Positions 1 to 58,757 of a stretch of 58,757 nucleotides of DNA are shown in pieces; position 1 is the stretch's first letter; each line of letters begins with the position of its first letter. Below the pieces are notes generated by a model. The model saw nothing but the letters and a program-made list of their open reading frames with translations, searched no databases and was not told the origin of the DNA. A program made the translations under genes and the position numbers. Source of the DNA: a virus; the IMG/VR virus record IMGVR_UViG_3300046697_000245, positions 1 to 58,757 of that record. One strand, written 5' to 3'.

Positions 1-318
1 GCTCAGGCTCGTCCACAATGCCCTGCGGTCGGCGGCGCTCAGGCTCGGCCACCATGCCCTGCGGTCGGCGTCGCTCAGGCTCGTCCACAATGCCCAGCGG
101 TCGGCGTCGCTCAGGCTCGTCCACCATGCCCTGCGGTCGGCGTCGCTCAGGCTCGTCCACAATGCCCTGCGGTCGGCGTCGCTCAGGCTCGTCCACCATG
201 CCCTGCGGTCGGCGGCGCTCAGGCTCGGCCACCATGCCCAGCGGTCGGCGTCGCTCAGGCTCGTCCACAATGCCCTGCGGTCGGCGTCGCTCAGGCTCGG
301 CCACAATGCCCTGCGTTC
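1..318. repeat. 36-bp tandem repeat array, about 9 copies
   Basis: A 36-bp unit repeats without spacers; the word ATGCC recurs at 18, 54, 90 and so on to 306. Copies differ at a few fixed positions. Neither strand has stops in the main frames: the plus frame reads as an Arg/Ser-rich 12-mer and the minus frame as VDEPERRRPQG plus Ile or Met. I cannot tell whether either is translated. The array lies downstream of groES and the zinc-ribbon gene, and would lie just upstream of groEL if the genome is circular. The window begins inside a repeat copy, so an assembly break here is possible. Confidence 0.9.
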
Positions 319-387
319 GGCCAATAATTGTTTGATTTCACCAACAAGCTTTCTCTTCATCGCTTACCGCCTTTACTTACAGTTTAC

Positions 388-564
388 TTACAGGTTCGCG
401 CGCTCCGCAGCCAAACACTTCCGGCAGACCGGCTCGCGGCTGCTCTTGTTCTTGCCGCCCTTCTGGTTGACGAGAAATATCCAGGCGACCGCTTGTTCCT
501 CGCAGCGGCGGCACTTACGCCTGGTCTCCCTCTCCACCATCATCGTGAAAAACTTCCGAGCCAT
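388..564 (-). CDS. small zinc-ribbon protein (58 aa)
   Basis: This short ORF encodes a basic protein with two CxxC knuckles, CRRC at residues 18-21 and CRKC at 47-50, a typical small zinc-ribbon layout. Its ATG overlaps the 3' end of groES by 25 bp and is preceded by an AAGGA-type ribosome site, so it is probably co-translated with the co-chaperonin. Two tandem 11-bp repeats (TTTACTTACAG) overlap its stop codon. The function is unknown; nucleic-acid binding is the usual role of such ribbons. It may be an accessory of the chaperonin operon only in the sense of being co-transcribed. Confidence 0.7.
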   Translation of the reverse strand: MARKFFTMMVERETRRKCRRCEEQAVAWIFLVNQKGGKNKSSREPVCRKCLAAERANL

Positions 565-1037
565 GGTTTACTATCCTTTGCAAGGAGAACCGCATGAACC
601 GCACACTTATCAGCGATCGGCAACTCTAACTGGCGCGGCGTCGCCACGCTCGCCAGCCGCCCCACAATCTCCTCGTCGCGCAGCAGCAGGTACTCCTGGC
701 CGTCAATCCAGATCGGCGTGCCTGAATACTTGGCGAAGAGCACATGATCGCCGGGCCGCGCCTCGGGAAGCGTCAACACTCCGTACTCGAAGCGGCCGCG
801 CCCAGCCTTCAGCACCAGACCCTCCAGCGGCTGCTCCTTCTGGTTATCGGGTATCAGAATCCGTCCGCTTTGCGGCCCCGCCTCCGTGACCACATCCTGC
901 CTCACCAGCACCCGGTCTCCAAACGGCTCAAATGCTGGCCACTCGAGCGGGAGCGGCCCCGCCATCGGTTCATACGGCCCCGCCCCCGGTTCATAATCAC
1001 GCCGCCCCTGAATGCCTTCTCCAGTTTCACTCGCCAT
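540..1037 (-). CDS. groES: GroES-like co-chaperonin (Cpn10)
   Basis: The 165-residue protein contains a Cpn10 core from about residue 38 to 128: FGDRVLVRQD, a mobile-loop-like stretch ending in GRILIPDNQKEQP, then a second half with PGDHVLFAKYSG and a C-terminal EEIVGRL. GroES caps the GroEL cavity and drives folding of enclosed substrates. It is longer than the usual 95 or so residues, with a 37-residue Pro/Gly-rich N-terminal extension and a C-terminal tail of about 37 residues. GroEL is encoded on the same strand at the other end of the window. A virion protein, perhaps the capsid or the giant protein, is a plausible client, but that is inference. Confidence 0.9.
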   Translation of the reverse strand: MASETGEGIQGRRDYEPGAGPYEPMAGPLPLEWPAFEPFGDRVLVRQDVVTEAGPQSGRILIPDNQKEQPLEGLVLKAGRGRFEYGVLTLPEARPGDHVLFAKYSGTPIWIDGQEYLLLRDEEIVGRLASVATPRQLELPIADKCAVHAVLLAKDSKPWLGSFSR

Positions 1038-1061
1038 GCCTGACTCCCCTCGTAACTGAAT

Positions 1062-1097
1062 GCTGTTAACTGCCCATTGTTAGCTGACGGCTGTTAG
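1062..1097. repeat. degenerate heptamer tract
   Basis: The gap between groES and the next gene contains period-7 sequence of the CTGTTAG/CTGACGG type, a degraded member of the GTCAGNN heptamer family seen throughout the window. It carries no ORF. Confidence 0.5.
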
Positions 1098-1103
1098 CCG
1101 CTC

Positions 1104-1496
1104 TCACGGCTTCTTCATCAAGCTGTTGGTCGTTGGGTTCCAAACCCAGCCGGGATACTCTTTTTCAATGGCCAGAATCAGAGCGTTCCACTGTTCCTGC
1201 AGGTTCTGTTCCTGCTGTTGCAAAACCTGTTCCTGTTGCTTTGCCAGCGTGAACTTCAACTGGATATTCTCCATCTGCGTCTTCTTCAGTTCACTCAGCT
1301 CTGGCGGCAGCGCCGGCTGCACCGGCTTTGTGGCCGCTGGCGCCGCCGCTGGCTGCGCCGGTGTGGGTTGTGACGGCTTGGGCTGTGGCGCGGCAGCCGT
1401 AGCGGCGCTGGCGCCGCTCTTTTGCTGCGCGGGCTTGTCCTGGGCATAGGCCAGCATCGAACCAGCCAACAGTATTGCGATTGCAAACGTCTTCAT
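1104..1496 (-). CDS. secreted Ala/Pro/Gln-rich coiled-coil protein
   Basis: The start chosen is the ATG at 1496, which has an AAGGAG ribosome site; a longer in-frame ORF upstream reads as non-protein sequence. The 130-residue product begins with a clear Sec signal peptide (MKTFAIAILLAGSMLAYAQ) with likely cleavage near residue 18. An Ala/Pro/Gln linker (about 22-70) follows, then a Gln-rich coiled coil (about 75-110) and a C-terminal patch ending WNPTTNSLMKKP. It is therefore probably periplasmic or surface-exposed. It is the first gene after the promoter-like site near 2047, ahead of groES. No function is recognised; it could be a moron protein that alters the host envelope. Confidence 0.75.
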   Translation of the reverse strand: MKTFAIAILLAGSMLAYAQDKPAQQKSGASAATAAAPQPKPSQPTPAQPAAAPAATKPVQPALPPELSELKKTQMENIQLKFTLAKQQEQVLQQQEQNLQEQWNALILAIEKEYPGWVWNPTTNSLMKKP

Positions 1497-2023
1497 ATTC
1501 AGGGTCTCCTTGGTTGGGTTAGTGGTCAGTGTGCGCGCTCCGGCGACCGCCGCTGCTGCTGCCAAGATCAGTCGACACGATTCCTCGCGCCGCTGATGCG
1601 GTTCGCTGGGTGTGAATGGATTGTGTTAGGGGGTCAAACGAAGAGATTGCTTCGGGTGGGAGACCCGCCGCCAATGACCTGGCCGGCGGTTCTATTGGGT
1701 TCTTTCTGATGGCAGCGAACACGTCAAACCTCGCGGCCTCCGCCTGATATACTATCAGACTCGGCCCGGCAGCAGCAGCAGCAGTGTGTAGATACCCCGG
1801 CGCGAGGCCGCGGGTTGCGCGATGTACAGCAGATTCCACGCAACCCATCCTGTAGGTTTTGGCGGGGCTGCCGTGTTTGCAACGGCTCCCGGCGAAGAAG
1901 AAACGCGGCGCTGTATCGCAAACTCGCCCGCCTGTGCCCCGCCGGTACTACCCCATAATCTCGTTGCCGGGTTATCCATGACGCCCAGCCGGTAAACCGA
2001 GCGCGAAAATGCAACTCTTCGCT
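1497..2023. other. leader region without a convincing gene
   Basis: This stretch between a promoter-like site and the secreted-protein gene holds only weak leftward ORFs, the best being 74 codons at 1755-1979. They lack a ribosome site and show low-complexity composition. I see no tRNA-like fold or strong terminator by eye. It may be a long 5' leader. Confidence 0.5.
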
Positions 2024-2052
2024 ACATTAGATAGGCTGGGATTGTTTGTCAA
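2024..2052 (-). promoter_or_regulatory. leftward sigma-70-like promoter
   Basis: On the minus strand a perfect TTGACA (2047-2052) is followed after 17 bp by TAATGT (2024-2029). The 16-mer TCTTGACAAACAATCC covering the -35 box recurs exactly near 42709-42724. It lies just downstream of the terL stop and would drive the secreted protein, groES and the zinc-ribbon gene. Confidence 0.6.
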
Positions 2053-2102
2053 GAAAAAAATGCGGGATTGTGCAAAAAAGATCATCAAAGACGCCAACGC
2101 TG

Positions 2103-3755
2103 CTATCTCCTGATCGGCAAATCCATCACCCCGCTGCCGCCCAGCGGCATTCCCAGCCCTTCGCGCCGCTCCGCCGCCTCCAATTCCCGCTCCTTCTTCC
2201 AGCGGTAGTGCGCCATGCTGGTCTCGTCCAGACCGCTTTGGCGCAGCTTGTCCAGCTCCTCCTCCAGCGCCACCCGCCGCGGCATCACGCTCTGCTCAAT
2301 CCAGGTGTTGTACCCATAGCGCGTCTCGTCCAGCACATCGTCCAGCGGGTCGCCGCGCAGCTTCTTGATCGCCCTCCGGTCGTCAATCACCCGCGAGCTC
2401 AGGCTCTTGTAGGTGCGCGGACAGGCCTTCGTAATCACCAGGTTCATGCTCGCCAGGCCGTTATAGAGATTCTGCGCGCTGGCCTGGCTGTTCTTGCTCT
2501 CGCCGCCGCATTTGATGCATGGAATTCCATGCTTGGCAAACATCTTCTGCATCATTTCGAAGACGCTCTCGCCCTGGCCCTGATGCTTGTCGTCGGCGGT
2601 GTCGTCCACCACATAGAGCACCTTGGGCGGCTCCGGATCGCTATCGTTCAGCTTCTTCAGCCATGCGGCCTGCTTCGGCGCCCGGGCCGTCGCTTCAAAG
2701 CCCTTCTCGCAGATCCCCTCCACAAAAGTCTTCAACGGCATCTTGGGCTCATCCCGCTCCCGCGTCTTGTACGTCCGCCCCAGCGGGCTGATCGCGTACA
2801 TGCCGGCCGCCGCGCTGCTGTTCCCAAAGCCGAAGTCGATGCTGATAAAGTGGTTCCACCACCACTGCTCTCCAATCGATTGCAGGGCCGGGCACATATC
2901 CGGCTGCATGAAGTCAAAGTAGATGCCCTCGGCGTTGCACCAGCAGCCATCCAATAACTGCTTGCGCAGCACCGCCGCCTGGCTCATCAGGCCCTTGATC
3001 TTCGCCTGATAGTAGCTGGGATTGTCCTGAATGAAGGCTGGGATAAAAGCCGTCGAGAACGCCACCGGCTCGCCCGTCGTCCAGGTCGCCCCGCCATAGA
3101 CCTTGCCCGGCACTGTACTGGTCTCCATCGGCAGGCTGTCGTCCGCCGGCGCGGGAAAATGAATCGGGCAGCGGTTGCGCATGAAGACCTGCATCTGCCA
3201 TCCATAGCCCATGCCGCCGGGATTGCAGGTGAACCTGCCCCGTACTCGCAGGCCTTTTGAGGGGTCCGCGACCAGCCATGCCAGCATTTTGCGCACGCGA
3301 TCTTCAGGATGCTGCCCGCTCTCGTCGATGCCCAGCCAACTGCGCGGGTTGCCCTGATGGTTATCCAGATCCCTGTCGGTGGCCAGGTAGCCATACTCCA
3401 CCGTGCCGCCAGCAGGGAAGACCCAGCTATGCTCGGCGCTCTTGTGTGTTGCGCCCATAGGCTTGTACATCTGATGCATCAGGTCTTTCAGCTCCGCCAT
3501 ATCCGTGCGTTGCTTCCTGAGCAGCAGCGCGTTCAGCGCCGGGTTGCGGCGCTCCTCGGCGGCGTCCATCACCAGCATCTGAGTCTTGCCGCCTCCCGAT
3601 GCGCCGCCATAATCCAGCAACTCCGCCCGCGAGCACAGCGCCGCCTGTTGAGCAGCGGACAGCGGCCACCAGCCCGTGTACCCGGCGGGCCGCGGCTCCA
3701 GCGGAGGAAAGTGGCAATCAATCATGGGCGCGCTCTCCTCGCGCGCAGTGGTCAT
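2103..3755 (-). CDS. terL: terminase large subunit (TerL)
   Basis: This 550-residue protein has the two-domain layout of phage packaging motors. The ATPase part shows a Walker A GGASGGGKTQ at residues 50-59 (Lys57) and a Walker B-like LGIDES (Asp144, Glu145). The nuclease part shows FISIDFG (Asp307) and YVVDDTADD (Asp384/385), the acidic residues expected of the RNase H-like nuclease. It pumps DNA into the prohead through the portal and cuts the concatemer. The ATG overlaps the terS stop by 4 bp, giving a translationally coupled terS-terL pair. The length is normal for the family. Confidence 0.92.
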   Translation of the reverse strand: MTTAREESAPMIDCHFPPLEPRPAGYTGWWPLSAAQQAALCSRAELLDYGGASGGGKTQMLVMDAAEERRNPALNALLLRKQRTDMAELKDLMHQMYKPMGATHKSAEHSWVFPAGGTVEYGYLATDRDLDNHQGNPRSWLGIDESGQHPEDRVRKMLAWLVADPSKGLRVRGRFTCNPGGMGYGWQMQVFMRNRCPIHFPAPADDSLPMETSTVPGKVYGGATWTTGEPVAFSTAFIPAFIQDNPSYYQAKIKGLMSQAAVLRKQLLDGCWCNAEGIYFDFMQPDMCPALQSIGEQWWWNHFISIDFGFGNSSAAAGMYAISPLGRTYKTRERDEPKMPLKTFVEGICEKGFEATARAPKQAAWLKKLNDSDPEPPKVLYVVDDTADDKHQGQGESVFEMMQKMFAKHGIPCIKCGGESKNSQASAQNLYNGLASMNLVITKACPRTYKSLSSRVIDDRRAIKKLRGDPLDDVLDETRYGYNTWIEQSVMPRRVALEEELDKLRQSGLDETSMAHYRWKKERELEAAERREGLGMPLGGSGVMDLPIRR

Positions 3756-4441
3756 CCATGACGCCTCCCCACTTTCACCTCCAGCGCCTCCAGCGGCGCC
3801 TCCACGGTCTCGACGGGTTGTGCCCCGTTCACCGCGGCTCTATCGCGATGAGCGGGCGGCTGTCCACTGTCCGCTGGCGCCGCCTCGGCTTCCCCGAAGA
3901 TCGGCGCCGCCTCCGCCGCGCCCATCATCCCCCGCTCAAAGAACGATCCCGGCACCTGCGCGCCTTGGCCAGGGCCGCCCCCCTCCGGCGGCATCATCCG
4001 CTCCGTGCCGTTGCGCCCGCTGCGAATCGTTCCCGCCACCACCAGCGCCAGCTTCAACACTTCCATGTGAATTGTGTGCGCCGCCTTCAAGTCCTTGGGA
4101 TCGGTCTCGATCAGCGCATTCAGCCTGCGCATCGCCCGGCGCTCGGTCTCCCGGCAGAGCATATCCTCCACCTCTTCGCGGCGGTTAATGTCGGAGGCGT
4201 CCAGCTTGGCCTGCTCCATGCGCAGTATCTGTTTTTGGATGGCCAGCTCGGCCTGCACATGAGGCCGTTTCAGGAGGGTTCGCGCGTGCTGCTCGGTCAT
4301 GCGCGCGCGGCGCGCGGCAACGCTCAACTTATCTTCCACCGCCCCATAACGCACGTACTGACGCACCAGAAACAGCTCCTGCGAGCTCAGCGACGGCGCG
4401 CGCTTGGGCGTTGCCCCGGTTTTGGCGTTGCTCTTACTCAT
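3752..4441 (-). CDS. terS: terminase small subunit-like protein
   Basis: The product of about 229 residues has an N-terminal helix-turn-helix-like segment (AARRARMTEQHARTLLKR), a helical middle with many charged residues, and a Pro/Gly/Ala-rich C-terminal tail. Size, DNA-binding motif and position directly upstream of terL fit TerS, which recognises the packaging site and regulates TerL. The ATG at 4441 was preferred over an in-frame ATG at 4474 because a purine-rich AAGAGA precedes it; the 11 extra residues cannot be excluded. It overlaps terL by 4 bp. Assignment rests mainly on context. Confidence 0.7.
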   Translation of the reverse strand: MSKSNAKTGATPKRAPSLSSQELFLVRQYVRYGAVEDKLSVAARRARMTEQHARTLLKRPHVQAELAIQKQILRMEQAKLDASDINRREEVEDMLCRETERRAMRRLNALIETDPKDLKAAHTIHMEVLKLALVVAGTIRSGRNGTERMMPPEGGGPGQGAQVPGSFFERGMMGAAEAAPIFGEAEAAPADSGQPPAHRDRAAVNGAQPVETVEAPLEALEVKVGRRHG

Positions 4442-4488
4442 CGGCACATCTCTTCGGCGCAGCTTTTTTTCCACCGGGCTTTACCGGA

Positions 4489-4519
4489 CTGACCACTGTT
4501 CACTGACAACTGACAACTG
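4489..4519. repeat. heptamer tract between giant gene and terS
   Basis: Perfect period-7 units of the CTGACAA type (plus strand), i.e. GTCAGNN on the coding strand, fill the short gap between the two genes. Confidence 0.85.
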
Positions 4520-4533
4520 CGGCGCGCGCGCCG

Positions 4534-7500
4534 CTAGTACTCAATCCCCGCCTTGTCCAGCCGCGCCATCAGGCCGTCGGCGGCGGCGGCGCGCTTTTCC
4601 CCCACTTCCTTGATTGAATTCGTACCTTTTGTCTGCATAATCTTTTTCATTTCCTCTTTCTCGCCGGCATCGGCCCGCTTCCAAATCTCCAGCGCATCAT
4701 CCATTCCCAGATGGTCTACATCATACTGCAATGCTGTCATGCCGGCGCGTTTAACAATTGTCTCAAACTCGCTGTCAGTCCATTTTCCCGCACCTAATTC
4801 TTTCTGGGCTTCATCTGGCCAGCTTGACGTATCCGCGCCCACAGCGCCGGCTTTGCGCAGTTTCATGACCTCTTGCACAATCCGTCGCGACTCCGCCTGT
4901 TTATCCTCATCCTGCGGCTTGTCGGGGATATTGGCTATCCTCATCTTTGCCGCCTGGCGCTCCAGCGGCGTTCTGTAATTGTTCATCTGCAAACCCATGG
5001 CGGTAAAGAACCCATCCACCAGCCCCTCGCTCGACGTGTTCAGAACTTTTTGCACCGGGATCGGCGTACTCTGCTTTGCATAGTTTTTGAAAAAGCTGCT
5101 CTTGGTCTCCTGCCGGCCAAAGTTGTCTCTCCCTGTAATGAACTCGATAGTTGGCCTGACCGTCACCGGATTCAGACGGTTGTAACCCCACTCCACGGGG
5201 TCGGTGATCAGCCCGGCAATATCACCATACACTGTGCGCAGACTGATGCGTTTTCCACCCATAACCGATCCCCAGCGTTCCGGCGTCACCACAGCAAAAG
5301 CATCTTCCGGCTTCCAGTATCCTCCAGCCATTCCCTTGTCATGATTGATTGCCGCATTGACAATGCGGCAAGTCGCATACATCAGCACCGCGCCTCGAAT
5401 CAAGGCTAATCTCTGTTCCCCTCCATATTTTGAGAAGCCCTGCGCCACAAACTGCGCGCGCGCCTTGGTAAAGTCCGGGCTGAAAGTAAGCAGATGCTCG
5501 GCAGCTTTCCAGGTTCTTCCGCTCATAAAATCCAGATGCCGGAAAAACGCCGGATCCTGGCCGCTGAAAGCCGCATTGGTCTGGCTGGCGCTCATTGCGT
5601 GAATCTCATCCGGCGTCATCTTCGCCGCGTGTCCGGGCCTCACTCCGCCGTAGCGGTTCATGTTGCGATCGTCAATGATTTTGTAAGCCTTACCCTTGAG
5701 CCGCGGAATCCAGTCGCGGAAGAGATAACGCTTGTAACTCTGCATTCCCGGCAATCCGCTCAGCACTCCCTCCGGGTCAATGTGCAGCAGTTCCAGTCCA
5801 TGCTTCACGCCCTCCAGCACCTGCTGGTCTTTTGCCAGCACCTTCAAATCCGGCACGCTGAATGGATTGATAAAGTGATCGAGCGCATGGGTTCCTAACT
5901 GCACCTGATGGAAGCCGCTGCCGTAGAGAATTGCTCCCTTCACCTTTGCTCCCGCTGTTTGAGTCCCTCTCAGACCAGCTTTCATTACATTCACCGCGGC
6001 ATGTTCCGAGGGTGTCTTCAACCAGCTCTCCGCCAGCAGGTCGCTGATCCGCCCGGCATAATCCTTGTGAATCAGCAGGTCGCCGCGCATGGCCGCCCTC
6101 TTATCAGCGGGCACGGGAAAGTGTGTATCCTCCGGGCCAAAGAGCTTGCCTTGCTCGGTTTCGCTCATCTTGTCGTAGCCCGGCACCAGCATTTTGCGAT
6201 CAGCCTCCGTCATCTCCCACTCAAAGTTCTTGAGCTGGCTATAGGGCAGACGCACATAGTCGTTCATATCCAGTGGCCGTTTCGGCTGTTGCACAATGCG
6301 AGCATCGCCACTTGCATCCTTGTCCAGCATCGTCCAGCCCGCCCGCGACTCCAGCACGGCGATGGGCTTCAACTTCTCATGCTGATTCAGGTAATCCAAC
6401 ACCTCTTTTATCGCCGTCTCCTGGGTCTGGCCTTTGTTCGTAAACAGCGTGTCTTCCGGGCCTTTCACGTACCACATATCCTTGCCGTCGTCATCCTTGA
6501 GGCTGATGGGTTCAAAGCCCGTGGGCAGTTCCGTGTAGACCTTCGGCTTCTCCACCGTCCCGGTTAGCAGACTCTTGACAAAGCCGCGAGTCATAAATGC
6601 TTTTGTGAAGGAGTCGTGATACGCGCTCAGAATCTTGCCCGCATCCATCGTCTTGGGGTCTTCGCCATGCGCCAGCGCCTCAAAGAAGTTTGGCCAAACA
6701 CGTTCTTTCAGAAAGCCGGGGCTGGGCGCCAGTTCGCTCAGGCTGGCCGCCGCACGGATATTCCCCAGCATCGCCGGGTCACTGGCATACATGTGCATGG
6801 CATAGTGGCTGGCTCCGGCGGGCAGCAGCCCAGCATCAATGAGAATCTTGAGTTGTTGATCGAAGTAATCCCGATGCGCCGCCGCCACCGCTTTCTGTTC
6901 CGGCGTGAGGCGTAGCGCGTCTCTGAAGTCTTGCAGCCGTTTCTGCGCGGCGGGATTGGCCATGTGCCTGACTTCTGCCGCCCACCGCTTCAGTTCCTGC
7001 TCATCTTTGGCTTCGCTAAAAACGGTGATGGCGTTGCGCTCGCGCTCGCTGGGCGCAACGCGCTTCAACTCCTTCTGATAGGTGTCCACATCCATTGCGG
7101 ATTTGAACTCGGCGCCGCGCAGGTCACCCAGGTTCTTGAAGTAATCAGTCCACGGCGCGGGCTTGCTCCAACTGCTCCATGCACCAACGGAAGCGCCATG
7201 CACGGCGCCCAGGGCGCCTTGCAGTTTGGTGCGGCCTGTACCAAACGCATCCCGGCCGGCATCCGAGGCGGCGGTCACGCGCTCTTTCATGGTCATGGAG
7301 CGTTTAGGCAGCTTGGCCAGTTCGCTGATTGCATCTTCCAGCGCATGGCTGGTATCCAGCTTCGACGGTGTAGCGCCGGCCTCCCGGCCGGCTGTCGCGC
7401 GGGCGGCCTCGCCAGCGCGCTGAAACATCGGAAAGCCTTGCTGCATCGCGCTCTGGCGCATCGCGTCGGTCACCGGCAGGTAGGGCACGGTCATATCCGG

Positions 7501-10500
7501 TCCAGCTAAGTGAGTTTTGTATTCCTCGGCTGCCATTTTTGCTTGGTCCATCCTAAACACTGAGTTTGATCCGAAGAATTTAACAGGGGACCCGTCGGCA
7601 TCTTGGACTTCATATCCATTGCCAACCTGTTCAACCTTCAGCTTTGCGTGATCGCCGAGTCGCGTCTCCCCCACCCGCGCGCTCTTCAAAAACCATGTCG
7701 GCGCCTTGTCCAGGTCTGACCACTGATCGCTGATAGCTGAAAGCTGTTTTTGAAACAGGCTCGCCATCCCCCCCGCTTCCGTCCCGGCAAACAGCGGCGA
7801 CTCCCGCTCCATCCGCCCCGCCGCTCCGCTGATGCTCGGCCTGGGCGCAAGCAGCCGGTCAGAGAGTTGCAATCCCGTCTCTGAGAGGTTTCTGGCTTGA
7901 GCCACGTGCCGTAGTCTGATATGTTCTTCGAGCCGCTCTATATCTGCATCAAGTCGGTCTAATTCATCGTTGGCGCGGGCGAATTGTGCGGTGCCCTCAG
8001 GTGCGGCGGAGTACGCTCTAGCGGCTTTATCATGCTGCGTGTGCAAATCGGCAAGCTCTGCATCTAATGCGGTAACCGCCTCGCGTTCCCGCACAGCGCC
8101 CTCAAAGCCCGGCAGCGCCACCGCCTCACCCTGCAACGGCACAAACCCAGCGCGGCGCGCCCGCATCCGCTGGAAAAACCCGCTCCGCGCCGCCGGCACT
8201 TGCTGATCGCTGACGGCTGACGGCGGACGGCTGCTCTTCAGTTCACCTTCCTTCGCGCCCGCTCGCGCAGCACCTCGTTCATCACCTTTTGCCGTGGGTC
8301 GTGTTCCGGCGCCAGGCTCACGTGATACTCGCCCGGTTTCAGCGGCGGCATCTCCCGCAAATGCTTTGCCGCTATCTGGTCGAACTCTTTCTCGTGCTTC
8401 CGGTTCAGCGCCTCCCGGAATGCGCTGGTCATACTCCCTGCCATAGTCTGCCCCTTTCAGTTCATCAATAATCCGTTGCATCGACCGCTCCACCGGCGGC
8501 ATATCATCCAAAATCTCCGGCCCAAATTCATCCACAGCCGCCGTCAGAAAAGCGTGTGCCACGTCGACACGCTCCGCTTCAGTTGCATCCAGCGCCGGGT
8601 CGCCGGCCAGCGGTTTGGCCAGCAGCTCATGAGCCATCTCCCATTGCGCCGCCGCCGGATCGCCGGCGCCATACCCCAACTTACGCAGCCGCGCGGCCAT
8701 CTCCGCCACCTCAGGCCGGGTGGCAATCTCTCGCATGGCGTCGGAGTTCATTAGCTCATGCCGGATTGCCCAGCCGTGCCAGGCCTCCTCGCGCGCCGTG
8801 TCGTCGCGATAGTCGCCGCGCAGCACCGTGGTCAGCCCATCCTCACCCTTGGCCGCCGCCAGCGCCTTCGCCATCCGGTCGTAACCGTCCGCCGCCGTGT
8901 TCCGCCCATCCTTGCGCGCGGCGGCCGCCGCCTCCCGCATGATTGCCGCGCCTGTCCGGCTCACATGTTCCGGCAGCGTCATGCCCAGCCAGTCCTGCCC
9001 CGCGCCCAACGGGTTCCGTCCGGCGCTATCCGTCATCTTCGCAAAGGCCCGATGCCACAGCACCGCCGAATCCGCATCCAGCGCCACCGCCCGCCGCCCC
9101 GCCGCGTCTACCGCCTCCGGCCGCGCCGCCACCGCATTCTCATGCAGCCCGCGCCCCTTCGCCGCATCCTTGGCCTTGGTGAAGCGTGCAATCCGCAAAA
9201 CCTCAGACTCGCCGGCAGAGCGGGGACTCGGAACTCTGTTCCCTGCTTCGCCGGCATTTCTAACTCCTCCAGCCGCACTAACACTGCCCGTGCGGCCAGC
9301 ATCAGTATACGCCACATCCTGCGAACGCGCCACGGCTTCGCCGCCAGGCGGCATGGCAGGCGAGGTTGCTCCGGATGGTTCGGCTTTGCGCAGCGTGCCA
9401 TCCAAATCCACCAGAATAGGCTTGCCTTCATCGCCGGGGTTAGTGGTATGGCTTAATATGCGGCCAGTGTTGTGTTCCACATTTGAACTGTCGTCGTAGA
9501 TAGCCCCGTCTCCGGCATCCTTCACGTCAGTGATCGGCAGGCTCACCCCAAACTGCTCGCGGATTGCCGCATCAACGGCGCGGCGGTTGGCTTCGACCGG
9601 CTCCCTGCTGATGCGCCGCGTAAATATCTTTACGGGCAAACCTTTATCAATCCGCTCACGCACCAGTTTGGCAATGTCTCCGTCGATAGGCGCCCCTATC
9701 GGCGGCACTGTAGAGCCGGCATCCCCGCCCGCCGCCTGCTTCTCCGGCCACCGCACATACTTTGCGGGAATGTCGCGCAACGTGCTGCCGTCGGCAAGGT
9801 CCACACGGACCAATCCCGGTATTCCGTTCGTGGGCCTTGAGTAATGCCGCGCGGTGCCGCTCACCCAGCTTCCGTCTACCTTATTGCGCACCTCAACAGG
9901 CAACGCAATCTTGTTGGTCTGCCCGTTTGGAGGCCGCCATTCTACCTCTGCGGCTGGGGCGCTTCCGCTTCCGGCTGTGGTTGGGGCTGTAGGTCTGGGC
10001 GCTCCGGCTGGCTGGACTGGTCCGGCTGAAGCGCGAACCTCTCCTGCATTTCCTCTGGATGCGCCAGCGCCCACTGCACCGCGTCCCGCGCCCGCTGCTT
10101 GCTGGGGCTGACCCGCCGCGGCGAGCGTATCCGATTGGTTGAGGTCTGCAATGCCATGATGGAACTCCTCGTCTGTCAGTGTACTCCCAAATGCGTGATT
10201 GAAGGCGTCAAAAGCCTCTCCCCCGCCAAACATTCTTGTTGCGCCCGGCAGGTTCTGCTTCGCGTCTGTAGCAAAGTTCTGAAAGCGCGTCCTGACCGCA
10301 TTCGGCTTTTCGTCCAACACCTTTACCAGCGCGTCGACAACCGGATTCCGGCCCGGCCCAAAGATGCTTCGCTGGTTCACCGTCAGTTCTACCGTCGAGC
10401 CGTTCCGGGCAATCGTCGTGTGCTCAGCCACCGCGCGCAGCAGCGCCGGCCTAACCGCATAAATCAGGTTCCACTCATCCGGCCTCGAGCCAATCGCCGA

Positions 10501-13500
10501 GATCGACCCCAGGCTCTTCTCGATCTTGTCCTTGATCGACTTCGGCGCCGCGTCCAGCAGACGTGAATCGTTAAAGACCGACCCCATCATCGCCCGTTCA
10601 ATAAAGGTTTTGCCCTCTTCGCTCAGCGACTTGCCATCGGATTCAAGGTACTGCGGACGCTCCCGCTCGGTCAGCGCGCCGTCCTGCACCATCATCTGCA
10701 ATATCTCCGGGCCCTTGCGACCCAGCACCTCGCGCAGGCTGCTGTCATCCTCATTCTGCATCGCGCTCACGGTTTGCAGGGTCTCCGGCTTCAACTTCTT
10801 CCCGGCGCTCACCGCCCGCTCGCTCACGCCCAGCGCCCCGGTCATATTCTTGTTCAGCTCAGAGCCGATCCGCTGCGCCTCGTCCAGGCTGGCTGGCCGG
10901 TCAATCTGCCGCACCAGCACCGGATATTTCATGCCGACGACCTGCTCCGGCGTCAGGCCATAAGCCGCCGCATCCCGTCTCAAGGCGTCTCGATACGTCC
11001 CACCCCGGCCCTCAGCGTAAACCCGCTGCGTGCTCATTGCCCGCGAGTTGCCGCCCAGCACAGTCCCGTCCGGCGTAATCACCGGCGGGCCGTTCACCGC
11101 GTCCGGGTTGGTATTCACCGTGTAGGCCGGGTCGTAGTTTTGCGCCTGGTCGATCACCCGGTTCTGCGCCTCTTTGCTGCGCTTGTAATCCCGCTCCTGC
11201 ACACCGGCGGGGTACTCCGGATTCGGTTCAAAGCTCTGCGCATGATGGCTGGGTGCAAGGTCGCTCGCCTCTACCAGCCGATAGATCCCCGGCAGCTTCC
11301 GGGTCGGCGTCAGCACCTCCGTCGGCCGCCCATCGTGCCCGCCCACCGCCGGGCGCACAGGCAGTTTCTCCGGTTCCCTGACCGGCTGAACGTCAGGCGT
11401 TAAGTTGGCTGGCGGCTGCGCTTGCGGCCTCGGATTCCCCAGCATCGTTTGCTCGGCGCTGTCCTGCAACACCGCGCGCCCCTGATTCTCCGGCTGCTGA
11501 CCGCTGACCGCTGACGGCTGCGCTTTCTTGTGAATCTCCTCAATCTGCTTCCCCAGCCGGTCCGCCTCCGCCTGATCGCCGCGCGCCAGAGCCTCTTTCT
11601 GCTTCTCGTAGAGCGGGTCAGTCTCCTTCATCGCGTCGGCCTGGCCCTTGGGAACCACCTGCAACTCGCTGACCTGATTCGCCTCGCCCGCCGCGCCGGT
11701 CCGCACACCATACTGGTCCGCCTGCAACCCGTTCGAAGTGATCTTGTCGCGGCTCTCCACCGGCAACTGCTGCTCGACGTTCTGCCGCACGGCGGCCAGC
11801 GCCTCCGGCGTCTCCGCGCTCACCCGCGCCCCCAGATGGTCGATATTCGTCTCGGATGGCTTGCCGCGCGCTGCCTTGTTGGCCTGGCTCTCAGCATCCT
11901 TGACGCGGCTGCCCTCCACCTGCGCTCCCGGCACCCCGGCCACCGCCTGCTCCGCCATGCCTTGCAGCTTCGGCTCCTGCTCCGTCGCCGATGCGCGTAT
12001 CTCCGCCGGCTCCGCGCTCCCCTGCACCACCGGCCGCTCCGCCTCCGGCTGACCGCTGACGGCTGACGGCTGCTCCACCGTTTCACGTGGAACGCCCGCC
12101 GGCGCGGCCAACTCACCAGCCACAAGCCGTACAGGAGCCGGCACCGGAGCCACTGGAGCTTCACCACCGCCTGCCCGCCGCCCGCCAACCGTCAGCGACG
12201 CCGTGGGTCGTCCAGGCACCACCACACTGCCCTCTTCAGGGCTGTAAGAACCTTCCGGACCCGGCGCACGATAAGCTGGGCGGTAACCGGCACGCGCCTC
12301 GACCGGCCCCACACCTACGCGCACACCGCGCTCGCCGTAAGCTCCGGTGTAGCCTTTTCCCTTTGCGCCGAGACCACCGCCCAAAATGGCTCCCACATCT
12401 CCCGCCAGAGCCACGGTGTTAGCACTGGCTCCAATGGTTTGAGCGGCTTTGCTCGCCACCAGGCTGCCAATCGTTCCAAAAACCAGAACCGACGCCGTTA
12501 CTGGAGCATTTATAGCGGCGCCCGCTGCCATGGCCGGCTTGCCAAACGTCTCCATCGCTCCACTGACCGCCTGATGCGCGCCGCCTTCTCGCTCATCAAA
12601 GCTACGCGGGCGAATGCCCTTTCCGGCCAGTACGCGTACTACACCATCCGCTTCCAACTCAGGATACATTGCCGAGACCTTGGCGTAGGCGTCTCCGTAA
12701 TCCTGATCGGTCAACACTCGCATCCCGGCATCGAGGTTCTTTAAGCCTTCAATCGGATGGTAGGGAAGATCGATATGCTCTTCACGCGCAATCCGTGCGG
12801 CCTCGCTCTCGGTCGGTTCCAGGTGCAGCCCGCTAGATACCCCAGGAGCCATATCTTGCAGCGTGTGTCCGGCTTGGCTGTTAGCAAGCCACTCCCGCGC
12901 TTGCTCCAGCTTGCCCTGCTCCGGCGCGGCGCTCAGTTCTGCCTGCTCATGCCCGCGGCCAATCACCGGCGCGGATGGCACCAGTTGCGGCCCACCCTGG
13001 GCTGGCTCTAACGGCACCGCTGGCGCGGGCGTGGGCTTGAATGCATCTTGTGTGCCCAGCGCGGCGCGCGTCCTCTGCTGCAACTCCTCAGCGGCATTCT
13101 GCGGCACGGCCTTTTGCGGGTTCACAAAGGCGCTGGAGGTCATCTTGCTCTGGTCTGCCGGTCGCTGCGCGGGCGCGGGCATCAACTGCAGCCCCTGCCG
13201 CACCATCGGCGGCCGTGCGCGATCGATGGCTTCAACGCCGTAAAGCTGGCCCAGACTGCTCGCCGCTCCCGGCTGTGCCCCAGCCAAAGGCGCGGGCGGC
13301 GCTGTTGGCGCGCTCGGCGTGGCCACGGCCTGTGGTCCTGCGGTCGGCGTCGGCGCGGGAACTGGCGCGGGTGGTGCTTTCGTTTTTAGTGAAGCGATGT
13401 AAGTAGCATACGGATCATCCGCCGGCGTTGGCGGCGTTGGCGGCGCTTTCGTTTTCAGTGAAGCGATGTAGGCAGCATACGGATCTTGCGGTGGCGGCAT

Positions 13501-13572
13501 CCCGCCTGGGGGCGCATTGCTTGCCGTAACTGGTTGTACCGAAGCGTCCACTGTGCCCCCCTTGACTTTCAA
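4534..13572 (-). CDS. giant polyvalent phage protein (about 3012 aa)
   Basis: A single 9-kb frame with several segments. Residues 1-60 hold two copies of a DPYAxYIASLKTKAPP repeat. A Pro/Ala-rich region follows. At about 745-870 there is a DdrB-like ParB-family segment (VITPDGTVLGGNSRAMS). At about 1289-1399 there is a HAD-like segment with permuted motifs. Residues 1505-1715 are helical and contain REEAWHGW. From about 2050 to the end lies a large helical domain with a hydrophobic stretch. Such mosaics are known as polyvalent proteins and are often injected with phage DNA; that role here is inference. Four heptamer tracts are translated in frame as SAVSGQ or SAISDQ. The first codon is TTG; GTG at 13551, after AAGGGGGG, is an alternative. 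Confidence 0.75.
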   Translation of the reverse strand: MKVKGGTVDASVQPVTASNAPPGGMPPPQDPYAAYIASLKTKAPPTPPTPADDPYATYIASLKTKAPPAPVPAPTPTAGPQAVATPSAPTAPPAPLAGAQPGAASSLGQLYGVEAIDRARPPMVRQGLQLMPAPAQRPADQSKMTSSAFVNPQKAVPQNAAEELQQRTRAALGTQDAFKPTPAPAVPLEPAQGGPQLVPSAPVIGRGHEQAELSAAPEQGKLEQAREWLANSQAGHTLQDMAPGVSSGLHLEPTESEAARIAREEHIDLPYHPIEGLKNLDAGMRVLTDQDYGDAYAKVSAMYPELEADGVVRVLAGKGIRPRSFDEREGGAHQAVSGAMETFGKPAMAAGAAINAPVTASVLVFGTIGSLVASKAAQTIGASANTVALAGDVGAILGGGLGAKGKGYTGAYGERGVRVGVGPVEARAGYRPAYRAPGPEGSYSPEEGSVVVPGRPTASLTVGGRRAGGGEAPVAPVPAPVRLVAGELAAPAGVPRETVEQPSAVSGQPEAERPVVQGSAEPAEIRASATEQEPKLQGMAEQAVAGVPGAQVEGSRVKDAESQANKAARGKPSETNIDHLGARVSAETPEALAAVRQNVEQQLPVESRDKITSNGLQADQYGVRTGAAGEANQVSELQVVPKGQADAMKETDPLYEKQKEALARGDQAEADRLGKQIEEIHKKAQPSAVSGQQPENQGRAVLQDSAEQTMLGNPRPQAQPPANLTPDVQPVREPEKLPVRPAVGGHDGRPTEVLTPTRKLPGIYRLVEASDLAPSHHAQSFEPNPEYPAGVQERDYKRSKEAQNRVIDQAQNYDPAYTVNTNPDAVNGPPVITPDGTVLGGNSRAMSTQRVYAEGRGGTYRDALRRDAAAYGLTPEQVVGMKYPVLVRQIDRPASLDEAQRIGSELNKNMTGALGVSERAVSAGKKLKPETLQTVSAMQNEDDSSLREVLGRKGPEILQMMVQDGALTERERPQYLESDGKSLSEEGKTFIERAMMGSVFNDSRLLDAAPKSIKDKIEKSLGSISAIGSRPDEWNLIYAVRPALLRAVAEHTTIARNGSTVELTVNQRSIFGPGRNPVVDALVKVLDEKPNAVRTRFQNFATDAKQNLPGATRMFGGGEAFDAFNHAFGSTLTDEEFHHGIADLNQSDTLAAAGQPQQAAGAGRGAVGAGASRGNAGEVRASAGPVQPAGAPRPTAPTTAGSGSAPAAEVEWRPPNGQTNKIALPVEVRNKVDGSWVSGTARHYSRPTNGIPGLVRVDLADGSTLRDIPAKYVRWPEKQAAGGDAGSTVPPIGAPIDGDIAKLVRERIDKGLPVKIFTRRISREPVEANRRAVDAAIREQFGVSLPITDVKDAGDGAIYDDSSNVEHNTGRILSHTTNPGDEGKPILVDLDGTLRKAEPSGATSPAMPPGGEAVARSQDVAYTDAGRTGSVSAAGGVRNAGEAGNRVPSPRSAGESEVLRIARFTKAKDAAKGRGLHENAVAARPEAVDAAGRRAVALDADSAVLWHRAFAKMTDSAGRNPLGAGQDWLGMTLPEHVSRTGAAIMREAAAAARKDGRNTAADGYDRMAKALAAAKGEDGLTTVLRGDYRDDTAREEAWHGWAIRHELMNSDAMREIATRPEVAEMAARLRKLGYGAGDPAAAQWEMAHELLAKPLAGDPALDATEAERVDVAHAFLTAAVDEFGPEILDDMPPVERSMQRIIDELKGADYGREYDQRIPGGAEPEARERVRPDSGKAFAGDAAAETGRVSREPGAGTRPTAKGDERGAARAGAKEGELKSSRPPSAVSDQQVPAARSGFFQRMRARRAGFVPLQGEAVALPGFEGAVREREAVTALDAELADLHTQHDKAARAYSAAPEGTAQFARANDELDRLDADIERLEEHIRLRHVAQARNLSETGLQLSDRLLAPRPSISGAAGRMERESPLFAGTEAGGMASLFQKQLSAISDQWSDLDKAPTWFLKSARVGETRLGDHAKLKVEQVGNGYEVQDADGSPVKFFGSNSVFRMDQAKMAAEEYKTHLAGPDMTVPYLPVTDAMRQSAMQQGFPMFQRAGEAARATAGREAGATPSKLDTSHALEDAISELAKLPKRSMTMKERVTAASDAGRDAFGTGRTKLQGALGAVHGASVGAWSSWSKPAPWTDYFKNLGDLRGAEFKSAMDVDTYQKELKRVAPSERERNAITVFSEAKDEQELKRWAAEVRHMANPAAQKRLQDFRDALRLTPEQKAVAAAHRDYFDQQLKILIDAGLLPAGASHYAMHMYASDPAMLGNIRAAASLSELAPSPGFLKERVWPNFFEALAHGEDPKTMDAGKILSAYHDSFTKAFMTRGFVKSLLTGTVEKPKVYTELPTGFEPISLKDDDGKDMWYVKGPEDTLFTNKGQTQETAIKEVLDYLNQHEKLKPIAVLESRAGWTMLDKDASGDARIVQQPKRPLDMNDYVRLPYSQLKNFEWEMTEADRKMLVPGYDKMSETEQGKLFGPEDTHFPVPADKRAAMRGDLLIHKDYAGRISDLLAESWLKTPSEHAAVNVMKAGLRGTQTAGAKVKGAILYGSGFHQVQLGTHALDHFINPFSVPDLKVLAKDQQVLEGVKHGLELLHIDPEGVLSGLPGMQSYKRYLFRDWIPRLKGKAYKIIDDRNMNRYGGVRPGHAAKMTPDEIHAMSASQTNAAFSGQDPAFFRHLDFMSGRTWKAAEHLLTFSPDFTKARAQFVAQGFSKYGGEQRLALIRGAVLMYATCRIVNAAINHDKGMAGGYWKPEDAFAVVTPERWGSVMGGKRISLRTVYGDIAGLITDPVEWGYNRLNPVTVRPTIEFITGRDNFGRQETKSSFFKNYAKQSTPIPVQKVLNTSSEGLVDGFFTAMGLQMNNYRTPLERQAAKMRIANIPDKPQDEDKQAESRRIVQEVMKLRKAGAVGADTSSWPDEAQKELGAGKWTDSEFETIVKRAGMTALQYDVDHLGMDDALEIWKRADAGEKEEMKKIMQTKGTNSIKEVGEKRAAAADGLMARLDKAGIEY
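7716..7746. repeat. heptamer tract inside giant gene
   Basis: A GTCAGNN-type tract on the coding strand is translated as QLSAISDQ near residue 1945 of the giant protein. Confidence 0.8.
8203..8233. repeat. heptamer tract inside giant gene
   Basis: Period-7 tract on the coding strand, translated as PPSAVSDQQ near residue 1785. It lies just past the stop codon of the nested 68-codon frame at 8238-8444. Confidence 0.85.
8238..8444 (-). CDS. nested ORF in a second frame of the giant gene (68 aa)
   Basis: A second minus-strand frame reads as a well-composed charged protein: it begins MAGSMTSAFREALNRKHE and contains PPLKPGEYHVSLAPEHDP. The main frame over the same bases reads as low-complexity PGGAEPEARERV-type sequence. 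No strong ribosome site is seen. Either it is a true overlapping gene, or it was once a separate gene and the main frame is a fusion that reads through it. No function is recognised. Confidence 0.4.
   Translation of the reverse strand: MAGSMTSAFREALNRKHEKEFDQIAAKHLREMPPLKPGEYHVSLAPEHDPRQKVMNEVLRERARRKVN
11497..11520. repeat. heptamer tract inside giant gene
   Basis: Three units of the CTGACCG type on the plus strand, translated on the coding strand as QPSAVSGQQ near residue 690. Confidence 0.85.
12049..12072. repeat. heptamer tract next to a parS-like site
   Basis: Period-7 tract translated as QPSAVSGQP near residue 505 of the giant protein. It ends 6 bp from the parS-like sequence at 12079. 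Confidence 0.85.
12079..12094. promoter_or_regulatory. parS-like ParB-binding site, copy 1
   Basis: The minus strand reads CGTTCCACGTGAAACG, sharing the central 14 bases GTTCCACGTGAAAC exactly with the classic bacterial parS consensus. It lies inside the giant gene in a low-complexity linker and is translated as VPRET. The same 14-mer occurs at 44778-44791. Confidence 0.65.
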
Positions 13573-13608
13573 TCATCCCCGGCTTATTATCTGTTACCGA
13601 GGTGTTTC

Positions 13609-13956
13609 ATGCGCATTCGCTTGTTTGTAACCGCTCTCGCCTACGCCGTCTTTCTGCTCGCTCTGCTGGTCTTCCCACCCTTCCATGACGGCCTCCACCA
13701 TCTTTACACCTGGCGGCCTGCCGGTCTCCAGATCGAGGCCATGGTGCCCGATTGGGTCTCTCCCGGCTGGTATCTCGCTCACGTGGAATCCTTGACCCTT
13801 CCTGACCTTTTCCGCCTTCGCTTTGAAGCTCTTATCGGCCTGGTCTCAGCCGCGCTTCTCTTTCTGCTGCTTGAACTCACCGCCCGCTGGCGCTCCTGTT
13901 CTCCTAATTTGTGCCACTGGCGCACACTGCATGGCTTCCTCTTCCACACCCCGTAG
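13609..13956 (+). CDS. predicted small membrane protein on the opposite strand
   Basis: The 115-residue product starts at an ATG with a GAGGTG ribosome site. It has two strongly hydrophobic segments, about residues 4-24 (VTALAYAVFLLALLVF) and 72-90 (LIGLVSAALLFLLLEL), separated by a His/Trp-containing loop. It is the only rightward gene in the late block and sits between two leftward genes, with 36 bp before it and 6 bp after it, so there is little room for its own promoter. A moron membrane protein is possible. No family is recognised. Confidence 0.5.
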   Translation: MRIRLFVTALAYAVFLLALLVFPPFHDGLHHLYTWRPAGLQIEAMVPDWVSPGWYLAHVESLTLPDLFRLRFEALIGLVSAALLFLLLELTARWRSCSPNLCHWRTLHGFLFHTP

Positions 13957-13962
13957 AACGTG

Positions 13963-15432
13963 TTATGGAATCACGGTATGTCCAAGAGACGCGGCGTGCT
14001 CAATGATCTGTCTGTCCGTCTTGCCTTTATTCACCGGAAATGTGCGCGCTACGGATATTGGTATCCCAGGTTCCGCCGCCGCCGCCGGTGCCGAAGGTAC
14101 TGCGGTTCCGGCCGTCGCGCTGGCATCCGCGCCCGCCGCTCTTGTGCTCGCGAGCTGTCCATCCGGTTTGATCTCATAACCCATCTTCGATAGCTTGACG
14201 TTGTAACTCTTTCTGATCTGGTCGGCGGCGTTGACGTACTCTTCATTTGTCATGCTTTTATTTGTGTAATTATTACGCCATCTCCCTGTCGTTGGGTTCT
14301 GTATGAATCCAGCACGAAACTTTTCTAACTCGCCGCCAGCCTTTGCCCAAAGAGACTGAGCAACATCCTCGTTTTGCCCGCCACCCCCCGCCCTGCCGCT
14401 CGCATCTCTCACCACGCCCATGTATTCTTCATAGTTAAGTTTTCCGCCTTTCTCCTTCTCTTTGAGAGCCACACCGCGCGCCACGTTGATCTCTTCGGCT
14501 GTAGCCTGCCGCTGCTCACCGGGCTTCGGCATCTCTCCCGTCAGCAAGTAATGTGCCTGCGCTGCATCGCGCTGCGCCGCCGGCACCAGGTTAGCCACTG
14601 TTGGCCACAGCTGCTGCCGGTCAGCAAACATCGCCGCATCCTTCGCGGTCTGCTCACTCCCGGCCGCCGCCCCCTTGGCCTCCGGCGTGCTGTTGAGCTC
14701 CGACGCGCCCTTATTGCGCTCCTCCGCTGACTTGTTCAACTCGGTTGCCTGGAACTTGCGGCGCTCAATCGCGCTTTTCAGGGACTCAGTCATTGCCGGC
14801 CGCGCCGCTTCATCATAGGCCAGTGTCGCCGTCCGATCAGCCTCCGCCTGGTCGTACTTTTCATTAGGAGCGCCATACGCTTTTCCTCCCGGCTCCGCGC
14901 CGGGGCTGATTGCGCCATAAAGAGCTCCGGGTATTCCGTGCAAGGCTAATCCGACGCCGGCTCCTCTCAGGCCCCTCAAGATGCGTCGCCCCATGCTGGC
15001 CTGAAAGTTGGGGAGCGGTTTTCCGTCCGCATCCGTGCCGCCATGAAGTATCTTTCCCGTGCCTACACCCATATCCCCATCAGGCCGGTTCTCACGCATT
15101 TGTGTCGGTCTGTGTTCCTGTAGAATCTTCGTGTCCAGCGCGCTCAACTGTGAGGTGTCGGGCTGATAGTTAGCCGCCTGCTCGGCAGTCGTCAGGTCGG
15201 CATTCGCCGCCGCCACCTGATCAGCCGCCGTCAGCGCCGAGCCGCCCGTCATCCGTGGCGGCGCTGATGGCTGCGGGCTGTTGGCTGTTTCCTGCTCTGC
15301 CGGCCACGCCGCCCATTTTGATGCCACAAGCCGAGGCTTCAGCTGCTCCTCCGGATCCAGCGGGCTGCCCGCGCTGGGATACTCTCCATCTGGATCGTAT
15401 TGGGTCAGGTTGCTCGCAAAGTTATTACCCAT
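13963..15432 (-). CDS. putative virion internal protein (489 aa)
   Basis: Starts MGNNFASNLTQYDPDGEYPS. The N-terminal 110 residues are Pro/Ala-rich. A Gly-rich hydrophobic stretch (GRRILRGLRGAGVGLALHG) lies near residue 150, followed by long charged helices (190-330), a GRWRNNYTNKSMTNEEY segment, an Ala-rich linker and the C-terminus IIEHAASLGHTVIP. It lies between the giant gene and other virion genes. Composition and location suggest an internal or DNA-ejection protein, but no motif proves this. Its start codon overlaps the stop of the 39-codon gene upstream. Confidence 0.65.
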   Translation of the reverse strand: MGNNFASNLTQYDPDGEYPSAGSPLDPEEQLKPRLVASKWAAWPAEQETANSPQPSAPPRMTGGSALTAADQVAAANADLTTAEQAANYQPDTSQLSALDTKILQEHRPTQMRENRPDGDMGVGTGKILHGGTDADGKPLPNFQASMGRRILRGLRGAGVGLALHGIPGALYGAISPGAEPGGKAYGAPNEKYDQAEADRTATLAYDEAARPAMTESLKSAIERRKFQATELNKSAEERNKGASELNSTPEAKGAAAGSEQTAKDAAMFADRQQLWPTVANLVPAAQRDAAQAHYLLTGEMPKPGEQRQATAEEINVARGVALKEKEKGGKLNYEEYMGVVRDASGRAGGGGQNEDVAQSLWAKAGGELEKFRAGFIQNPTTGRWRNNYTNKSMTNEEYVNAADQIRKSYNVKLSKMGYEIKPDGQLASTRAAGADASATAGTAVPSAPAAAAEPGIPISVARTFPVNKGKTDRQIIEHAASLGHTVIP

Positions 15433-15544
15433 CAGATTCTCCCTTCATGGAGGTGAACCACCTCTCCGCCTTCTTGTGCGCGGCATTGAAGATCAGCCGG
15501 AAGATAGTTGCAGCCACAATTTTATCCTTGCGACATCGACCCAT
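15425..15544 (-). CDS. 39-aa coupled small protein
   Basis: Begins MGRCRKDKIVAATIFR with an AAGGAGG ribosome site and is basic and amphipathic. Its start overlaps the preceding gene by 23 bp and its stop (GGG TAA) overlaps the start of the following gene (ATGGGTAATAAC) by 8 bp, so translation of the three is probably coupled. The function is unknown. Confidence 0.65.
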   Translation of the reverse strand: MGRCRKDKIVAATIFRLIFNAAHKKAERWFTSMKGESDG

Positions 15545-16082
15545 ACGGACCTCCTTTTTCCCAGTAATCGGCAACTGGATTTTTAACAGCGGCAGCCTTC
15601 CCTTCGGTAGCCAATGCCTCTTGTGACAATGCGCCCTGCTGATTCGCCAGATTGCCCTGCATCTGCGGCAAAGCCTGGTAACCGCTTAGCGTCTTCTCGT
15701 TGTAACCCGCCTCTGCGCCGATGCGCTGCTGGTTGGCTGTGGCCTCTGCCTCGCCCAAAGTGCGCTGGCCCTGCTGCGCCACCTGCTCACTGGCCGCTAT
15801 CGCCTGCGCCGGGTTCGCTCCGCCATGCACAGCGGCGTCCTGCAACACCTGCGCGTTCGCGTTGGCGCCGGCGTTGGCAGTGTTGGCCAGCACCTGGTTC
15901 TGGCTGGTCGAGTACTCGCCGCCCTGCACATAGGGGTTTGCCCCGGAAAACTTCGCCAGTTGCGACTGGTATGTGCCAATGTCATTCTGCGCCGCGGTGA
16001 ACCCACTCTTCGCATCGGCATTATAACTCTGATTCTGCGAATTCGACTGACTTACAACATTTCCAATATCGCCTCTGCTCAT
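15522..16082 (-). CDS. Gln/Ala-rich virion-associated protein
   Basis: The ATG at 16082 with a perfect AGGAGG site gives 186 residues; the longer ORF start at 16160 lacks such support. The sequence is rich in Gln, Asn and Ala (NVVSQSNSQNQSYNAD, then helical repeats such as EATANQQRIGAEAGYNE) and ends DYWEKGGPYGSMSQG. This composition is common in small ejection or internal virion proteins next to the large one. The assignment is by composition and place. Confidence 0.6.
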   Translation of the reverse strand: MSRGDIGNVVSQSNSQNQSYNADAKSGFTAAQNDIGTYQSQLAKFSGANPYVQGGEYSTSQNQVLANTANAGANANAQVLQDAAVHGGANPAQAIAASEQVAQQGQRTLGEAEATANQQRIGAEAGYNEKTLSGYQALPQMQGNLANQQGALSQEALATEGKAAAVKNPVADYWEKGGPYGSMSQG

Positions 16083-16122
16083 CTTCGCCTCCTGCTTGCG
16101 GTTAGGAAACTGATCATTTCTC

Positions 16123-16554
16123 TCACAGCCCCCGGTAAAAGTGAGCCAGGTAATCATCAAGCCGGTGCATTCCCATGCGGTCTTTCAAAGCTGCTTCCAG
16201 CGCGGCCAGATGGCGGCGCGGCGGCAGAATATGCAAATCCCTGTAACCCAGCCGGCGCAGCTCGTAGAAGATGCCCGGCGCTTCGTCCAGCACGGCGTCA
16301 AGCTCCTGCGCGCCGCCGCCAAAGCTCATGTACTCCAGCGTCCGCTCAAAGATGTGCGCCGCCGCCAGCCGCCCGCGGCTGTCAATCTCCGCCAGCGCCA
16401 GCGGCACATCCGCCAGCAGCTTTCCCGCGGCGTCGAAGATGCGCGGCACCCCGTAGCTGGTCCCGTCGCGACGGTTCTGCGCCGCGCAATGCCGCCGCGC
16501 CTGCGCCAGGTCTCGCGGCTCCAGCTCCCGGAATGTGAATCGCTCGCCCACCAC
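16123..16554 (-). CDS. GNAT-like acyltransferase-fold protein
   Basis: From the GTG at 16554 (after GAGGGA) the product is about 143 residues. It begins ERFTFRELEPRDLAQARRH, then shows strand-like LLADVPLALAEIDSRGRLAAAHIF and EAPGIFYELRRLGYRDLHILPPR, compatible with a GNAT fold. Phages often carry such a gene among their virion genes. The start is uncertain: ATGs at 16593 and 16635 are in frame but overlap the upstream gene more. I see no decisive acetyl-CoA loop. Confidence 0.5.
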   Translation of the reverse strand: MVGERFTFRELEPRDLAQARRHCAAQNRRDGTSYGVPRIFDAAGKLLADVPLALAEIDSRGRLAAAHIFERTLEYMSFGGGAQELDAVLDEAPGIFYELRRLGYRDLHILPPRRHLAALEAALKDRMGMHRLDDYLAHFYRGL

Positions 16555-16558
16555 TCCC

Positions 16559-16840
16559 TCACTGCTTCTTTTCAATCTTCTTGGCCACGCCATGCCGCCG
16601 AGCATAAGCGTGTGTGTGCGCGGCGCTTCCCTCAAGCTCCGCTATCTCCTGCCGGATAATCGCGTGCGGATCAATCTCGCCGGTCTCGGTCTTCGGCTTT
16701 ACATGGCCGCAGAGCGGGCAGCTATCATGTCCCAGGTAGATGCTCACATGATGCTGCGCGCCCGTCTGCGATTCCTCCAGCACCACATAATGCCGCTTCA
16801 GGGCCATGTCCACGTGTTCGCTCTTCTTTTCCCAGCTCAT
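16559..16840 (-). CDS. small protein with CPLC knuckle (93 aa)
   Basis: Starts MSWEKKSEHVDMALKRHY. The ATG overlaps the upstream stop as ATGA and has a GGGAGG site 12 bp away. Features are VSIYLGHDSCPLCGHVKPKTE near residue 40 and a charged His-rich C-terminus ending KKIEKKQ. A single CxxC plus His residues might bind zinc. The function is unknown; it is part of the coupled virion-gene chain. Confidence 0.65.
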   Translation of the reverse strand: MSWEKKSEHVDMALKRHYVVLEESQTGAQHHVSIYLGHDSCPLCGHVKPKTETGEIDPHAIIRQEIAELEGSAAHTHAYARRHGVAKKIEKKQ

Positions 16841-17652
16841 ATCGTTGTCAGCCTCCCGCCATTGCCGCCTTGCGCTCCGCCGCCGCCCGCCGCTCCGTTC
16901 ACGTTCCACTCTCCCACCGGCTCCCAATCGTCTTTCATCACTCCGGCGAGCGTGGGACTGGCGTGATACTCGCGGCCATCGTAAGCAATTACACCCTTTG
17001 TGCTGCCGGATGGGTTGATGATGGTCGCGGATGGACGTGTTACCTCCTGACCGCCAACAACCCGTACATAACCCGTGTAAGGTCCACCCGGACCACTGAC
17101 GGTTACCGTGGTGCTCACTCCGCCCCCAGGACTGGAACTTGCATTCACATTGGCGTAGTTAGTTTGGTTCAGCGCCAATGCGGCCACGCTCGCCGCGCTG
17201 GTCATCTTCCCCGCACTCACCGGCTGGGTTCCTGCGGCCTCGTATGCTGACCAGTTCTTTCCATCAAAACTCGATCTCCGCCGAAAATGCGCTGTCACCC
17301 CCGGCTGTGGAATTGTGATCTGCGAAGCTGTTGTCGGCGGCATCGTCGTCACCGGCGTGGTAAAACTCTTGGTCGCGGACCAGCTTACCTCGTGCCATAC
17401 CGTTCGCCCGTTCTGGCTTCCATTGTTGATCTGGACGGTGTGCGCTCCGTTTGCCCCGGTCACCGCCATGCTGACTCCGGCCGGAGCGGCCTGGCCGCCG
17501 GGCGTCAAAGCATTCTCGTTGGTGGCCATCTGCCCCTGCACCAGTCCCTCCGCCAGCCCGCGAAAGTCCTCCGCCGCGGCTCCATCCGTCTTGGCGATCG
17601 CGGCGCGCACATTCTCTATCTGCGCGGCAAATGGCATCGGGTTGCTAGGCAT
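16837..17652 (-). CDS. putative virion or tail decoration protein (271 aa)
   Basis: The ATG at 17652 with GGGAGGGG is preferred over the ORF start at 17802, because the extra 50 residues lie over the end of the next gene. A helical N-terminus (PMPFAAQIENVRAAIAK) is followed by a beta-rich domain (VSMAVTGANGAHTVQINNG; HEVSWSATKSFTTPVTT), a Ser/Thr/Gly-rich region and a C-terminal GREYHASPTLAG segment. It resembles small tail-associated proteins in layout only. It sits in the tail-gene group and ends overlapping the 93-residue gene. Confidence 0.6.
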   Translation of the reverse strand: MPSNPMPFAAQIENVRAAIAKTDGAAAEDFRGLAEGLVQGQMATNENALTPGGQAAPAGVSMAVTGANGAHTVQINNGSQNGRTVWHEVSWSATKSFTTPVTTMPPTTASQITIPQPGVTAHFRRRSSFDGKNWSAYEAAGTQPVSAGKMTSAASVAALALNQTNYANVNASSSPGGGVSTTVTVSGPGGPYTGYVRVVGGQEVTRPSATIINPSGSTKGVIAYDGREYHASPTLAGVMKDDWEPVGEWNVNGAAGGGGAQGGNGGRLTTI

Positions 17653-17678
17653 TTCCCCTCCCGTGCTTTGTGACTGAC

Positions 17679-20600
17679 CTACCGCGCCTGCCCTGCTTCC
17701 GTCTCGCCGCGGCCCTGGGTGATCGGCTGCCCATAAATCATCATCGTCTTCAGGCTGCACCAGGCGTCCGGCATCTTGTAGTTTGTGAACTCCACGCTCC
17801 AATACTCATCCGCCGGCGAGGTTCCCGGCGTCTTCCTTGTAATGCCCACATGCTGGTCCGGCGTCAGAACAAAATCATCCACCGGGACGGCGTTGCTCTT
17901 GCCGCCCGCGCCGTCGTCGCGATCGCGCGCGCCGTAGAATGCCGCGCTGATCCGGCCCATTCCGGTGGCGTTTAGGTTGAAGCCCTCCGGCTTGGCCACC
18001 GCCTGCATCCATCCCGCGCTCGATGTCCGGTAACGCCAGTCGATGCCCTCGCCATTGTCGTTGTAGATGCCCGGCGTCCGCGCCTGCACCGTGCCGTCAG
18101 CCGCGCTCGAGCCATAGAGCAGTTGCGTTACCCCAAAGCTCGAATCCGGCATCGTATCCCAGGCTGGCCCGTTCACGTATGCCGGCCCCAGCGGAAGCGT
18201 CCGCTTTACCCGCCGGATCACATTCGCCGAAATGTCGTTGAAGCTATAGCGCCGCGCCGCCTCCATCGTAATCTCATTCTGCATAAACGTGGAGAAGTGC
18301 AGCGGATTCTGCCAGCCCTCCAGATAACTCAAAAAGATCACCATATTGGGCGTCGTGCTCGCGCCCGTAGGCACAGAGACCAGCACCTGTTTGGTATTCT
18401 CGTCGATGTACACTTCGATGGTCTTCTTGGCCAGCCAGTTAATCTGCGACCACATCCGCGGCACTTCTTTGCTCATCAGATCGTCGTCGCCCTCTTCATA
18501 CTTGTAGATACCGGTCACATCCACAAAGATGATGAACTTGGCGCAGGCCGCCCAGGCCTTCGGTCCGCAGGCTCCATGGCCGCCGCCTGGGCCCTCGCCG
18601 CCCCAGCGCCGCGTCGCCCGCCAGCTTGAGGGGCTTGCCGTGTTGGGCGTCACGCTCCAGCCTGACCCTGAGCAAATGGCCATAAGCCCGCCCTTGAATT
18701 TGTCGGTAAATCCGTAGCAGGCCTCGCCATTATTCACAATCGGCAGCGGCCCGGTGTCGCCCCTGAAACTTTCCAGTTCGCCCGGAATCGAGAGCACACC
18801 GCCGTTGGTGTAGCCCAACGCGCCGGTCAGCGCCAGCACACCCGCCGTGTCCAGATAGTCCACCCTCACCGCCTCCGGCGGCGCCATCAATTGCAGCCGG
18901 TCGGTCACGTCGTTTGAATCCATCAGATAGGTGTCATCAAAGTTAAAGGTGGCCGAGGTGGTCACATTGTCCAGAATCAACGTGGCGGTCTCGGTTACAG
19001 TTCCACTCAACTGGGTTTGCGGATAGACCCAGTTCTGCTCTGTCGCCAGGATGTTCACACGTCCAATCCAGTCGAAAGGTCCGTCCACCGTGCCATCGGC
19101 CACCGCAAAAGATACTGCCCTGCCGATGGTATTGGCCGGCCCGGTCAGGATATTGAAGGCGGCCAGCTCCCAGCCATCCTCGTCCACCGTGCAGCTCGAG
19201 ATCGCCGCCACGGTAAAGCCGCTGAAATACTGGTTTTGGTTGATAAACACCGGCACGCCATAGCGATAGCCCTGGCTCCCGCCTATTCCTCCGGTTGTCG
19301 TGTCCATCGCAATGTTGCCGCCTGGCCCGGTGGTATTCGATGCGTGAGGATTCGGGCCGGTTGCGCTGTTCAGGATGAAGGGTGTGTCGGTAGGCTGATA
19401 ATAGCCGACCAGCGCAAATGCGCCCGGCAAAGGCGCTGAGCCTCCCGTCGGCACGTCGGCTTCGTAGATCCCAACCGAGGCAATGGTGTAAAGATCAACA
19501 TTGTTTTCGTCCTGAGGCACGGCCACCGTCACCATCACAGCATCATTGCTGTTTGTGTTGATGATGGCGGATGCGGGACCGGCGGGCGTCTCACCCGCGC
19601 CGTTTGTGTAGGTTTGGCGAAAATAGATGTCGCGCCCGGCTGGAAAGGTTCCCGTGGGCAGCGTGGCGGTATTTGCTGTCGGCGGCGGCCCGCTAGGGCC
19701 GGTCTCAGTGACGATAGGCGATGCGCCGAGGGCGTAGGATCCCACCAAGCCAAACAGTGTGGTGTCAGGGATTGGAGATCCCTCGTTCACGCCTCTGGAA
19801 TAGACTTTGACCCCGGTCACGGTTGGTCCATAATTGCTGGCAAGGCTGACTTGGACACCTTGACCGTCAATCGTGGTGGTGATATTCGCCAGTGCGCCAG
19901 GTGTCGTCTCGCCGGCCGCATTGGTCAGAGTCAGCAGAATATAGACGGTCTGCCCATGTGGAAACAGCCCCGCGCCGTTCACCAGGCTCAATCCCGGAGC
20001 GCCTGGAGGATTCACCGTGCTGCCCGCCGGAAATCTCTGAATATCCGGCATCGTATCCGGTATCGGCAACTGGCCCGGTGTGATGCGCGCGGTGGTCAGC
20101 GCCGGCGCGGTTACCGCGCTTGCGGCCGTTGCGGGGATGGTATAGTTTCCTCCCAGCGCCTCTCCCGCGGAGGCCTGCTCATAGGCGGTCTGCGACGGCA
20201 GCGGGTTGCCGCTGGCCACATCGGCTTCGTAAACATTCACGCCGGTAATCGCGTAGGGCGATACCAGTTGCGTCAGCCAGCCGGGCAGCGGATTGCCTAT
20301 CGCTGGAGCCGCGGGCATCGCCGCATTCACTCCCTGATTCGCATCTGTGGTGGTAATGGACGCCATCGCCCCAGCCGTGGTCTCGCCCATGCCGTTCGTC
20401 AGGGTCAGATAGACGCAGACCGTTTGGCCGGCCGGGAAGGTTCCACCGCCGTTTACCAGCGTCAGCACCGGCGCGGGCGGCGTGGGCAGCCGGTTGGCCA
20501 GCACCATCGTCAGCTCTTTCCAGATCACCCCGTTGTCGTTGTAGGTCTGGCCCTCGACCTCGTTGACAGGAGCAAAAGCTGGAGAATTTAAGCCGGTCCT

Positions 20601-21209
20601 TCCGGAGTTCAGCGCCTGGTAGGTGTGGCCATTGCCGCTGGGCGGCGTGGCGGGCGTGCAGACTTCACCGGCGCGCACAGCGATGTTGGGCTGCCAGTGC
20701 CAGCCAAAGGGCTTCATCCCCAGCGGCCACACCGTCAGCGCCCCAGGGTCAATCGCCGCCGGGGGAGAAAGCGGAATCTTCAAATCGCTGAATCCCGCAT
20801 AATATCGATTGGAGGCGCTCGCGCCCAGCATGTGCGCGCCGGCGGGCAGGCTGAGTCCGCCCGGCGTGGCCGGGAACGCAACACCGCGTCCGGAACCCAG
20901 CGGAAATTCATAGAAGAGCGTTCCCGCCTCATCGAAGCCGATAGGCCGCTCAAAGTAGGCGTCGAGGGCGGTTTGCGGCTGATGCACAAAGCCTTCAAGG
21001 CCGGTGATCGCGGCCTTGTTTGGTCCCTGGATGGCCAGGTTGATTCCAGCGCGGGTGCATCCGGAGGTCACACCGCCGTTGTCGCGCGTGAACTCGGTAT
21101 TGCGGCAAACAGTGGCGCATCCGGGCGGCAGGTTGGTTGGATCGTCACAGTCCACCTGCCCCAGCGACCGCTTGAACGGTTGGCCCTTCCCGCTAAACCA
21201 TAGTGCCAT
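17679..21209 (-). CDS. large tail protein with Ig/Fn3-like repeats (1176 aa)
   Basis: Start ATG at 21209 (MALWFSGKGQPFKRSLGQVD). Three tandem beta domains are visible: each has a core like LVNGGGTFPAGQTVCVYLTL, TNGxGETTxGxxAxITT, then a VxVYEADV strand, near residues 240-360, 400-500 and 510-630. The C-terminal 500 residues include a GPGGGHGACGPKAWAACAKF stretch and sequences suited to a long structural domain. Length and place beside connector genes suggest a tail tube or nozzle protein of a short-tailed phage. That is inference; no signature motif is certain. Confidence 0.65.
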   Translation of the reverse strand: MALWFSGKGQPFKRSLGQVDCDDPTNLPPGCATVCRNTEFTRDNGGVTSGCTRAGINLAIQGPNKAAITGLEGFVHQPQTALDAYFERPIGFDEAGTLFYEFPLGSGRGVAFPATPGGLSLPAGAHMLGASASNRYYAGFSDLKIPLSPPAAIDPGALTVWPLGMKPFGWHWQPNIAVRAGEVCTPATPPSGNGHTYQALNSGRTGLNSPAFAPVNEVEGQTYNDNGVIWKELTMVLANRLPTPPAPVLTLVNGGGTFPAGQTVCVYLTLTNGMGETTAGAMASITTTDANQGVNAAMPAAPAIGNPLPGWLTQLVSPYAITGVNVYEADVASGNPLPSQTAYEQASAGEALGGNYTIPATAASAVTAPALTTARITPGQLPIPDTMPDIQRFPAGSTVNPPGAPGLSLVNGAGLFPHGQTVYILLTLTNAAGETTPGALANITTTIDGQGVQVSLASNYGPTVTGVKVYSRGVNEGSPIPDTTLFGLVGSYALGASPIVTETGPSGPPPTANTATLPTGTFPAGRDIYFRQTYTNGAGETPAGPASAIINTNSNDAVMVTVAVPQDENNVDLYTIASVGIYEADVPTGGSAPLPGAFALVGYYQPTDTPFILNSATGPNPHASNTTGPGGNIAMDTTTGGIGGSQGYRYGVPVFINQNQYFSGFTVAAISSCTVDEDGWELAAFNILTGPANTIGRAVSFAVADGTVDGPFDWIGRVNILATEQNWVYPQTQLSGTVTETATLILDNVTTSATFNFDDTYLMDSNDVTDRLQLMAPPEAVRVDYLDTAGVLALTGALGYTNGGVLSIPGELESFRGDTGPLPIVNNGEACYGFTDKFKGGLMAICSGSGWSVTPNTASPSSWRATRRWGGEGPGGGHGACGPKAWAACAKFIIFVDVTGIYKYEEGDDDLMSKEVPRMWSQINWLAKKTIEVYIDENTKQVLVSVPTGASTTPNMVIFLSYLEGWQNPLHFSTFMQNEITMEAARRYSFNDISANVIRRVKRTLPLGPAYVNGPAWDTMPDSSFGVTQLLYGSSAADGTVQARTPGIYNDNGEGIDWRYRTSSAGWMQAVAKPEGFNLNATGMGRISAAFYGARDRDDGAGGKSNAVPVDDFVLTPDQHVGITRKTPGTSPADEYWSVEFTNYKMPDAWCSLKTMMIYGQPITQGRGETEAGQAR

Positions 21210-21301
21210 TGAGCCCACCCCAGCCGCCAAAGCGGCCCGTCACGCGGCGGCATCGTCTTCCCTGCCGCCGCTCACTGACTTCTGATCACCAGCCTCTGTT
21301 C

Positions 21302-21685
21302 CTACACCTGCATCTGCGGAATGCGCACTGTGAGCAGCGTTGACCCCGCCAGCACACCGGCCGGAAGCGGTTGCCCGGTCGTCGCCTCTGTGCCGCCCGC
21401 GCTGTAAACATGCAGTGCGCTGTTCTGTAGGGTTGTGCCCAGATGAAACTCGGTGTAGGCGCCGCCAAGATCATCTGTCCCTTCGGCAGAGATTTTGGGC
21501 GGCGTGTCCAGATACGGCGGCCCCAGCAAATTGGGATCGGTGAATCCATGCGGGTTCGCGCCTGAAACCGGCGCCAGATTCAGCAGTTCAGGGCCGGCAT
21601 AATTGCCGCTGTAGCTGACTTTGAATAACAAGGTGTCCGGATTGCTCGCCGGACCTCTGCCTACAAGTTGAATCGTGTTTGCCAT
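21302..21685 (-). CDS. putative small structural protein (127 aa)
   Basis: Starts MANTIQLVGRGPASNPDTLL with an AGGAGG site. It is beta-rich, ends LLTVRIPQMQV, and has the composition of a decoration, adaptor or minor tail protein. It lies between the connector-like gene and the large tail gene. No catalytic motif is seen. Confidence 0.6.
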   Translation of the reverse strand: MANTIQLVGRGPASNPDTLLFKVSYSGNYAGPELLNLAPVSGANPHGFTDPNLLGPPYLDTPPKISAEGTDDLGGAYTEFHLGTTLQNSALHVYSAGGTEATTGQPLPAGVLAGSTLLTVRIPQMQV

Positions 21686-21766
21686 CGTGATCCTCCTGGA
21701 TCGTGGTTTCTGGTTAAAATCTCCTACCGGCTTTTACCGGCTTTTACCGGCGCTTTGAAGCTGTCT

Positions 21767-22468
21767 TTAACTCCACCTGAACCCGTAACCGCCGCGCGCG
21801 TCCATCCTTCCCACCCGCATACCCATTCCCTGCTTCTGCCTTACCAGCTCAGCGGCTATGTTCTGCAAGCCGATCTCCGCCTGCTCTTTATACTCCATCA
21901 GCAGCGCCGGGTTAGATTGCGCCACGCCGACAATTGAGGCTGCCTTCAGCGCGGTAACGCTCTGCATATCCGGGCTGGCGTAGAGCACATCCGTGTCTTT
22001 CACCAGAGGCCCGGGATTAAAGCGCCCTATCACCTCAATGTCCACCGGCTCAGACGGAGGAGTTATCAGAAGTTGATTGCCGAGCCAGCAGTAGCTCAGC
22101 ACCGTTCCCGGCAATCCCTGCGGCTGCATTGGCGGCGCAACGTGCGCCGGATACCGCCGCTCTCCCGCCTGCCGATAATAGTTTGGCGGCATTCCCGCCG
22201 GCTTTGACCATATCTCCAGCACCGTGTAGAGCCCGCAGAGCGGCTCGCCCACCGCCTGAAATGCATAGAGTGACGTGGTGCCGGCCGATACGTCCGGCAA
22301 CAGCACCACGCCCTCCAGATTCTGCCCGGTAGCATTTTTGAGAGCAATCACCTGCAAACGGTAGGCGGTGTTGATCGGCGTGCTGATAAAGCCATCGTTG
22401 GCCCACGTACCGTTAGGATCGCCAACCAGCCCTCTCAGTTCCGTCTTCACATCGCCAAAGGTGTTCAT
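21767..22468 (-). CDS. putative head-tail connector or tail adaptor
   Basis: The 233-residue protein opens with MNTFGDVKTELRGLVGDPNG, helical like many adaptors, followed by FISTPINTAYRLQVIALKN, a beta-rich centre with a GNQLLITPPSEPVDIEVIGRF strand pair, and a helical C-terminus (AASIVGVAQSNPALLMEYKEQA). This helix-beta-helix plan is common in adaptor proteins that attach below the portal. The gene lies between capsid and tail genes. Assignment is by pattern and context. Confidence 0.6.
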   Translation of the reverse strand: MNTFGDVKTELRGLVGDPNGTWANDGFISTPINTAYRLQVIALKNATGQNLEGVVLLPDVSAGTTSLYAFQAVGEPLCGLYTVLEIWSKPAGMPPNYYRQAGERRYPAHVAPPMQPQGLPGTVLSYCWLGNQLLITPPSEPVDIEVIGRFNPGPLVKDTDVLYASPDMQSVTALKAASIVGVAQSNPALLMEYKEQAEIGLQNIAAELVRQKQGMGMRVGRMDARGGYGFRWS

Positions 22469-22493
22469 TGCTCACTCCGTTCGCAGCTATCAG

Positions 22494-23612
22494 TTAGCTC
22501 TTCGCCAGCTTCTCGCGCCCCTGCCGCCGCTCCTTCTGCTTGAGCAGGTGCTCCATCACTTCCTTGTAGTGCGCTTCATCCAGCGTGTCGATAAAACTCT
22601 CCGCCACGGGGAAGCCTCTTTTGACAGCCTCCACCGCGCAGTCGGCATTGTAGGGAGCCTTGCAGCTCGGGCACAGCAGCATCTCCGGGTCAATGGTGTT
22701 CTCCCGGCATACCGGGCAAATCTTGCGCGCTTCGGCGCTTGCGTTGGCGTTGGGCAGCCGCATCATCCACGGCGCCTTCTCCAGGTAGCCCACCTCCACG
22801 CCAAACTCGCCCCAGCGCCGCATCGGCTCGGTGATCGCGCTGCGCTTCTCCTCATCCTTCGAGTTGAAGCATTCATAAGCCTTCTGCGAGATCCGGTTCA
22901 GGTAATCCTTCTGCAGTTCGATGGTCTGGTTCAACATCTCGCCGAAATCATGCCTCACCAGCTTCATGGCCAATAAACCATTGGCGCCCGGAATCAGGTG
23001 TCCTTCAGGCACCAGCACCGTGCCCTTGCTCTTCTCCAGGCGCTGCTTGTCGAGCTCGTGAACATCGCCGTCGAAGATCAGCACCCCGCCCATCAGCGGC
23101 GCGCTGCCCGCCTCGGTCATGTGCTCCCGCCAAATGTGCCAGCAGACCATGCCCGGCCGCATGTAGCGCGGAGTCAGAGACGGCTGCGCCCAGCCTATCT
23201 CCACATACTCGGTGTGACCACCCGGTGAAAGCCAAAACTCCGGCTCGGTCACCGTCAGCACATGCCCTATGTGCTCCCGGCCGCCCCGCATAAAGAGCTT
23301 CTTGTTTCTCGTCAGCTTGTGATTTTCGTCGTAAATGCCGCCCCAATCAAAGGGAGGAACATTCACCTTCATGCCGCCGCCGATTTTGAGCCAGCAGGGG
23401 TTAAGGTTGATGATCGTGCAGGGCTGCATCGGTCCCTGCAGCCGCCCATCCTCGTTGCGAAACGTCTCCGCCTTCAACTGCTCGTGCAGCGCAAGCATGG
23501 CTGTCTGGTTGGCCTTGTTGGCCGCCCCCAAAGCCGTTTGCACTTTCAGCACTGCCTCCGGGCTCACCGGCTCACTTAGCGCGATCACTCGTTCTGCTAT
23601 TTGTTCCGCCAT
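22494..23612 (-). CDS. virion-region protein with zinc ribbon (372 aa)
   Basis: Starts MAEQIAERVIALSEPVSPEA with a GGGAGG site. Residues 60-210 hold beta-rich sequence (WLKIGGGMKVNVPPFDWGGI; GHTEYVEIGWAQPSL). Near 297-316 there is a four-cysteine zinc ribbon, CPVC then CPSC. The C-terminus is charged and helical (EVMEHLLKQKERRQGREK). It lies in the head-gene group. The role is unknown; the ribbon resembles the insert in the portal and the N-terminus of the 675-residue fibre. Confidence 0.65.
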   Translation of the reverse strand: MAEQIAERVIALSEPVSPEAVLKVQTALGAANKANQTAMLALHEQLKAETFRNEDGRLQGPMQPCTIINLNPCWLKIGGGMKVNVPPFDWGGIYDENHKLTRNKKLFMRGGREHIGHVLTVTEPEFWLSPGGHTEYVEIGWAQPSLTPRYMRPGMVCWHIWREHMTEAGSAPLMGGVLIFDGDVHELDKQRLEKSKGTVLVPEGHLIPGANGLLAMKLVRHDFGEMLNQTIELQKDYLNRISQKAYECFNSKDEEKRSAITEPMRRWGEFGVEVGYLEKAPWMMRLPNANASAEARKICPVCRENTIDPEMLLCPSCKAPYNADCAVEAVKRGFPVAESFIDTLDEAHYKEVMEHLLKQKERRQGREKLAKS

Positions 23613-23651
23613 TGCGTTACTCCCTCCCTTGAATTGCGTTGCTCTTTCGCT

Positions 23652-24323
23652 TCACGCTACACCCAGATACCAATCCTCGCCGCCAATCTCCACCGCCAGC
23701 CGGTTGCGAATCCTCTGCGCCGCCTGGCTCACCGATCCCATCAGCGGAAGTGCCGTCTGCCGGCCAATCATCGCTGCATGTTCCTCGTAAGCCTGCGCCT
23801 GCCGCTCCCGCTCCAGCATCTCGCTATCCAGCGCGGCGCGCAGATAGTTGGCCCAATCCACCGGGCGCTCCTGCTGCGCACGCACCTGCGCGCGAATCGC
23901 TGCCTTCATATCCTCCTCCGCCGGCATCGACGGCCAAGGGCCGCCCATCAAGAAATAATCCCCATTCCGCGGCCAGGCGGCGCGCATCTGTGTCCGGTTA
24001 TCCGGCCCGCTCTTCTGTTCCCGCCACTCTGACTCCGTGCCCCACGTCTCCGGCGGAAACCACCGCTCCAGCACCCATCCCGCGTCGATGTAGCGTCGCT
24101 CCCAAAAAACTCCTTCTTCGATGCGCAGAGGCGTGGCGTCCTCTGCAACAATCCCCTGCGGCATCGTGGTCATCATCCCGGAGATTCGCACCCGCCGGTT
24201 CGCGGCCTTCACCAGCCGCCACAATGGCCGCCCATCCGGAGTGCGGCCGCCATACCCCGCCAGCATCATTCGCACGCGCGGCGGCGTATCCTTCTCCGGC
24301 CGGTCCTCGTAAGTCGTCTGCAT
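23652..24323 (-). CDS. head-region protein of unknown function (223 aa)
   Basis: The ATG at 24323 with AAGGAG (MQTTYEDRPEKDTPPR) is preferred over 24353. The basic N-terminal half includes RVRMMLAGYGGRTPDGRPLW. The middle has WERRYIDAGWVLERWFPPET, and the C-terminal helices end in GGEDWYLGVA. No domain is recognised. It lies just downstream of the capsid gene in the transcription order, where small head-completion proteins are often found. Confidence 0.6.
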   Translation of the reverse strand: MQTTYEDRPEKDTPPRVRMMLAGYGGRTPDGRPLWRLVKAANRRVRISGMMTTMPQGIVAEDATPLRIEEGVFWERRYIDAGWVLERWFPPETWGTESEWREQKSGPDNRTQMRAAWPRNGDYFLMGGPWPSMPAEEDMKAAIRAQVRAQQERPVDWANYLRAALDSEMLERERQAQAYEEHAAMIGRQTALPLMGSVSQAAQRIRNRLAVEIGGEDWYLGVA

Positions 24324-24386
24324 TGCTTTACTCCTTGCGGCGGGGTTTTTCACGCCCCGCCGCTCCCTGAGAACTGTGAACTGCTC

Positions 24387-25685
24387 TTACGCGGCCAGCG
24401 CCAGCGAAGCGTCGATGCCCAGGTTGTGGCCCACCGCGTGCTTCCACGCATTCCGCGAGTACACTTCCCAGCTATCCTGGAAGTGTGCGTCGTAGGTCGT
24501 GGAGTGTTGGTTGTTGATCATGCGCTGATACCAGAAGCCCTCGATGGGTCCGGTCATGAACTTCATCGAGTTCGGGTAACGCGCCTTGCCCAGCATCGAC
24601 GGCACGATGTCGTAGATATAGTCCGTCGCCGCGCACGAGTCTTCCATCACTTCAAGGCCGCCAATGGTCCACCGCATTGAAGCTGCCGGGGCAATGTCCA
24701 TCAACGGCTGCTTGCCGTTGTCGGTCAGCATCATTACCTTGGCAAAGCCCAACCTCTCCGCGGTCACCCGCTGCACGGTGTTCGTGTAGTAGAAGTGATC
24801 GCCGATGTTGGATCCCATGCCGATGCTCAGTGCGCGCCTGGCGTTCATTGCGCTGATAACTCCCAGGCTTAGCGTCGAGCCGCCCGCATTCACGCTCGCG
24901 GATTGCACCTGGCTCAGGGTCCGCTCAAGTCCAAACTGGTCAAATGCCTGGCTGGCTGTGATCAGATACTGCAAGCCGGCCGGTCCAACCGGCGTCGCGC
25001 TGGCGTAGTTTAACGGGATGAAGTAACATCCCGCTCCCCAGCTTGCCGAGTTTGGAAGCTGATCCAGCGTCACCGTATCCACTGTCGATGGACTCGGCTT
25101 CGACTTGTCCAGCACCGTCACCGTGCCCAGCACGTTCATGTTGGCGTCGGTCACCTGGTAGGCGTTGTTGAGGTTCAACAGCCGCGCCCCAAAGCTGGGG
25201 TTGGCCAGTTGCACCGTGTTGCCGCTGACGTAGGTGGCGTCCACCGTCGCCAGAATGCCTTGGTTGTAGCCCTGAAGCAGGCAGTTGCGGAAGTGGCTCA
25301 TGCCGATCGAGGTTCTTCCAATCAACTTTGAAATCACGTCGACGACAATGGTGCGTTCCCCGCCCGCCTTGGAGATGCGGTTCAGCAGGTCAGTCGAGGT
25401 GATCGCCACCTCATGGCACTTCGGCACAATGATGAACTGCAGATACTCAGGACCAGTGCCTTGCAGCAGAACTCCACCGTCGGGGTTGGAACCGCCAACC
25501 TGGCCGCCGCTGTCTAACTGCACCGGCGCCCTGAACTTCTCGGTGCCCACGTCGTATGCGGAGATAGCCGCGATTCGCTTATCCAGACCCTGCTCGGCAT
25601 TCTGGACCAGCTCAATATTGATGTCGATCACTTGCTTCATGACGGCCACAGTACTGGCGGCCATGTAATTGGTTGGTGCAGGCAT
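24387..25685 (-). CDS. major capsid protein
   Basis: 432 residues, starting MPAPTNYMAASTVAVMKQV after an AGAGGTG site. It has the mixed helix/strand composition, lack of low-complexity sequence and length of an HK97-fold capsid protein. The stretch FRAPVQLDSGGQVGGSNPDG near residue 52 and the phrase IVPKCHEVAITSTDLLNRIS fit the N-arm and spine helix region. It follows the scaffold and portal genes in transcription order, the classic portal-scaffold-capsid order. A high level of expression would be expected. I did not identify a specific subfamily. Confidence 0.8.
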   Translation of the reverse strand: MPAPTNYMAASTVAVMKQVIDINIELVQNAEQGLDKRIAAISAYDVGTEKFRAPVQLDSGGQVGGSNPDGGVLLQGTGPEYLQFIIVPKCHEVAITSTDLLNRISKAGGERTIVVDVISKLIGRTSIGMSHFRNCLLQGYNQGILATVDATYVSGNTVQLANPSFGARLLNLNNAYQVTDANMNVLGTVTVLDKSKPSPSTVDTVTLDQLPNSASWGAGCYFIPLNYASATPVGPAGLQYLITASQAFDQFGLERTLSQVQSASVNAGGSTLSLGVISAMNARRALSIGMGSNIGDHFYYTNTVQRVTAERLGFAKVMMLTDNGKQPLMDIAPAASMRWTIGGLEVMEDSCAATDYIYDIVPSMLGKARYPNSMKFMTGPIEGFWYQRMINNQHSTTYDAHFQDSWEVYSRNAWKHAVGHNLGIDASLALAA

Positions 25686-25702
25686 AGTCCACCTCTGAAA
25701 AA

Positions 25703-25745
25703 CAGCCGTCAGCTTTCAGTTATCCGCTGTCCGCTGTGCGCTGTA
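25703..25745. repeat. heptamer tract between scaffold and capsid genes
   Basis: A mixed period-7 run (GTCAGCT, TCAGTTA, then CCGCTGT and TGCGCTG units) lies in the 145-bp gap. Here GTCAG is on the plus strand, the non-coding strand of the flanking genes. Confidence 0.65.
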
Positions 25746-25830
25746 CGTTGTTTGGCGCTGCTGTGTTGCTCGCTGGGTGGGGCCAATTTGCCTGCGAATA
25801 TCCCCACCCGCTCCGTTGTGTTCACGCTTT

Positions 25831-27522
25831 TTAGCTTCCGTACTTCACCGTCGTCCGAGCCACCATCAGCATCGTTCGCCGGTCATTCTCGTCCGCGGCC
25901 TTCCAGCGCGCATCCCGCTGCACCAGCGCCATCGCCTTCTCCTGAATCTGTTCCTCGGTCAGGTTGGGCTGCGGCCCGGCTGTGGCCGCCGTCTGAGGCT
26001 CCGTCCGCGCCACTTTGCTGATTTTGCCCCGGCGTTCCTCCTCAGCTTTCTGGCTCTGCCGGATTCCGTCCTGGATAGCCTTCACGTTCTTCCGAATAAT
26101 CGGCTCCAGGTAAGTGGTGCGCAAGCGCGCGTCGTTGGCGTCTCTCAGTTGCTGCCCCGCGGGACCAAGGCGCACCAGCCGTTGAATTTCGTTGCGCTCC
26201 TTCGTCATCCCCATCACCGCGGCGTCAAACTCGTTCAACACGGTCACCGCGAAGGCTGATACGTCCATCTGCTGCTTGGTTTGCGGGTCAACCCATTTCT
26301 GCTGGATGTGGTAGTCAGAGACCACCTCGCCGCGCTCCTTGGCCGCGGTCAGGTATTCATCAATAGCTTTTCCCACACCACCCTGCCAACTGAAGCGCCG
26401 CTGCGTCTCGAAGGCCTTTACATCCGCGATCTGCTTGCCTTTGCCGGAGGCCTCCCGTTCCTTGTCGAGATCCGCCTTCAACCGCTCCAGCCGCTCCTGA
26501 GTGGCCCTCTGCGCCGGCGTGGCGTCCGCCGGCAACGGCGGCAGCGCCGTCTCGCCTGTGCCGCCCTCCATCTTCAACAGCTCCAGAGTCCAGCCAAGAG
26601 CCTCCTGATCGTCTTTGAGATCATCCAGGCGCTTCTGGTCTGCCTCTTTTGCCTCCTCACTCGGGTAGTAGCCCTTCAGCTTCTGTTCCAGCGCGGTGAC
26701 GGTGGCGGCCATCCGCTGCTGAATCCCGCCCAGCTTCTCGCTGGCCGCCGGCGTCAGCAGGCAAAGGTCATAATCCCTGCCCATCATCGGCTTGCCGTCA
26801 GCGTCCAGCATCGGCTGGCCCTTGTCGTCGGTCTCGATAAACTGGTTGCGCAGCCCCGTCAAAAACTCGCCTCGCGCGTCTGGATTCTCCACACCCAGCA
26901 GCGCATTGTGCCGCAGGTCGAGCATGGTGTTGGCGTGCATGGACATGAACTGGGCGTCTTCAACCGTCGGCACAATCTCGAGCACCGGCCGCGCGGCTTC
27001 AAGCTGGCGCGCTGAGTCCATAATCAGCTTTTGGGCTGTGGGGTTGGCCTCCAGCGCCGCCTTCAGGGTGGCATCGCCGTTGATCGCCGCTTCAAACTCC
27101 ACCGGCAATGGCCCGGCGGGCTCGGCGGCCTCTCCTGCTGCTTCCGGTTGAGCCGCGGCCACTTCCTCCGCGGGCTGCTCCGCCGCTGCTGGCTGCTGCC
27201 CTTCGCCCTCCGGCGTTGCCGGTTTGGGGTTGGCCTCGGTCCAGGCATCGTGATCGCGCACAAACTGCGATACTCCATCCTCGGTTGGCGGATAATTCGC
27301 CGCCTTGGGCTCCGGCTGTGCGGCGGCGGGAGCTGCTGGCGCCGGTTGCTGACCGGCTGACTCGCTGACTGGCTGACTTACCGCTGCTGCGCCGGTCTCT
27401 TGGCCGGCTGTGCTGGGGGCCGCCTGGCCCGCGGCAGGTTGACTTGACGGTGCGGGGGCGGGCGCTGGGGCTGCCACCGCGGGCGCTGCTGGCGTTGCTG
27501 TTACGGGCGTTGCTGTTTCCAT
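25831..27522 (-). CDS. scaffolding-like protein
   Basis: The ATG at 27522 with AAGGAG is preferred over a TTG two codons earlier. The 563-residue product has a Pro/Ala/Gln-rich N-terminal third (residues 1-130), then almost wholly helical, highly charged sequence with coiled-coil character, for example KEADQKRLDDLKDDQEALGW and RLERLKADLDKEREAS. It ends in a charged C-terminal helix with KYGS. Position between portal and capsid and this composition fit a scaffold that shapes the prohead and is then lost or cleaved. Confidence 0.75.
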   Translation of the reverse strand: METATPVTATPAAPAVAAPAPAPAPSSQPAAGQAAPSTAGQETGAAAVSQPVSESAGQQPAPAAPAAAQPEPKAANYPPTEDGVSQFVRDHDAWTEANPKPATPEGEGQQPAAAEQPAEEVAAAQPEAAGEAAEPAGPLPVEFEAAINGDATLKAALEANPTAQKLIMDSARQLEAARPVLEIVPTVEDAQFMSMHANTMLDLRHNALLGVENPDARGEFLTGLRNQFIETDDKGQPMLDADGKPMMGRDYDLCLLTPAASEKLGGIQQRMAATVTALEQKLKGYYPSEEAKEADQKRLDDLKDDQEALGWTLELLKMEGGTGETALPPLPADATPAQRATQERLERLKADLDKEREASGKGKQIADVKAFETQRRFSWQGGVGKAIDEYLTAAKERGEVVSDYHIQQKWVDPQTKQQMDVSAFAVTVLNEFDAAVMGMTKERNEIQRLVRLGPAGQQLRDANDARLRTTYLEPIIRKNVKAIQDGIRQSQKAEEERRGKISKVARTEPQTAATAGPQPNLTEEQIQEKAMALVQRDARWKAADENDRRTMLMVARTTVKYGS

Positions 27523-27558
27523 GTTCAATTCTCCTTATGGTTTCTCGTTACCTGTTTC

Positions 27559-30093
27559 TTACTTGGCCGCTAGCTTCACACCTTCGATGGCTGCTTCCAC
27601 AATCTCTTTGCCGGCAGCCACCTGTGCTGTCGCCGTTCCCTTGGTTAAGTTCGGATCAGTCTGCGCCAGTTGCAGCAGCCGTTGAATTGCCGGTCCGGCC
27701 ACCTGCAGCAACTGCTGCATCTCGCCCTGCACTGCCGGGTCAAGCCCCTGTTCGGGAGGCTTGCTGGCCGCCTGTACCGCCTGCTCCCGCTTGGCCTGCG
27801 CCGCCCGCTTGGCCGCGTCCAGATCCCGCGCCTGCTCCAGGTATCGCTGGCAACGCTGCCAGCTTCCATCCAAAGCAGTCTTCATCCCGCTGGCGTGCTC
27901 TTGCAGATACTTCTCGCAAGTTGAAATCGCCTCCGGCAGATTATCGCTCAGGTCCGGCTCAGCCGCCAGCGCCGCCGCTCCGGTCGGGTCGCCATCCTGC
28001 TCGCAGAGTGTGGTCAGGTCGCCCAGCGTCTTATCCCGCTGGCTCTCGGTCGGCGCGGTCATCCCCGGAGCCATGCTGCTGATCATCATCTCCGCGTTGG
28101 CCGGCTCATCCACAATCTGAATTGCCGCCGGGTTCTGGTTGCCTCCACACTCTTTGAAGATCATCTCCATCACCTGCCGCAACTGCTCCGGCGTCGCCGG
28201 CAAGCCCTGGTCCTGGTCATCGGCAAATTCCACATTGCCCATCAGGTCGTCAGCGGTGATTGTGGATGGGGTGAAGGCCCCGCCGCGCGCCTTTTTTACC
28301 TCCCATATTTCCTTGATTGCGCCGACTTTAGCCAGTTTTTGCAGCCAATAATAGATATTGGCGTCAGCCTCGGCCTGCTCTTCCTTGGCCATCCCCCACA
28401 GCCCGCGGAAGACAGCCATAGCCCGCTCCAGCTGCTGCTGCTGGCCGCCCATGGTCGGCACATCTTCCTGCGTCCCTCCACCGCTCAGTTGCGGCGGCAG
28501 CAGCGCCACCAGCATCATCTGAGTGATAATCCGCATCGGGTAATCCCACATCTGCGCATCAATCGGCAGGTCGTAGTGGGCTACGATATTGCCGATGGGC
28601 TGGTCTTTGCCGCCCAAGCTGGTCGGCACCGGCGTCAAGCGGCCGGGCGGCATCTGCCTCTTATTCATCTTGTCGGTGTCGAGGTATCCCGCCGCTGCCA
28701 GATTCAGGCCCGTCGACGAACGGCGGGCATGATCGTCCACTATCTCGTTGGCGCGGTTTAGCGCCATGTTGAAGGGAACAATCCGCTCCGCCGGCGAGGG
28801 CGGATAGGCTCCGTAGCCCTTCATCACCGGGCAGTGCGTCCACTCCTTCACCACCTCCGCCGGCTCAATCTCCGTGGTTGTCTCGCTATAATTCACCATG
28901 CGCAGGCCTTGAGGAAAGGCCTCACGCATTCGGTCGCCAAACTCCAGATCGCCGGTGCGATAGAATGAGCCGGGCTGCATCCACGCCTCGGAGCAGGTCA
29001 CCGTGCCCTGGCTGACGTCCACCGTCTGCGTGCCGCTCGCACTGGAAATCTCCTGGCGGCGCAGCTTTTCCAGCTCCGCCTGCGGGCTGGTCGCCGAGCT
29101 CATTCCTCCGGTAATGGTGTCGGCGACATCGGGGTTCAGCATCTTGGCCTCACCCACATCAATCTCACGATCCCATACCAGAATCGGCGACTCGCTCACT
29201 GTCTCCGCCCAGGGCGCCATGTCCACCCTCATCGGAGTCTCAATCGAGATGCGCACCCCGGCGCGCGGCGTCTGAGTCATCCCTGTCATCTTGAGGCTGG
29301 TGTAGGCGCCCTCGCCCTCGCCGTAGTAGCACTCCGGCCCCAGAGCCGCGGCGCACTGCGGGCAGCTCATCGCCTGTCCCGCGCCCAGCGTCTTCCCGTC
29401 TACGGGCGTTTCCGTGCCGCACTTGGGGCACTTCATGCGAGGTCCAGGATTTACATCGAAGTCGGCATAGGCAGCTTGCTGGTCCCATCCCGCCAGGTCT
29501 CCGCTGGTCACCGCGCGCACATGGCGGAAGTAGCAGCCAAAATCAAATTGAGACTCAAACTGCTTCTGCACCAGCCCGGCTATTTTGTTCCGCTTCTGCA
29601 CAATCCGGATCGCCGTGGCGGCCTTTTTGGCGGAGCGCACATCGGCCGGCTCCCTCCAATTCGTCGGGGTGGGCACAGTCTGCGGCGTCGCGCCCGTCAG
29701 CGTCGTTGTATAGATCATGCAGCTGGCCAGCGTCACGTTGCTGATGAAGGGTTCGAGGTTGGTGTCCTCGCCTTCGTGTTCGCCGCTCTTGCGGTACTCG
29801 GCCAGAGCGTCAATCCAGTTATTGTTTCCCGGATCCCATACAATGTACTGAATCCCCTTGCGAAAGAGCGCGTTACGGCTCCATATCCTGAATCGTTCAA
29901 TCCGGTCCGGACTCCACGATGTTCGGTAAAGCCGCAGGATCTCCAGCAGCTTCCGGCGGTCCTCATCGCTTACCCCAATGTCGGAGAAGTCTTTGGCGTT
30001 GGGTTTCGGTTTTTGCTCCAGCTCGCGGCGCGGGGATGCGGTCGGAAAACTCACTCCGCCCGGCCCGCCCATATTGATTGCACTCGTACCCAT
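27559..30093 (-). CDS. portal protein with zinc-ribbon insert
   Basis: About 844 residues. Motifs fit a portal of short-tailed phages: RNALFRKGIQYIVWDPGNNNW near residue 90, a long helical region, and a C-terminal Gln/Ala-rich barrel-like helix (EQGLDPAVQGEMQQLLQVAG). An insertion at about 220-248 contains CPKC and CPQC, a zinc ribbon not usual for portals. The portal forms the 12-fold DNA channel and docks TerL. The ATG at 30093 (after GGTGAG) is taken as start; GTG at 30102 is in frame. It precedes scaffold and capsid in the same operon. Confidence 0.8.
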   Translation of the reverse strand: MGTSAINMGGPGGVSFPTASPRRELEQKPKPNAKDFSDIGVSDEDRRKLLEILRLYRTSWSPDRIERFRIWSRNALFRKGIQYIVWDPGNNNWIDALAEYRKSGEHEGEDTNLEPFISNVTLASCMIYTTTLTGATPQTVPTPTNWREPADVRSAKKAATAIRIVQKRNKIAGLVQKQFESQFDFGCYFRHVRAVTSGDLAGWDQQAAYADFDVNPGPRMKCPKCGTETPVDGKTLGAGQAMSCPQCAAALGPECYYGEGEGAYTSLKMTGMTQTPRAGVRISIETPMRVDMAPWAETVSESPILVWDREIDVGEAKMLNPDVADTITGGMSSATSPQAELEKLRRQEISSASGTQTVDVSQGTVTCSEAWMQPGSFYRTGDLEFGDRMREAFPQGLRMVNYSETTTEIEPAEVVKEWTHCPVMKGYGAYPPSPAERIVPFNMALNRANEIVDDHARRSSTGLNLAAAGYLDTDKMNKRQMPPGRLTPVPTSLGGKDQPIGNIVAHYDLPIDAQMWDYPMRIITQMMLVALLPPQLSGGGTQEDVPTMGGQQQQLERAMAVFRGLWGMAKEEQAEADANIYYWLQKLAKVGAIKEIWEVKKARGGAFTPSTITADDLMGNVEFADDQDQGLPATPEQLRQVMEMIFKECGGNQNPAAIQIVDEPANAEMMISSMAPGMTAPTESQRDKTLGDLTTLCEQDGDPTGAAALAAEPDLSDNLPEAISTCEKYLQEHASGMKTALDGSWQRCQRYLEQARDLDAAKRAAQAKREQAVQAASKPPEQGLDPAVQGEMQQLLQVAGPAIQRLLQLAQTDPNLTKGTATAQVAAGKEIVEAAIEGVKLAAK

Positions 30094-30118
30094 GCCGCTC
30101 ACCCTTAGCCCCTGCTCT

Positions 30119-30436
30119 TCAGTTCATCTTCCCCTGCTCAATCGCCCGCCGGCGCACATGTCTGTCACCCCAGGCCAGCACATCGTCTATCGTCACCCTC
30201 AGGTTCTCCGGCTCTGTAACCCTGTCATCCTGAGCGGAGTTCGCAACGGCCAGCGGAGCCGAAGAACCCGCGGTTACAGCCGTGTTTTCCATCTCGCTCC
30301 CAGACTCGGTATAAACAATCCGAAAGCCGCCCTTCTCCGCCAGGCGATTCAGCAGCAGCCGCCGCTCCGTCTCCAGATCGGCGCACCGCTGCTCGATCAA
30401 CCTGTACAGCTTCCGGCTTACCCAAGGCAGTTCCAT
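30119..30436 (-). CDS. small coiled-coil protein with repeat-derived segment (105 aa)
   Basis: The ATG at 30436, after GAGGGA, gives MELPWVSRKLYRLIEQRCAD, a coiled-coil N-terminus. Residues 50-70 (GSSAPLAVANSAQDDR) come from a dispersed-repeat-like DNA segment that contains CTGTCATCCTGAGC on the other strand. The C-terminus is VTIDDVLAWGDRHVRRR. The role is unknown; it lies just before the portal gene, where small packaging-chaperone or unknown proteins occur. Confidence 0.6.
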   Translation of the reverse strand: MELPWVSRKLYRLIEQRCADLETERRLLLNRLAEKGGFRIVYTESGSEMENTAVTAGSSAPLAVANSAQDDRVTEPENLRVTIDDVLAWGDRHVRRRAIEQGKMN

Positions 30437-30450
30437 CGCCAGTCCCTCGC

Positions 30451-30894
30451 TCACTTCCACTCAGTCAGCAGCACGCCGGTTGCCGTCGCGCCCGCCGAGG
30501 TCAGCAGCAGCACACATGCCCCCGCTGCGCCAAGTCCCTCGCCGTAGCCGGCATGAATCCTCAGCCAGTCGCCCAGCTCAATCGGCTGGTAGGCCTGGCC
30601 TAAGCCGGGCCCCGCAAGCCACTTCTGCAGCACGTTGGGCGTCAGCGCGCCCAGAGCTATCAGCCCCGCCAGCACCTGCGCCGCCGTCGAGCCTTGTGCT
30701 GTGAAATAGTCCATCACCGCCTTTGTGGCAATGCTTGGGTCCACGTAATAGCCCACCAGCCCCTGCCCGAAGCCGGCATTGCTGGGATCCTCCTGCACGG
30801 CAGCGCGCGCGGTCTCGGGAGCAGTCAGATTGATCGCCACAAAGCCGCCATTCAACGCCGGTACAGTAATCTTCGTTACCTTCGGATTGACCAT
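30451..30894 (-). CDS. unknown protein in the lysis-portal interval (147 aa)
   Basis: The ATG at 30894, after AGGAGGG, gives MVNPKVTKITVPALNGGFVA; the longer ORF would run into the lysozyme gene. The sequence is beta-rich with Gly and Ala, contains PIELGDWLRIHAGYGEGLGA, and ends VLLTEWK. It could be a small virion or decoration protein. No family is recognised. Confidence 0.6.
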   Translation of the reverse strand: MVNPKVTKITVPALNGGFVAINLTAPETARAAVQEDPSNAGFGQGLVGYYVDPSIATKAVMDYFTAQGSTAAQVLAGLIALGALTPNVLQKWLAGPGLGQAYQPIELGDWLRIHAGYGEGLGAAGACVLLLTSAGATATGVLLTEWK

Positions 30895-30904
30895 CGCACC
30901 CTCC

Positions 30905-31324
30905 TCAACTCTTCCACCAAATAACCTCTTGCGCGCGCCGCGCCACCAGGCCCGGCAAAATCTTTCCCTTCGCATACACCCAGCGCGGCAACTGCTCCGG
31001 AACCTGATCGATGCCATGCCTCAGCATCGTGCGCAGCCTGTAGATCCCCAGGTTGTAAATGAAGCTGGTCAGCGCGTCATACTGGCCTTGCGTCCAGCAT
31101 CCCAGCGCCGTCACCTGAGCCTCAAATCCGGCAATGTCCTTATCAAAAAGCGTTTCCGCATCAATCGCGGTGATTCCGTTCACGTAGAGGCCGCTTTCAA
31201 CCTCCGCGCCAGTGAGCTTATGGCCATAGCCGATGGTGGGGTTGCCGTTCGCGTCCAGGTAGATTCCGGTGCGCAAACCCTCCCACTCCATAATCATTGC
31301 CCGGCATGTTTCGCTCGACTGCAT
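30905..31324 (-). CDS. endolysin, T4-type lysozyme (GH24)
   Basis: The 139-residue protein shows the GH24 catalytic triad with canonical spacing: Glu15 in EWEGLR, Asp24 in YLDANGNPT and Thr30, followed by GYGH. GH24 muramidases cleave the MurNAc-GlcNAc bond of peptidoglycan. No signal peptide is present, so a holin is needed for release. An AGGAG site precedes the ATG. Membrane proteins upstream in the operon (32323-33278) are holin and spanin candidates. Confidence 0.88.
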   Translation of the reverse strand: MQSSETCRAMIMEWEGLRTGIYLDANGNPTIGYGHKLTGAEVESGLYVNGITAIDAETLFDKDIAGFEAQVTALGCWTQGQYDALTSFIYNLGIYRLRTMLRHGIDQVPEQLPRWVYAKGKILPGLVARRAQEVIWWKS

Positions 31325-31442
31325 CTTCCACTCCTGTTAAATTGCGCGGCCTCCTGTTTCTCAGGGGCGGCTCATTCTATGGTTGGGCCTAAGCCCGCCG
31401 CGCAAACTATGCCCTTCCCCCACGCCGGGCCAGCGTTTACAG

Positions 31443-31460
31443 CTAACGCGGGTGCGTTAG
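31443..31460. promoter_or_regulatory. perfect inverted repeat upstream of endolysin
   Basis: CTAACGC and GCGTTAG flank a four-base loop, giving an 18-bp hairpin 120 bp upstream of the endolysin. There is no T-run, so it is more likely an RNA structure or operator than a terminator. Confidence 0.45.
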
Positions 31461-31506
31461 GCGGGGGTGCGCGGGCCGGATTGGTTACCGGCACCGCGCA
31501 TACTGG

Positions 31507-31602
31507 TTAGGTGGCCTTGCTCACTCCAGTCAGCTTCGCCACAAGCGACGCTACAGGAGCGAGGATTCGTTGCCACCACTTCAACTTAGGTTGATCCGCC
31601 AT
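31507..31602 (-). CDS. 31-aa basic amphipathic peptide
   Basis: Reads MADQPKLKWWQRILAPVASL and ends LTGVSKAT. It overlaps the end of the upstream 85-residue gene by 17 bp. No strong ribosome site is visible. The Trp-rich cationic amphipathic helix in a lysis region might act at membranes, but this is speculative. Confidence 0.4.
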   Translation of the reverse strand: MADQPKLKWWQRILAPVASLVAKLTGVSKAT

Positions 31603-31843
31603 GTAACCCCATTGGACCACTGAACTTGAACGTCTTGGCCGCGTCTGCAATCTCTTTCACCGCATCAGCGATCTCTTGACCATTACCAGCCAAAGCACAC
31701 TCCGCCATTGGAACTGAGGAACTGATAGCTTTCATTGCAGTTGTAATCGCGTCCGCTGCCTCGCCGATCTTCTCCACCGTCGCTGTCAACTGAGTAACCA
31801 GCGCAGCCAGGTCTGCATCGGTGATGGTGATCTGACTAGCCAC
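31586..31843 (-). CDS. small helical protein (85 aa)
   Basis: Begins with GTG (MASQITITDADLAALVTQLT) after AAAGGT, 3 bp past the stop of the upstream gene. It is almost entirely amphipathic helix with a conserved-looking heptad pattern and ends SGPMGLHGGST. No membrane segment is seen. It belongs to the lysis-region operon; the function is unknown. Confidence 0.6.
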   Translation of the reverse strand: MASQITITDADLAALVTQLTATVEKIGEAADAITTAMKAISSSVPMAECALAGNGQEIADAVKEIADAAKTFKFSGPMGLHGGST

Positions 31844-31846
31844 AGG

Positions 31847-32281
31847 TTAGACCTTTGCAGCGGGAGCGCCCGCCGTGCCGGTGATGGCTGTGGCAGCAGC
31901 TTTGGCAGCGGTGATCTCTGCTTCAAGCTCGGCAAACCACGCCTTAGCCTCGGCCACAACTGCTTCCGCTACGAGCACAACCTTGACTCCTGCGCCTGCC
32001 GGCAACGCCGATTCCGCAGTCTTTACGATGGCCTGGAACTCAGCGTTGGTGAAGTCCAAAGTCTTGTTGAGGGCGCCGACAAGTTCCGCGCCCAGGTTCG
32101 CAAAAGCCGCTACTTCCGGCCCGACAGGGCCAAGGAACGGAGCCATGCTTGCGCCGTCCGTGAGCAGCTTTTCGATGGTGGGAGCTTCCGTGTCAACGAA
32201 CACGGCGGCTTTGTTCAAATTGCCCAATACGAAGGCCAGCACGATGCCGCCCCAATGCTTGATAGTTGTGAAAAACTTCAT
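31847..32281 (-). CDS. membrane-anchored Ala-rich helical protein (144 aa)
   Basis: Starts MKFFTTIKHWGGIVLAFVLG after AGGAGA, with one N-terminal hydrophobic segment (residues 10-22) and then a long Ala-rich helical region ending AAATAITGTAGAPAAKV. It may be a membrane-tethered spacer protein, possibly a spanin-like or holin-associated component. Nothing in the sequence settles this. Confidence 0.6.
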   Translation of the reverse strand: MKFFTTIKHWGGIVLAFVLGNLNKAAVFVDTEAPTIEKLLTDGASMAPFLGPVGPEVAAFANLGAELVGALNKTLDFTNAEFQAIVKTAESALPAGAGVKVVLVAEAVVAEAKAWFAELEAEITAAKAAATAITGTAGAPAAKV

Positions 32282-32322
32282 TTTGCGTCTCCTGTATTGC
32301 GGTTGTGCGCCGGTGCGCGGGG

Positions 32323-32646
32323 TTACTTCGTTGTGGCCGCGTCTACCTCTGCGGCTGTGGGAGCGATAGCCGGGTTCTTGTCGCTCCTGATAAAGTTCGC
32401 CGTCGCCAGCGTGCCCGCTGCCGAACTGGAGTGGCTGTAGTTGCGCCAGAGAATCACGCCAGCCACGATGTTAGCCGCCAGCACTCCGACCTTCGTCACG
32501 ATCATCGGATAGCCAACGAGGAGGGTTGCGATGTAGTCTCGCAAGGCCGGCGACTTGGTGTACGCAAAGGCGAAGACTATGATTGCCCCGCCGACGGTGT
32601 GTGTAGTGATGTTCTTCGATCTGAACCACGCTTCGATTTTGTTCAT
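32323..32646 (-). CDS. holin candidate (two membrane segments, 107 aa)
   Basis: MNKIEAWFRSKNITTHTVGG leads into two predicted membrane helices (GGAIIVFAFAYT, about 19-30, and LLVGYPMIVTKVGVLAANIVAGVIL, about 42-67), then a hydrophilic tail. Size, topology and place in the lysis cassette fit a holin that opens the membrane for the endolysin. The ATG overlaps the upstream stop as ATGA and lies near AAGGAGAGG. Confidence 0.6.
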   Translation of the reverse strand: MNKIEAWFRSKNITTHTVGGAIIVFAFAYTKSPALRDYIATLLVGYPMIVTKVGVLAANIVAGVILWRNYSHSSSAAGTLATANFIRSDKNPAIAPTAAEVDAATTK

Positions 32647-33095
32647 GGTATCCTCTCCTTCTTCAGGGATGGTGAGTGGCCGCCTTCGCGGGTGGCGTGG
32701 TTAGGTTTCGCCCAGTAGTTGAGTTCGTTCCTGCTCTGCGGCTGGGAGTAGTGATAGTAAATGTCCTGCGAAGTTCCCGGCCCCACGTCTGGAATGTGGA
32801 GCTTGAAGAGAACCTTCCCCATATTTACGTCTGTTCGATCCTGCATCATTTCCAGCCGGTCAAGTTTCTTCTTTATTTCTGTCTGAGCTTCCGAAAGAGA
32901 CGTAAGCGATTCAGCCCAAAGAGTTCCTTGCGTGGCTTGGTTCTGCTCGATCTTGCTGATTCGGCCCAAAATGCTGTACGTGAAACTTGAGATCGAAATA
33001 GCAACGAGAACCAGACCGGCAAAAAGAATCCTTGCGGCCTTGATCGCAACAGGCAGAGGAACCTCAATATCCTTAATGTCGGTCATCTCATCCAT
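32643..33095 (-). CDS. inner-membrane coiled-coil protein, i-spanin candidate
   Basis: The 150-residue protein has a short cytoplasmic N-terminus, one membrane segment (ILFAGLVLVAISISSFTYSIL, about 23-43), a coiled coil (EAQTEIKKKLDRLEMMQDR) and a polar C-terminus. This type II topology suits the inner-membrane half of a spanin. No lipoprotein partner was found. It follows overlapping small ORFs and precedes the holin candidate; the start has AAAGGAG. Confidence 0.55.
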   Translation of the reverse strand: MDEMTDIKDIEVPLPVAIKAARILFAGLVLVAISISSFTYSILGRISKIEQNQATQGTLWAESLTSLSEAQTEIKKKLDRLEMMQDRTDVNMGKVLFKLHIPDVGPGTSQDIYYHYSQPQSRNELNYWAKPNHATREGGHSPSLKKERIP

Positions 33096-33276
33096 CTCCG
33101 TCTCCTTTGTGCGTCCCGGCCATTACTGCCGAACCCGCGTTTGTGTTCCAACTGCCGGCTACTTCCAAGTCCTGCAACTCGTATGCCAGATCAAGAGCCG
33201 TCTTCTCCAGACGCGGCGGAACTTCCAAAGCATTCCGGCTATCGCCAGAACCATGCCTATCGCTTCCCACTTCCAC
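33088..33276 (-). CDS. small hydrophilic ORF overlapping a membrane peptide
   Basis: From the GTG at 33276 this frame gives about 62 residues with a coherent middle (PPRLEKTALDLAYELQDLEV) and a polar C-terminus; the stop overlaps the spanin-candidate start by 8 bp. A second frame over the same bases encodes a 39-residue membrane peptide. Which is real, or whether both are, cannot be decided by eye. Confidence 0.4.
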   Translation of the reverse strand: MEVGSDRHGSGDSRNALEVPPRLEKTALDLAYELQDLEVAGSWNTNAGSAVMAGTHKGDGDG

Positions 33277-33278
33277 AT
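33159..33278 (-). CDS. 39-aa membrane peptide in a second frame
   Basis: Starts with ATG two bases ahead of the overlapping GTG frame, after a GGGG-rich site. It reads MWKWEAIGMVLAIAGMLWKF followed by an Arg-rich tail. One membrane helix plus a basic tail resembles small holin-like or toxin-like peptides. It lies at the head of the lysis cassette. Confidence 0.45.
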   Translation of the reverse strand: MWKWEAIGMVLAIAGMLWKFRRVWRRRLLIWHTSCRTWK

Positions 33279-33301
33279 CCCCTGCCCCCGTTCCGCTTGC
33301 G

Positions 33302-36300
33302 CTACGGCACTGTGCTGCGTTCAAACAACACGTAATTCGTGCTGAGGGTGACGCTAGAAGAGCCTGTAAGCGTCACAGCAGACCATCCGCCAGCATACAT
33401 ATTGCTCGTCGGCAAACTTCCGATTGTTACGCCTGTGCCGCAAACTTCAACTCCGGGATTCCCAATATACCAGTGCATCTTGGTCCCGTCACTGTAAAGC
33501 GAAAGCATAGTCCATGCGAGTGTCGCCGCAGTACCACTGTCTGTGTAGGTTGAGCCGTACTGGCAGTACCAGTCATTCGGCACTCCATTTGCGCTGGATA
33601 GATAGAATCCTATCGCGGTCGTCCACGGATTCGCCGTGATCACGTGAACCAACCCCGCCTGATACGCTGAGGCGGTTGTACCCGGTAGTACAGAAGGATA
33701 TACAGCCGTTGACCATCTGTAAGCCGGAGCCGTGTTGAGCGAAGCGATGCTGTTAATACTGCCGTAGTAGGACGCCTCGCCTGCCCCTGACACTGTCCCA
33801 CTTGTCAATAGACAGTTCCCTGGATGGTTTGCGTCCAGGTTAGTCACCGATTGTGCAAATGCGTTCCCTGTTGGCGATCCTATAGGGGTTGCACCCACAA
33901 TGACACAGGTAAAAAAGTGGTCATCCAGCAGAGCCGTCGGACCACCCAAACTGCCGCTGTTAGGGAAGAACCCCGGCGCGTACTCAGGGTTGGTATATTT
34001 ATTTGAGCTTGCGGCTAGTTCCGGCACCTTTGTTGTATCCACGTTCACCGTGACTGTCCCAGTCGTCCCCCCCCCCGTTAAGTCGGTTCCCGCGGTGACG
34101 CCTGTGATCGTACCACCGCCTGCAAGCGCAGCGCAGCCAGTTGCGTTTCCGTTCGCCGAGATTCCCGTAGGCGCATAGCCTGTCGAGCAGGTTGACGGCG
34201 CAGCAGCCAGAGCCGTCGCTGTCGCGATATTCCCACCACTCGCGTTAATTAACTTCCCAGTAGAATCTGTCCCTAGAATTGTTGTAGAAACCGGCACAAC
34301 CAGCGGAGACGCTTGCGGAAAATATTGCTTAATCAACTGCGCGTAGGTGATGACTCTGACCGCGCCGCCCTTAGACGCGATATAAGCCATCAGCGAAGTG
34401 AAGTCGGCGGTATCCCACTGCTGTCCGTTTGTTGGCGTGGTCACAATGTCATGGAATATCATTGGGACAATCGAGTTAGTTGCTATGCCAGCATCCACGC
34501 AGGCTTCCGCCGCTGCAAGCGTGGTTTGAGTGGGTGGACCATCTATTCCACACGCTGGCATATTGTACTGGTAGCTTGTGGGATCAAATAGGTATGGAAC
34601 AGCCGTGTTATATAAAGAGGTCGTAGAGCGGGCAAGGTAAAAATACTTCGCCACTTCTTGCTCCACCACCGGATTATATGACCCTTGCGGGTAAGCGATT
34701 GAGCGGCTTCGATTCAGGTTATCAACATCATCCATAGCGAAGCACGCCCGTAGCTCCGCGTCGATGATAGCCGCTGGCAAGTACGCCAGAGCCGCATGAC
34801 TCTCAGTGTGGCATCCAATGTCCCATCCAAAATCATTCTGTAAAGATTTCAACTGGGCGCTGGTCATATAGCTTGCCTTGTTAATCATCGAGGTTATAGC
34901 AAAAGCGGTCGCCGGAAAGTTGTAGGGATACATCAGCGGTCTTACAGTACTCCAAACAGATTCATAAGCGTCATCAAAGGAGATGAGGATGGTCGCCTGA
35001 TTGTTTGGATTTGCAACCGCGTATAGTCCACCGAAACTGACGTTTACCACCGTTCCCGCTGTGCTGGTGGTTCCAACCCTGAATTTTGTTATTGTTGCCA
35101 GATTCGGAGAGCCAGTTTGAGAAAAGTAAGCTATCGGCAACGTAATAGAGTTCCAGCCATTAAACAGTGTTGAGGCTTGCAAATTCACCGGATTCGGAGA
35201 AGCAGCGTAATAGTTAGACCCATCCGTGAAGATGTAGCAACTAAGCTGTCCTAAATTCGCCACATTGTCTACGTAAAAATCTATTCGGATTCCCACGGTC
35301 CCAGCAAGACTAAGAGAGACCGTCTTATCCATCCTGGAAACAACAGCATTTGTGCTGGTGACTTTAATAGTCTGATTCCCGTTGAGAGTATTCACTGTAT
35401 CGTTTACGGGTGCGGTTCCGGTTGCCGTCACCCATTCCGTTCCGGCGCCCCCCTCAAAGAGAGACAGGACTGTACGATTCGCGGTGGAGAGTGGGCTGCT
35501 GCTTGCGGTGTGGAGCGTGTAATCTGTAGCTGTCGGTAGCTGGGTTGTTCCCACGTTCAGCGTGTCAGTAGTTATGTTGCCGCCGTTCAACAGGTTCAAA
35601 GCTACGCTAGATACAACTCCAGTCATTCCGCTATAACCGCCCGGAAGAATCTCAAAATCAGATGTATCGGCGCAGGTGATCGAAGAGGTCTGCGCGGTTA
35701 CTGTTCCTAAGACGACATTGGGAAATTCTACTCCACACTGAGACACAATGAGTGTCCCACTCGTCGCCGTCGCTGTCAAAACAAGCTGCACGCGATTCCC
35801 CGGCACTTGCAATGTCGGCGCATGGTAAGTGAGCGGGCCTGCTGTCGGAGTGCCTGTGGAGAGAGTAATGGTGCCATTTCCACCGCATGTCCAGCTTGTT
35901 CCCAATGTCCAGCCAGTGCAGGAATTGTCTATAGTTCCCACTGTCGAAGCAACCTGCGTATCCATTGCCAGAGAGCTTTGCATCGTCTGCGGAGTGGTCA
36001 GCACAGAGGATACCCCGCCCAGGTTTGCCAGCGCCACAGCCGCCGTAGTAGCGCCCGTGCCGCCGTTGGCTACGGTAAGCGGGTTACCTAAACTCAACCC
36101 CTCCATCTTCATTGACTTCGAAGCATCGCCGAGAGCCGAGCCGTCGCCCACGTTGATGTAGTTATTCGTACTGTCGATGGAGAAGCATACAGCAGGCATG
36201 GCTTGTGAGTTTTCTCCGCCTGATGCTGGATTCCAGCAAAGCGGACGTGTGCCGGGAAGCAAATCAGAAACCGGATATGGAGGTACGTTATATCCAAACA

Positions 36301-37900
36301 TCGCGGCGACGTGAGAGTACCCGTAAGCTCCGGCGTGCCATATTAACTCGCCAGTATCAGCATATGGATTCCCCGGTGTTGGCGTTGAATTTATTTCCGC
36401 TCCTCCGAAACCAAGGTCAGCAGCCCATCCATTTAGCGCAAGTTGGGGATTGGAACTTGTAAAAACACTATTCTGGTCAAGTCCGGGGCAGTTTCCGTTC
36501 GCGTTGCAGTTGAACTTCGGTAGTACAGCGCCGTTGTCTGTCATGGCCGCGTTGAAGAGCGGCGCGAGAATCGCCGTGCCACCGGGCAGAAAGTACCCAT
36601 TCGCTCCTGTGGTGAAAACTCCATCGTTATTGTCGGTGATGACCGTTCCTACATCGACGAGGCTGTCCCAGTAGGCTCCGGCTGGCTGAGTAATTCCCGT
36701 TGTGCTGGCCGACTTTCCTTGTCCCCGTTTCCAGGCTTCGACTGCATCATAGTCAGCCTTTGTCCCGCAGGTGAAAAGGCCATAAGCAGCACTCTTGTTC
36801 GTCGCCTGCACGATCTTCCAGCCGTCAACGTGCGCCTGTTCCCACACGGATTGGTAGTCAGCTTTTATCGCCGCCTGAGTGCAAGGCGCATTTTGTATCC
36901 TGTCCTGATCCCCGGCCAGAATCAGGAAGCCGGGATTGCCGGTGATAGCTGGGCTGATCGGATGCAGCACTGCCGCATAGCCGGTTGCAGCCAGATAGTC
37001 AATCACGCCCGGATGCACAAACACTGTGCCGTGATTTTTGAATTGAGGCTGCTGCATGATCTGGAACGGCAGATAGTTGTTCGCCGTGTAGATCGTGCCA
37101 CCAGTGCCGGTGCCGGTGTTGAGGGTGTACGCGAACTCGAATTGTGTGGTGGTCAGTCCCGTAGCCAGAACTTGGAAGAGGCAGACGCCGGTGATCTGGC
37201 AGTTACCGCCACCAGCCAGAAACTCCGGCGAAGCGAGCCATCCGGTGTCAATCCTATCGCCCGCCGCAAGGCCATTTACGCCGGAGTTTGTGACGGAGCA
37301 GATGGTCCCGTTGCAGCTAACAGCCGTGACGGTGATTGGAAGACTGAGATCGTGATTGTCGCTGCCAATATTCGAGTCGCCGACGACGGCATAAGTGGTG
37401 GTAGGAAGATTGTACAGAACAGCGCCCGCGTTAGTCCCAGCACAGGTCAGCACTCCCGTCGTGCCGTTGACGGAGCAGTTGGTCCCGTCGGGCTTCACGC
37501 CGCCCAGAATAGAAGTTGTGGCGATTGGCAGAGTGTAGCTAGTCCCAGCACAGGTCAGCACTCCCGTCGTGCCGTTGACGGAGCAGTTGGTCCCGTCGGG
37601 CTTCACGCCGCCCAGAATAGAAGTTGTGGCGATTGGCAGAGTGTAGCTAGTCCCAGGCTGCGGGCAGCTTGTGACTGGCGTCCACTGGTTCAGCCCCGCG
37701 TTGAGGCCATAAAGCGCAATCGGCTCAGGCGTTGCCGCGCTGGCTAGTGCAGTCGAACTGTTAGGGCAGGCGACAAATGCGTTTGCTGTGGTGCTCCAGT
37801 AATAGAGCGCCTGGCTGTTTGGCTGCACACCGATCACCTGCGCCCCCGCCATCGGCAGTAGAGCGACAAACCCGGCCAGTATTCTCAGCATCCGTCCCAT
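33302..37900 (-). CDS. tail-fibre-like protein with SGNH-like and CE4 deacetylase domains
   Basis: 1532 residues, start after AGGAGA. A Sec-like signal peptide (residues 1-21, LAGFVALLPMAGAQ) is followed by two copies of a 36-residue repeat (about 85-156). An SGNH-hydrolase-like region shows GDSN near 174, GDQD near 330 and a D...H block near 515-530. A polysaccharide deacetylase (CE4/NodB) domain near 970-1160 shows SFDDAYES, HTESH, YPQGSYN and MIFHD. The C-terminus is beta-rich. Such domains remove O- or N-acetyl groups from surface sugars during adsorption. The signal peptide is odd for a virion fibre. The SGNH call is less sure than CE4. Confidence 0.8.
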   Translation of the reverse strand: MGRMLRILAGFVALLPMAGAQVIGVQPNSQALYYWSTTANAFVACPNSSTALASAATPEPIALYGLNAGLNQWTPVTSCPQPGTSYTLPIATTSILGGVKPDGTNCSVNGTTGVLTCAGTSYTLPIATTSILGGVKPDGTNCSVNGTTGVLTCAGTNAGAVLYNLPTTTYAVVGDSNIGSDNHDLSLPITVTAVSCNGTICSVTNSGVNGLAAGDRIDTGWLASPEFLAGGGNCQITGVCLFQVLATGLTTTQFEFAYTLNTGTGTGGTIYTANNYLPFQIMQQPQFKNHGTVFVHPGVIDYLAATGYAAVLHPISPAITGNPGFLILAGDQDRIQNAPCTQAAIKADYQSVWEQAHVDGWKIVQATNKSAAYGLFTCGTKADYDAVEAWKRGQGKSASTTGITQPAGAYWDSLVDVGTVITDNNDGVFTTGANGYFLPGGTAILAPLFNAAMTDNGAVLPKFNCNANGNCPGLDQNSVFTSSNPQLALNGWAADLGFGGAEINSTPTPGNPYADTGELIWHAGAYGYSHVAAMFGYNVPPYPVSDLLPGTRPLCWNPASGGENSQAMPAVCFSIDSTNNYINVGDGSALGDASKSMKMEGLSLGNPLTVANGGTGATTAAVALANLGGVSSVLTTPQTMQSSLAMDTQVASTVGTIDNSCTGWTLGTSWTCGGNGTITLSTGTPTAGPLTYHAPTLQVPGNRVQLVLTATATSGTLIVSQCGVEFPNVVLGTVTAQTSSITCADTSDFEILPGGYSGMTGVVSSVALNLLNGGNITTDTLNVGTTQLPTATDYTLHTASSSPLSTANRTVLSLFEGGAGTEWVTATGTAPVNDTVNTLNGNQTIKVTSTNAVVSRMDKTVSLSLAGTVGIRIDFYVDNVANLGQLSCYIFTDGSNYYAASPNPVNLQASTLFNGWNSITLPIAYFSQTGSPNLATITKFRVGTTSTAGTVVNVSFGGLYAVANPNNQATILISFDDAYESVWSTVRPLMYPYNFPATAFAITSMINKASYMTSAQLKSLQNDFGWDIGCHTESHAALAYLPAAIIDAELRACFAMDDVDNLNRSRSIAYPQGSYNPVVEQEVAKYFYLARSTTSLYNTAVPYLFDPTSYQYNMPACGIDGPPTQTTLAAAEACVDAGIATNSIVPMIFHDIVTTPTNGQQWDTADFTSLMAYIASKGGAVRVITYAQLIKQYFPQASPLVVPVSTTILGTDSTGKLINASGGNIATATALAAAPSTCSTGYAPTGISANGNATGCAALAGGGTITGVTAGTDLTGGGTTGTVTVNVDTTKVPELAASSNKYTNPEYAPGFFPNSGSLGGPTALLDDHFFTCVIVGATPIGSPTGNAFAQSVTNLDANHPGNCLLTSGTVSGAGEASYYGSINSIASLNTAPAYRWSTAVYPSVLPGTTASAYQAGLVHVITANPWTTAIGFYLSSANGVPNDWYCQYGSTYTDSGTAATLAWTMLSLYSDGTKMHWYIGNPGVEVCGTGVTIGSLPTSNMYAGGWSAVTLTGSSSVTLSTNYVLFERSTVP
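37433..37648. repeat. two exact 108-bp tandem copies
   Basis: A 108-bp unit is present twice in identical form, followed by a partial third start at 37649. It encodes the 36-residue repeat containing ATTSILGGVKPDGT. Exact identity suggests recent duplication. Confidence 0.9.
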
Positions 37901-37924
37901 CGCACGTTCTCCTCATTGGAGTAT

Positions 37925-37988
37925 TCAGTGGCCAGCTATCAGAGATCAGCTGATCTTTATGACTGAAAACCGATAACTGACCACTGTC
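37925..37988. repeat. heptamer tract between fibre genes
   Basis: A long degenerate period-7 tract (CAGTGGC, AGCTATC, AGAGATC ... CTGACCA) fills the gap between the 655- and 1532-residue genes. Confidence 0.7.
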
Positions 37989-37996
37989 AACCGTAC

Positions 37997-39964
37997 CTAG
38001 TTGCCGGCGCACATCCACTGGATCACGTCAGACGCGCCAGTGGTGTCGGTGATGGTGGCCGTGGTTCCTGATGCCGGAACCATCTGCACCGGGTTAGTCC
38101 TGGTCGTCACATCGTTGGCCGTGCAGAAAAACGTGCTGGTCGATGTGAACGTGTTCGGGAAGGTGATGGTAGCTGTGCTTCCACTTAATGTTGAGCTACC
38201 CACGTAAATCTGCTGCTTGCCGTTGGCTGCCGACGGGGAGCATGTCTGGTTGCCGGTGCCGGTTGCTCCGCAAGAGAAAACAGGCACCAAACCACCGGCA
38301 TAAACCGCCAGCGTATCCGTGATGCTTCCCAATGCGCCGGTCGGAGGAGCCAGCGTAATCGTGCCGCTGGTGGCGTTGTTGAAGATCGCCTGGCCAACCG
38401 CACTCCCCGCCGTACCCAACACCAGCGATGCTGTCGGAGTAATTGTGATCGGCTGCGTGAACGACTGAGCCAGGTTCAGCTCTGCCACTGTGCCTGTGTT
38501 TGCAGGCAGCGTCGCCGTCACGCTTCCCAGCGCGCCCGCCGCCGGTGCCAGAGTCACCGTGCCGCTGGTGCCATTATTGAAGATCACTTGACCAACCGCG
38601 CTGCCGGATGTACCTAGAACCAGCGATGCTGTCGGAGTAATTGTGATCGGCTGCGTGAACGACTGAGCCAGGTTCAGCTCTGCCACTGTGCCTGTGTTTG
38701 CAGGCAGTGTCGCCGTGTAAGCGGCTGTGGACGTTGCCGGGGTAAGGCTGACGCTTCCGGCCGCCCCACTGGAATTGATCTTCAGGATGCCCGTTGTGGA
38801 TCCAGCCACGCCAAAGTTGGTGGTGGCCGCGCTGAATACGTTGGCGGCCGAGAAGGTGTTAGCCACCCCCAGCATGGCGAAGGTGTCAGCCGCGCCCAGC
38901 ACTGGAATGGTGGCGGTGTAACTGCCGGTGGGTGTCGTCGCGGGCTGAATTGTGGTGGTAAAGGCCGCGCCCGAGCTATACAGCCTCAGCGTTCCGGTCG
39001 TGCCGGCGGATACGCCAAAAGAAGTTACAGCGTTCTGAAAATTATTGATCGCTGTGTACGTGTTGACTCCCGCCAAAGTGGGCGACGCGCCAACACCCGC
39101 CACGGCGTATACCGTGCCCGACCATGAGTACCAGGTCCACGGCGTGGTGGTGGTATCAACGATCTGCACCTTGGTCGAGCCTGGCGCGGCCGTGGAGGTA
39201 ATCACCGTATTGGTGACCTGCGGCCCCGGCAGTGCGGCCATCTGCCTATACCAGTTGGCGTCCAGCATCACATTGGTCTCATACGTGGTTCCGCCAAGGT
39301 TGGCATTGTTTTGCAGCGCCTCGTAGAGGCCGGCGGTCCCTGAGCTTACCCAGAAAGTTACATGGCTGTTCGTTGGCGAGCCGTTGAATCCGCACGTCGA
39401 TCCGGTCAGGCTGGTGCTCGATGGAGTGAATACCTCGCTCAGTGCGGGCGTCGCATCGCGGATGTACTGTGGATATGGATGCGCGGTCGGGCCAAAGACA
39501 AAGAACGGCGATGCTCCATTGAGCGGCGTCACCGCGCAACTGCCCGGACTCGGTGCTGATCCCATGCTCCAGGTGTAGGTATTCGGCTGCTGCCCCATCA
39601 GGTTGCTGTACGCATAGTCCGTTGCCCATGCAAAGCGCACCTGCACCTGCTGCGCCGATGCCACCGCGCTGCTCAGCAGCAACGCCATCAGCAACATCAC
39701 GGCCACCACGGTGCTCTTCAGGCCGTTCACGGCCACATGCCGCAGCTCGCGCACCTTCATCAGCGGGCCGGCCTTCTGATCCGCGGCCTCCGGATCCAGA
39801 TAGACCAGGTCCACATGCTCCTCTACCGGCAGCACATTGCCGTCAAGGTCTTTCATCGGCTGGTTATTCGCCGGGTTATGGGGAGCAATCTCAATGCTCC
39901 GCGCGACAAGTGCGCTTACCACTTGCCCCTTAGCCTCAATCTCTACCACGTCGCCATATCTCAT
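37997..39964 (-). CDS. tail-fibre-like protein with internal signal peptide (655 aa)
   Basis: Start after AAGGAG. Residues 1-68 form a small soluble domain (MRYGDVVEIEAKGQVVSALV; EEHVDLVYLDPEA). Met69 then begins a textbook Sec signal peptide (MKVRELRHVA, hydrophobic core VVAVMLLMALLL, cleavage near ASAQ, residue 105). The rest is low-complexity beta repeats: two 62-residue copies containing TLPANTGTVAELNLAQSF, and a C-terminus with TFPNTFTSTSTFFC and IQWMCAGN. It looks like a fibre fused behind a cytoplasmic domain, or a gene with a second start at 39760. Proposed role: host contact or surface coating. Confidence 0.65.
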   Translation of the reverse strand: MRYGDVVEIEAKGQVVSALVARSIEIAPHNPANNQPMKDLDGNVLPVEEHVDLVYLDPEAADQKAGPLMKVRELRHVAVNGLKSTVVAVMLLMALLLSSAVASAQQVQVRFAWATDYAYSNLMGQQPNTYTWSMGSAPSPGSCAVTPLNGASPFFVFGPTAHPYPQYIRDATPALSEVFTPSSTSLTGSTCGFNGSPTNSHVTFWVSSGTAGLYEALQNNANLGGTTYETNVMLDANWYRQMAALPGPQVTNTVITSTAAPGSTKVQIVDTTTTPWTWYSWSGTVYAVAGVGASPTLAGVNTYTAINNFQNAVTSFGVSAGTTGTLRLYSSGAAFTTTIQPATTPTGSYTATIPVLGAADTFAMLGVANTFSAANVFSAATTNFGVAGSTTGILKINSSGAAGSVSLTPATSTAAYTATLPANTGTVAELNLAQSFTQPITITPTASLVLGTSGSAVGQVIFNNGTSGTVTLAPAAGALGSVTATLPANTGTVAELNLAQSFTQPITITPTASLVLGTAGSAVGQAIFNNATSGTITLAPPTGALGSITDTLAVYAGGLVPVFSCGATGTGNQTCSPSAANGKQQIYVGSSTLSGSTATITFPNTFTSTSTFFCTANDVTTRTNPVQMVPASGTTATITDTTGASDVIQWMCAGN

Positions 39965-40004
39965 CGTCGCTCTCCTTGGTCCGTGTTCACTTCATTCACA
40001 TTCT

Positions 40005-42032
40005 TTACAGCGGCAGCTCAACCCAGGAGTGTAGAACCGGCGTTGGACTGGTTCCATAATTGGCCAAAGTCACGCTGTACGTGTATCCCGCGGGTACGAG
40101 GAACGTCACGGTGGCAAGGCTGGGCCCGGCGGCATCGCAGTTGTAGACGCCATTTGCTCCGACGTTGACGCCGTTGCTCCACCCGGTGATGACGAATCCA
40201 GAACCAGTGCATGCCTGATCCTCGCTACCAACAACTTCAACCAAGATTGGCATTGCGCCCGCAGTATAGGGTGAGCCAAATGCGCGCGACGAGGTGACAT
40301 TCGTCTGGGTGACGCCCAGCGCAGCACCGTTGGTTGCCGCTGTCACTCGCCCATCCGCACCTACGGTGATGTTCGAGTTGGTGTAGCTCCCGGCCGTGAC
40401 GCCACTATTGGCGATGCCGATGGTGGTTTGTGCGGGCTCGGATGAGTCGGTTACTGAGAACTGCGTTGAGAAGTTGAGGACGGGCCGCTGATTCTGCGCT
40501 GTTCCGTCGCTGGCGACTGTATGGTAATAGATTGAGCAGTCAGCTGGGGTGTTATAAGCCGTGCCGTCCGATATCAGGCATTGGCCCGCTGTTCCGCCGT
40601 CGCTGTTCAGCAGGTAGCCGCCTTTAGCGTTCACCTGCCCCAGCGTTCCTGCGCCCTCCACATCCACGCCCCAGACCGGCGTTGCCGTGCCCACGCCTAT
40701 CATGCCCACGCTGTAAAGGTTGTAACTGGACAGGCTGATTGAGCTGGTGATCGATTGTGTGTTGTGATTATAGGGAGTGGTCAGCACCGGGATAGGATAG
40801 GTTGTCGAGCCATTCCAAAGCGGCATCCCATTCGCCAGATTGTAGGTCGAACCCGGTCCTAGAAACTGTACCTGCTTGGGAAAGCCCGGCAGCGCGTTCC
40901 CGCCGGCGTCCAGCAGTGTTGCCATGTAACCCGCAATCGGCCATGCCGCATCGTTGGCCACCGCCTGGCATACCGTGCCATTGATAATCGGCGGAGCCGC
41001 TCCGGCAGCCAGTGGAGTTGTGATCGTAAAGCTCGCCGTCGGGCTGACGGTCTGCCCCTGGTAGGCCAGTGCGCCGCCCTGCAGGCCGATGTAGATATTC
41101 ATGCCCAGCGCCTGCGCCGGCGCGCCACTCACCGGCGGCGAAATGGTAAAGCCGCCCGCGCTTGTCAGTTGCTTGTTGACCACCGGGCTGGGCAAGGTCT
41201 CATGCCCATAGGTGTCGTACCAGGTAATCTGTATCTGATAGTTTCCGCTGGGCAGCGTTCCTGAAAAGAGCGCCGCGGCCACCGCTGAAGTCAGCGGGTT
41301 AAACAGTCCCACCACCGCTCCGTTCCTGTCCGTGGAACAGTTTGCGGAGCTAACCGCAACCATCGTGCCGCCCACATACATCACTTGTGTCGGCGTCAGG
41401 TTGAGCGCGTAGTTAGCCGCCGGCATCCCGTTGGCGCTGCCAATGTGCCCCGTCAGGCCCACATAAGGCGGCGTGTACTGCGCCAGGGACGGAAGCACAA
41501 CCGCCAAACAAAGCAAAGCGTGGAGCAGCGTTCCCCGCGCCGCTCCACGCCCCATGGCAACCAGATTCCCAACCGGATCAGATTTCATCTTCTCAGCTTC
41601 TCCCCGCGTTGTCAAGCGCCCGGTCTTCCGCCATCTGCCATCTTTGCAAGCCTCGTCGCACTCATTACCACAGGCCGCCCAATCCTGGCCACCCATGTCC
41701 AGGCCGCACATCGCCACCGCGTCACTGCCCAGCGCCGGCCTTCCACAATGCCGGCAACGCCTGAACTCCGTCTCCAGCACACGGGGATTACCACCCGCCT
41801 CGCGGTCCGTGCGCTCCAGCAGACGCGCATCGCCCGGCAGCAGCCACACAAACTCTTCGCCGGTGCTCAAGCCCCTGATCGCCCGCTTGCGCGCCCATTC
41901 GGGTATCGCGATCAGCTCCGGCTCCACTCGCCGCGCCATGCGCTGGCGCCGCTCCTTGATTCCCAAAGCCTGACGCCTTGCCTTCGCCGCTCGCCGCGCC
42001 TTCCGGCGAAAGAAAACTGCCCGCTCACTCAA
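40005..42032 (-). CDS. tail-fibre-like protein with zinc-ribbon N-terminus and internal signal peptide (675 aa)
   Basis: The ATG overlaps the cold-shock stop as ATGA. Residues 1-148 are basic and contain Cys93, 96, 109, 121, 125 and 129 (CRHC then CGNECDEAC), suggesting a zinc site. Met149 starts a signal-peptide-like segment ending LLHALLCLAVVLPSLAQ (about 169-185). The remainder is beta-rich fibre sequence with YQIQITWYDTYGHETLPS and the fibre motif NSNITVGADGRVTAATNG. The same cytoplasmic-domain/signal/fibre plan is seen in the next gene. An internal start at 41588 would give a simple secreted protein. Confidence 0.65.
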   Translation of the reverse strand: MSERAVFFRRKARRAAKARRQALGIKERRQRMARRVEPELIAIPEWARKRAIRGLSTGEEFVWLLPGDARLLERTDREAGGNPRVLETEFRRCRHCGRPALGSDAVAMCGLDMGGQDWAACGNECDEACKDGRWRKTGRLTTRGEAEKMKSDPVGNLVAMGRGAARGTLLHALLCLAVVLPSLAQYTPPYVGLTGHIGSANGMPAANYALNLTPTQVMYVGGTMVAVSSANCSTDRNGAVVGLFNPLTSAVAAALFSGTLPSGNYQIQITWYDTYGHETLPSPVVNKQLTSAGGFTISPPVSGAPAQALGMNIYIGLQGGALAYQGQTVSPTASFTITTPLAAGAAPPIINGTVCQAVANDAAWPIAGYMATLLDAGGNALPGFPKQVQFLGPGSTYNLANGMPLWNGSTTYPIPVLTTPYNHNTQSITSSISLSSYNLYSVGMIGVGTATPVWGVDVEGAGTLGQVNAKGGYLLNSDGGTAGQCLISDGTAYNTPADCSIYYHTVASDGTAQNQRPVLNFSTQFSVTDSSEPAQTTIGIANSGVTAGSYTNSNITVGADGRVTAATNGAALGVTQTNVTSSRAFGSPYTAGAMPILVEVVGSEDQACTGSGFVITGWSNGVNVGANGVYNCDAAGPSLATVTFLVPAGYTYSVTLANYGTSPTPVLHSWVELPL

Positions 42033-42235
42033 GCGGCAGGTCTCACATTCTCGGCTTGCGGACCCTTCTTGCCTTGCACAATATCAAACTCCACCGGCTC
42101 ATCCATCGCCAGCGACTTGTGCCCGGCAGCCTGAATCCCTGTGTAATGCACAAACAAGTCCTGGCCGCCCGCGTCGTTTGAGATAAAGCCATAACCCCTG
42201 GAATCGTTAAACCACTTCACCCTGCCTGTCGCCAT
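42029..42235 (-). CDS. csp: cold-shock protein (CspA family)
   Basis: 68 residues with both RNA-binding motifs, KWFNDSRGYGFIS (RNP1-like) and QDLFVHYTGIQ (RNP2-like), and the usual five-strand length. Cold-shock proteins bind single-stranded RNA or DNA and melt structure, often helping transcription or translation. It is preceded by GAAGGA and is coupled by ATGA overlap to the fibre gene, so it probably belongs to the late operon rather than being a stress gene. Confidence 0.93.
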   Translation of the reverse strand: MATGRVKWFNDSRGYGFISNDAGGQDLFVHYTGIQAAGHKSLAMDEPVEFDIVQGKKGPQAENVRPAA

Positions 42236-42280
42236 CGCTTCCTTCTCTTTCTCTGATCAGCTCTTCGCTGTTCGCTGTGT

Positions 42281-42469
42281 TCACTGTCCACTAGCGTTTC
42301 TTGCGCCTTGCGCCATCCGCTGCGCATCTGGGCCATGCTTGCCGGCCAGCGCCTCACGCCACTTATCCGCGGGGATCGGCTGATCCTCCGGCACATCCAG
42401 AGCGCGGTGCATCCGCCCCTTATGGCTCTTTTTGAAGACCTCGCGCGAAAACTTCTTTTCCTCAGCCAT
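42281..42469 (-). CDS. small conserved-type phage protein (62 aa)
   Basis: The ATG at 42469 with GGAG is preferred over 42487. The sequence (FSREVFKKSHKGRMHRALDV then PEDQPIPADKWREALAGKHG) follows the pattern of short phage proteins with His-Arg-Ala-Leu plus a Pro-rich turn and a helical end, which I have seen in many phage genomes without known function. It is the first gene after the promoter-like site at 42694-42722. Confidence 0.7.
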   Translation of the reverse strand: MAEEKKFSREVFKKSHKGRMHRALDVPEDQPIPADKWREALAGKHGPDAQRMAQGARNASGQ

Positions 42470-42602
42470 AACGCGCTCCAAACGCAAAAATGCGCCCGCC
42501 CGTGGAAAAAGTGTTCCCAGCGAACCGGCCCGTGCGTTGCGTTGATTGTTTCGGTTCTGCCTCCCGGCACAACGGGGAGGCCAGCAGCAGGCAATCCAGG
42601 CT

Positions 42603-42640
42603 CAAACTTCAGTGGTCAACGGTCAGTCAACCGCTGCTCA
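42603..42640. repeat. heptamer tract upstream of late operon
   Basis: GTGGTCA, ACGGTCA, GTCAACC and related 7-base units lie between the promoter-like site and the first late gene; the tract would be in the 5' leader. Confidence 0.6.
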
Positions 42641-42693
42641 CTGCGCAGGCGCTCTCCTGTGCGGGTAGAGCGCAGCCTCAATTGCTGGTTCAT

Positions 42694-42722
42694 TTTGACC
42701 ACAGGCGAGGATTGTTTGTCAA
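42694..42722 (-). promoter_or_regulatory. leftward late promoter candidate
   Basis: A minus-strand TTGACA (42717-42722) lies inside TCTTGACAAACAATCC, identical over 16 bases to the promoter near 2047. The -10 is weak (GTCAAA at 17 bp or CAAAAT at 19 bp), so an activator may be needed. It would drive the late block. Confidence 0.55.
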
Positions 42723-42732
42723 GAGAATAATT

Positions 42733-43376
42733 TTAGAGGCCTATTTCAAGCCACGCTTCGATGAACGCTTGCGCCGCTGGGAGACAGATTGCGTCGCCGT
42801 ACAGGCGAAGCCGTCCCACTCGGGCGGGACTCCCATGAGCCAACGGCTGTATGCCGGGTCCAGTTGGCCGCCACTTGCCGTCGCGGCCGTACCACCAATC
42901 GCAGTCGGCCCAGAAGCCGCGAGTTGCGCCTGCCTCGGCAACTGATCGAGCCGCGAGCGGGTCGAGCCATCCAGGTCTGTGCAAACAAGGTCGAGCCAGC
43001 CATGTCCAATCGCGGCAGCAACCTGCTCTCCAAAGAGGCTTGCAGGGCGGCGCTCGCGGATGAGCCGTGCCCATTCAGGCCAGAGGTGACGAGGATCTGC
43101 AAACCCTTCCCCTTTGCCCGCTGCGCTAAAGCTGGGGCAGGGACAGCTTCCCGTCCACACGGGCCGGTCGTCGGGCCATCCGGCGTCGCGCAGGGCGCGG
43201 CTCCAGAATCCTCCGCCGGCAAAGAAGTGGCATTGGGTATATCCCACAAGCTCTGCTGCTTTGACATCGGCAATGCTCCTCTCATCCACGTCGCCGGGCG
43301 CAATCGCGCCGGCCTTGATCGCCTCGCGGATCACCTCGGCCTTGAATGGATCGATCTCGTTGTAGTAAGCCGTCAT
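42733..43376 (-). pseudogene. cytosine-C5 DNA methyltransferase, internally deleted and frameshifted
   Basis: The start at 43376 lies 5 bp after the integrase stop. The N-terminal part (MTAYYNEIDPFKAEVI, FFAGGGFWSRALRDAGWPDD, catalytic TGSCPCPSFSAAGKG, HLWPEW, LFGEQVA) is a short phage-type C5 methylase. After WLDLVCTDLDG the frame changes. The family-typical C-terminus (GFWADCDWWYGRDGKWRPTG, then HGSPARVGRLRLYGDAI) is in another minus frame ending at 42733. The target-recognition region and the QRxR motif are missing. I read this as an internal deletion that also shifted the frame, so the enzyme is probably inactive. Confidence 0.7.
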
Positions 43377-43383
43377 AGTTCGC

Positions 43384-44559
43384 TCAGTCCCTGGTCCCGA
43401 GGCCCTTGATCTTCGCCGCCCAGGCCTCCAGCATCTCGCGCCGCTCAGCCGCGTAGGCTGCTCGATTGTACACCCCGCGCACCCCGCCAATCTCGTGCCC
43501 TAACGCCTTTTCCACCACCTCAGCCTTCCATCCCGCCTCGGTCAGCAGCGTCGACGCCGTGCGCCTCAAGTCATGCACCGTGAAGTGCTCCACATGCGCC
43601 GCCCGCGCCACCTTGGCCAGCGTCCGGTTCAGCGCCCCAGCCCACAGCGGCCACGTCAAAGCCTCCCGGCCAGGCAACACCATCTCCACCCGCGGCCCCT
43701 GCATCGCGCGCAACTCCCGCAAACACTCCAGCGATCCATCGCTCAGCGGCACCAGCATCTCCCGGCCCATCTTCGTCCGCCCCGCCGGTATCACCCACTC
43801 CGCCCGCTTCAAATCTACCTCCACCCAGCGCGCCAGCCGCAACTCGCTCTTGCGCACCATCGTCAGCAAAAGCAGCCGGATCGCGTGCCTGTGCGCCTCC
43901 GGAACATTGCGTAATTTCTGCTTGAGTGCTCTTAATACCCGCCTCAGCTCTTCCTCGCTCAGCGCCCGATCGCGCGCCTTGCGCCGCGCCACATAGCGCA
44001 GCGGAGTGGATATTGCCGGGTTGCTGTCGGCCACGCCGCAGACCATCGCATAATCCCAAACCCGCTTGCACAGGCCGCGCAACTTGGCCGCCGCCGCCGG
44101 CCTGCCCGCTTCCAGCTTCCCAAAGATCAACGCCTGCAGCTCCCGCGCCGTCACCTTGTCCATCGGCCGCGCGCCCAGCCGCCGCACAATCTCCCGCTCC
44201 AGCGGCCTGCGCACCGCCGCCATATCCTTGCGCGCCCCGCGAGCTTCCAGGTTCTTCAGGTAGCGCGCCGCAAACTCCTTCACCGTCACCCTGGCCCCGT
44301 AGCCCTGCCGCCGCGCCTGCTCCACGCTGCGCGGATCCTCACCCTGAGCCAACGCCTCCGCCAACTCCCGCGCCCGCTCCCGCGCCGCCGCCAGCGTCAT
44401 CGCCGGGTAGGCGCCCAGCGTGATTCTGGTTGGCTGACTGCTGGCGGCTGACTGCTGGCTGCTGTACCTCCACCGCCAACTCTTTCTCCCCGTAGGCATT
44501 ACCTCCATCTCCAAGCCTTCGCCAAAACCCTGAGTATAGCGGCTCTCGCGAGTCTTCAA
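43384..44559 (-). CDS. int: tyrosine integrase (P4-like)
   Basis: 391 residues from a TTG codon. N-terminal DUF4102-like arm-binding segment (MEVMPTGRKSWRWRY, ITLGAYPAMTLAAARERA), SAM-like core-binding domain (about 90-180) and catalytic domain with Arg236 (VRKSELRLARW), His329-x-x-Arg332 (HDLRR), His355 (LGHE) and Tyr364 (GVYNR). It catalyses integration at attB, normally with excision under a partner factor that I did not find. The arm domain looks about 20 residues shorter than usual, so the true start is unsure. A heptamer tract is translated as SSQQSAASSQ in the arm domain. The upstream gap is a natural attP location. Confidence 0.88.
   Translation of the reverse strand: MKTRESRYTQGFGEGLEMEVMPTGRKSWRWRYSSQQSAASSQPTRITLGAYPAMTLAAARERARELAEALAQGEDPRSVEQARRQGYGARVTVKEFAARYLKNLEARGARKDMAAVRRPLEREIVRRLGARPMDKVTARELQALIFGKLEAGRPAAAAKLRGLCKRVWDYAMVCGVADSNPAISTPLRYVARRKARDRALSEEELRRVLRALKQKLRNVPEAHRHAIRLLLLTMVRKSELRLARWVEVDLKRAEWVIPAGRTKMGREMLVPLSDGSLECLRELRAMQGPRVEMVLPGREALTWPLWAGALNRTLAKVARAAHVEHFTVHDLRRTASTLLTEAGWKAEVVEKALGHEIGGVRGVYNRAAYAAERREMLEAWAAKIKGLGTRD
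44432..44464. repeat. heptamer tract inside integrase gene
   Basis: Period-7/10 units of CTGACTG and CTGGCGG on the plus strand; the coding strand is translated as SSQQSAASSQPT between two strands of the arm-binding domain. Confidence 0.75.
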
Positions 44560-44673
44560 TTCTGCCGGGTTTGGATACCTCTTGTTAATTTAACTATCCC
44601 CTTTCCTATAAGGTTTTCCCCTTAAAATCCAGCGGCCAGCGGGCGGTGGCCAACCCTCAGACCTTCCGGGCAT

Positions 44674-44705
44674 TTGACCGACAACCGACAACTGGCAACT
44701 GTGAC
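44674..44705. repeat. heptamer tract in control region
   Basis: TTGACCG, ACAACCG, ACAACTG, GCAACTG: four clean 7-base steps. Confidence 0.8.
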
Positions 44706-44776
44706 CCGCGCGGCCCTCCGGCGGCGCCCACGTCCACCGGCATGTCCACAGCGGAACAGTTTTTGACTATAACACA

Positions 44777-44792
44777 CGTTCCACGTGAAACA
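44777..44792. promoter_or_regulatory. parS-like ParB-binding site, copy 2
   Basis: CGTTCCACGTGAAACA matches the classic bacterial parS consensus at 15 of 16 positions. It is intergenic, between the integrase and the early promoter. Host ParB is the likely binder because no ParA/ParB pair is recognised in the window. Confidence 0.75.
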
Positions 44793-44840
44793 TCATCTCT
44801 CCCATAAGAGAATATCGCCTCTGTTGATAAATAAAAGAAG

Positions 44841-44870
44841 TTGTCCACACCTTCCACAACTTTTTCCACA
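44841..44870. promoter_or_regulatory. DnaA-box-like cluster A
   Basis: TTGTCCACA (44841-44849) and TTTTCCACA (44862-44870) each differ at one base from TTATCCACA. The 15-mer TCCACACCTTCCACA here recurs at 55378-55392 in the second AT-rich region. Confidence 0.5.
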
Positions 44871-44878
44871 TTATTTAC

Positions 44879-44908
44879 TTGACAACATTGTCATCATTGT
44901 CGTAATGT
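44879..44908 (+). promoter_or_regulatory. rightward early promoter
   Basis: TTGACA (44879-44884), an 18-bp spacer, then TAATGT (44903-44908), the same -10 word as the promoter near 2024. The spacer and -10 carry repeated CATTGTC/TCATCATTGTC words that may be an operator. It precedes the first early gene by about 30 bp. Confidence 0.65.
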
Positions 44909-44939
44909 TCATCATGTAGTGAATCAGGAGGTTCAACCC

Positions 44940-45134
44940 ATGACCACCCGCGAACAGATGATCTCTGAGTTTCTTCGCCAGGCCGAGCGCGAGGCTGCTG
45001 GCATTGAGGAACCGATCATCGTACTGATTCCTTGCGCCATCACGGCGCCCAACTCTAACCCTTGTGTTCAAGCCGCCAGAGAGCGCGTCTACGCCCTCGA
45101 GCTTGAACTGGCCGACGCCTGCCCCTGTTGCTGA
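44940..45134 (+). CDS. first early gene, small Cys-containing protein (64 aa)
   Basis: ATG at 44940 after AGGAGG. MTTREQMISEFLRQAEREAA forms a helix; the rest includes IVLIPCAITAPNSNPC and ends ADACPCC. Four or five cysteines could bind a metal. As the first early gene it may be an anti-host or regulatory protein. No family is recognised. Confidence 0.65.
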   Translation: MTTREQMISEFLRQAEREAAGIEEPIIVLIPCAITAPNSNPCVQAARERVYALELELADACPCC

Positions 45135-45146
45135 AAGAAGATAGCT

Positions 45147-45479
45147 ATGCCGCCGCTGCCCGATTCCAATATCCACGCCAACCTGCTCAAGCGCATCGCC
45201 GATGCGGAGACGCTGCTGGTCTCCCTCAGGCACAGCGTCCGCGCCCTGCGCAATGATGTTTTGCTGGCCAGCAATGCCGGCGCAGCGCACGATGACGGCG
45301 GGGCCGCTCCAGCCAGCAATGAAATCCAGAGCCTGGCTGTAATTGAAAAGGCTTGCATCCTGAATGCTCTGGCCGCCTGCAAAGGCAACGCCTTTAAAGC
45401 CGCCGCCCGGCTGGGCATCGGCAAAACCACCCTCTACCGCAAACTCAAAGAGTACGCGGCTGAGGATTCACACATCTAA
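45147..45479 (+). CDS. Fis-type DNA-binding regulator (110 aa)
   Basis: The N-terminal half is helical and coiled-coil-like (NLLKRIADAETLLVSLRHSV). The C-terminus is a Fis/NtrC-type helix-turn-helix: ILNALAACKGNAFKAAARLG then IGKTTLYRKLKEY. Such domains bind DNA as dimers. There is no sigma-54 ATPase domain, so it is a stand-alone regulator or architectural protein, perhaps controlling early or lysogeny transcription. It is the second gene of the early operon. Confidence 0.8.
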   Translation: MPPLPDSNIHANLLKRIADAETLLVSLRHSVRALRNDVLLASNAGAAHDDGGAAPASNEIQSLAVIEKACILNALAACKGNAFKAAARLGIGKTTLYRKLKEYAAEDSHI

Positions 45480-45501
45480 CCCTGATACCTGAAAGCTAAT
45501 C

Positions 45502-45810
45502 TTGCCAGATAACCCACATTCCGTTCTCTCTGAAATTCTCGCCCGGCGCCAGCCTCTTGATGGTGAACAAGCCTTTCGCGACTGGCTCGCCGAGCTCTGC
45601 TCCAGCCTGATAGGCAAGCGAGTTGCCGAGGCTGTCGGCCTCGCGCCAACACGCCTCTCCCGCCTCATCCATGGCCGAGAAGCTATCAGCCCCGGCATCC
45701 TCGCCCGCTTCGGCTTCCATCGCGTGATCAGCGTCGCCTACGTGCCCGAGGAGCAGCCGTCAGTCGTCAGTGGTCAGTTGTCAGCACCGCCGCCCGAGGA
45801 GCAGCCATGA
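45502..45810 (+). CDS. Cro-like HTH regulator with repeat-derived tail (102 aa)
   Basis: From a TTG codon. The central segment (KRVAEAVGLAPTRLSRLIHG, then REAISPGILARFG) is a lambda-repressor/HigA-like helix-turn-helix. The C-terminal tail PEEQPSVVSGQLSAPPPEEQP arises from a heptamer tract flanked by exact 15-bp copies of GCCCGAGGAGCAGCC (45744-45758 and 45792-45806). Its stop overlaps the next ATG. It may be the Cro or repressor-like switch protein, or the antitoxin of a small pair; no toxin is seen beside it. Confidence 0.7.
   Translation: MPDNPHSVLSEILARRQPLDGEQAFRDWLAELCSSLIGKRVAEAVGLAPTRLSRLIHGREAISPGILARFGFHRVISVAYVPEEQPSVVSGQLSAPPPEEQP
45759..45784. repeat. heptamer tract with flanking 15-bp duplication
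   Basis: GTCAGTC, GTCAGTG, GTCAGTT, GTCAG: a textbook 5+2 heptamer run, bounded by a perfect 15-bp direct duplication 48 bp apart. Confidence 0.9.
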
Positions 45811-46091
45811 GCACCATCAGCGGCCCCGAGAGCGTGAATGTCAATTGGGCGCCACGGCTAACCCGGCCAGGCCTGCGCGGACGCCGCCGGATCAGGATGT
45901 GCTGGAACTTCCACCCCATCCCCCCCAGCGAACTGATCATGCTGCCCGGCCACTGGCGCTGCCGTGAATGTGGAACCGTGCAGCGCCGCTGGGTCTGGCT
46001 CTGCGCACCGCTCTCGCTTGAGGCCTGGGAGTGGCTGCTCTGGGGTTTGAAAAATTTGAAAGGAGTAATTCGATGTGTGAGTGCAAAATGA
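45807..46091 (+). CDS. small Trp-rich protein with one zinc knuckle (94 aa)
   Basis: The ATG overlaps the HTH gene stop (ATGA). Basic N-terminus (TRPGLRGRRRIRM), then HWRCRECGTVQRRWVWLCAP, a CxxC knuckle followed by a third Cys, and Trp-rich C-terminal helices. It might be a half zinc ribbon. The function is unknown. Its 3' end overlaps the next gene, whose own ribosome site lies inside it. Confidence 0.6.
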   Translation: MSTISGPESVNVNWAPRLTRPGLRGRRRIRMCWNFHPIPPSELIMLPGHWRCRECGTVQRRWVWLCAPLSLEAWEWLLWGLKNLKGVIRCVSAK

Positions 46092-46462
46092 CTGACCAAG
46101 CGATGTATCCTGACTGGCGAGAGATATGCGCCCGCCAGAACCGCCTCGACGCCACCGGCCTGCCGGAGCTTGGCATCTGCCGTGACCTCTTCGCCAGCCA
46201 GCCCGACTGGCCCAATGAGCCGCCCGTGAGCCCGGACCCGCTCGCCAACATCCTGCTCCATGAGCCGTGGGGCGAGTTCCTCGGCCGCCTGCTTGTCCAG
46301 ACCAGCTACATCGCCCTGCTGATCGTCTGGGGTTTGATTCTCTGTCCACTGATCGGCTTGATCGCGCTGGCCTTCGCTTATATGCGCGATCACTGGCAAA
46401 GCGTCGCGCGCATCCTTCTCTGGACCGCGATCTTCTTCATCTGCCTGGCGCTGGCGCTCTAA
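46073..46462 (+). CDS. membrane protein with two C-terminal helices (129 aa)
   Basis: ATG at 46073 after AAGGAG (MCECKMTDQAMYPDWREICA). The soluble N-terminal 75 residues contain several cysteines, followed by two membrane segments (IALLIVWGLILCPLIGLIALAFAY, about 80-103, and ILLWTAIFFICLALAL at the end). An early inner-membrane protein; superinfection exclusion is one possibility, not shown by any motif. Confidence 0.65.
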   Translation: MCECKMTDQAMYPDWREICARQNRLDATGLPELGICRDLFASQPDWPNEPPVSPDPLANILLHEPWGEFLGRLLVQTSYIALLIVWGLILCPLIGLIALAFAYMRDHWQSVARILLWTAIFFICLALAL

Positions 46463-46495
46463 CCCATCCCACTGAAGCACGGAAAAGGAGAATTG

Positions 46496-46678
46496 ATGAT
46501 CTATCTCGCTTGGATTTTAGTCGCTGTTCTGTTCGTGTTGGTTATCTTCGCACTGCGCGAAGTAAGATGGGCCGAGCGCAGCAAACGGTACTGGGAAGCA
46601 GTCGAGACCGAGCAAGATAAGCGGGACGCATTGGCCGCGAAACGATTCAACAACGCTGTTCTCAACCGCGAGGATTGA
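46496..46678 (+). CDS. single-pass membrane protein (60 aa)
   Basis: The ATG at 46496 after AAAAGGAG is used; a TTG one codon earlier is in frame. One N-terminal membrane helix (IYLAWILVAVLFVLVIFAL) is followed by a charged cytoplasmic helix (RWAERSKRYWEAVETEQDKR). The function is unknown; it follows another membrane protein in the early operon. Confidence 0.65.
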   Translation: MIYLAWILVAVLFVLVIFALREVRWAERSKRYWEAVETEQDKRDALAAKRFNNAVLNRED

Positions 46679-46714
46679 CAACCGGCAGCTGTTAGCTGTT
46701 CACGAAAGGAACCC

Positions 46715-46921
46715 ATGCGCACCACTCCGTACCGCACCGTCCGCTGCCCGCAATGCCACGCCTCGCCTAACTCGCCCTGCCACGATCAGCAACGCCGCGT
46801 CATGCAGGGCGTCCACTTCCAGCGCATCACCTCCGGCCGCCGCGAGTTTGCCGCCGCCCTCCACCTGCTCTACGCGCCGCTCAATCCAGTGGTCAGACAC
46901 CAGTTGACCATTGTCAGTTAA
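46715..46921 (+). CDS. small zinc-finger protein (68 aa)
   Basis: Contains VRCPQCHASPNSPC followed by MQGVHFQRI, the CPxC...C...H pattern of small phage/actinobacterial-type zinc fingers that bind nucleic acid. AAAGGA precedes the ATG. The C-terminus runs into heptamer-like DNA (VRHQLTIVS), whose repeat overlaps the stop region. Confidence 0.65.
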   Translation: MRTTPYRTVRCPQCHASPNSPCHDQQRRVMQGVHFQRITSGRREFAAALHLLYAPLNPVVRHQLTIVS

Positions 46922-46933
46922 AGGAAAGTCGCC

Positions 46934-47323
46934 ATGCAGCAGCAATTCGCTCTCGACTTCACGCAGACTATCCCGCCCGCCACCCAGGAGCGCATCGCCG
47001 CCGGAATGCGCCAGGCCGACGAACACGCCGACCCCCGCTGGCGCCACATCTTCGATGCCTGCGTTCTCGCCGCCGCCCGTAAGCGGCCGGAGATCACCAG
47101 CGACGATGTGCTCGCCGAGATCGAGGCGCTGCCCAACCCACCATCCACCCATAACCTCGCCGCCATCGGCCCGGCTATGAAGCGCGCGGCGCAGATGGGG
47201 CTGCTGATCTACTCTGACCGCGTGAAGCGCAGCGAGCGGCCAGAGAAACACGGCAACCGGCAGAATGTTTGGGTGAGTAAGCAATGGACCGGGATTTCAA
47301 CCGCTCCATCAGCCAAAAAGTAA
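46934..47323 (+). CDS. putative winged-helix phage protein (129 aa)
   Basis: Starts MQQQFALDFTQTIPPATQER. A helical body (RWRHIFDACVLAAARKRPEI, TSDDVLAEIEALPNPPSTHN) is followed by AIGPAMKRAAQMGLLIYSDR and a basic RQNVWVSKQW end. The order helix, helix, recognition-like helix, then strand resembles small winged-helix proteins found beside phage replication genes. No enzyme motif is seen. Confidence 0.6.
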   Translation: MQQQFALDFTQTIPPATQERIAAGMRQADEHADPRWRHIFDACVLAAARKRPEITSDDVLAEIEALPNPPSTHNLAAIGPAMKRAAQMGLLIYSDRVKRSERPEKHGNRQNVWVSKQWTGISTAPSAKK

Positions 47324-47360
47324 CCCGGCAACCTGCGCAACAGGTACAAGGAGAGTTAAG

Positions 47361-48023
47361 GTGAAAGAGATAGGAATCCTGTTTACGCCCGACAACATCC
47401 GGGCAATCCGCGAACTCCGCAAGACGCAGACGCGGAGGGTAGTTCAACTCCCGTCCCACTTCAAATGTCCAGTGACGATGCAGAAATATCCACTTCCAGT
47501 GGACCTATGGAAACCCACCTCCTATGGCTCACAGGGAACCTTCCGTTTTGTTAAGGGCGAAAGAGTTACCGTTCCCGAATCACCGGGGATGTGGAATGAC
47601 AAGGGAGCAACGCTGATCGGCGCTCCGTATGCGGTCGGCGACCGGCTCTACATCAAGGAAGGCATCATCCGGCACGCATCCATCCCGCAGCTTGTCGGGT
47701 ACTACATGGACGGTTGCCGAGTTACAGAGCACTGGGAGAAGCGCGTGACGGCCATGTTCATGCCGAAATGGGCAGCGCGTACCTGGCTGGAGATCACGGA
47801 CGTTCGCGCACAGCGGTTGCAGGACATCAGCGAAGCGGACGCCATGGATGAAGGAACTGGAGTCTGGTTTGAATCGCACAATCTCCATGAGGAGTGGGAC
47901 GGCGACCCTGATCAGTATCGCAAGGGATACCGCGAACTCTGGGACTCCATCAACGCCAAGAAGCACCCGTGGGCCAATAATGACTGGGTGTGGGCAATCA
48001 CATTCAGAAAGGTAACCCCATGA
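47361..48023 (+). CDS. ASCH-like phage protein (220 aa)
   Basis: GTG start after AAGGAGAG. The pattern ILFTPDNIRAIRELRKTQTR, then GDRLYIKEG, FMPKWAARTWLEITDVRAQR, LQDISEADAMDEG and a C-terminal WDSINAKKHPWANNDWVWAI is the hallmark of a common phage family related to ASCH/PUA-like domains. These are proposed to bind modified RNA or nucleotides; the reaction is not established. It overlaps the next gene by 4 bp (ATGA). Confidence 0.8.
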   Translation: MKEIGILFTPDNIRAIRELRKTQTRRVVQLPSHFKCPVTMQKYPLPVDLWKPTSYGSQGTFRFVKGERVTVPESPGMWNDKGATLIGAPYAVGDRLYIKEGIIRHASIPQLVGYYMDGCRVTEHWEKRVTAMFMPKWAARTWLEITDVRAQRLQDISEADAMDEGTGVWFESHNLHEEWDGDPDQYRKGYRELWDSINAKKHPWANNDWVWAITFRKVTP

Positions 48024-48511
48024 CCCATTCCAATCCACGTGAAACCACGCTACTCGTCACCAGTTGCCTCGCGCTTCAGCGCGCCTACTGCCTCGCCATC
48101 GAGGCCCACTTCGGCCAGCTCGACAAGGCCGGCGAACCCTACCTATGGCACGTCCTGCGCGTCGGCTTCTCCCTGCTTCCCGACGTGGACGCGGCCCGGC
48201 TCGGCATCCTGCACGATGTGCTCGAAGACGCGGGCGAGATCGACACATCCTGCCTGCTTCTCGCCCTCAATGGCGACGAGGAACTTTATCAGGATCTGCT
48301 CGCGCTCACCCGCGGCGCCAGCGAGTCCTATGAAGACTACATCCAGCGCGTCAAGGCCCGCCCGCGCGCCGCCATCGTCAAACTCGCCGACCTCGACGAC
48401 AATCTCAACCTCGGCCGCTACGAACTCGCCATCGCCCGCGGCGCTGAACCTGTTTTCATGGCGGCCTTGCGTGGGCGCTACATCACCGCCCGCGCCAGAC
48501 TGCTTAGCTGA
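48020..48511 (+). CDS. SpoT/MESH1-like HD hydrolase
   Basis: 163 residues from the ATG at 48020, after AGAAAGG. The HD-domain pattern of (p)ppGpp hydrolases is visible: EAHFGQLDKAGEPYLWHVLR, GILHDVLEDAGEI (His65-Asp66 and Glu69-Asp70), and IVKLADLDDNLNLGR. This corresponds to the hydrolase half of RelA/SpoT and to small alarmone hydrolases, which remove pyrophosphate from ppGpp. There is no synthetase domain. A phage could use it to block the stringent response. Activity on other nucleotides is possible. It is the last gene of the rightward early operon. Confidence 0.82.
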   Translation: MTHSNPRETTLLVTSCLALQRAYCLAIEAHFGQLDKAGEPYLWHVLRVGFSLLPDVDAARLGILHDVLEDAGEIDTSCLLLALNGDEELYQDLLALTRGASESYEDYIQRVKARPRAAIVKLADLDDNLNLGRYELAIARGAEPVFMAALRGRYITARARLLS

Positions 48512-48547
48512 GGCTCTTTGCCGGCGCGACGGAGGGAGCAGGAACCT

Positions 48548-49066
48548 TCAGGCTCCTGACCTTTCAATTTCAACGGAATGCGTCAAATGCCACTTCCCGT
48601 TGCCTTTCGGCACACAGTGCTCAATGAGCCACGGCACTAAATCCTTTGACCATTGCGTGAGCGGTATCCAGCCACCAATGCACATGGCGTTCACGTCGAA
48701 GATTTGCGGCTCAGTATCGCCCTCCGAGCGGACAACCGCTACCCAATGAGTATGGCGATAGCGAACCCGCATAGGCACTCCCGGTTCCGTCCATGGCCCC
48801 TCCCACTGTACCCTTGCAAGTCCGTATGTGGGCCACTGTACGCCGCCCGGAGTGGCCTTCTGCATACGCCAATGAAGGCCGAGGCTGTTGAGGATGCTCC
48901 ACATGAGCGTAGGATTCGTGTATCGCTTCGCCTCGAAATCCCCTAGATGTGGCCGCAGTTCAGACAGCGACAGACCACAAATGGCTGCAACCGCCGCTGG
49001 TCCGCAATTAAGGCCCCATTCGTCGGATGCTGCCTCGGCTTCGCTTATAGTGAATCGGAGCTTCAT
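48548..49066 (-). CDS. papain/C39-like cysteine-peptidase-fold protein
   Basis: ATG at 49066 after GGAGA (MKLRFTISEAEAASDEWGLN). Candidate catalytic residues are Cys in LNCGPAAVAAI (near 21), His in YRHTHWVAVV and Asp/Asn in IFDVNAM. The pattern NPTLMWSILNSLGLHW and VQWEGPWTEPGVP matches a widespread phage family of unknown substrate. It may be a protease or deamidase. It converges with the rightward early operon, with 36 bp between stops. Confidence 0.7.
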   Translation of the reverse strand: MKLRFTISEAEAASDEWGLNCGPAAVAAICGLSLSELRPHLGDFEAKRYTNPTLMWSILNSLGLHWRMQKATPGGVQWPTYGLARVQWEGPWTEPGVPMRVRYRHTHWVAVVRSEGDTEPQIFDVNAMCIGGWIPLTQWSKDLVPWLIEHCVPKGNGKWHLTHSVEIERSGA

Positions 49067-49091
49067 GACTTCATTTCTCCAATCAGGGGCT

Positions 49092-49373
49092 TTAGCCCTG
49101 GGCCGCATCCAAAGCTGTGAGTGGGTCTGTCGCCCAGCCGCGCCAGATCACCTCAGGCGGATGGAGTAAGTCGCGGAAGCGGCCACTCCACCTGCGGGCG
49201 GCCTTATCACTCCACCTGCAGGCGACCTTGTCCTGGGATAAAAAGAGTGTGGGGTCCAGGTCCAATCCTTCCGGCTTCACAAGCCTCTGGCCGCCCTCAT
49301 ACTCCAGCACTTCAAACCTTTCCAGGTTCGATGTATCGATCAGGTTCAACTCACCGACAATTTTCCCTATCAT
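49092..49373 (-). CDS. unknown protein (93 aa)
   Basis: ATG at 49373 after GGAGGGG (MIGKIVGELNLIDTSNLERF). The beta-rich start is followed by LDLDPTLFLSQDKVACRWSD and Trp/Arg-rich LLHPPEVIWRGWATDP. No family is recognised. The ribosome site grows out of a heptamer-like sequence (CAGTTGG AGGGG). Confidence 0.6.
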   Translation of the reverse strand: MIGKIVGELNLIDTSNLERFEVLEYEGGQRLVKPEGLDLDPTLFLSQDKVACRWSDKAARRWSGRFRDLLHPPEVIWRGWATDPLTALDAAQG

Positions 49374-49398
49374 AATCCCCTCCAACTGACCACTGTAC

Positions 49399-50019
49399 TC
49401 AATTCCATAGCCGGCAGAGCCGCTCGATGCCCACAATCGCGTTGCCCGGCATCTCCATATCCGACGAACTCTCCAGCAGCTCCTCGGCGGTGCGCGAGGC
49501 CTCGCAGAATTCCTCCGTCGACCGGAAATGGAATTGGCTTTTGTGCTTTCCCGCACCCATGTTGGCGCGCCACAGCACCGGCAACTTCTTTTCCGGCAGT
49601 TGCTCCGGCTTCGCCGCGCGCGGCTGTTTATTTCCTTGCTGCCGTGTGGATACGTCAGGATGCCGCGCGGCAGGGGGTCTGTGGGCTGGAGCGCCCAGGG
49701 AACCGTTCGACTCTGGACCCTCTCCTGTATGTGCTGTTATGCTGGCCGCGGTGGCCTTCGCCGCGCGCCGCAATCTCTCTTCCCGCGTGATGTTTCCCAC
49801 TGTCTTGCTCCTCTCCGCCGGGGTCTCCGGCCCGCCAATCCCACGCTGAAGCGCAGGGCTTATTCGCTCGACTTGCTGACGGCTGCACGGTACTCCAGCG
49901 TCGCAATCAAAGCATAGATGCGTCTTGCCGCCGTTGGCGGTCACCAGGCCGGCGCAGTAGTGCCCGCGCGCCCGGCAATCGTCGCAAGCAGGAGTCGGCG
50001 CCGCGATCACCTGGCCCAC
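49399..50019 (-). CDS. zinc-finger protein carrying a REP-like insert (206 aa)
   Basis: GTG start. Cysteines in CDDCRARGHYC and HLCFDCDAGVPC (residues 12-45) suggest an N-terminal zinc domain. The middle is basic, with EERLRRAAKATAAS. Residues SLGAPAHRPPAARHPDV are encoded by a 53-bp element also found in the next gene but one. The C-terminus (GKHKSQFHFRSTEEFCEASR) is well composed. The function is unknown. The start overlaps the 29-residue gene by 13 bp. Confidence 0.6.
   Translation of the reverse strand: MGQVIAAPTPACDDCRARGHYCAGLVTANGGKTHLCFDCDAGVPCSRQQVERISPALQRGIGGPETPAERSKTVGNITREERLRRAAKATAASITAHTGEGPESNGSLGAPAHRPPAARHPDVSTRQQGNKQPRAAKPEQLPEKKLPVLWRANMGAGKHKSQFHFRSTEEFCEASRTAEELLESSSDMEMPGNAIVGIERLCRLWN
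49653..49705. repeat. 53-bp two-hairpin (REP-like) element, copy 1
   Basis: Contains the perfect palindrome TGCCGCGCGGCA and a second hairpin TGGGC/GCCCA with a 6-base loop. It matches 50181-50233 at 52 of 53 positions, but is read in a different codon phase here. Confidence 0.85.
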
Positions 50020-50096
50020 CAGTCCTTCACCGCCGCCAGGCTGAATCCCGCCAGCGCCAGCAGCACAACTCCAACAACAAAAACCTGTTCAGCCAT
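50007..50096 (-). CDS. 29-aa single-pass membrane peptide
   Basis: MAEQVFVVGVVLLALAGFSL followed by AAVKDWWAR. The ATG is 4 bp past the HD-gene stop, with GGAG nearby. One membrane helix with a short basic tail; it overlaps the following gene. Small membrane peptides of this kind are often regulators or toxins, but nothing here proves a role. Confidence 0.55.
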   Translation of the reverse strand: MAEQVFVVGVVLLALAGFSLAAVKDWWAR

Positions 50097-50099
50097 GGC

Positions 50100-50639
50100 T
50101 CACTCCGTTGCTGTGGTCAGTGATTTTAATTCGTAAAAGCGTTCCAAAAAGGCTTGCTCCGCATTTTGAGGAGACATGGGCGTCAGGATGCCGCGCGGCA
50201 GGGGTTCTGTGGGCTGGAGCGCCCAGGGAACCGACGGCTGCATCAGGTCGCGCTGCTCCCAGAGCATTATGTAATCGTCGGCAGCCTTGACCGCCGGCGG
50301 CTCCTCAAGCGGCAGCAGGTTGAATCGATCACAGACAGCGGCCATCACGCGCTGCTCAACCAGCCTGTATTCCGCGCCAAGTTTGCTGAATCTCTTGATG
50401 GGGCGCGGCAGATCAACCAGATAAGCCTCCGCGGCATCGTGGAGCAGGCCCCAGAGAGCAAGCCTCGGCTCTTGAAAGCAATCACTCACGCGCAGGGAGT
50501 GTTCGCCGACGCTGTAAAAGACGCGCACATGGCCGCCGAAGCGGCATTGCAGTGACAGCGCGTGCGCAATGTCCACGATAAATATCTCCTCGGACCGAGG
50601 ATCGATGGGCCAAAACTGCCGCCCGGTGTAAGTCTGCAT
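50100..50639 (-). CDS. HD-domain phosphohydrolase (YfbR-like nucleotidase family)
   Basis: 179 residues from the ATG at 50639, after AAAGG. The pattern IVDIAHALSLQCRFGGHVRV, VGEHSLRV and LWGLLHDAAEAYLVDLPRPI contains the metal-binding H...HD residues of phage HD proteins related to 5'-deoxynucleotidases. The likely role is dephosphorylation of nucleotides to shape the dNTP pool. The C-terminal stretch PWALQPTEPLPRGILTP is encoded by copy 2 of the 53-bp element, so the repeat has been accommodated in frame. Confidence 0.78.
   Translation of the reverse strand: MQTYTGRQFWPIDPRSEEIFIVDIAHALSLQCRFGGHVRVFYSVGEHSLRVSDCFQEPRLALWGLLHDAAEAYLVDLPRPIKRFSKLGAEYRLVEQRVMAAVCDRFNLLPLEEPPAVKAADDYIMLWEQRDLMQPSVPWALQPTEPLPRGILTPMSPQNAEQAFLERFYELKSLTTATE
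50181..50233. repeat. 53-bp two-hairpin (REP-like) element, copy 2
   Basis: One mismatch from the copy at 49653-49705, same orientation, about 530 bp away, within the HD-phosphohydrolase gene. Confidence 0.85.
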
Positions 50640-50649
50640 CCAATCGCCT

Positions 50650-50937
50650 TTACGCTTCATCTTCTGCCTCGCCTTCCCTGATCTCTATTCCCTGTTCCCT
50701 AACCTCTGTTTGCGCCATCAGCGGCGGCGTGCCGTTGATCTCGCGCAGATCCAGCCGCAGGCTTCGCTGGCCCACCAGCTTGGGATCCTTGCAGTCCTTG
50801 TGGCGCACCGACAGCACAGTGTAATGCTCATGCTTGTGAATCGCGCCCTTGCAGGCCTCGCAGCGCAGCCGCCCGTCCATAACTCGCGCCGCGCCGCGCG
50901 CCCGCCGTATCTCGAAGTTCCAGCCAAAGAGGTTCAT
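50650..50937 (-). CDS. small protein with Cys/His cluster (95 aa)
   Basis: The ATG overlaps the methyltransferase stop (ATGA). CEACKGAIHKHEHYTVLSVR near residue 27 may bind zinc. A strand-rich centre follows. The tail REQGIEIREGEAEDEA is encoded by AGGGAAC/AGGGAAT 7-base units, a second heptamer type. The function is unknown. Confidence 0.6.
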   Translation of the reverse strand: MNLFGWNFEIRRARGAARVMDGRLRCEACKGAIHKHEHYTVLSVRHKDCKDPKLVGQRSLRLDLREINGTPPLMAQTEVREQGIEIREGEAEDEA

Positions 50938-52349
50938 CGGTCGTTCGCCTCCAGTGCACAGCCGTCATCTACCTGCTTACATCCGCCGGTTGTCATAGGT
51001 TCCTTGCGCGGCGCTGAGTTGTTTTGTCCAGAAAGTTTCCCAGCGCCGGCGCAAGCCTCTTCTTTCTCCTGGGCGGAGGTGCCCCAAGGTTGATCGGACG
51101 ACAAAACAATAACTTCATTGAACATCGGCGCCGCCGCGCGGATGCGCTTCTCGGCGAGCGCGGCGTAGGGCGGCCATTCGTCTATGCCGATAAAGTTCAT
51201 GCCTTCGAGCATGGCGGCAATGCCTGTCGTGCCCGATCCCATAAGGGCGTCCAGCACGGTTCCGCCGGGGCGCGTAACCAGGCGCACAAGATAGCGCATC
51301 AGGTCCAGCGGCTTGACGGTGGGGTGATTGTTGCCGCGCTCATGGACTCCTCGATTGCGCGGATTGTCGCCGCCGGGGTTTCCGTCCTTTCGAGAACCAT
51401 CCGTTTTTTGGGGGGTAACATCGTAGCAGCCAGCCTCGCGCTCCGCTTTGTCAGCCTTGGCAGTGTAGAAGAAGCGGGCGGCGGTCCCCTTGTCACCGTA
51501 GGAAATCATTGGAGTCCCAGCTGACCGGCTTTCCGCGCCATAAGATGAGCCCGTGTTGCCTTTGTTTTCAGCGCCCGTCTCTCGCTTCACAGTGTTGCTT
51601 CCAGACTGCGACTCCGGAAACCGGCTCACCACTTCCTCGCTGCCGTCGTGGATCACGTTGGCCGGCCAGCGGCCAGAGGGATGCGGCTCTGTCTTGTATT
51701 CGGAGGCATCGGGCGACCCCACAAAAGTACGATCGGGATTGACAGTCTTATTGCTGCTTCCCCACACGCCATCCATCGGCCCCTCAACCCGGCAACCATC
51801 GATGTTCAGTGCCCCGGTGCCGTGCGCCAGCACGTTAGCTGCGACGGTTCCAATCAAAGGCTTCCGCGCCACGCAGATCGGCTCGTGCGCGGGCTTGAGC
51901 GCCGTTCCCCAGCCGGACCAGTGCTTGGCTTCGCCTGGAGTGAATCGTCCAAGTGCGTTCGTATTCGAGGAACCAACGCCCCCGGAAATCCTTGGCCGCT
52001 CCACCCCCGCCGCCTTGTCAATCGCCTTGCTCACGTCCAGCGACTTTGGAAAGCCGCTGCCATAAATCCACATGATCTGATCGCGCACCTCGAATCCGGC
52101 ATCCTCAATGGCGCAGGCCATGCGGTGATAGGTGCGGCTTCCGCCAAAGCTGAGCAGGTATCCACCGGGCCGGAGTACGCGCAGACACTCACGCCACATC
52201 GGGACCGAGTAGGCAATGCCAGTGGAGTCCCACGCCTTGCCCATGAAGCCGAGTTCGTAGGGCGGATCGGTCACGATGGAGTCCACCGACGCCTCCGGCA
52301 GCTCGCGCAACCGCTCCAGCACGTCGCCGATCAGAATAGTTGCTTTCAC
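50934..52349 (-). CDS. DNA adenine- or cytosine-N4 methyltransferase (beta class)
   Basis: The GTG at 52349 is chosen: it overlaps the upstream stop (GTGA) and has AGAGG, while the longer ORF start would translate a heptamer tract. 471 residues. Motif IV TDPPY at 27-31 near the N-terminus and motif I DALMGSGTTGIAAML near 366 give the beta-class order. NNHPTVKPLDLMRYL precedes motif I. The middle (SKAIDKAAGVERP, GWGTALKPAHEPI) is typical of phage orphan methylases. It methylates exocyclic amino groups; no restriction partner is present, so self-protection from host restriction is likely. Confidence 0.88.
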   Translation of the reverse strand: MKATILIGDVLERLRELPEASVDSIVTDPPYELGFMGKAWDSTGIAYSVPMWRECLRVLRPGGYLLSFGGSRTYHRMACAIEDAGFEVRDQIMWIYGSGFPKSLDVSKAIDKAAGVERPRISGGVGSSNTNALGRFTPGEAKHWSGWGTALKPAHEPICVARKPLIGTVAANVLAHGTGALNIDGCRVEGPMDGVWGSSNKTVNPDRTFVGSPDASEYKTEPHPSGRWPANVIHDGSEEVVSRFPESQSGSNTVKRETGAENKGNTGSSYGAESRSAGTPMISYGDKGTAARFFYTAKADKAEREAGCYDVTPQKTDGSRKDGNPGGDNPRNRGVHERGNNHPTVKPLDLMRYLVRLVTRPGGTVLDALMGSGTTGIAAMLEGMNFIGIDEWPPYAALAEKRIRAAAPMFNEVIVLSSDQPWGTSAQEKEEACAGAGKLSGQNNSAPRKEPMTTGGCKQVDDGCALEANDR

Positions 52350-52588
52350 TTGTGAACCTCTGACTGCTGACCGCTGACGGCTGATAGCGGACCATCGTCT
52401 TCCCTCTCCCACCACGTATCGATCATCACGCTGCCCATCCGCTTCTTTTCGCAGTGATCGCCCTCATGGCCGCGGCGCCGCGTGCAAGCCTTGTAAGGCC
52501 ACACCGGCTGACGGTGGCCGCAGAGCGGGCCGGTGGGCTTCGCCGGCTCCTCAGACCACATCGTTGCGTTGCTGGTATTATTGCCCAT
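52346..52588 (-). CDS. small Cys/His protein with heptamer-encoded tail (80 aa)
   Basis: MGNNTSNATMWSEEPAKPTG then PLCGHRQPVWPYKACTRRRG and HEGDHCEKK: a C..H..C..H..C array suggesting a zinc site. The last 12 residues (LSAVSGQQSEVHK) come from a heptamer tract. The stop is coupled to the methyltransferase start. Confidence 0.6.
   Translation of the reverse strand: MGNNTSNATMWSEEPAKPTGPLCGHRQPVWPYKACTRRRGHEGDHCEKKRMGSVMIDTWWEREDDGPLSAVSGQQSEVHK
52360..52390. repeat. heptamer tract at gene junction
   Basis: CTGACTG, CTGACCG, CTGACGG, CTGATAG on the plus strand, just before the methyltransferase start. Confidence 0.85.
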
Positions 52589-53042
52589 CGTTCACCGTTG
52601 GCTGAAAGCGGATCCCTTTCCTCGGCCCTCTCTTGCGCTCGGTGGCGAGTTTGAGCATTTCCAGAATATGCGCCGGCTTGCCGCAATCGCAGACGCGAAC
52701 GAAAACCCCGCCATCCAAACCCTCCTTCGATGAATTGCACTCCACCTGGGTTTTGTCAACCTTGTTGGCCACCGAGATTACTGGGTTGCCCATCCAGATC
52801 GGCCGGGGATCGCGGAGCGGGGCCAGCAGCTCCTCCGCCTCGGCAAGCTCGGTTACATAGATCAGCAGGCCTTCGGGCGGCGCGCCGGCATGTGTGGCAT
52901 CATCGCCGGCCAGCCGTCGATGCAGCTCCGCCTTGTCAGAGACCGCGATGGCGATGTAGCCGGCGATCTGCAGCGCATAGCGTTTGATCGACGCCTGGTT
53001 AAAGTCGGCGCAGTAGATAAGAATCTTTTTCTTCGGTCTCAT
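52578..53042 (-). CDS. unknown alpha/beta protein, receiver-like pattern (154 aa)
   Basis: MRPKKKILIYCADFNQASIK, then IAGYIAIAVSDKAELHRRL and PEGLLIYVTELAEAEELLAP: alternating hydrophobic strands and helices, as in a receiver-type or Rossmann-like fold, but without the usual phospho-acceptor DxD. The C-terminal half has CDCGKPAHILEMLKLATERK. AAGGAA precedes the ATG. The stop overlaps the next gene. A function is not assigned. Confidence 0.6.
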   Translation of the reverse strand: MRPKKKILIYCADFNQASIKRYALQIAGYIAIAVSDKAELHRRLAGDDATHAGAPPEGLLIYVTELAEAEELLAPLRDPRPIWMGNPVISVANKVDKTQVECNSSKEGLDGGVFVRVCDCGKPAHILEMLKLATERKRGPRKGIRFQPTVNDGQ

Positions 53043-53093
53043 GAATTGAGTTCCTTCAGGCTGATCTTGCCGCCGTTTCGGTTAACTCCCATC

Positions 53094-53348
53094 TCAAGCC
53101 GGCTGGTTCCATGCCCGGCGCAGCTGGTAGCCGGCGGCGTCGAGCGCCGCCCCGGGCACGCCCATTGCGAGGGCGAAGCGGGCGAGTTCATCGGCGTCGG
53201 CAAAGGCGGCAATGCGGCCGTCCTCGGTTGAAGCCAGCGCCATGAGCGCCAGCGCATACGAACGGCGCCAGGCGGCCAGAGCAAAGGCAGGGTTGGAGTT
53301 GGCATCATAATCCTCGGTAAAAACCCTTTCGAGTAAAGCGTTGGCCAT
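53094..53348 (-). CDS. small Ala-rich helical protein (84 aa)
   Basis: MANALLERVFTEDYDANSNP followed by alternating Ala-rich helices (WRRSYALALMALASTEDGRI). GGAGAG precedes the ATG, and the gene overlaps its upstream neighbour by 44 bp. No motif is recognised. Confidence 0.6.
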   Translation of the reverse strand: MANALLERVFTEDYDANSNPAFALAAWRRSYALALMALASTEDGRIAAFADADELARFALAMGVPGAALDAAGYQLRRAWNQPA

Positions 53349-53508
53349 GGCGGCGCTCTCCGTAGGCCGCCCAGCGCAACAACGTGGGATCTAGACGGCC
53401 TGTGTCCTGCTTATCGGCGACCCGCTCAGAGAACTTGAGAAAAACTTTGAGCACAACCCAGGCGGCCAATAATAGCACGAATCCGATAAGGAGCACGTAA
53501 CCTGCCAT
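53305..53508 (-). CDS. single-pass membrane protein (67 aa)
   Basis: An N-terminal membrane helix (YVLLIGFVLLLAAWVVLKVFL) is followed by a basic cytoplasmic tail (RRHGQRFTRKGFYRGL). AAGGCGG lies ahead of the ATG. The function is unknown. Confidence 0.65.
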   Translation of the reverse strand: MAGYVLLIGFVLLLAAWVVLKVFLKFSERVADKQDTGRLDPTLLRWAAYGERRHGQRFTRKGFYRGL

Positions 53509-53525
53509 AACAGACCGCCTTGGGG

Positions 53526-53687
53526 TTAGAAAGAGTTAACAGCCATGTGGTCTGTGCTCTTCTTTCTGATTTCAGTGAGTCGCCAGTACAGTCCACACGG
53601 GCTGGTTTCCGGGCCTTCGAGGGTAAAGATCAGAGGCGCGCTCCAGCCCGGCTTGTACACCTCAATGTTAAGTCTCCAACGCATCAT
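53526..53687 (-). CDS. 53-aa small protein
   Basis: MMRWRLNIEVYKPGWSAPLI then TLEGPETSPCGLYWRLTEIR. Beta-rich, with Trp and Tyr. CAAGGAG lies before a double ATG; the second ATG (53684) has better spacing. It is too short for a family call. Confidence 0.6.
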   Translation of the reverse strand: MMRWRLNIEVYKPGWSAPLIFTLEGPETSPCGLYWRLTEIRKKSTDHMAVNSF

Positions 53688-53701
53688 AACTCCTTGGTCG
53701 G

Positions 53702-53719
53702 TGGTCAGTTGTCAGTTGA
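53702..53719. repeat. heptamer tract forming a stop codon
   Basis: GTGGTCAGTTGTCAGTTG on the plus strand; on the minus strand one of its CTGAC/ACTGA phases supplies the TGA of the 82-residue gene. Confidence 0.75.
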
Positions 53720-53953
53720 AGTTTCATGACCTGGGCATCCGTGTTTGTAATCGAATCCCTCGCAAGGTTCGCCGAGCGGTAATTTCTCATGCCCTGCGGC
53801 CAATTCGTCCATTAGTGAATTCTTGAACTCAGCTACAGAAACATAGCGCGTTCCGTCGTTCTTCGTTATACTCTTCAGATTGCGGCGCGTTTCTGCTTCA
53901 GACCAATGCAGCATTCCGCGAACAGAAATACACATATGAGTGGTTGTGCTCAT
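53705..53953 (-). CDS. unknown protein (82 aa)
   Basis: MSTTTHMCISVRGMLHWSEA; the ATG overlaps the DUF5131 stop (ATGA). Contains TKNDGTRYVSVAEFKNSLMD and a Cys/His/Gly end (DYKHGCPGHETSTDN). The last residues and stop lie in a heptamer tract. No family is recognised. Confidence 0.6.
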   Translation of the reverse strand: MSTTTHMCISVRGMLHWSEAETRRNLKSITKNDGTRYVSVAEFKNSLMDELAAGHEKLPLGEPCEGFDYKHGCPGHETSTDN

Positions 53954-55140
53954 CCGCGCACCTCCGGAAAGGCCTTGTGCTCCACGCCGTCAAGCAGCGA
54001 GCCCGCGGCCTTCTTGCCGACTTTGTCCATTGCTTCCGCTTTTCCATCCCACCATTCGCCCTGCTGGCCCCATACACCATCCGGCCGCAAGAAGATGCCA
54101 CCGCCCGTGTATTTATCCCTAACCGGCTCAGACTTCGTCGGGGCCCACTCGCCCCACTGTTTGAAGAAGAAGGCCGTGCCGGCCGCCGCGCACTGATCGC
54201 GCAGACTCCGCGCCCAGTCGGGGTGCATGGGACGCGCTCCGGGGCCGCTCTCGCCGCCAGCGATCACCCAGTCGAGACCACCAGGAGTTTCCCCATTGAA
54301 GTCATGCCAATCCCACCCTGCGTACTGACCGGCTTCTGGTAACCATCGGGCTGGCACATCGACCTTCCATAAATCCAACAACCCCAGCAACGGCTCGCAA
54401 CTCACATACCGCACCGCCGCCGGCGTCTGAAGCAGCAAAGGTACGCGCTCATCCGCAGCAGTCTGATTCTCAGCCGTCACGCCCAGCCAGATGTTGGGAA
54501 GGGGCCAAGGCCGCTCGGAGCTATGGCGCCATTTCTCAGGATCGAGTCCCCCATACCCGCGCAAGGCGTTCACGAAGATAATCTCTCCGAGGCGGTTCCG
54601 TGCGGTAAGAATGTACGCCAGCATCCGCTCTGGCCGCTTGGTCAGCACCTGGAAGATATGCTGCGGGCAAAGCGCCATCACCGCGAAGATACGGTCCAGC
54701 ATCTCATCCGTCACCCACTCGGCGAAGAGGTCCGACTGGTTCTCGACAAAGATTTTGCGCGGCTGTGCGGGATCACGGCCCACCACTTTTCCAGTTTCAG
54801 CGTCATAGAGCGGCCTACCTGGCTTCCACCCCAACGGCTGCAAAAGCACCTTCTCATCCACAAACGCCTCGACCAGATCGCGGCTACGCCGATCATAGGG
54901 CAGGCCGGTGCCGTTTCCCGGCAGGCAGCGGTGGTTATTGGTCTCCGCATAGCAGTGCTCGCAGCCAAGCCAGGGGACGTGTTCGCAGTGCTGGCCCACG
55001 TGGCCGGCCATCTTCTCCGCAATTGAAACCAGCGACGTATAACCTTTGGCGCGGGCGATCTCAGCCGCGTCCGCCTTCACCCTCACCCTGATCGGTGACC
55101 AGGTGCTATCCGTCCATTCAATGCCCGTCTTAGCTCCCAT
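53950..55140 (-). CDS. Gp37/Gp68-type phage protein (DUF5131)
   Basis: 396 residues from the ATG at 55140, after GGAGGG. Starts MGAKTGIEWTDSTWSPIRVR and carries CEHVPWLGCEHCYAETN, the three-cysteine motif of this family, which resembles a radical-SAM iron-sulphur site. Further landmarks are FVENQSDLFAEWV, VLTKRPERM, IWLGVTAENQ, VSCEPLLG and VIAGGESGPGARPMHPDW. The family is common in phages; its reaction is unknown to me. It may modify nucleic acid or nucleotides. Confidence 0.85.
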   Translation of the reverse strand: MGAKTGIEWTDSTWSPIRVRVKADAAEIARAKGYTSLVSIAEKMAGHVGQHCEHVPWLGCEHCYAETNNHRCLPGNGTGLPYDRRSRDLVEAFVDEKVLLQPLGWKPGRPLYDAETGKVVGRDPAQPRKIFVENQSDLFAEWVTDEMLDRIFAVMALCPQHIFQVLTKRPERMLAYILTARNRLGEIIFVNALRGYGGLDPEKWRHSSERPWPLPNIWLGVTAENQTAADERVPLLLQTPAAVRYVSCEPLLGLLDLWKVDVPARWLPEAGQYAGWDWHDFNGETPGGLDWVIAGGESGPGARPMHPDWARSLRDQCAAAGTAFFFKQWGEWAPTKSEPVRDKYTGGGIFLRPDGVWGQQGEWWDGKAEAMDKVGKKAAGSLLDGVEHKAFPEVRG

Positions 55141-55186
55141 CAACTTCCCTCCAACGCCCGCCACAAGAATCCCCTGCGGCCCTCAC

Positions 55187-55202
55187 CCCGGTTATTACCG
55201 GG
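55187..55202. promoter_or_regulatory. perfect inverted repeat in the origin-like region
   Basis: CCCGGT and ACCGGG flank TATT (16 bp), followed by a TATATAAATACCC stretch and GGTAAATACC, itself a short palindrome. It is likely an operator for the leftward DUF5131 gene or an origin element. Confidence 0.5.
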
Positions 55203-55490
55203 TAAATACCTTATATAAATACCCGTAGTAGCAGTAGTTTCCTGTGGATAAGTGGAGATTCAAGCCAAACCGTTTATTGTGAGCAATTTTGACCACCCCC
55301 AGCCTGTGCATCCTTTTGTGGATAGTTTCTGCAAAATTGGAAAACTCCACCTTATCTCCCACGTTGCGGCCATCCTTTCCACACCTTCCACACCCCCCAC
55401 CTATTCCCCCTGTGCATCCTTCGGATAACTCAGTACAAATACACCTATCTCTTACATTATTATAGGTTTTCAATCCCCTGTTTTTCCACA
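55203..55490. other. AT-richer, origin-like region with DnaA boxes (cluster B)
   Basis: This stretch of nearly 300 bp lacks a convincing gene. It holds a perfect DnaA box (TGTGGATAA, 55243-55251), one-mismatch boxes at 55317-55325 (TGTGGATAG) and 55482-55490 (TTTTCCACA), several TTCCACAC words, and an AT-rich patch near 55451-55470. It shares TCCACACCTTCCACA with cluster A. Taken together it looks like a replication origin used with host DnaA. A 107-codon leftward ORF across it has poor composition and was not accepted. Confidence 0.5.
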
Positions 55491-55771
55491 CCCTCCAAGG
55501 CCGACTGCTTTTTCTCAACCCTTATATTCCAGCCGGTTTTAGGGGTCTTCTTGATGGTCAATCCGCTTTGAGATTGCCACCGGGAGACCGTGTTGCGATG
55601 CACTCCCATCCTGCGCGCCGCCACACACTGGTTTCCATTGGCACGAATCAACTCCGCCGCTAGCCACTCCCTGCGCCACATTTCCATGGCGATTTTGTAG
55701 GGGACCTTCCACTCGGTCAGGCGCCACACCACACTGCACAGCTTCTCTGTAATCTCCTCAACCTCGCCCAC
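55460..55771 (-). CDS. Fis-like helix-turn-helix protein (103 aa)
   Basis: The start is taken at GTG 55771 after GGAGG; GTG 55774 and ATG 55831 are in frame. The segment EWLAAELIRANGNQCVAARR followed by MGVHRNTVSRWQSQSGL is a Fis/NtrC-type DNA-binding domain. The C-terminus is basic (KKTPKTGWNIRVEKKQ). It lies directly beside the origin-like region and may bind there. It is a second Fis-type regulator, distinct from the one at 45147. Confidence 0.72.
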   Translation of the reverse strand: MGEVEEITEKLCSVVWRLTEWKVPYKIAMEMWRREWLAAELIRANGNQCVAARRMGVHRNTVSRWQSQSGLTIKKTPKTGWNIRVEKKQSALEGVEKQGIENL

Positions 55772-55875
55772 CACATGCCTCCATGCAGTTATCAGCCTAT
55801 GCGGCCCTGGCCGCCATCCCGAGGCCCTCACAGCGACAATTACTCATCGCCGTGAGGGCTCAGCCTGCCCGCCGG

Positions 55876-56526
55876 CTACTCCTGCTCTTCTTCAGCCACA
55901 ATCACGTCTACAACCTCCGCGGCGGCCGGCAAAGACTCTATCTGCTCGCTATGTCTCGCGGCTAGACGTTGCTGAGCGAGCGCAATGTAGTTTTGGCCGG
56001 CTGGGAGCTCCAGCACGCTCATCGGCGCCTGTATCTTTTGGCCCACCTTCCACCCCGTCACTTTCGGACTGCGCGGCGCGCGCGTCCTGACAGGCTTGAC
56101 GGCCGCTTGCTGTGCGTGGAAGTCGCGCAGCCTGGACGGTGCGCTGGTCTTCATCTTGCTGGCCGTTTTCGCTGGAGTGCTGGCTGGCGATGCGGCCTTT
56201 CTCGCCTTCGCCCAGCGCTTCTTCTGCGCCGCGGCAATGCGCTTGCGGCCCTCCGGCGTAATCTGGCCTCTCTTCGCGGCGGCCGGCGCAACGGGTTTTT
56301 GCTGGGCCTTACCCGCCGGCTTCTTGCCGGACAGCTCTTTGCGCTGTTTAACTGCCGCCTGACGGCTGACCGTCGCCGCCGCCGCCGTCTGTTTCTCGCG
56401 GCTGGGGGGAGGCTCCTGCTCAGTTAACTCGTAGATCAGTTGCGCGGCGGCTTGCAGTTTTTGCCGGCGCTCATTCAGAGCGGCAATCTCCCTCTCCACT
56501 TTTCTGATGAGGCGATAGATGATCAT
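55876..56526 (-). CDS. basic coiled-coil, nucleoid-like protein (216 aa)
   Basis: The N-terminal coiled coil (EREIAALNERRQKLQAAAQL) is followed by a Lys/Ala/Pro-rich linker and a RGQITPEGRKRIAAAQKKRW motif, a short basic box seen in many DNA-associated bacterial proteins. A second part (GWKVGQKIQAPMSVLELPAG) follows, with an acidic end (IVAEEEQE). It may bind DNA non-specifically. The role in the phage is unknown. Confidence 0.6.
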   Translation of the reverse strand: MIIYRLIRKVEREIAALNERRQKLQAAAQLIYELTEQEPPPSREKQTAAAATVSRQAAVKQRKELSGKKPAGKAQQKPVAPAAAKRGQITPEGRKRIAAAQKKRWAKARKAASPASTPAKTASKMKTSAPSRLRDFHAQQAAVKPVRTRAPRSPKVTGWKVGQKIQAPMSVLELPAGQNYIALAQQRLAARHSEQIESLPAAAEVVDVIVAEEEQE

Positions 56527-56552
56527 TCCTTCTCCTTCTGTGTGTGGTTAGA

Positions 56553-56594
56553 CTGTGAACAGCTTCCAGCTGTCAGCTCTCAGTTGACCGCTGC
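56553..56594. repeat. heptamer tract upstream of cold-shock-like gene region
   Basis: AGCTTCC, AGCTGTC, AGCTCTC, AGTTGAC: 7-base steps in the 100-bp gap between genes. Confidence 0.65.
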
Positions 56595-56625
56595 TTCCTG
56601 TTGATTACCGGTTTGCGATTGTGTT

Positions 56626-56964
56626 TCAGTTATAATTCCCCCTTGCCCGGTCCTCCTCGGCCAATGTATCCAGATCGGAGGCGGTTGGCAGACCGGCGAC
56701 CTCCACCTCTTGCGCCCGCCAGGCCCGGCCTTTCTTTGGCGGGTAGACCCTGAAGCGTAGTTGCGCGCCCCTGTGCCACAGGTGCGTGGGCACTTCAGTC
56801 ACCCGCACAAAGATATGTGGCTTCCCCGGGCCTATATAGATAAAGCCAAAGCCGCCATCTTTGATCGTGAGCAGCGTTCCGCTCATCCAGGCGCCCGCTT
56901 CAAAGGGAGGCTTCTTGCCTCCAGGCTCCAGCTTGCCCTCACCGCGCACACCATCGCTTTGCAT
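56626..56964 (-). CDS. divergent cold-shock-domain protein (112 aa)
   Basis: The ATG at 56964 (GGAG with 7-bp spacing) is preferred over 56970. A 26-residue Gly/Lys-rich lead is followed by a CSD-like barrel: GTLLTIKDGGFGFIYIG (RNP1-like GFGFI), HIFVRVTEVPTHLW (RNP2-like) and RAWRAQEVEV. An acidic tail ends the protein. It probably binds single-stranded RNA or DNA. It is quite different from the canonical Csp at 42029. It lies just downstream of groEL. Confidence 0.75.
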   Translation of the reverse strand: MQSDGVRGEGKLEPGGKKPPFEAGAWMSGTLLTIKDGGFGFIYIGPGKPHIFVRVTEVPTHLWHRGAQLRFRVYPPKKGRAWRAQEVEVAGLPTASDLDTLAEEDRARGNYN

Positions 56965-56999
56965 TGTCATTCTCCGTCCTTCGCTTATGTGGTCTGCGC

Positions 57000-58679
57000 T
57001 TACCGGTTTTGGCTTTGCGGCGCAGACGCGGCCGCCGCCGGCGTGTAAACCGCCGCCTCGCTGGTCAGCACCAGGGCGGCAATTGACACCGCCTTCTCCA
57101 GCGCCACCCGCACCACCTTCACCGGGTCCACAATGCCACTCTCCATCAGATCCTCGTAGTGGCCCGTCGCCGCGTTCAATCCGTAACTGTCGCCCGGGGT
57201 GCTGTATTCAAGGCTTTTTTTCACCTCATCCAGCGCCACGTCAGGGCTGATGCCGGCGTTGGATGCAATCTGCCGCAGCGGGGCTTCAAGCGCCTCAATC
57301 ACCACCTCAACGCCCATCCGCGCCGCCTGGCTCATCTTCCCCAATTCATATTCACGCGCCTTGATGGCCTGCGCCGCCTTCAGCAGCGTGATGCCGCCGC
57401 CCGGCACCACCCCCTCAGCCTTGGCCGCCTTGGCGCTGTTGACCGCATCCTGCACCCGCGCCTTCGTCTCATCCAGGGCTGTGCGCGTCAGGCCGCCCAC
57501 ATGCAAAATCACCACACCCTCGCTGAGCCGCGCAATCCGCTGCGAGAGCATCTCCTTCTCAAAGTCGTCATCGGTGGCCGCGCGCAGCGTGCGCAGCTCC
57601 TCGGCCCGCTGCCGCGCCGCCTCCACAATCTCATCCTTGCCTTTGGCGGCATGTTCCACGCCCACTTCAATCAGCTCTGTCCGGTCGGGATGCACCACCG
57701 CCAGCGCGCAACTTCCCAGCTCCTTCAGGCCAAAACGAGATAGAGCGTTGCCCATATCGGGCGAGTAGACCGTTGCCCCGGTCGCCTCGGCCAGATCCCG
57801 CAGGCACTCCTTGCGCCGCGCTCCCACCCCCGGCGCCGTCACCGCGCAGCTTTGCAGCGTGCCCCGCGCCACGTTATGCACCATCATCGTCAGCGCATCG
57901 CCAGCCACCTTCTCCGCCACCACCAGCAGCGGCCGCCCCGTCGGCGCCACACACTCCAGCAGCGGCAGCAGGTTCATCGGGCTGTTCGGCGTCCTCGGGT
58001 CCGCCTGCGCAACCTCCCGCTCGCTCAGCAGGATGTAAGGCCGCTCCAACACACAGTCAGCGCCCCGGTTCACAAAGGCCGGATGCACCCAGCCCGCATC
58101 CCACTGAAAGCCCTCGCGCAACTCTGAATGCGTCTCCCGCCCCAGCGCGTCATCGATGATGACCATGCCTTCCGGCCCCACCCGCTCCACCGCGTCGGCT
58201 ATATGGCGCGCAATCTCCGCATCGCCGTGCAGGCTCACCGTAGCTGTTTGGGCAATCAGTTCCGGAGTGGCCTCTATCCGAGCCTCGGCAATGCGCTCCT
58301 GTGCCCACCCGGCAGCAACTTTCAGCCCTTCGGCCAGCTCCAGGCGATCCACCCCGCTGGCCACCAGCTGCATTCCCTTGTGCAGCATCGCCGCGGTCAG
58401 CACCACCGCCGTCGTGGTGCCGTCGCCAACGGCTTCATCGGTGGATGCCGCCACCTGCCGCAGCAGGCGCGCCCCGGCCGCCTCCAGCGGCTCCTCAGGC
58501 TCAATCTCCTTCACCACCGATACCCCATCCAGCGTCGCCCGCGGCGCCCCAAACGCACTGCAAATCAGAACGGGCCGGCCCTTGGGCCCCAATGTCGTCC
58601 GCACCGCCTCCGCCACCGTCATCACACCGCGCATCACCGCCTCGCGCGCCTCATTGCCCTTCGCTATCTTGTTTGACAT
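57000..58679 (-). CDS. groEL: GroEL-like chaperonin (Cpn60)
   Basis: 559 residues, full length. ATPase residues are kept: Asp51 in TLDGVSVVKEIE, Asp86 in VGDGTTTA, and the aspartate near 397 in VQDAVNSAKAAKAEG, then GVVPGGG and YGLNAATGHYEDLMESGIVD. The apical domain is divergent. The C-terminal GGM tail of bacterial GroEL is replaced by an Ala/Pro/Gln end. It folds proteins inside a double ring with GroES. GAGGGAGCGAGG precedes the ATG. With groES at 540-1037 on the same strand, the gene order is groES then groEL if the genome is circular. Confidence 0.95.
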   Translation of the reverse strand: MSNKIAKGNEAREAVMRGVMTVAEAVRTTLGPKGRPVLICSAFGAPRATLDGVSVVKEIEPEEPLEAAGARLLRQVAASTDEAVGDGTTTAVVLTAAMLHKGMQLVASGVDRLELAEGLKVAAGWAQERIAEARIEATPELIAQTATVSLHGDAEIARHIADAVERVGPEGMVIIDDALGRETHSELREGFQWDAGWVHPAFVNRGADCVLERPYILLSEREVAQADPRTPNSPMNLLPLLECVAPTGRPLLVVAEKVAGDALTMMVHNVARGTLQSCAVTAPGVGARRKECLRDLAEATGATVYSPDMGNALSRFGLKELGSCALAVVHPDRTELIEVGVEHAAKGKDEIVEAARQRAEELRTLRAATDDDFEKEMLSQRIARLSEGVVILHVGGLTRTALDETKARVQDAVNSAKAAKAEGVVPGGGITLLKAAQAIKAREYELGKMSQAARMGVEVVIEALEAPLRQIASNAGISPDVALDEVKKSLEYSTPGDSYGLNAATGHYEDLMESGIVDPVKVVRVALEKAVSIAALVLTSEAAVYTPAAAASAPQSQNR

Positions 58680-58715
58680 GGTTCGCCTCGCTCCCTCTGT
58701 TCGGTTCGTTATCTG

Positions 58716-58733
58716 AAAGGGAATTATCCCTTT
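58716..58733. promoter_or_regulatory. inverted repeat upstream of groEL
   Basis: AAAGGGA and TCCCTTT around TAAT (minus-strand reading) form an 18-bp palindrome 37 bp before the groEL start; it contains a possible -10 GATAAT. It is not the CIRCE heat-shock element. Confidence 0.5.
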
Positions 58734-58757
58734 GACTCTCGTGAAAATTTATCGTTT

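Follow-up and report, generated by a model that had tools for sequence, protein, structure and literature searches.

A parS-like palindrome between the integrase and early genes of a phage, and its possible capture of host ParB

Gene setting and the two parS-like sequences

The window, by which we mean the entire 58,757-nt stretch of viral DNA that was analysed, carries TerL (phrog_979) and other phage genes, namely those for GroEL, GroES, a lysozyme and a DNA methylase, as judged from Pfam and phrog matches. The features of concern here are collected in Table 1. The integrase has arm-binding, core and catalytic domains, and its start is likely the TTG codon at 44559. A TTGACA hexamer is located at 44879, upstream of the first rightward early gene, and the product of the next rightward gene, with its Fis-type helix-turn-helix, is a candidate regulator. 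At the left end of the window (1-320) we also observed tandem repeats with a unit of ~36 bp (GCTCAGGCTCGTCCACAATGCCCTGCGGTCGGCGTC).

Table 1. Positions of the parS-like sites and neighbouring features in the window
Feature	Position	Strand	Remarks
Polyvalent virion-type protein, 3005 aa	4534..13551	-	phrog_5143, phrog_2299
Site B, exact 14-mer core, flanks C and G	12080..12093	-	inside the 3005-aa ORF
Tyrosine integrase	43384..44559	-	PF00589, PF13356, PF22022; phrog_1
Intergenic control region, integrase vs rightward early genes	44560..44939		
Site A, parS-like palindrome C-GTTCCACGTGAAAC-A	44777..44792	+	counterpart in relative G004 with 1 mismatch
DnaA-box-like 9-mer	44822-44830	-	one mismatch to TTATCCACA
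DnaA-box-like 9-mer	44841-44849	+	one mismatch to TTATCCACA
DnaA-box-like 9-mer	44862-44870	+	one mismatch to TTATCCACA
First rightward early gene, 64 aa, no assigned function	44940..45134	+	
Fis-type helix-turn-helix protein	45147..45479	+	PF02954, E 5e-14

We observed that the 14-mer GTTCCACGTGAAAC occurs exactly at both places where the initial annotation had put it, at 44778-44791 on the plus strand (site A) and on the minus strand at site B. That annotation had set the chance expectation well below one in a thousand, in agreement with our computations: Markov models of order 1-4 built on the window predict 0.00025-0.0007 exact copies for both strands together, and 2 are seen. For GTTNCACGTGNAAC, the core palindrome of chromosome-type parS, which is present at both sites, the same model orders predict 0.0018-0.0039 copies, and two are seen. 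Matches with up to 3 mismatches showed no clear enrichment (7 against 3.5 expected). The sites had also been described as near-perfect parS, and this is accurate for the 14-mer core but not for the full 16-mer TGTTNCACGTGNAACA, which neither site contains: site A (C-core-A) departs from it by a single mismatch, a 5' C for T, and site B (C-core-G) has neither of the flanking bases that fit parS. The outer bases of known parS sites often vary, so that the 16-mer mismatch lowers the case for parS membership and does not exclude it.

Site A lies between genes and upstream of both its neighbours, with 219 bp to the leftward integrase and ~150 bp to the rightward gene at 44940, and it stands at the start of the lowest-GC 150 bp in the whole window (44776-44925, 37% GC). 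Site B is coding, and is read as the codons GTT CCA CGT GAA AC (V-P-R-E-T) in the phase set by the ORF start at 13551.

Conservation in relatives and partition gene content

Relatives were found by alignment-based scans, with distant terminases (A2) and then near ones (A3), which yielded 49 viral loci; scans with the integrase or TerL as single proteins found none. The closest relative found was G004, a record of 61.8 kb that is largely colinear with the window and whose TerL is 66% identical, with most matched proteins 30-66% identical and the integrase 48%. In G004 the sequence TGTTCCACGTGGAGCA at 4143-4158, which has one mismatch in the core, is the only match to the site with at most 1 mismatch, and it sits in an intergenic gap of 145 bp, with the leftward integrase block on one side and the rightward early genes on the other, which is the position equivalent to site A. 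By chance, 0.0002 matches of this kind would be expected in the gap.

The remaining relatives gave a different picture. G013 and G014 (TerL 44% identical) arrange their integrase and early genes in a similar way but lack the site, as does G010, whose integrase is located elsewhere. Across 500 kb from 53 loci whose integrases are 31-48% identical, a match with at most 1 mismatch was present only in G004, and a 476-kb Acidobacteriota plasmid that served as a background control contained no exact match. Exact copies of GTTNCACGTGNAAC in five relatives were considered as possible conservation and rejected, because they are coding at conserved protein positions and thus reflect protein conservation: those in G033 and G027 are FHVEQ codons of a conserved small protein, and those in G001, G022 and G043 are VARGT codons of a structural-type gene. 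We found no related prophage in genome contigs and, when an attP core equal to host parS was considered, no integrated copy of the phage.

For site B, a search of the whole of G004 with at most 1 mismatch found no counterpart. Since it is coding, lacks both parS flank bases and is not conserved, site B is probably a coincidence and most likely has no share in any function as a parS mimic. Absence from close relatives, which the initial annotation had named as grounds for refutation, applies to this site. Of the two sites that the initial annotation had interpreted as parS and proposed for a conservation check, only site A, intergenic and kept in place in G004 with one core mismatch, thus retains that interpretation.

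Two further observations concern gene content in the two phages. An ORF at window 42741-43490 on the minus strand resembles part of a cytosine methyltransferase, and its G004 homologue is the gene that separates the parS-like site from the integrase; local gene order therefore differs between the phages. The window GroEL (Cpn60, phrog_5725; 57000-58679) is 52% identical to that of G004, and the GroES match is elsewhere in the window.

Searches of the window for ParB_N (PF02195), ParA of the AAA_31 type (PF13614) and HTH_ParB gave no matches, and a Pfam scan of 60 window ORFs revealed no canonical ParA or ParB. The window accordingly has no recognisable self-contained ParABS system, in which ParA and ParB genes lie near parS, although it may encode a strongly diverged ParA. 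The earlier statement that no ParA or plasmid ParB gene is recognised therefore holds for canonical ParAB, but has to be qualified by one match to the ParB superfamily, a DdrB-like domain (PF18763, ddrB-ParB, E 1.7e-18) at residues 751-883 of the 3005-aa protein. Domains of this kind typically occur in phage polyvalent proteins and are predicted to be NTP-regulated nucleases, not partition factors (PMC5512222). G004 also encodes a giant protein with a ParB-like stretch, NGHHRLQLAQ (locus L276, ~31946-32122), that is distinct from the DdrB-like domain of the window; it matches phrog_1033, a ParB-like partition protein, at E 4e-4, with HTH_ParB below the cut-off. No homology was detectable between the ParB-like domains of the two giant proteins, and a PDB sequence search with the G004 domain returned nothing useful.

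parS-type sequences in viral contigs

We compared the occurrence of the parS 14-mer in viral contigs with that of its reversed control, and observed at least 120 stretches with the former against 52 in total for the latter. Among the matches listed, a left T was present in 86/136, a right A in 85/136 and both in 63/136, whereas both flanks accompanied the reversed control in 7/52. Also among the matches listed, 14/62 of those with both flanks were clearly noncoding, compared with 1/28 of those with neither. A two-class mixture model, which is rough in assuming independence of flanks and coding state, and whose input population may contain contaminating host DNA as well as phages that have Par systems of their own, gave an intergenic, A-flanked match (like site A) a chance of ~0.88 of belonging to the genuine-parS class, and a coding, unflanked match (like site B) a chance of ~0.09. 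The class of viral 14-mers to which site A belongs thus consists mostly of genuine-looking parS. A ParB_N match accompanied the full 16-mer in 1/49 records among the matches listed; many of these records are short fragments, and this scarcity is only suggestive.

Several viral records contain clusters of the full 16-mer. In one of 116.7 kb (G088, locus L110), 24 exact TGTTNCACGTGNAACA sites lie within ~91.7-112.4 kb, and several of them mark the beginning of small genes (MFHVKH starts), either on the start codon or immediately ahead of it. These sites adjoin a strong ParA (AAA_31, E 6e-63, 90915-91454) and no ParB_N match was found; the locus may be either a fragment of a chromosome or a Par system whose ParB went unrecognised. 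A record of 169 kb (G060, L042) has 12 exact 16-mers, at least 7 of them in the first 6 kb, and no ParB_N or ParA match; a third (G051, L020) has three at 6637-6894, two of which abut (6863 and 6879), and no ParB_N match.

Possible capture of host ParB, alternatives and known systems

We favour the reading, to which we assign a probability of about one half, that the phage has one parS mimic, site A, by which host ParB would be captured close to the control region of the integrase and early genes. The exact 14-mer is rare, a match recurs in the syntenic gap of G004 despite protein identities of 30-66%, the background is low in 500 kb of integrase loci and in the 476-kb plasmid, viral 14-mers show a population-wide flank bias, canonical ParAB is absent from the window, and SGI1 provides a precedent (PMC10954446). 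We infer host ParB binding, clamp loading and all of the downstream effects as follows. The phage genome would be circular after infection or excision, and chromosomal ParB of the host would form a clamp on the DNA at 44778-44791 and slide across the flanking AT-rich control region. Via ParA or SMC, the loaded ParB would then position the replicating phage genome near the nucleoid or help to retain it there, and ParB spreading could dampen or silence the two flanking promoters.

Several observations weaken the parS-mimic reading. Conservation extends to one relative only, in which the core is off consensus at one position, and the site is missing from G013, G014, G010 and every other relative found through its integrase. 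The 5' T is absent from site A. Also, a prophage has no need of separate partition once it is integrated, and an ectopic parS can be harmful, both of which count against such a site. A lone, slightly off-consensus palindrome like site A would fit a weak ParB recruiter, since it is a strong ectopic parS that might do harm in an integrated prophage. ParB is found in most bacteria and parS is nearly invariant, so that a phage could exploit ParB in many hosts.

The location between divergent operons in both phages, and in G004 only 16 bp upstream of the leftward start codon, would also suit an operator through which a phage or host regulator, either the Fis-type protein encoded by the second rightward gene or an unrecognised repressor, controls the divergent integrase and early promoters, with the likeness to parS being incidental. 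We consider this unlikely, as many repressors would require further copies in the region and none is present, the window helix-turn-helix gene has no detected homologue in G004, and it is improbable that both phages would fit parS by chance with only a single deviating position each. We give similarly low credence to the suggestion that neither site is functional and that a rare 14-mer was simply picked from many windows and motifs. Such an account is consistent with the near-match counts, the coding and unflanked state of site B, the FHVEQ and VARGT codons in other relatives and the lack of site A in most of them; however, it demands that two rare events coincide at the same location, namely the exact 14-mer in the window and, within the syntenic 145 bp of G004, a match with one mismatch.

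A role for site A as part of a DnaA-dependent origin, or of an attP with integrase arm sites (TTGTCCACA, TTTTCCACA), appears quite improbable. The low-GC segment, three DnaA-box-like 9-mers within 50 bp and the adjacent integrase are in keeping with it, but AT-richness favours chance box matches and another AT-rich cluster, at 55243-55490, has an exact TTATCCACA plus two near copies and is a candidate origin, so that the boxes near site A are weak evidence for an origin. Moreover, the G004 region has no box cluster, and a 7+7 palindrome without a spacer is unlike a typical tyrosine-recombinase core; an origin here would in any case leave room for a parS mimic next to it. Finally, it is very improbable that site A is the target of the phage's own ParB-superfamily domain, which is part of the injected giant protein, since the domains of the two phages, PF18763 in the window and the phrog_1033-like stretch in G004, are not detectably alike and ParB domains of the DdrB-like type are predicted to be nucleases with no relation to partition (PMC5512222).

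If host ParB does load on the phage DNA, the parS mimic would offer a simple route to borrowing segregation machinery without partition genes, and would link the maintenance of the phage, or the control of its promoters, to ParB clamps and the loading of SMC. Such ParB loading lends itself to direct tests with known ParB proteins, for which the many viral contigs with the full 16-mer would provide easier model phages. A broader proposal, which we advance only tentatively and regard as doubtful, is that mimics of chromosome-type parS are widespread in the control regions of temperate phages lacking ParAB, which would rely on host ParB (and SMC) for genome positioning or regulation, with this lineage as one instance.

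In the open-access papers searched, we found no report of a phage with chromosome-type parS but no ParAB. Extrachromosomal mycobacterial prophages carry their own partition cassette. These parABS-bearing prophages (PMC7157519) resemble the present case as phage genomes with centromere sites and differ from it in that cassette, whereas the window phage has an integrase and no ParAB that we could find. The core of site A is identical to that of chromosomal parS, the site of ParB (Spo0J), for which a published search rule uses the consensus TGTTTCACGTGAAACA with two mismatches allowed (PMC10197239); in contrast to chromosomal parS, the phage copy is single and intergenic, lacks the 5' T and is accompanied by no recognised ParA or ParB on the phage. 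The closest published parallel is SGI1, whose parS-like elements hijack the ParABS system of IncC plasmids by binding the ParB of the helper plasmid (PMC10954446). SGI1 mimics a plasmid parS and its binding has been demonstrated, whereas the putative mimic in the phage is of the chromosome type; like SGI1, the phage would be a mobile element that bears its parS mimic in cis and relies on a ParB encoded elsewhere.
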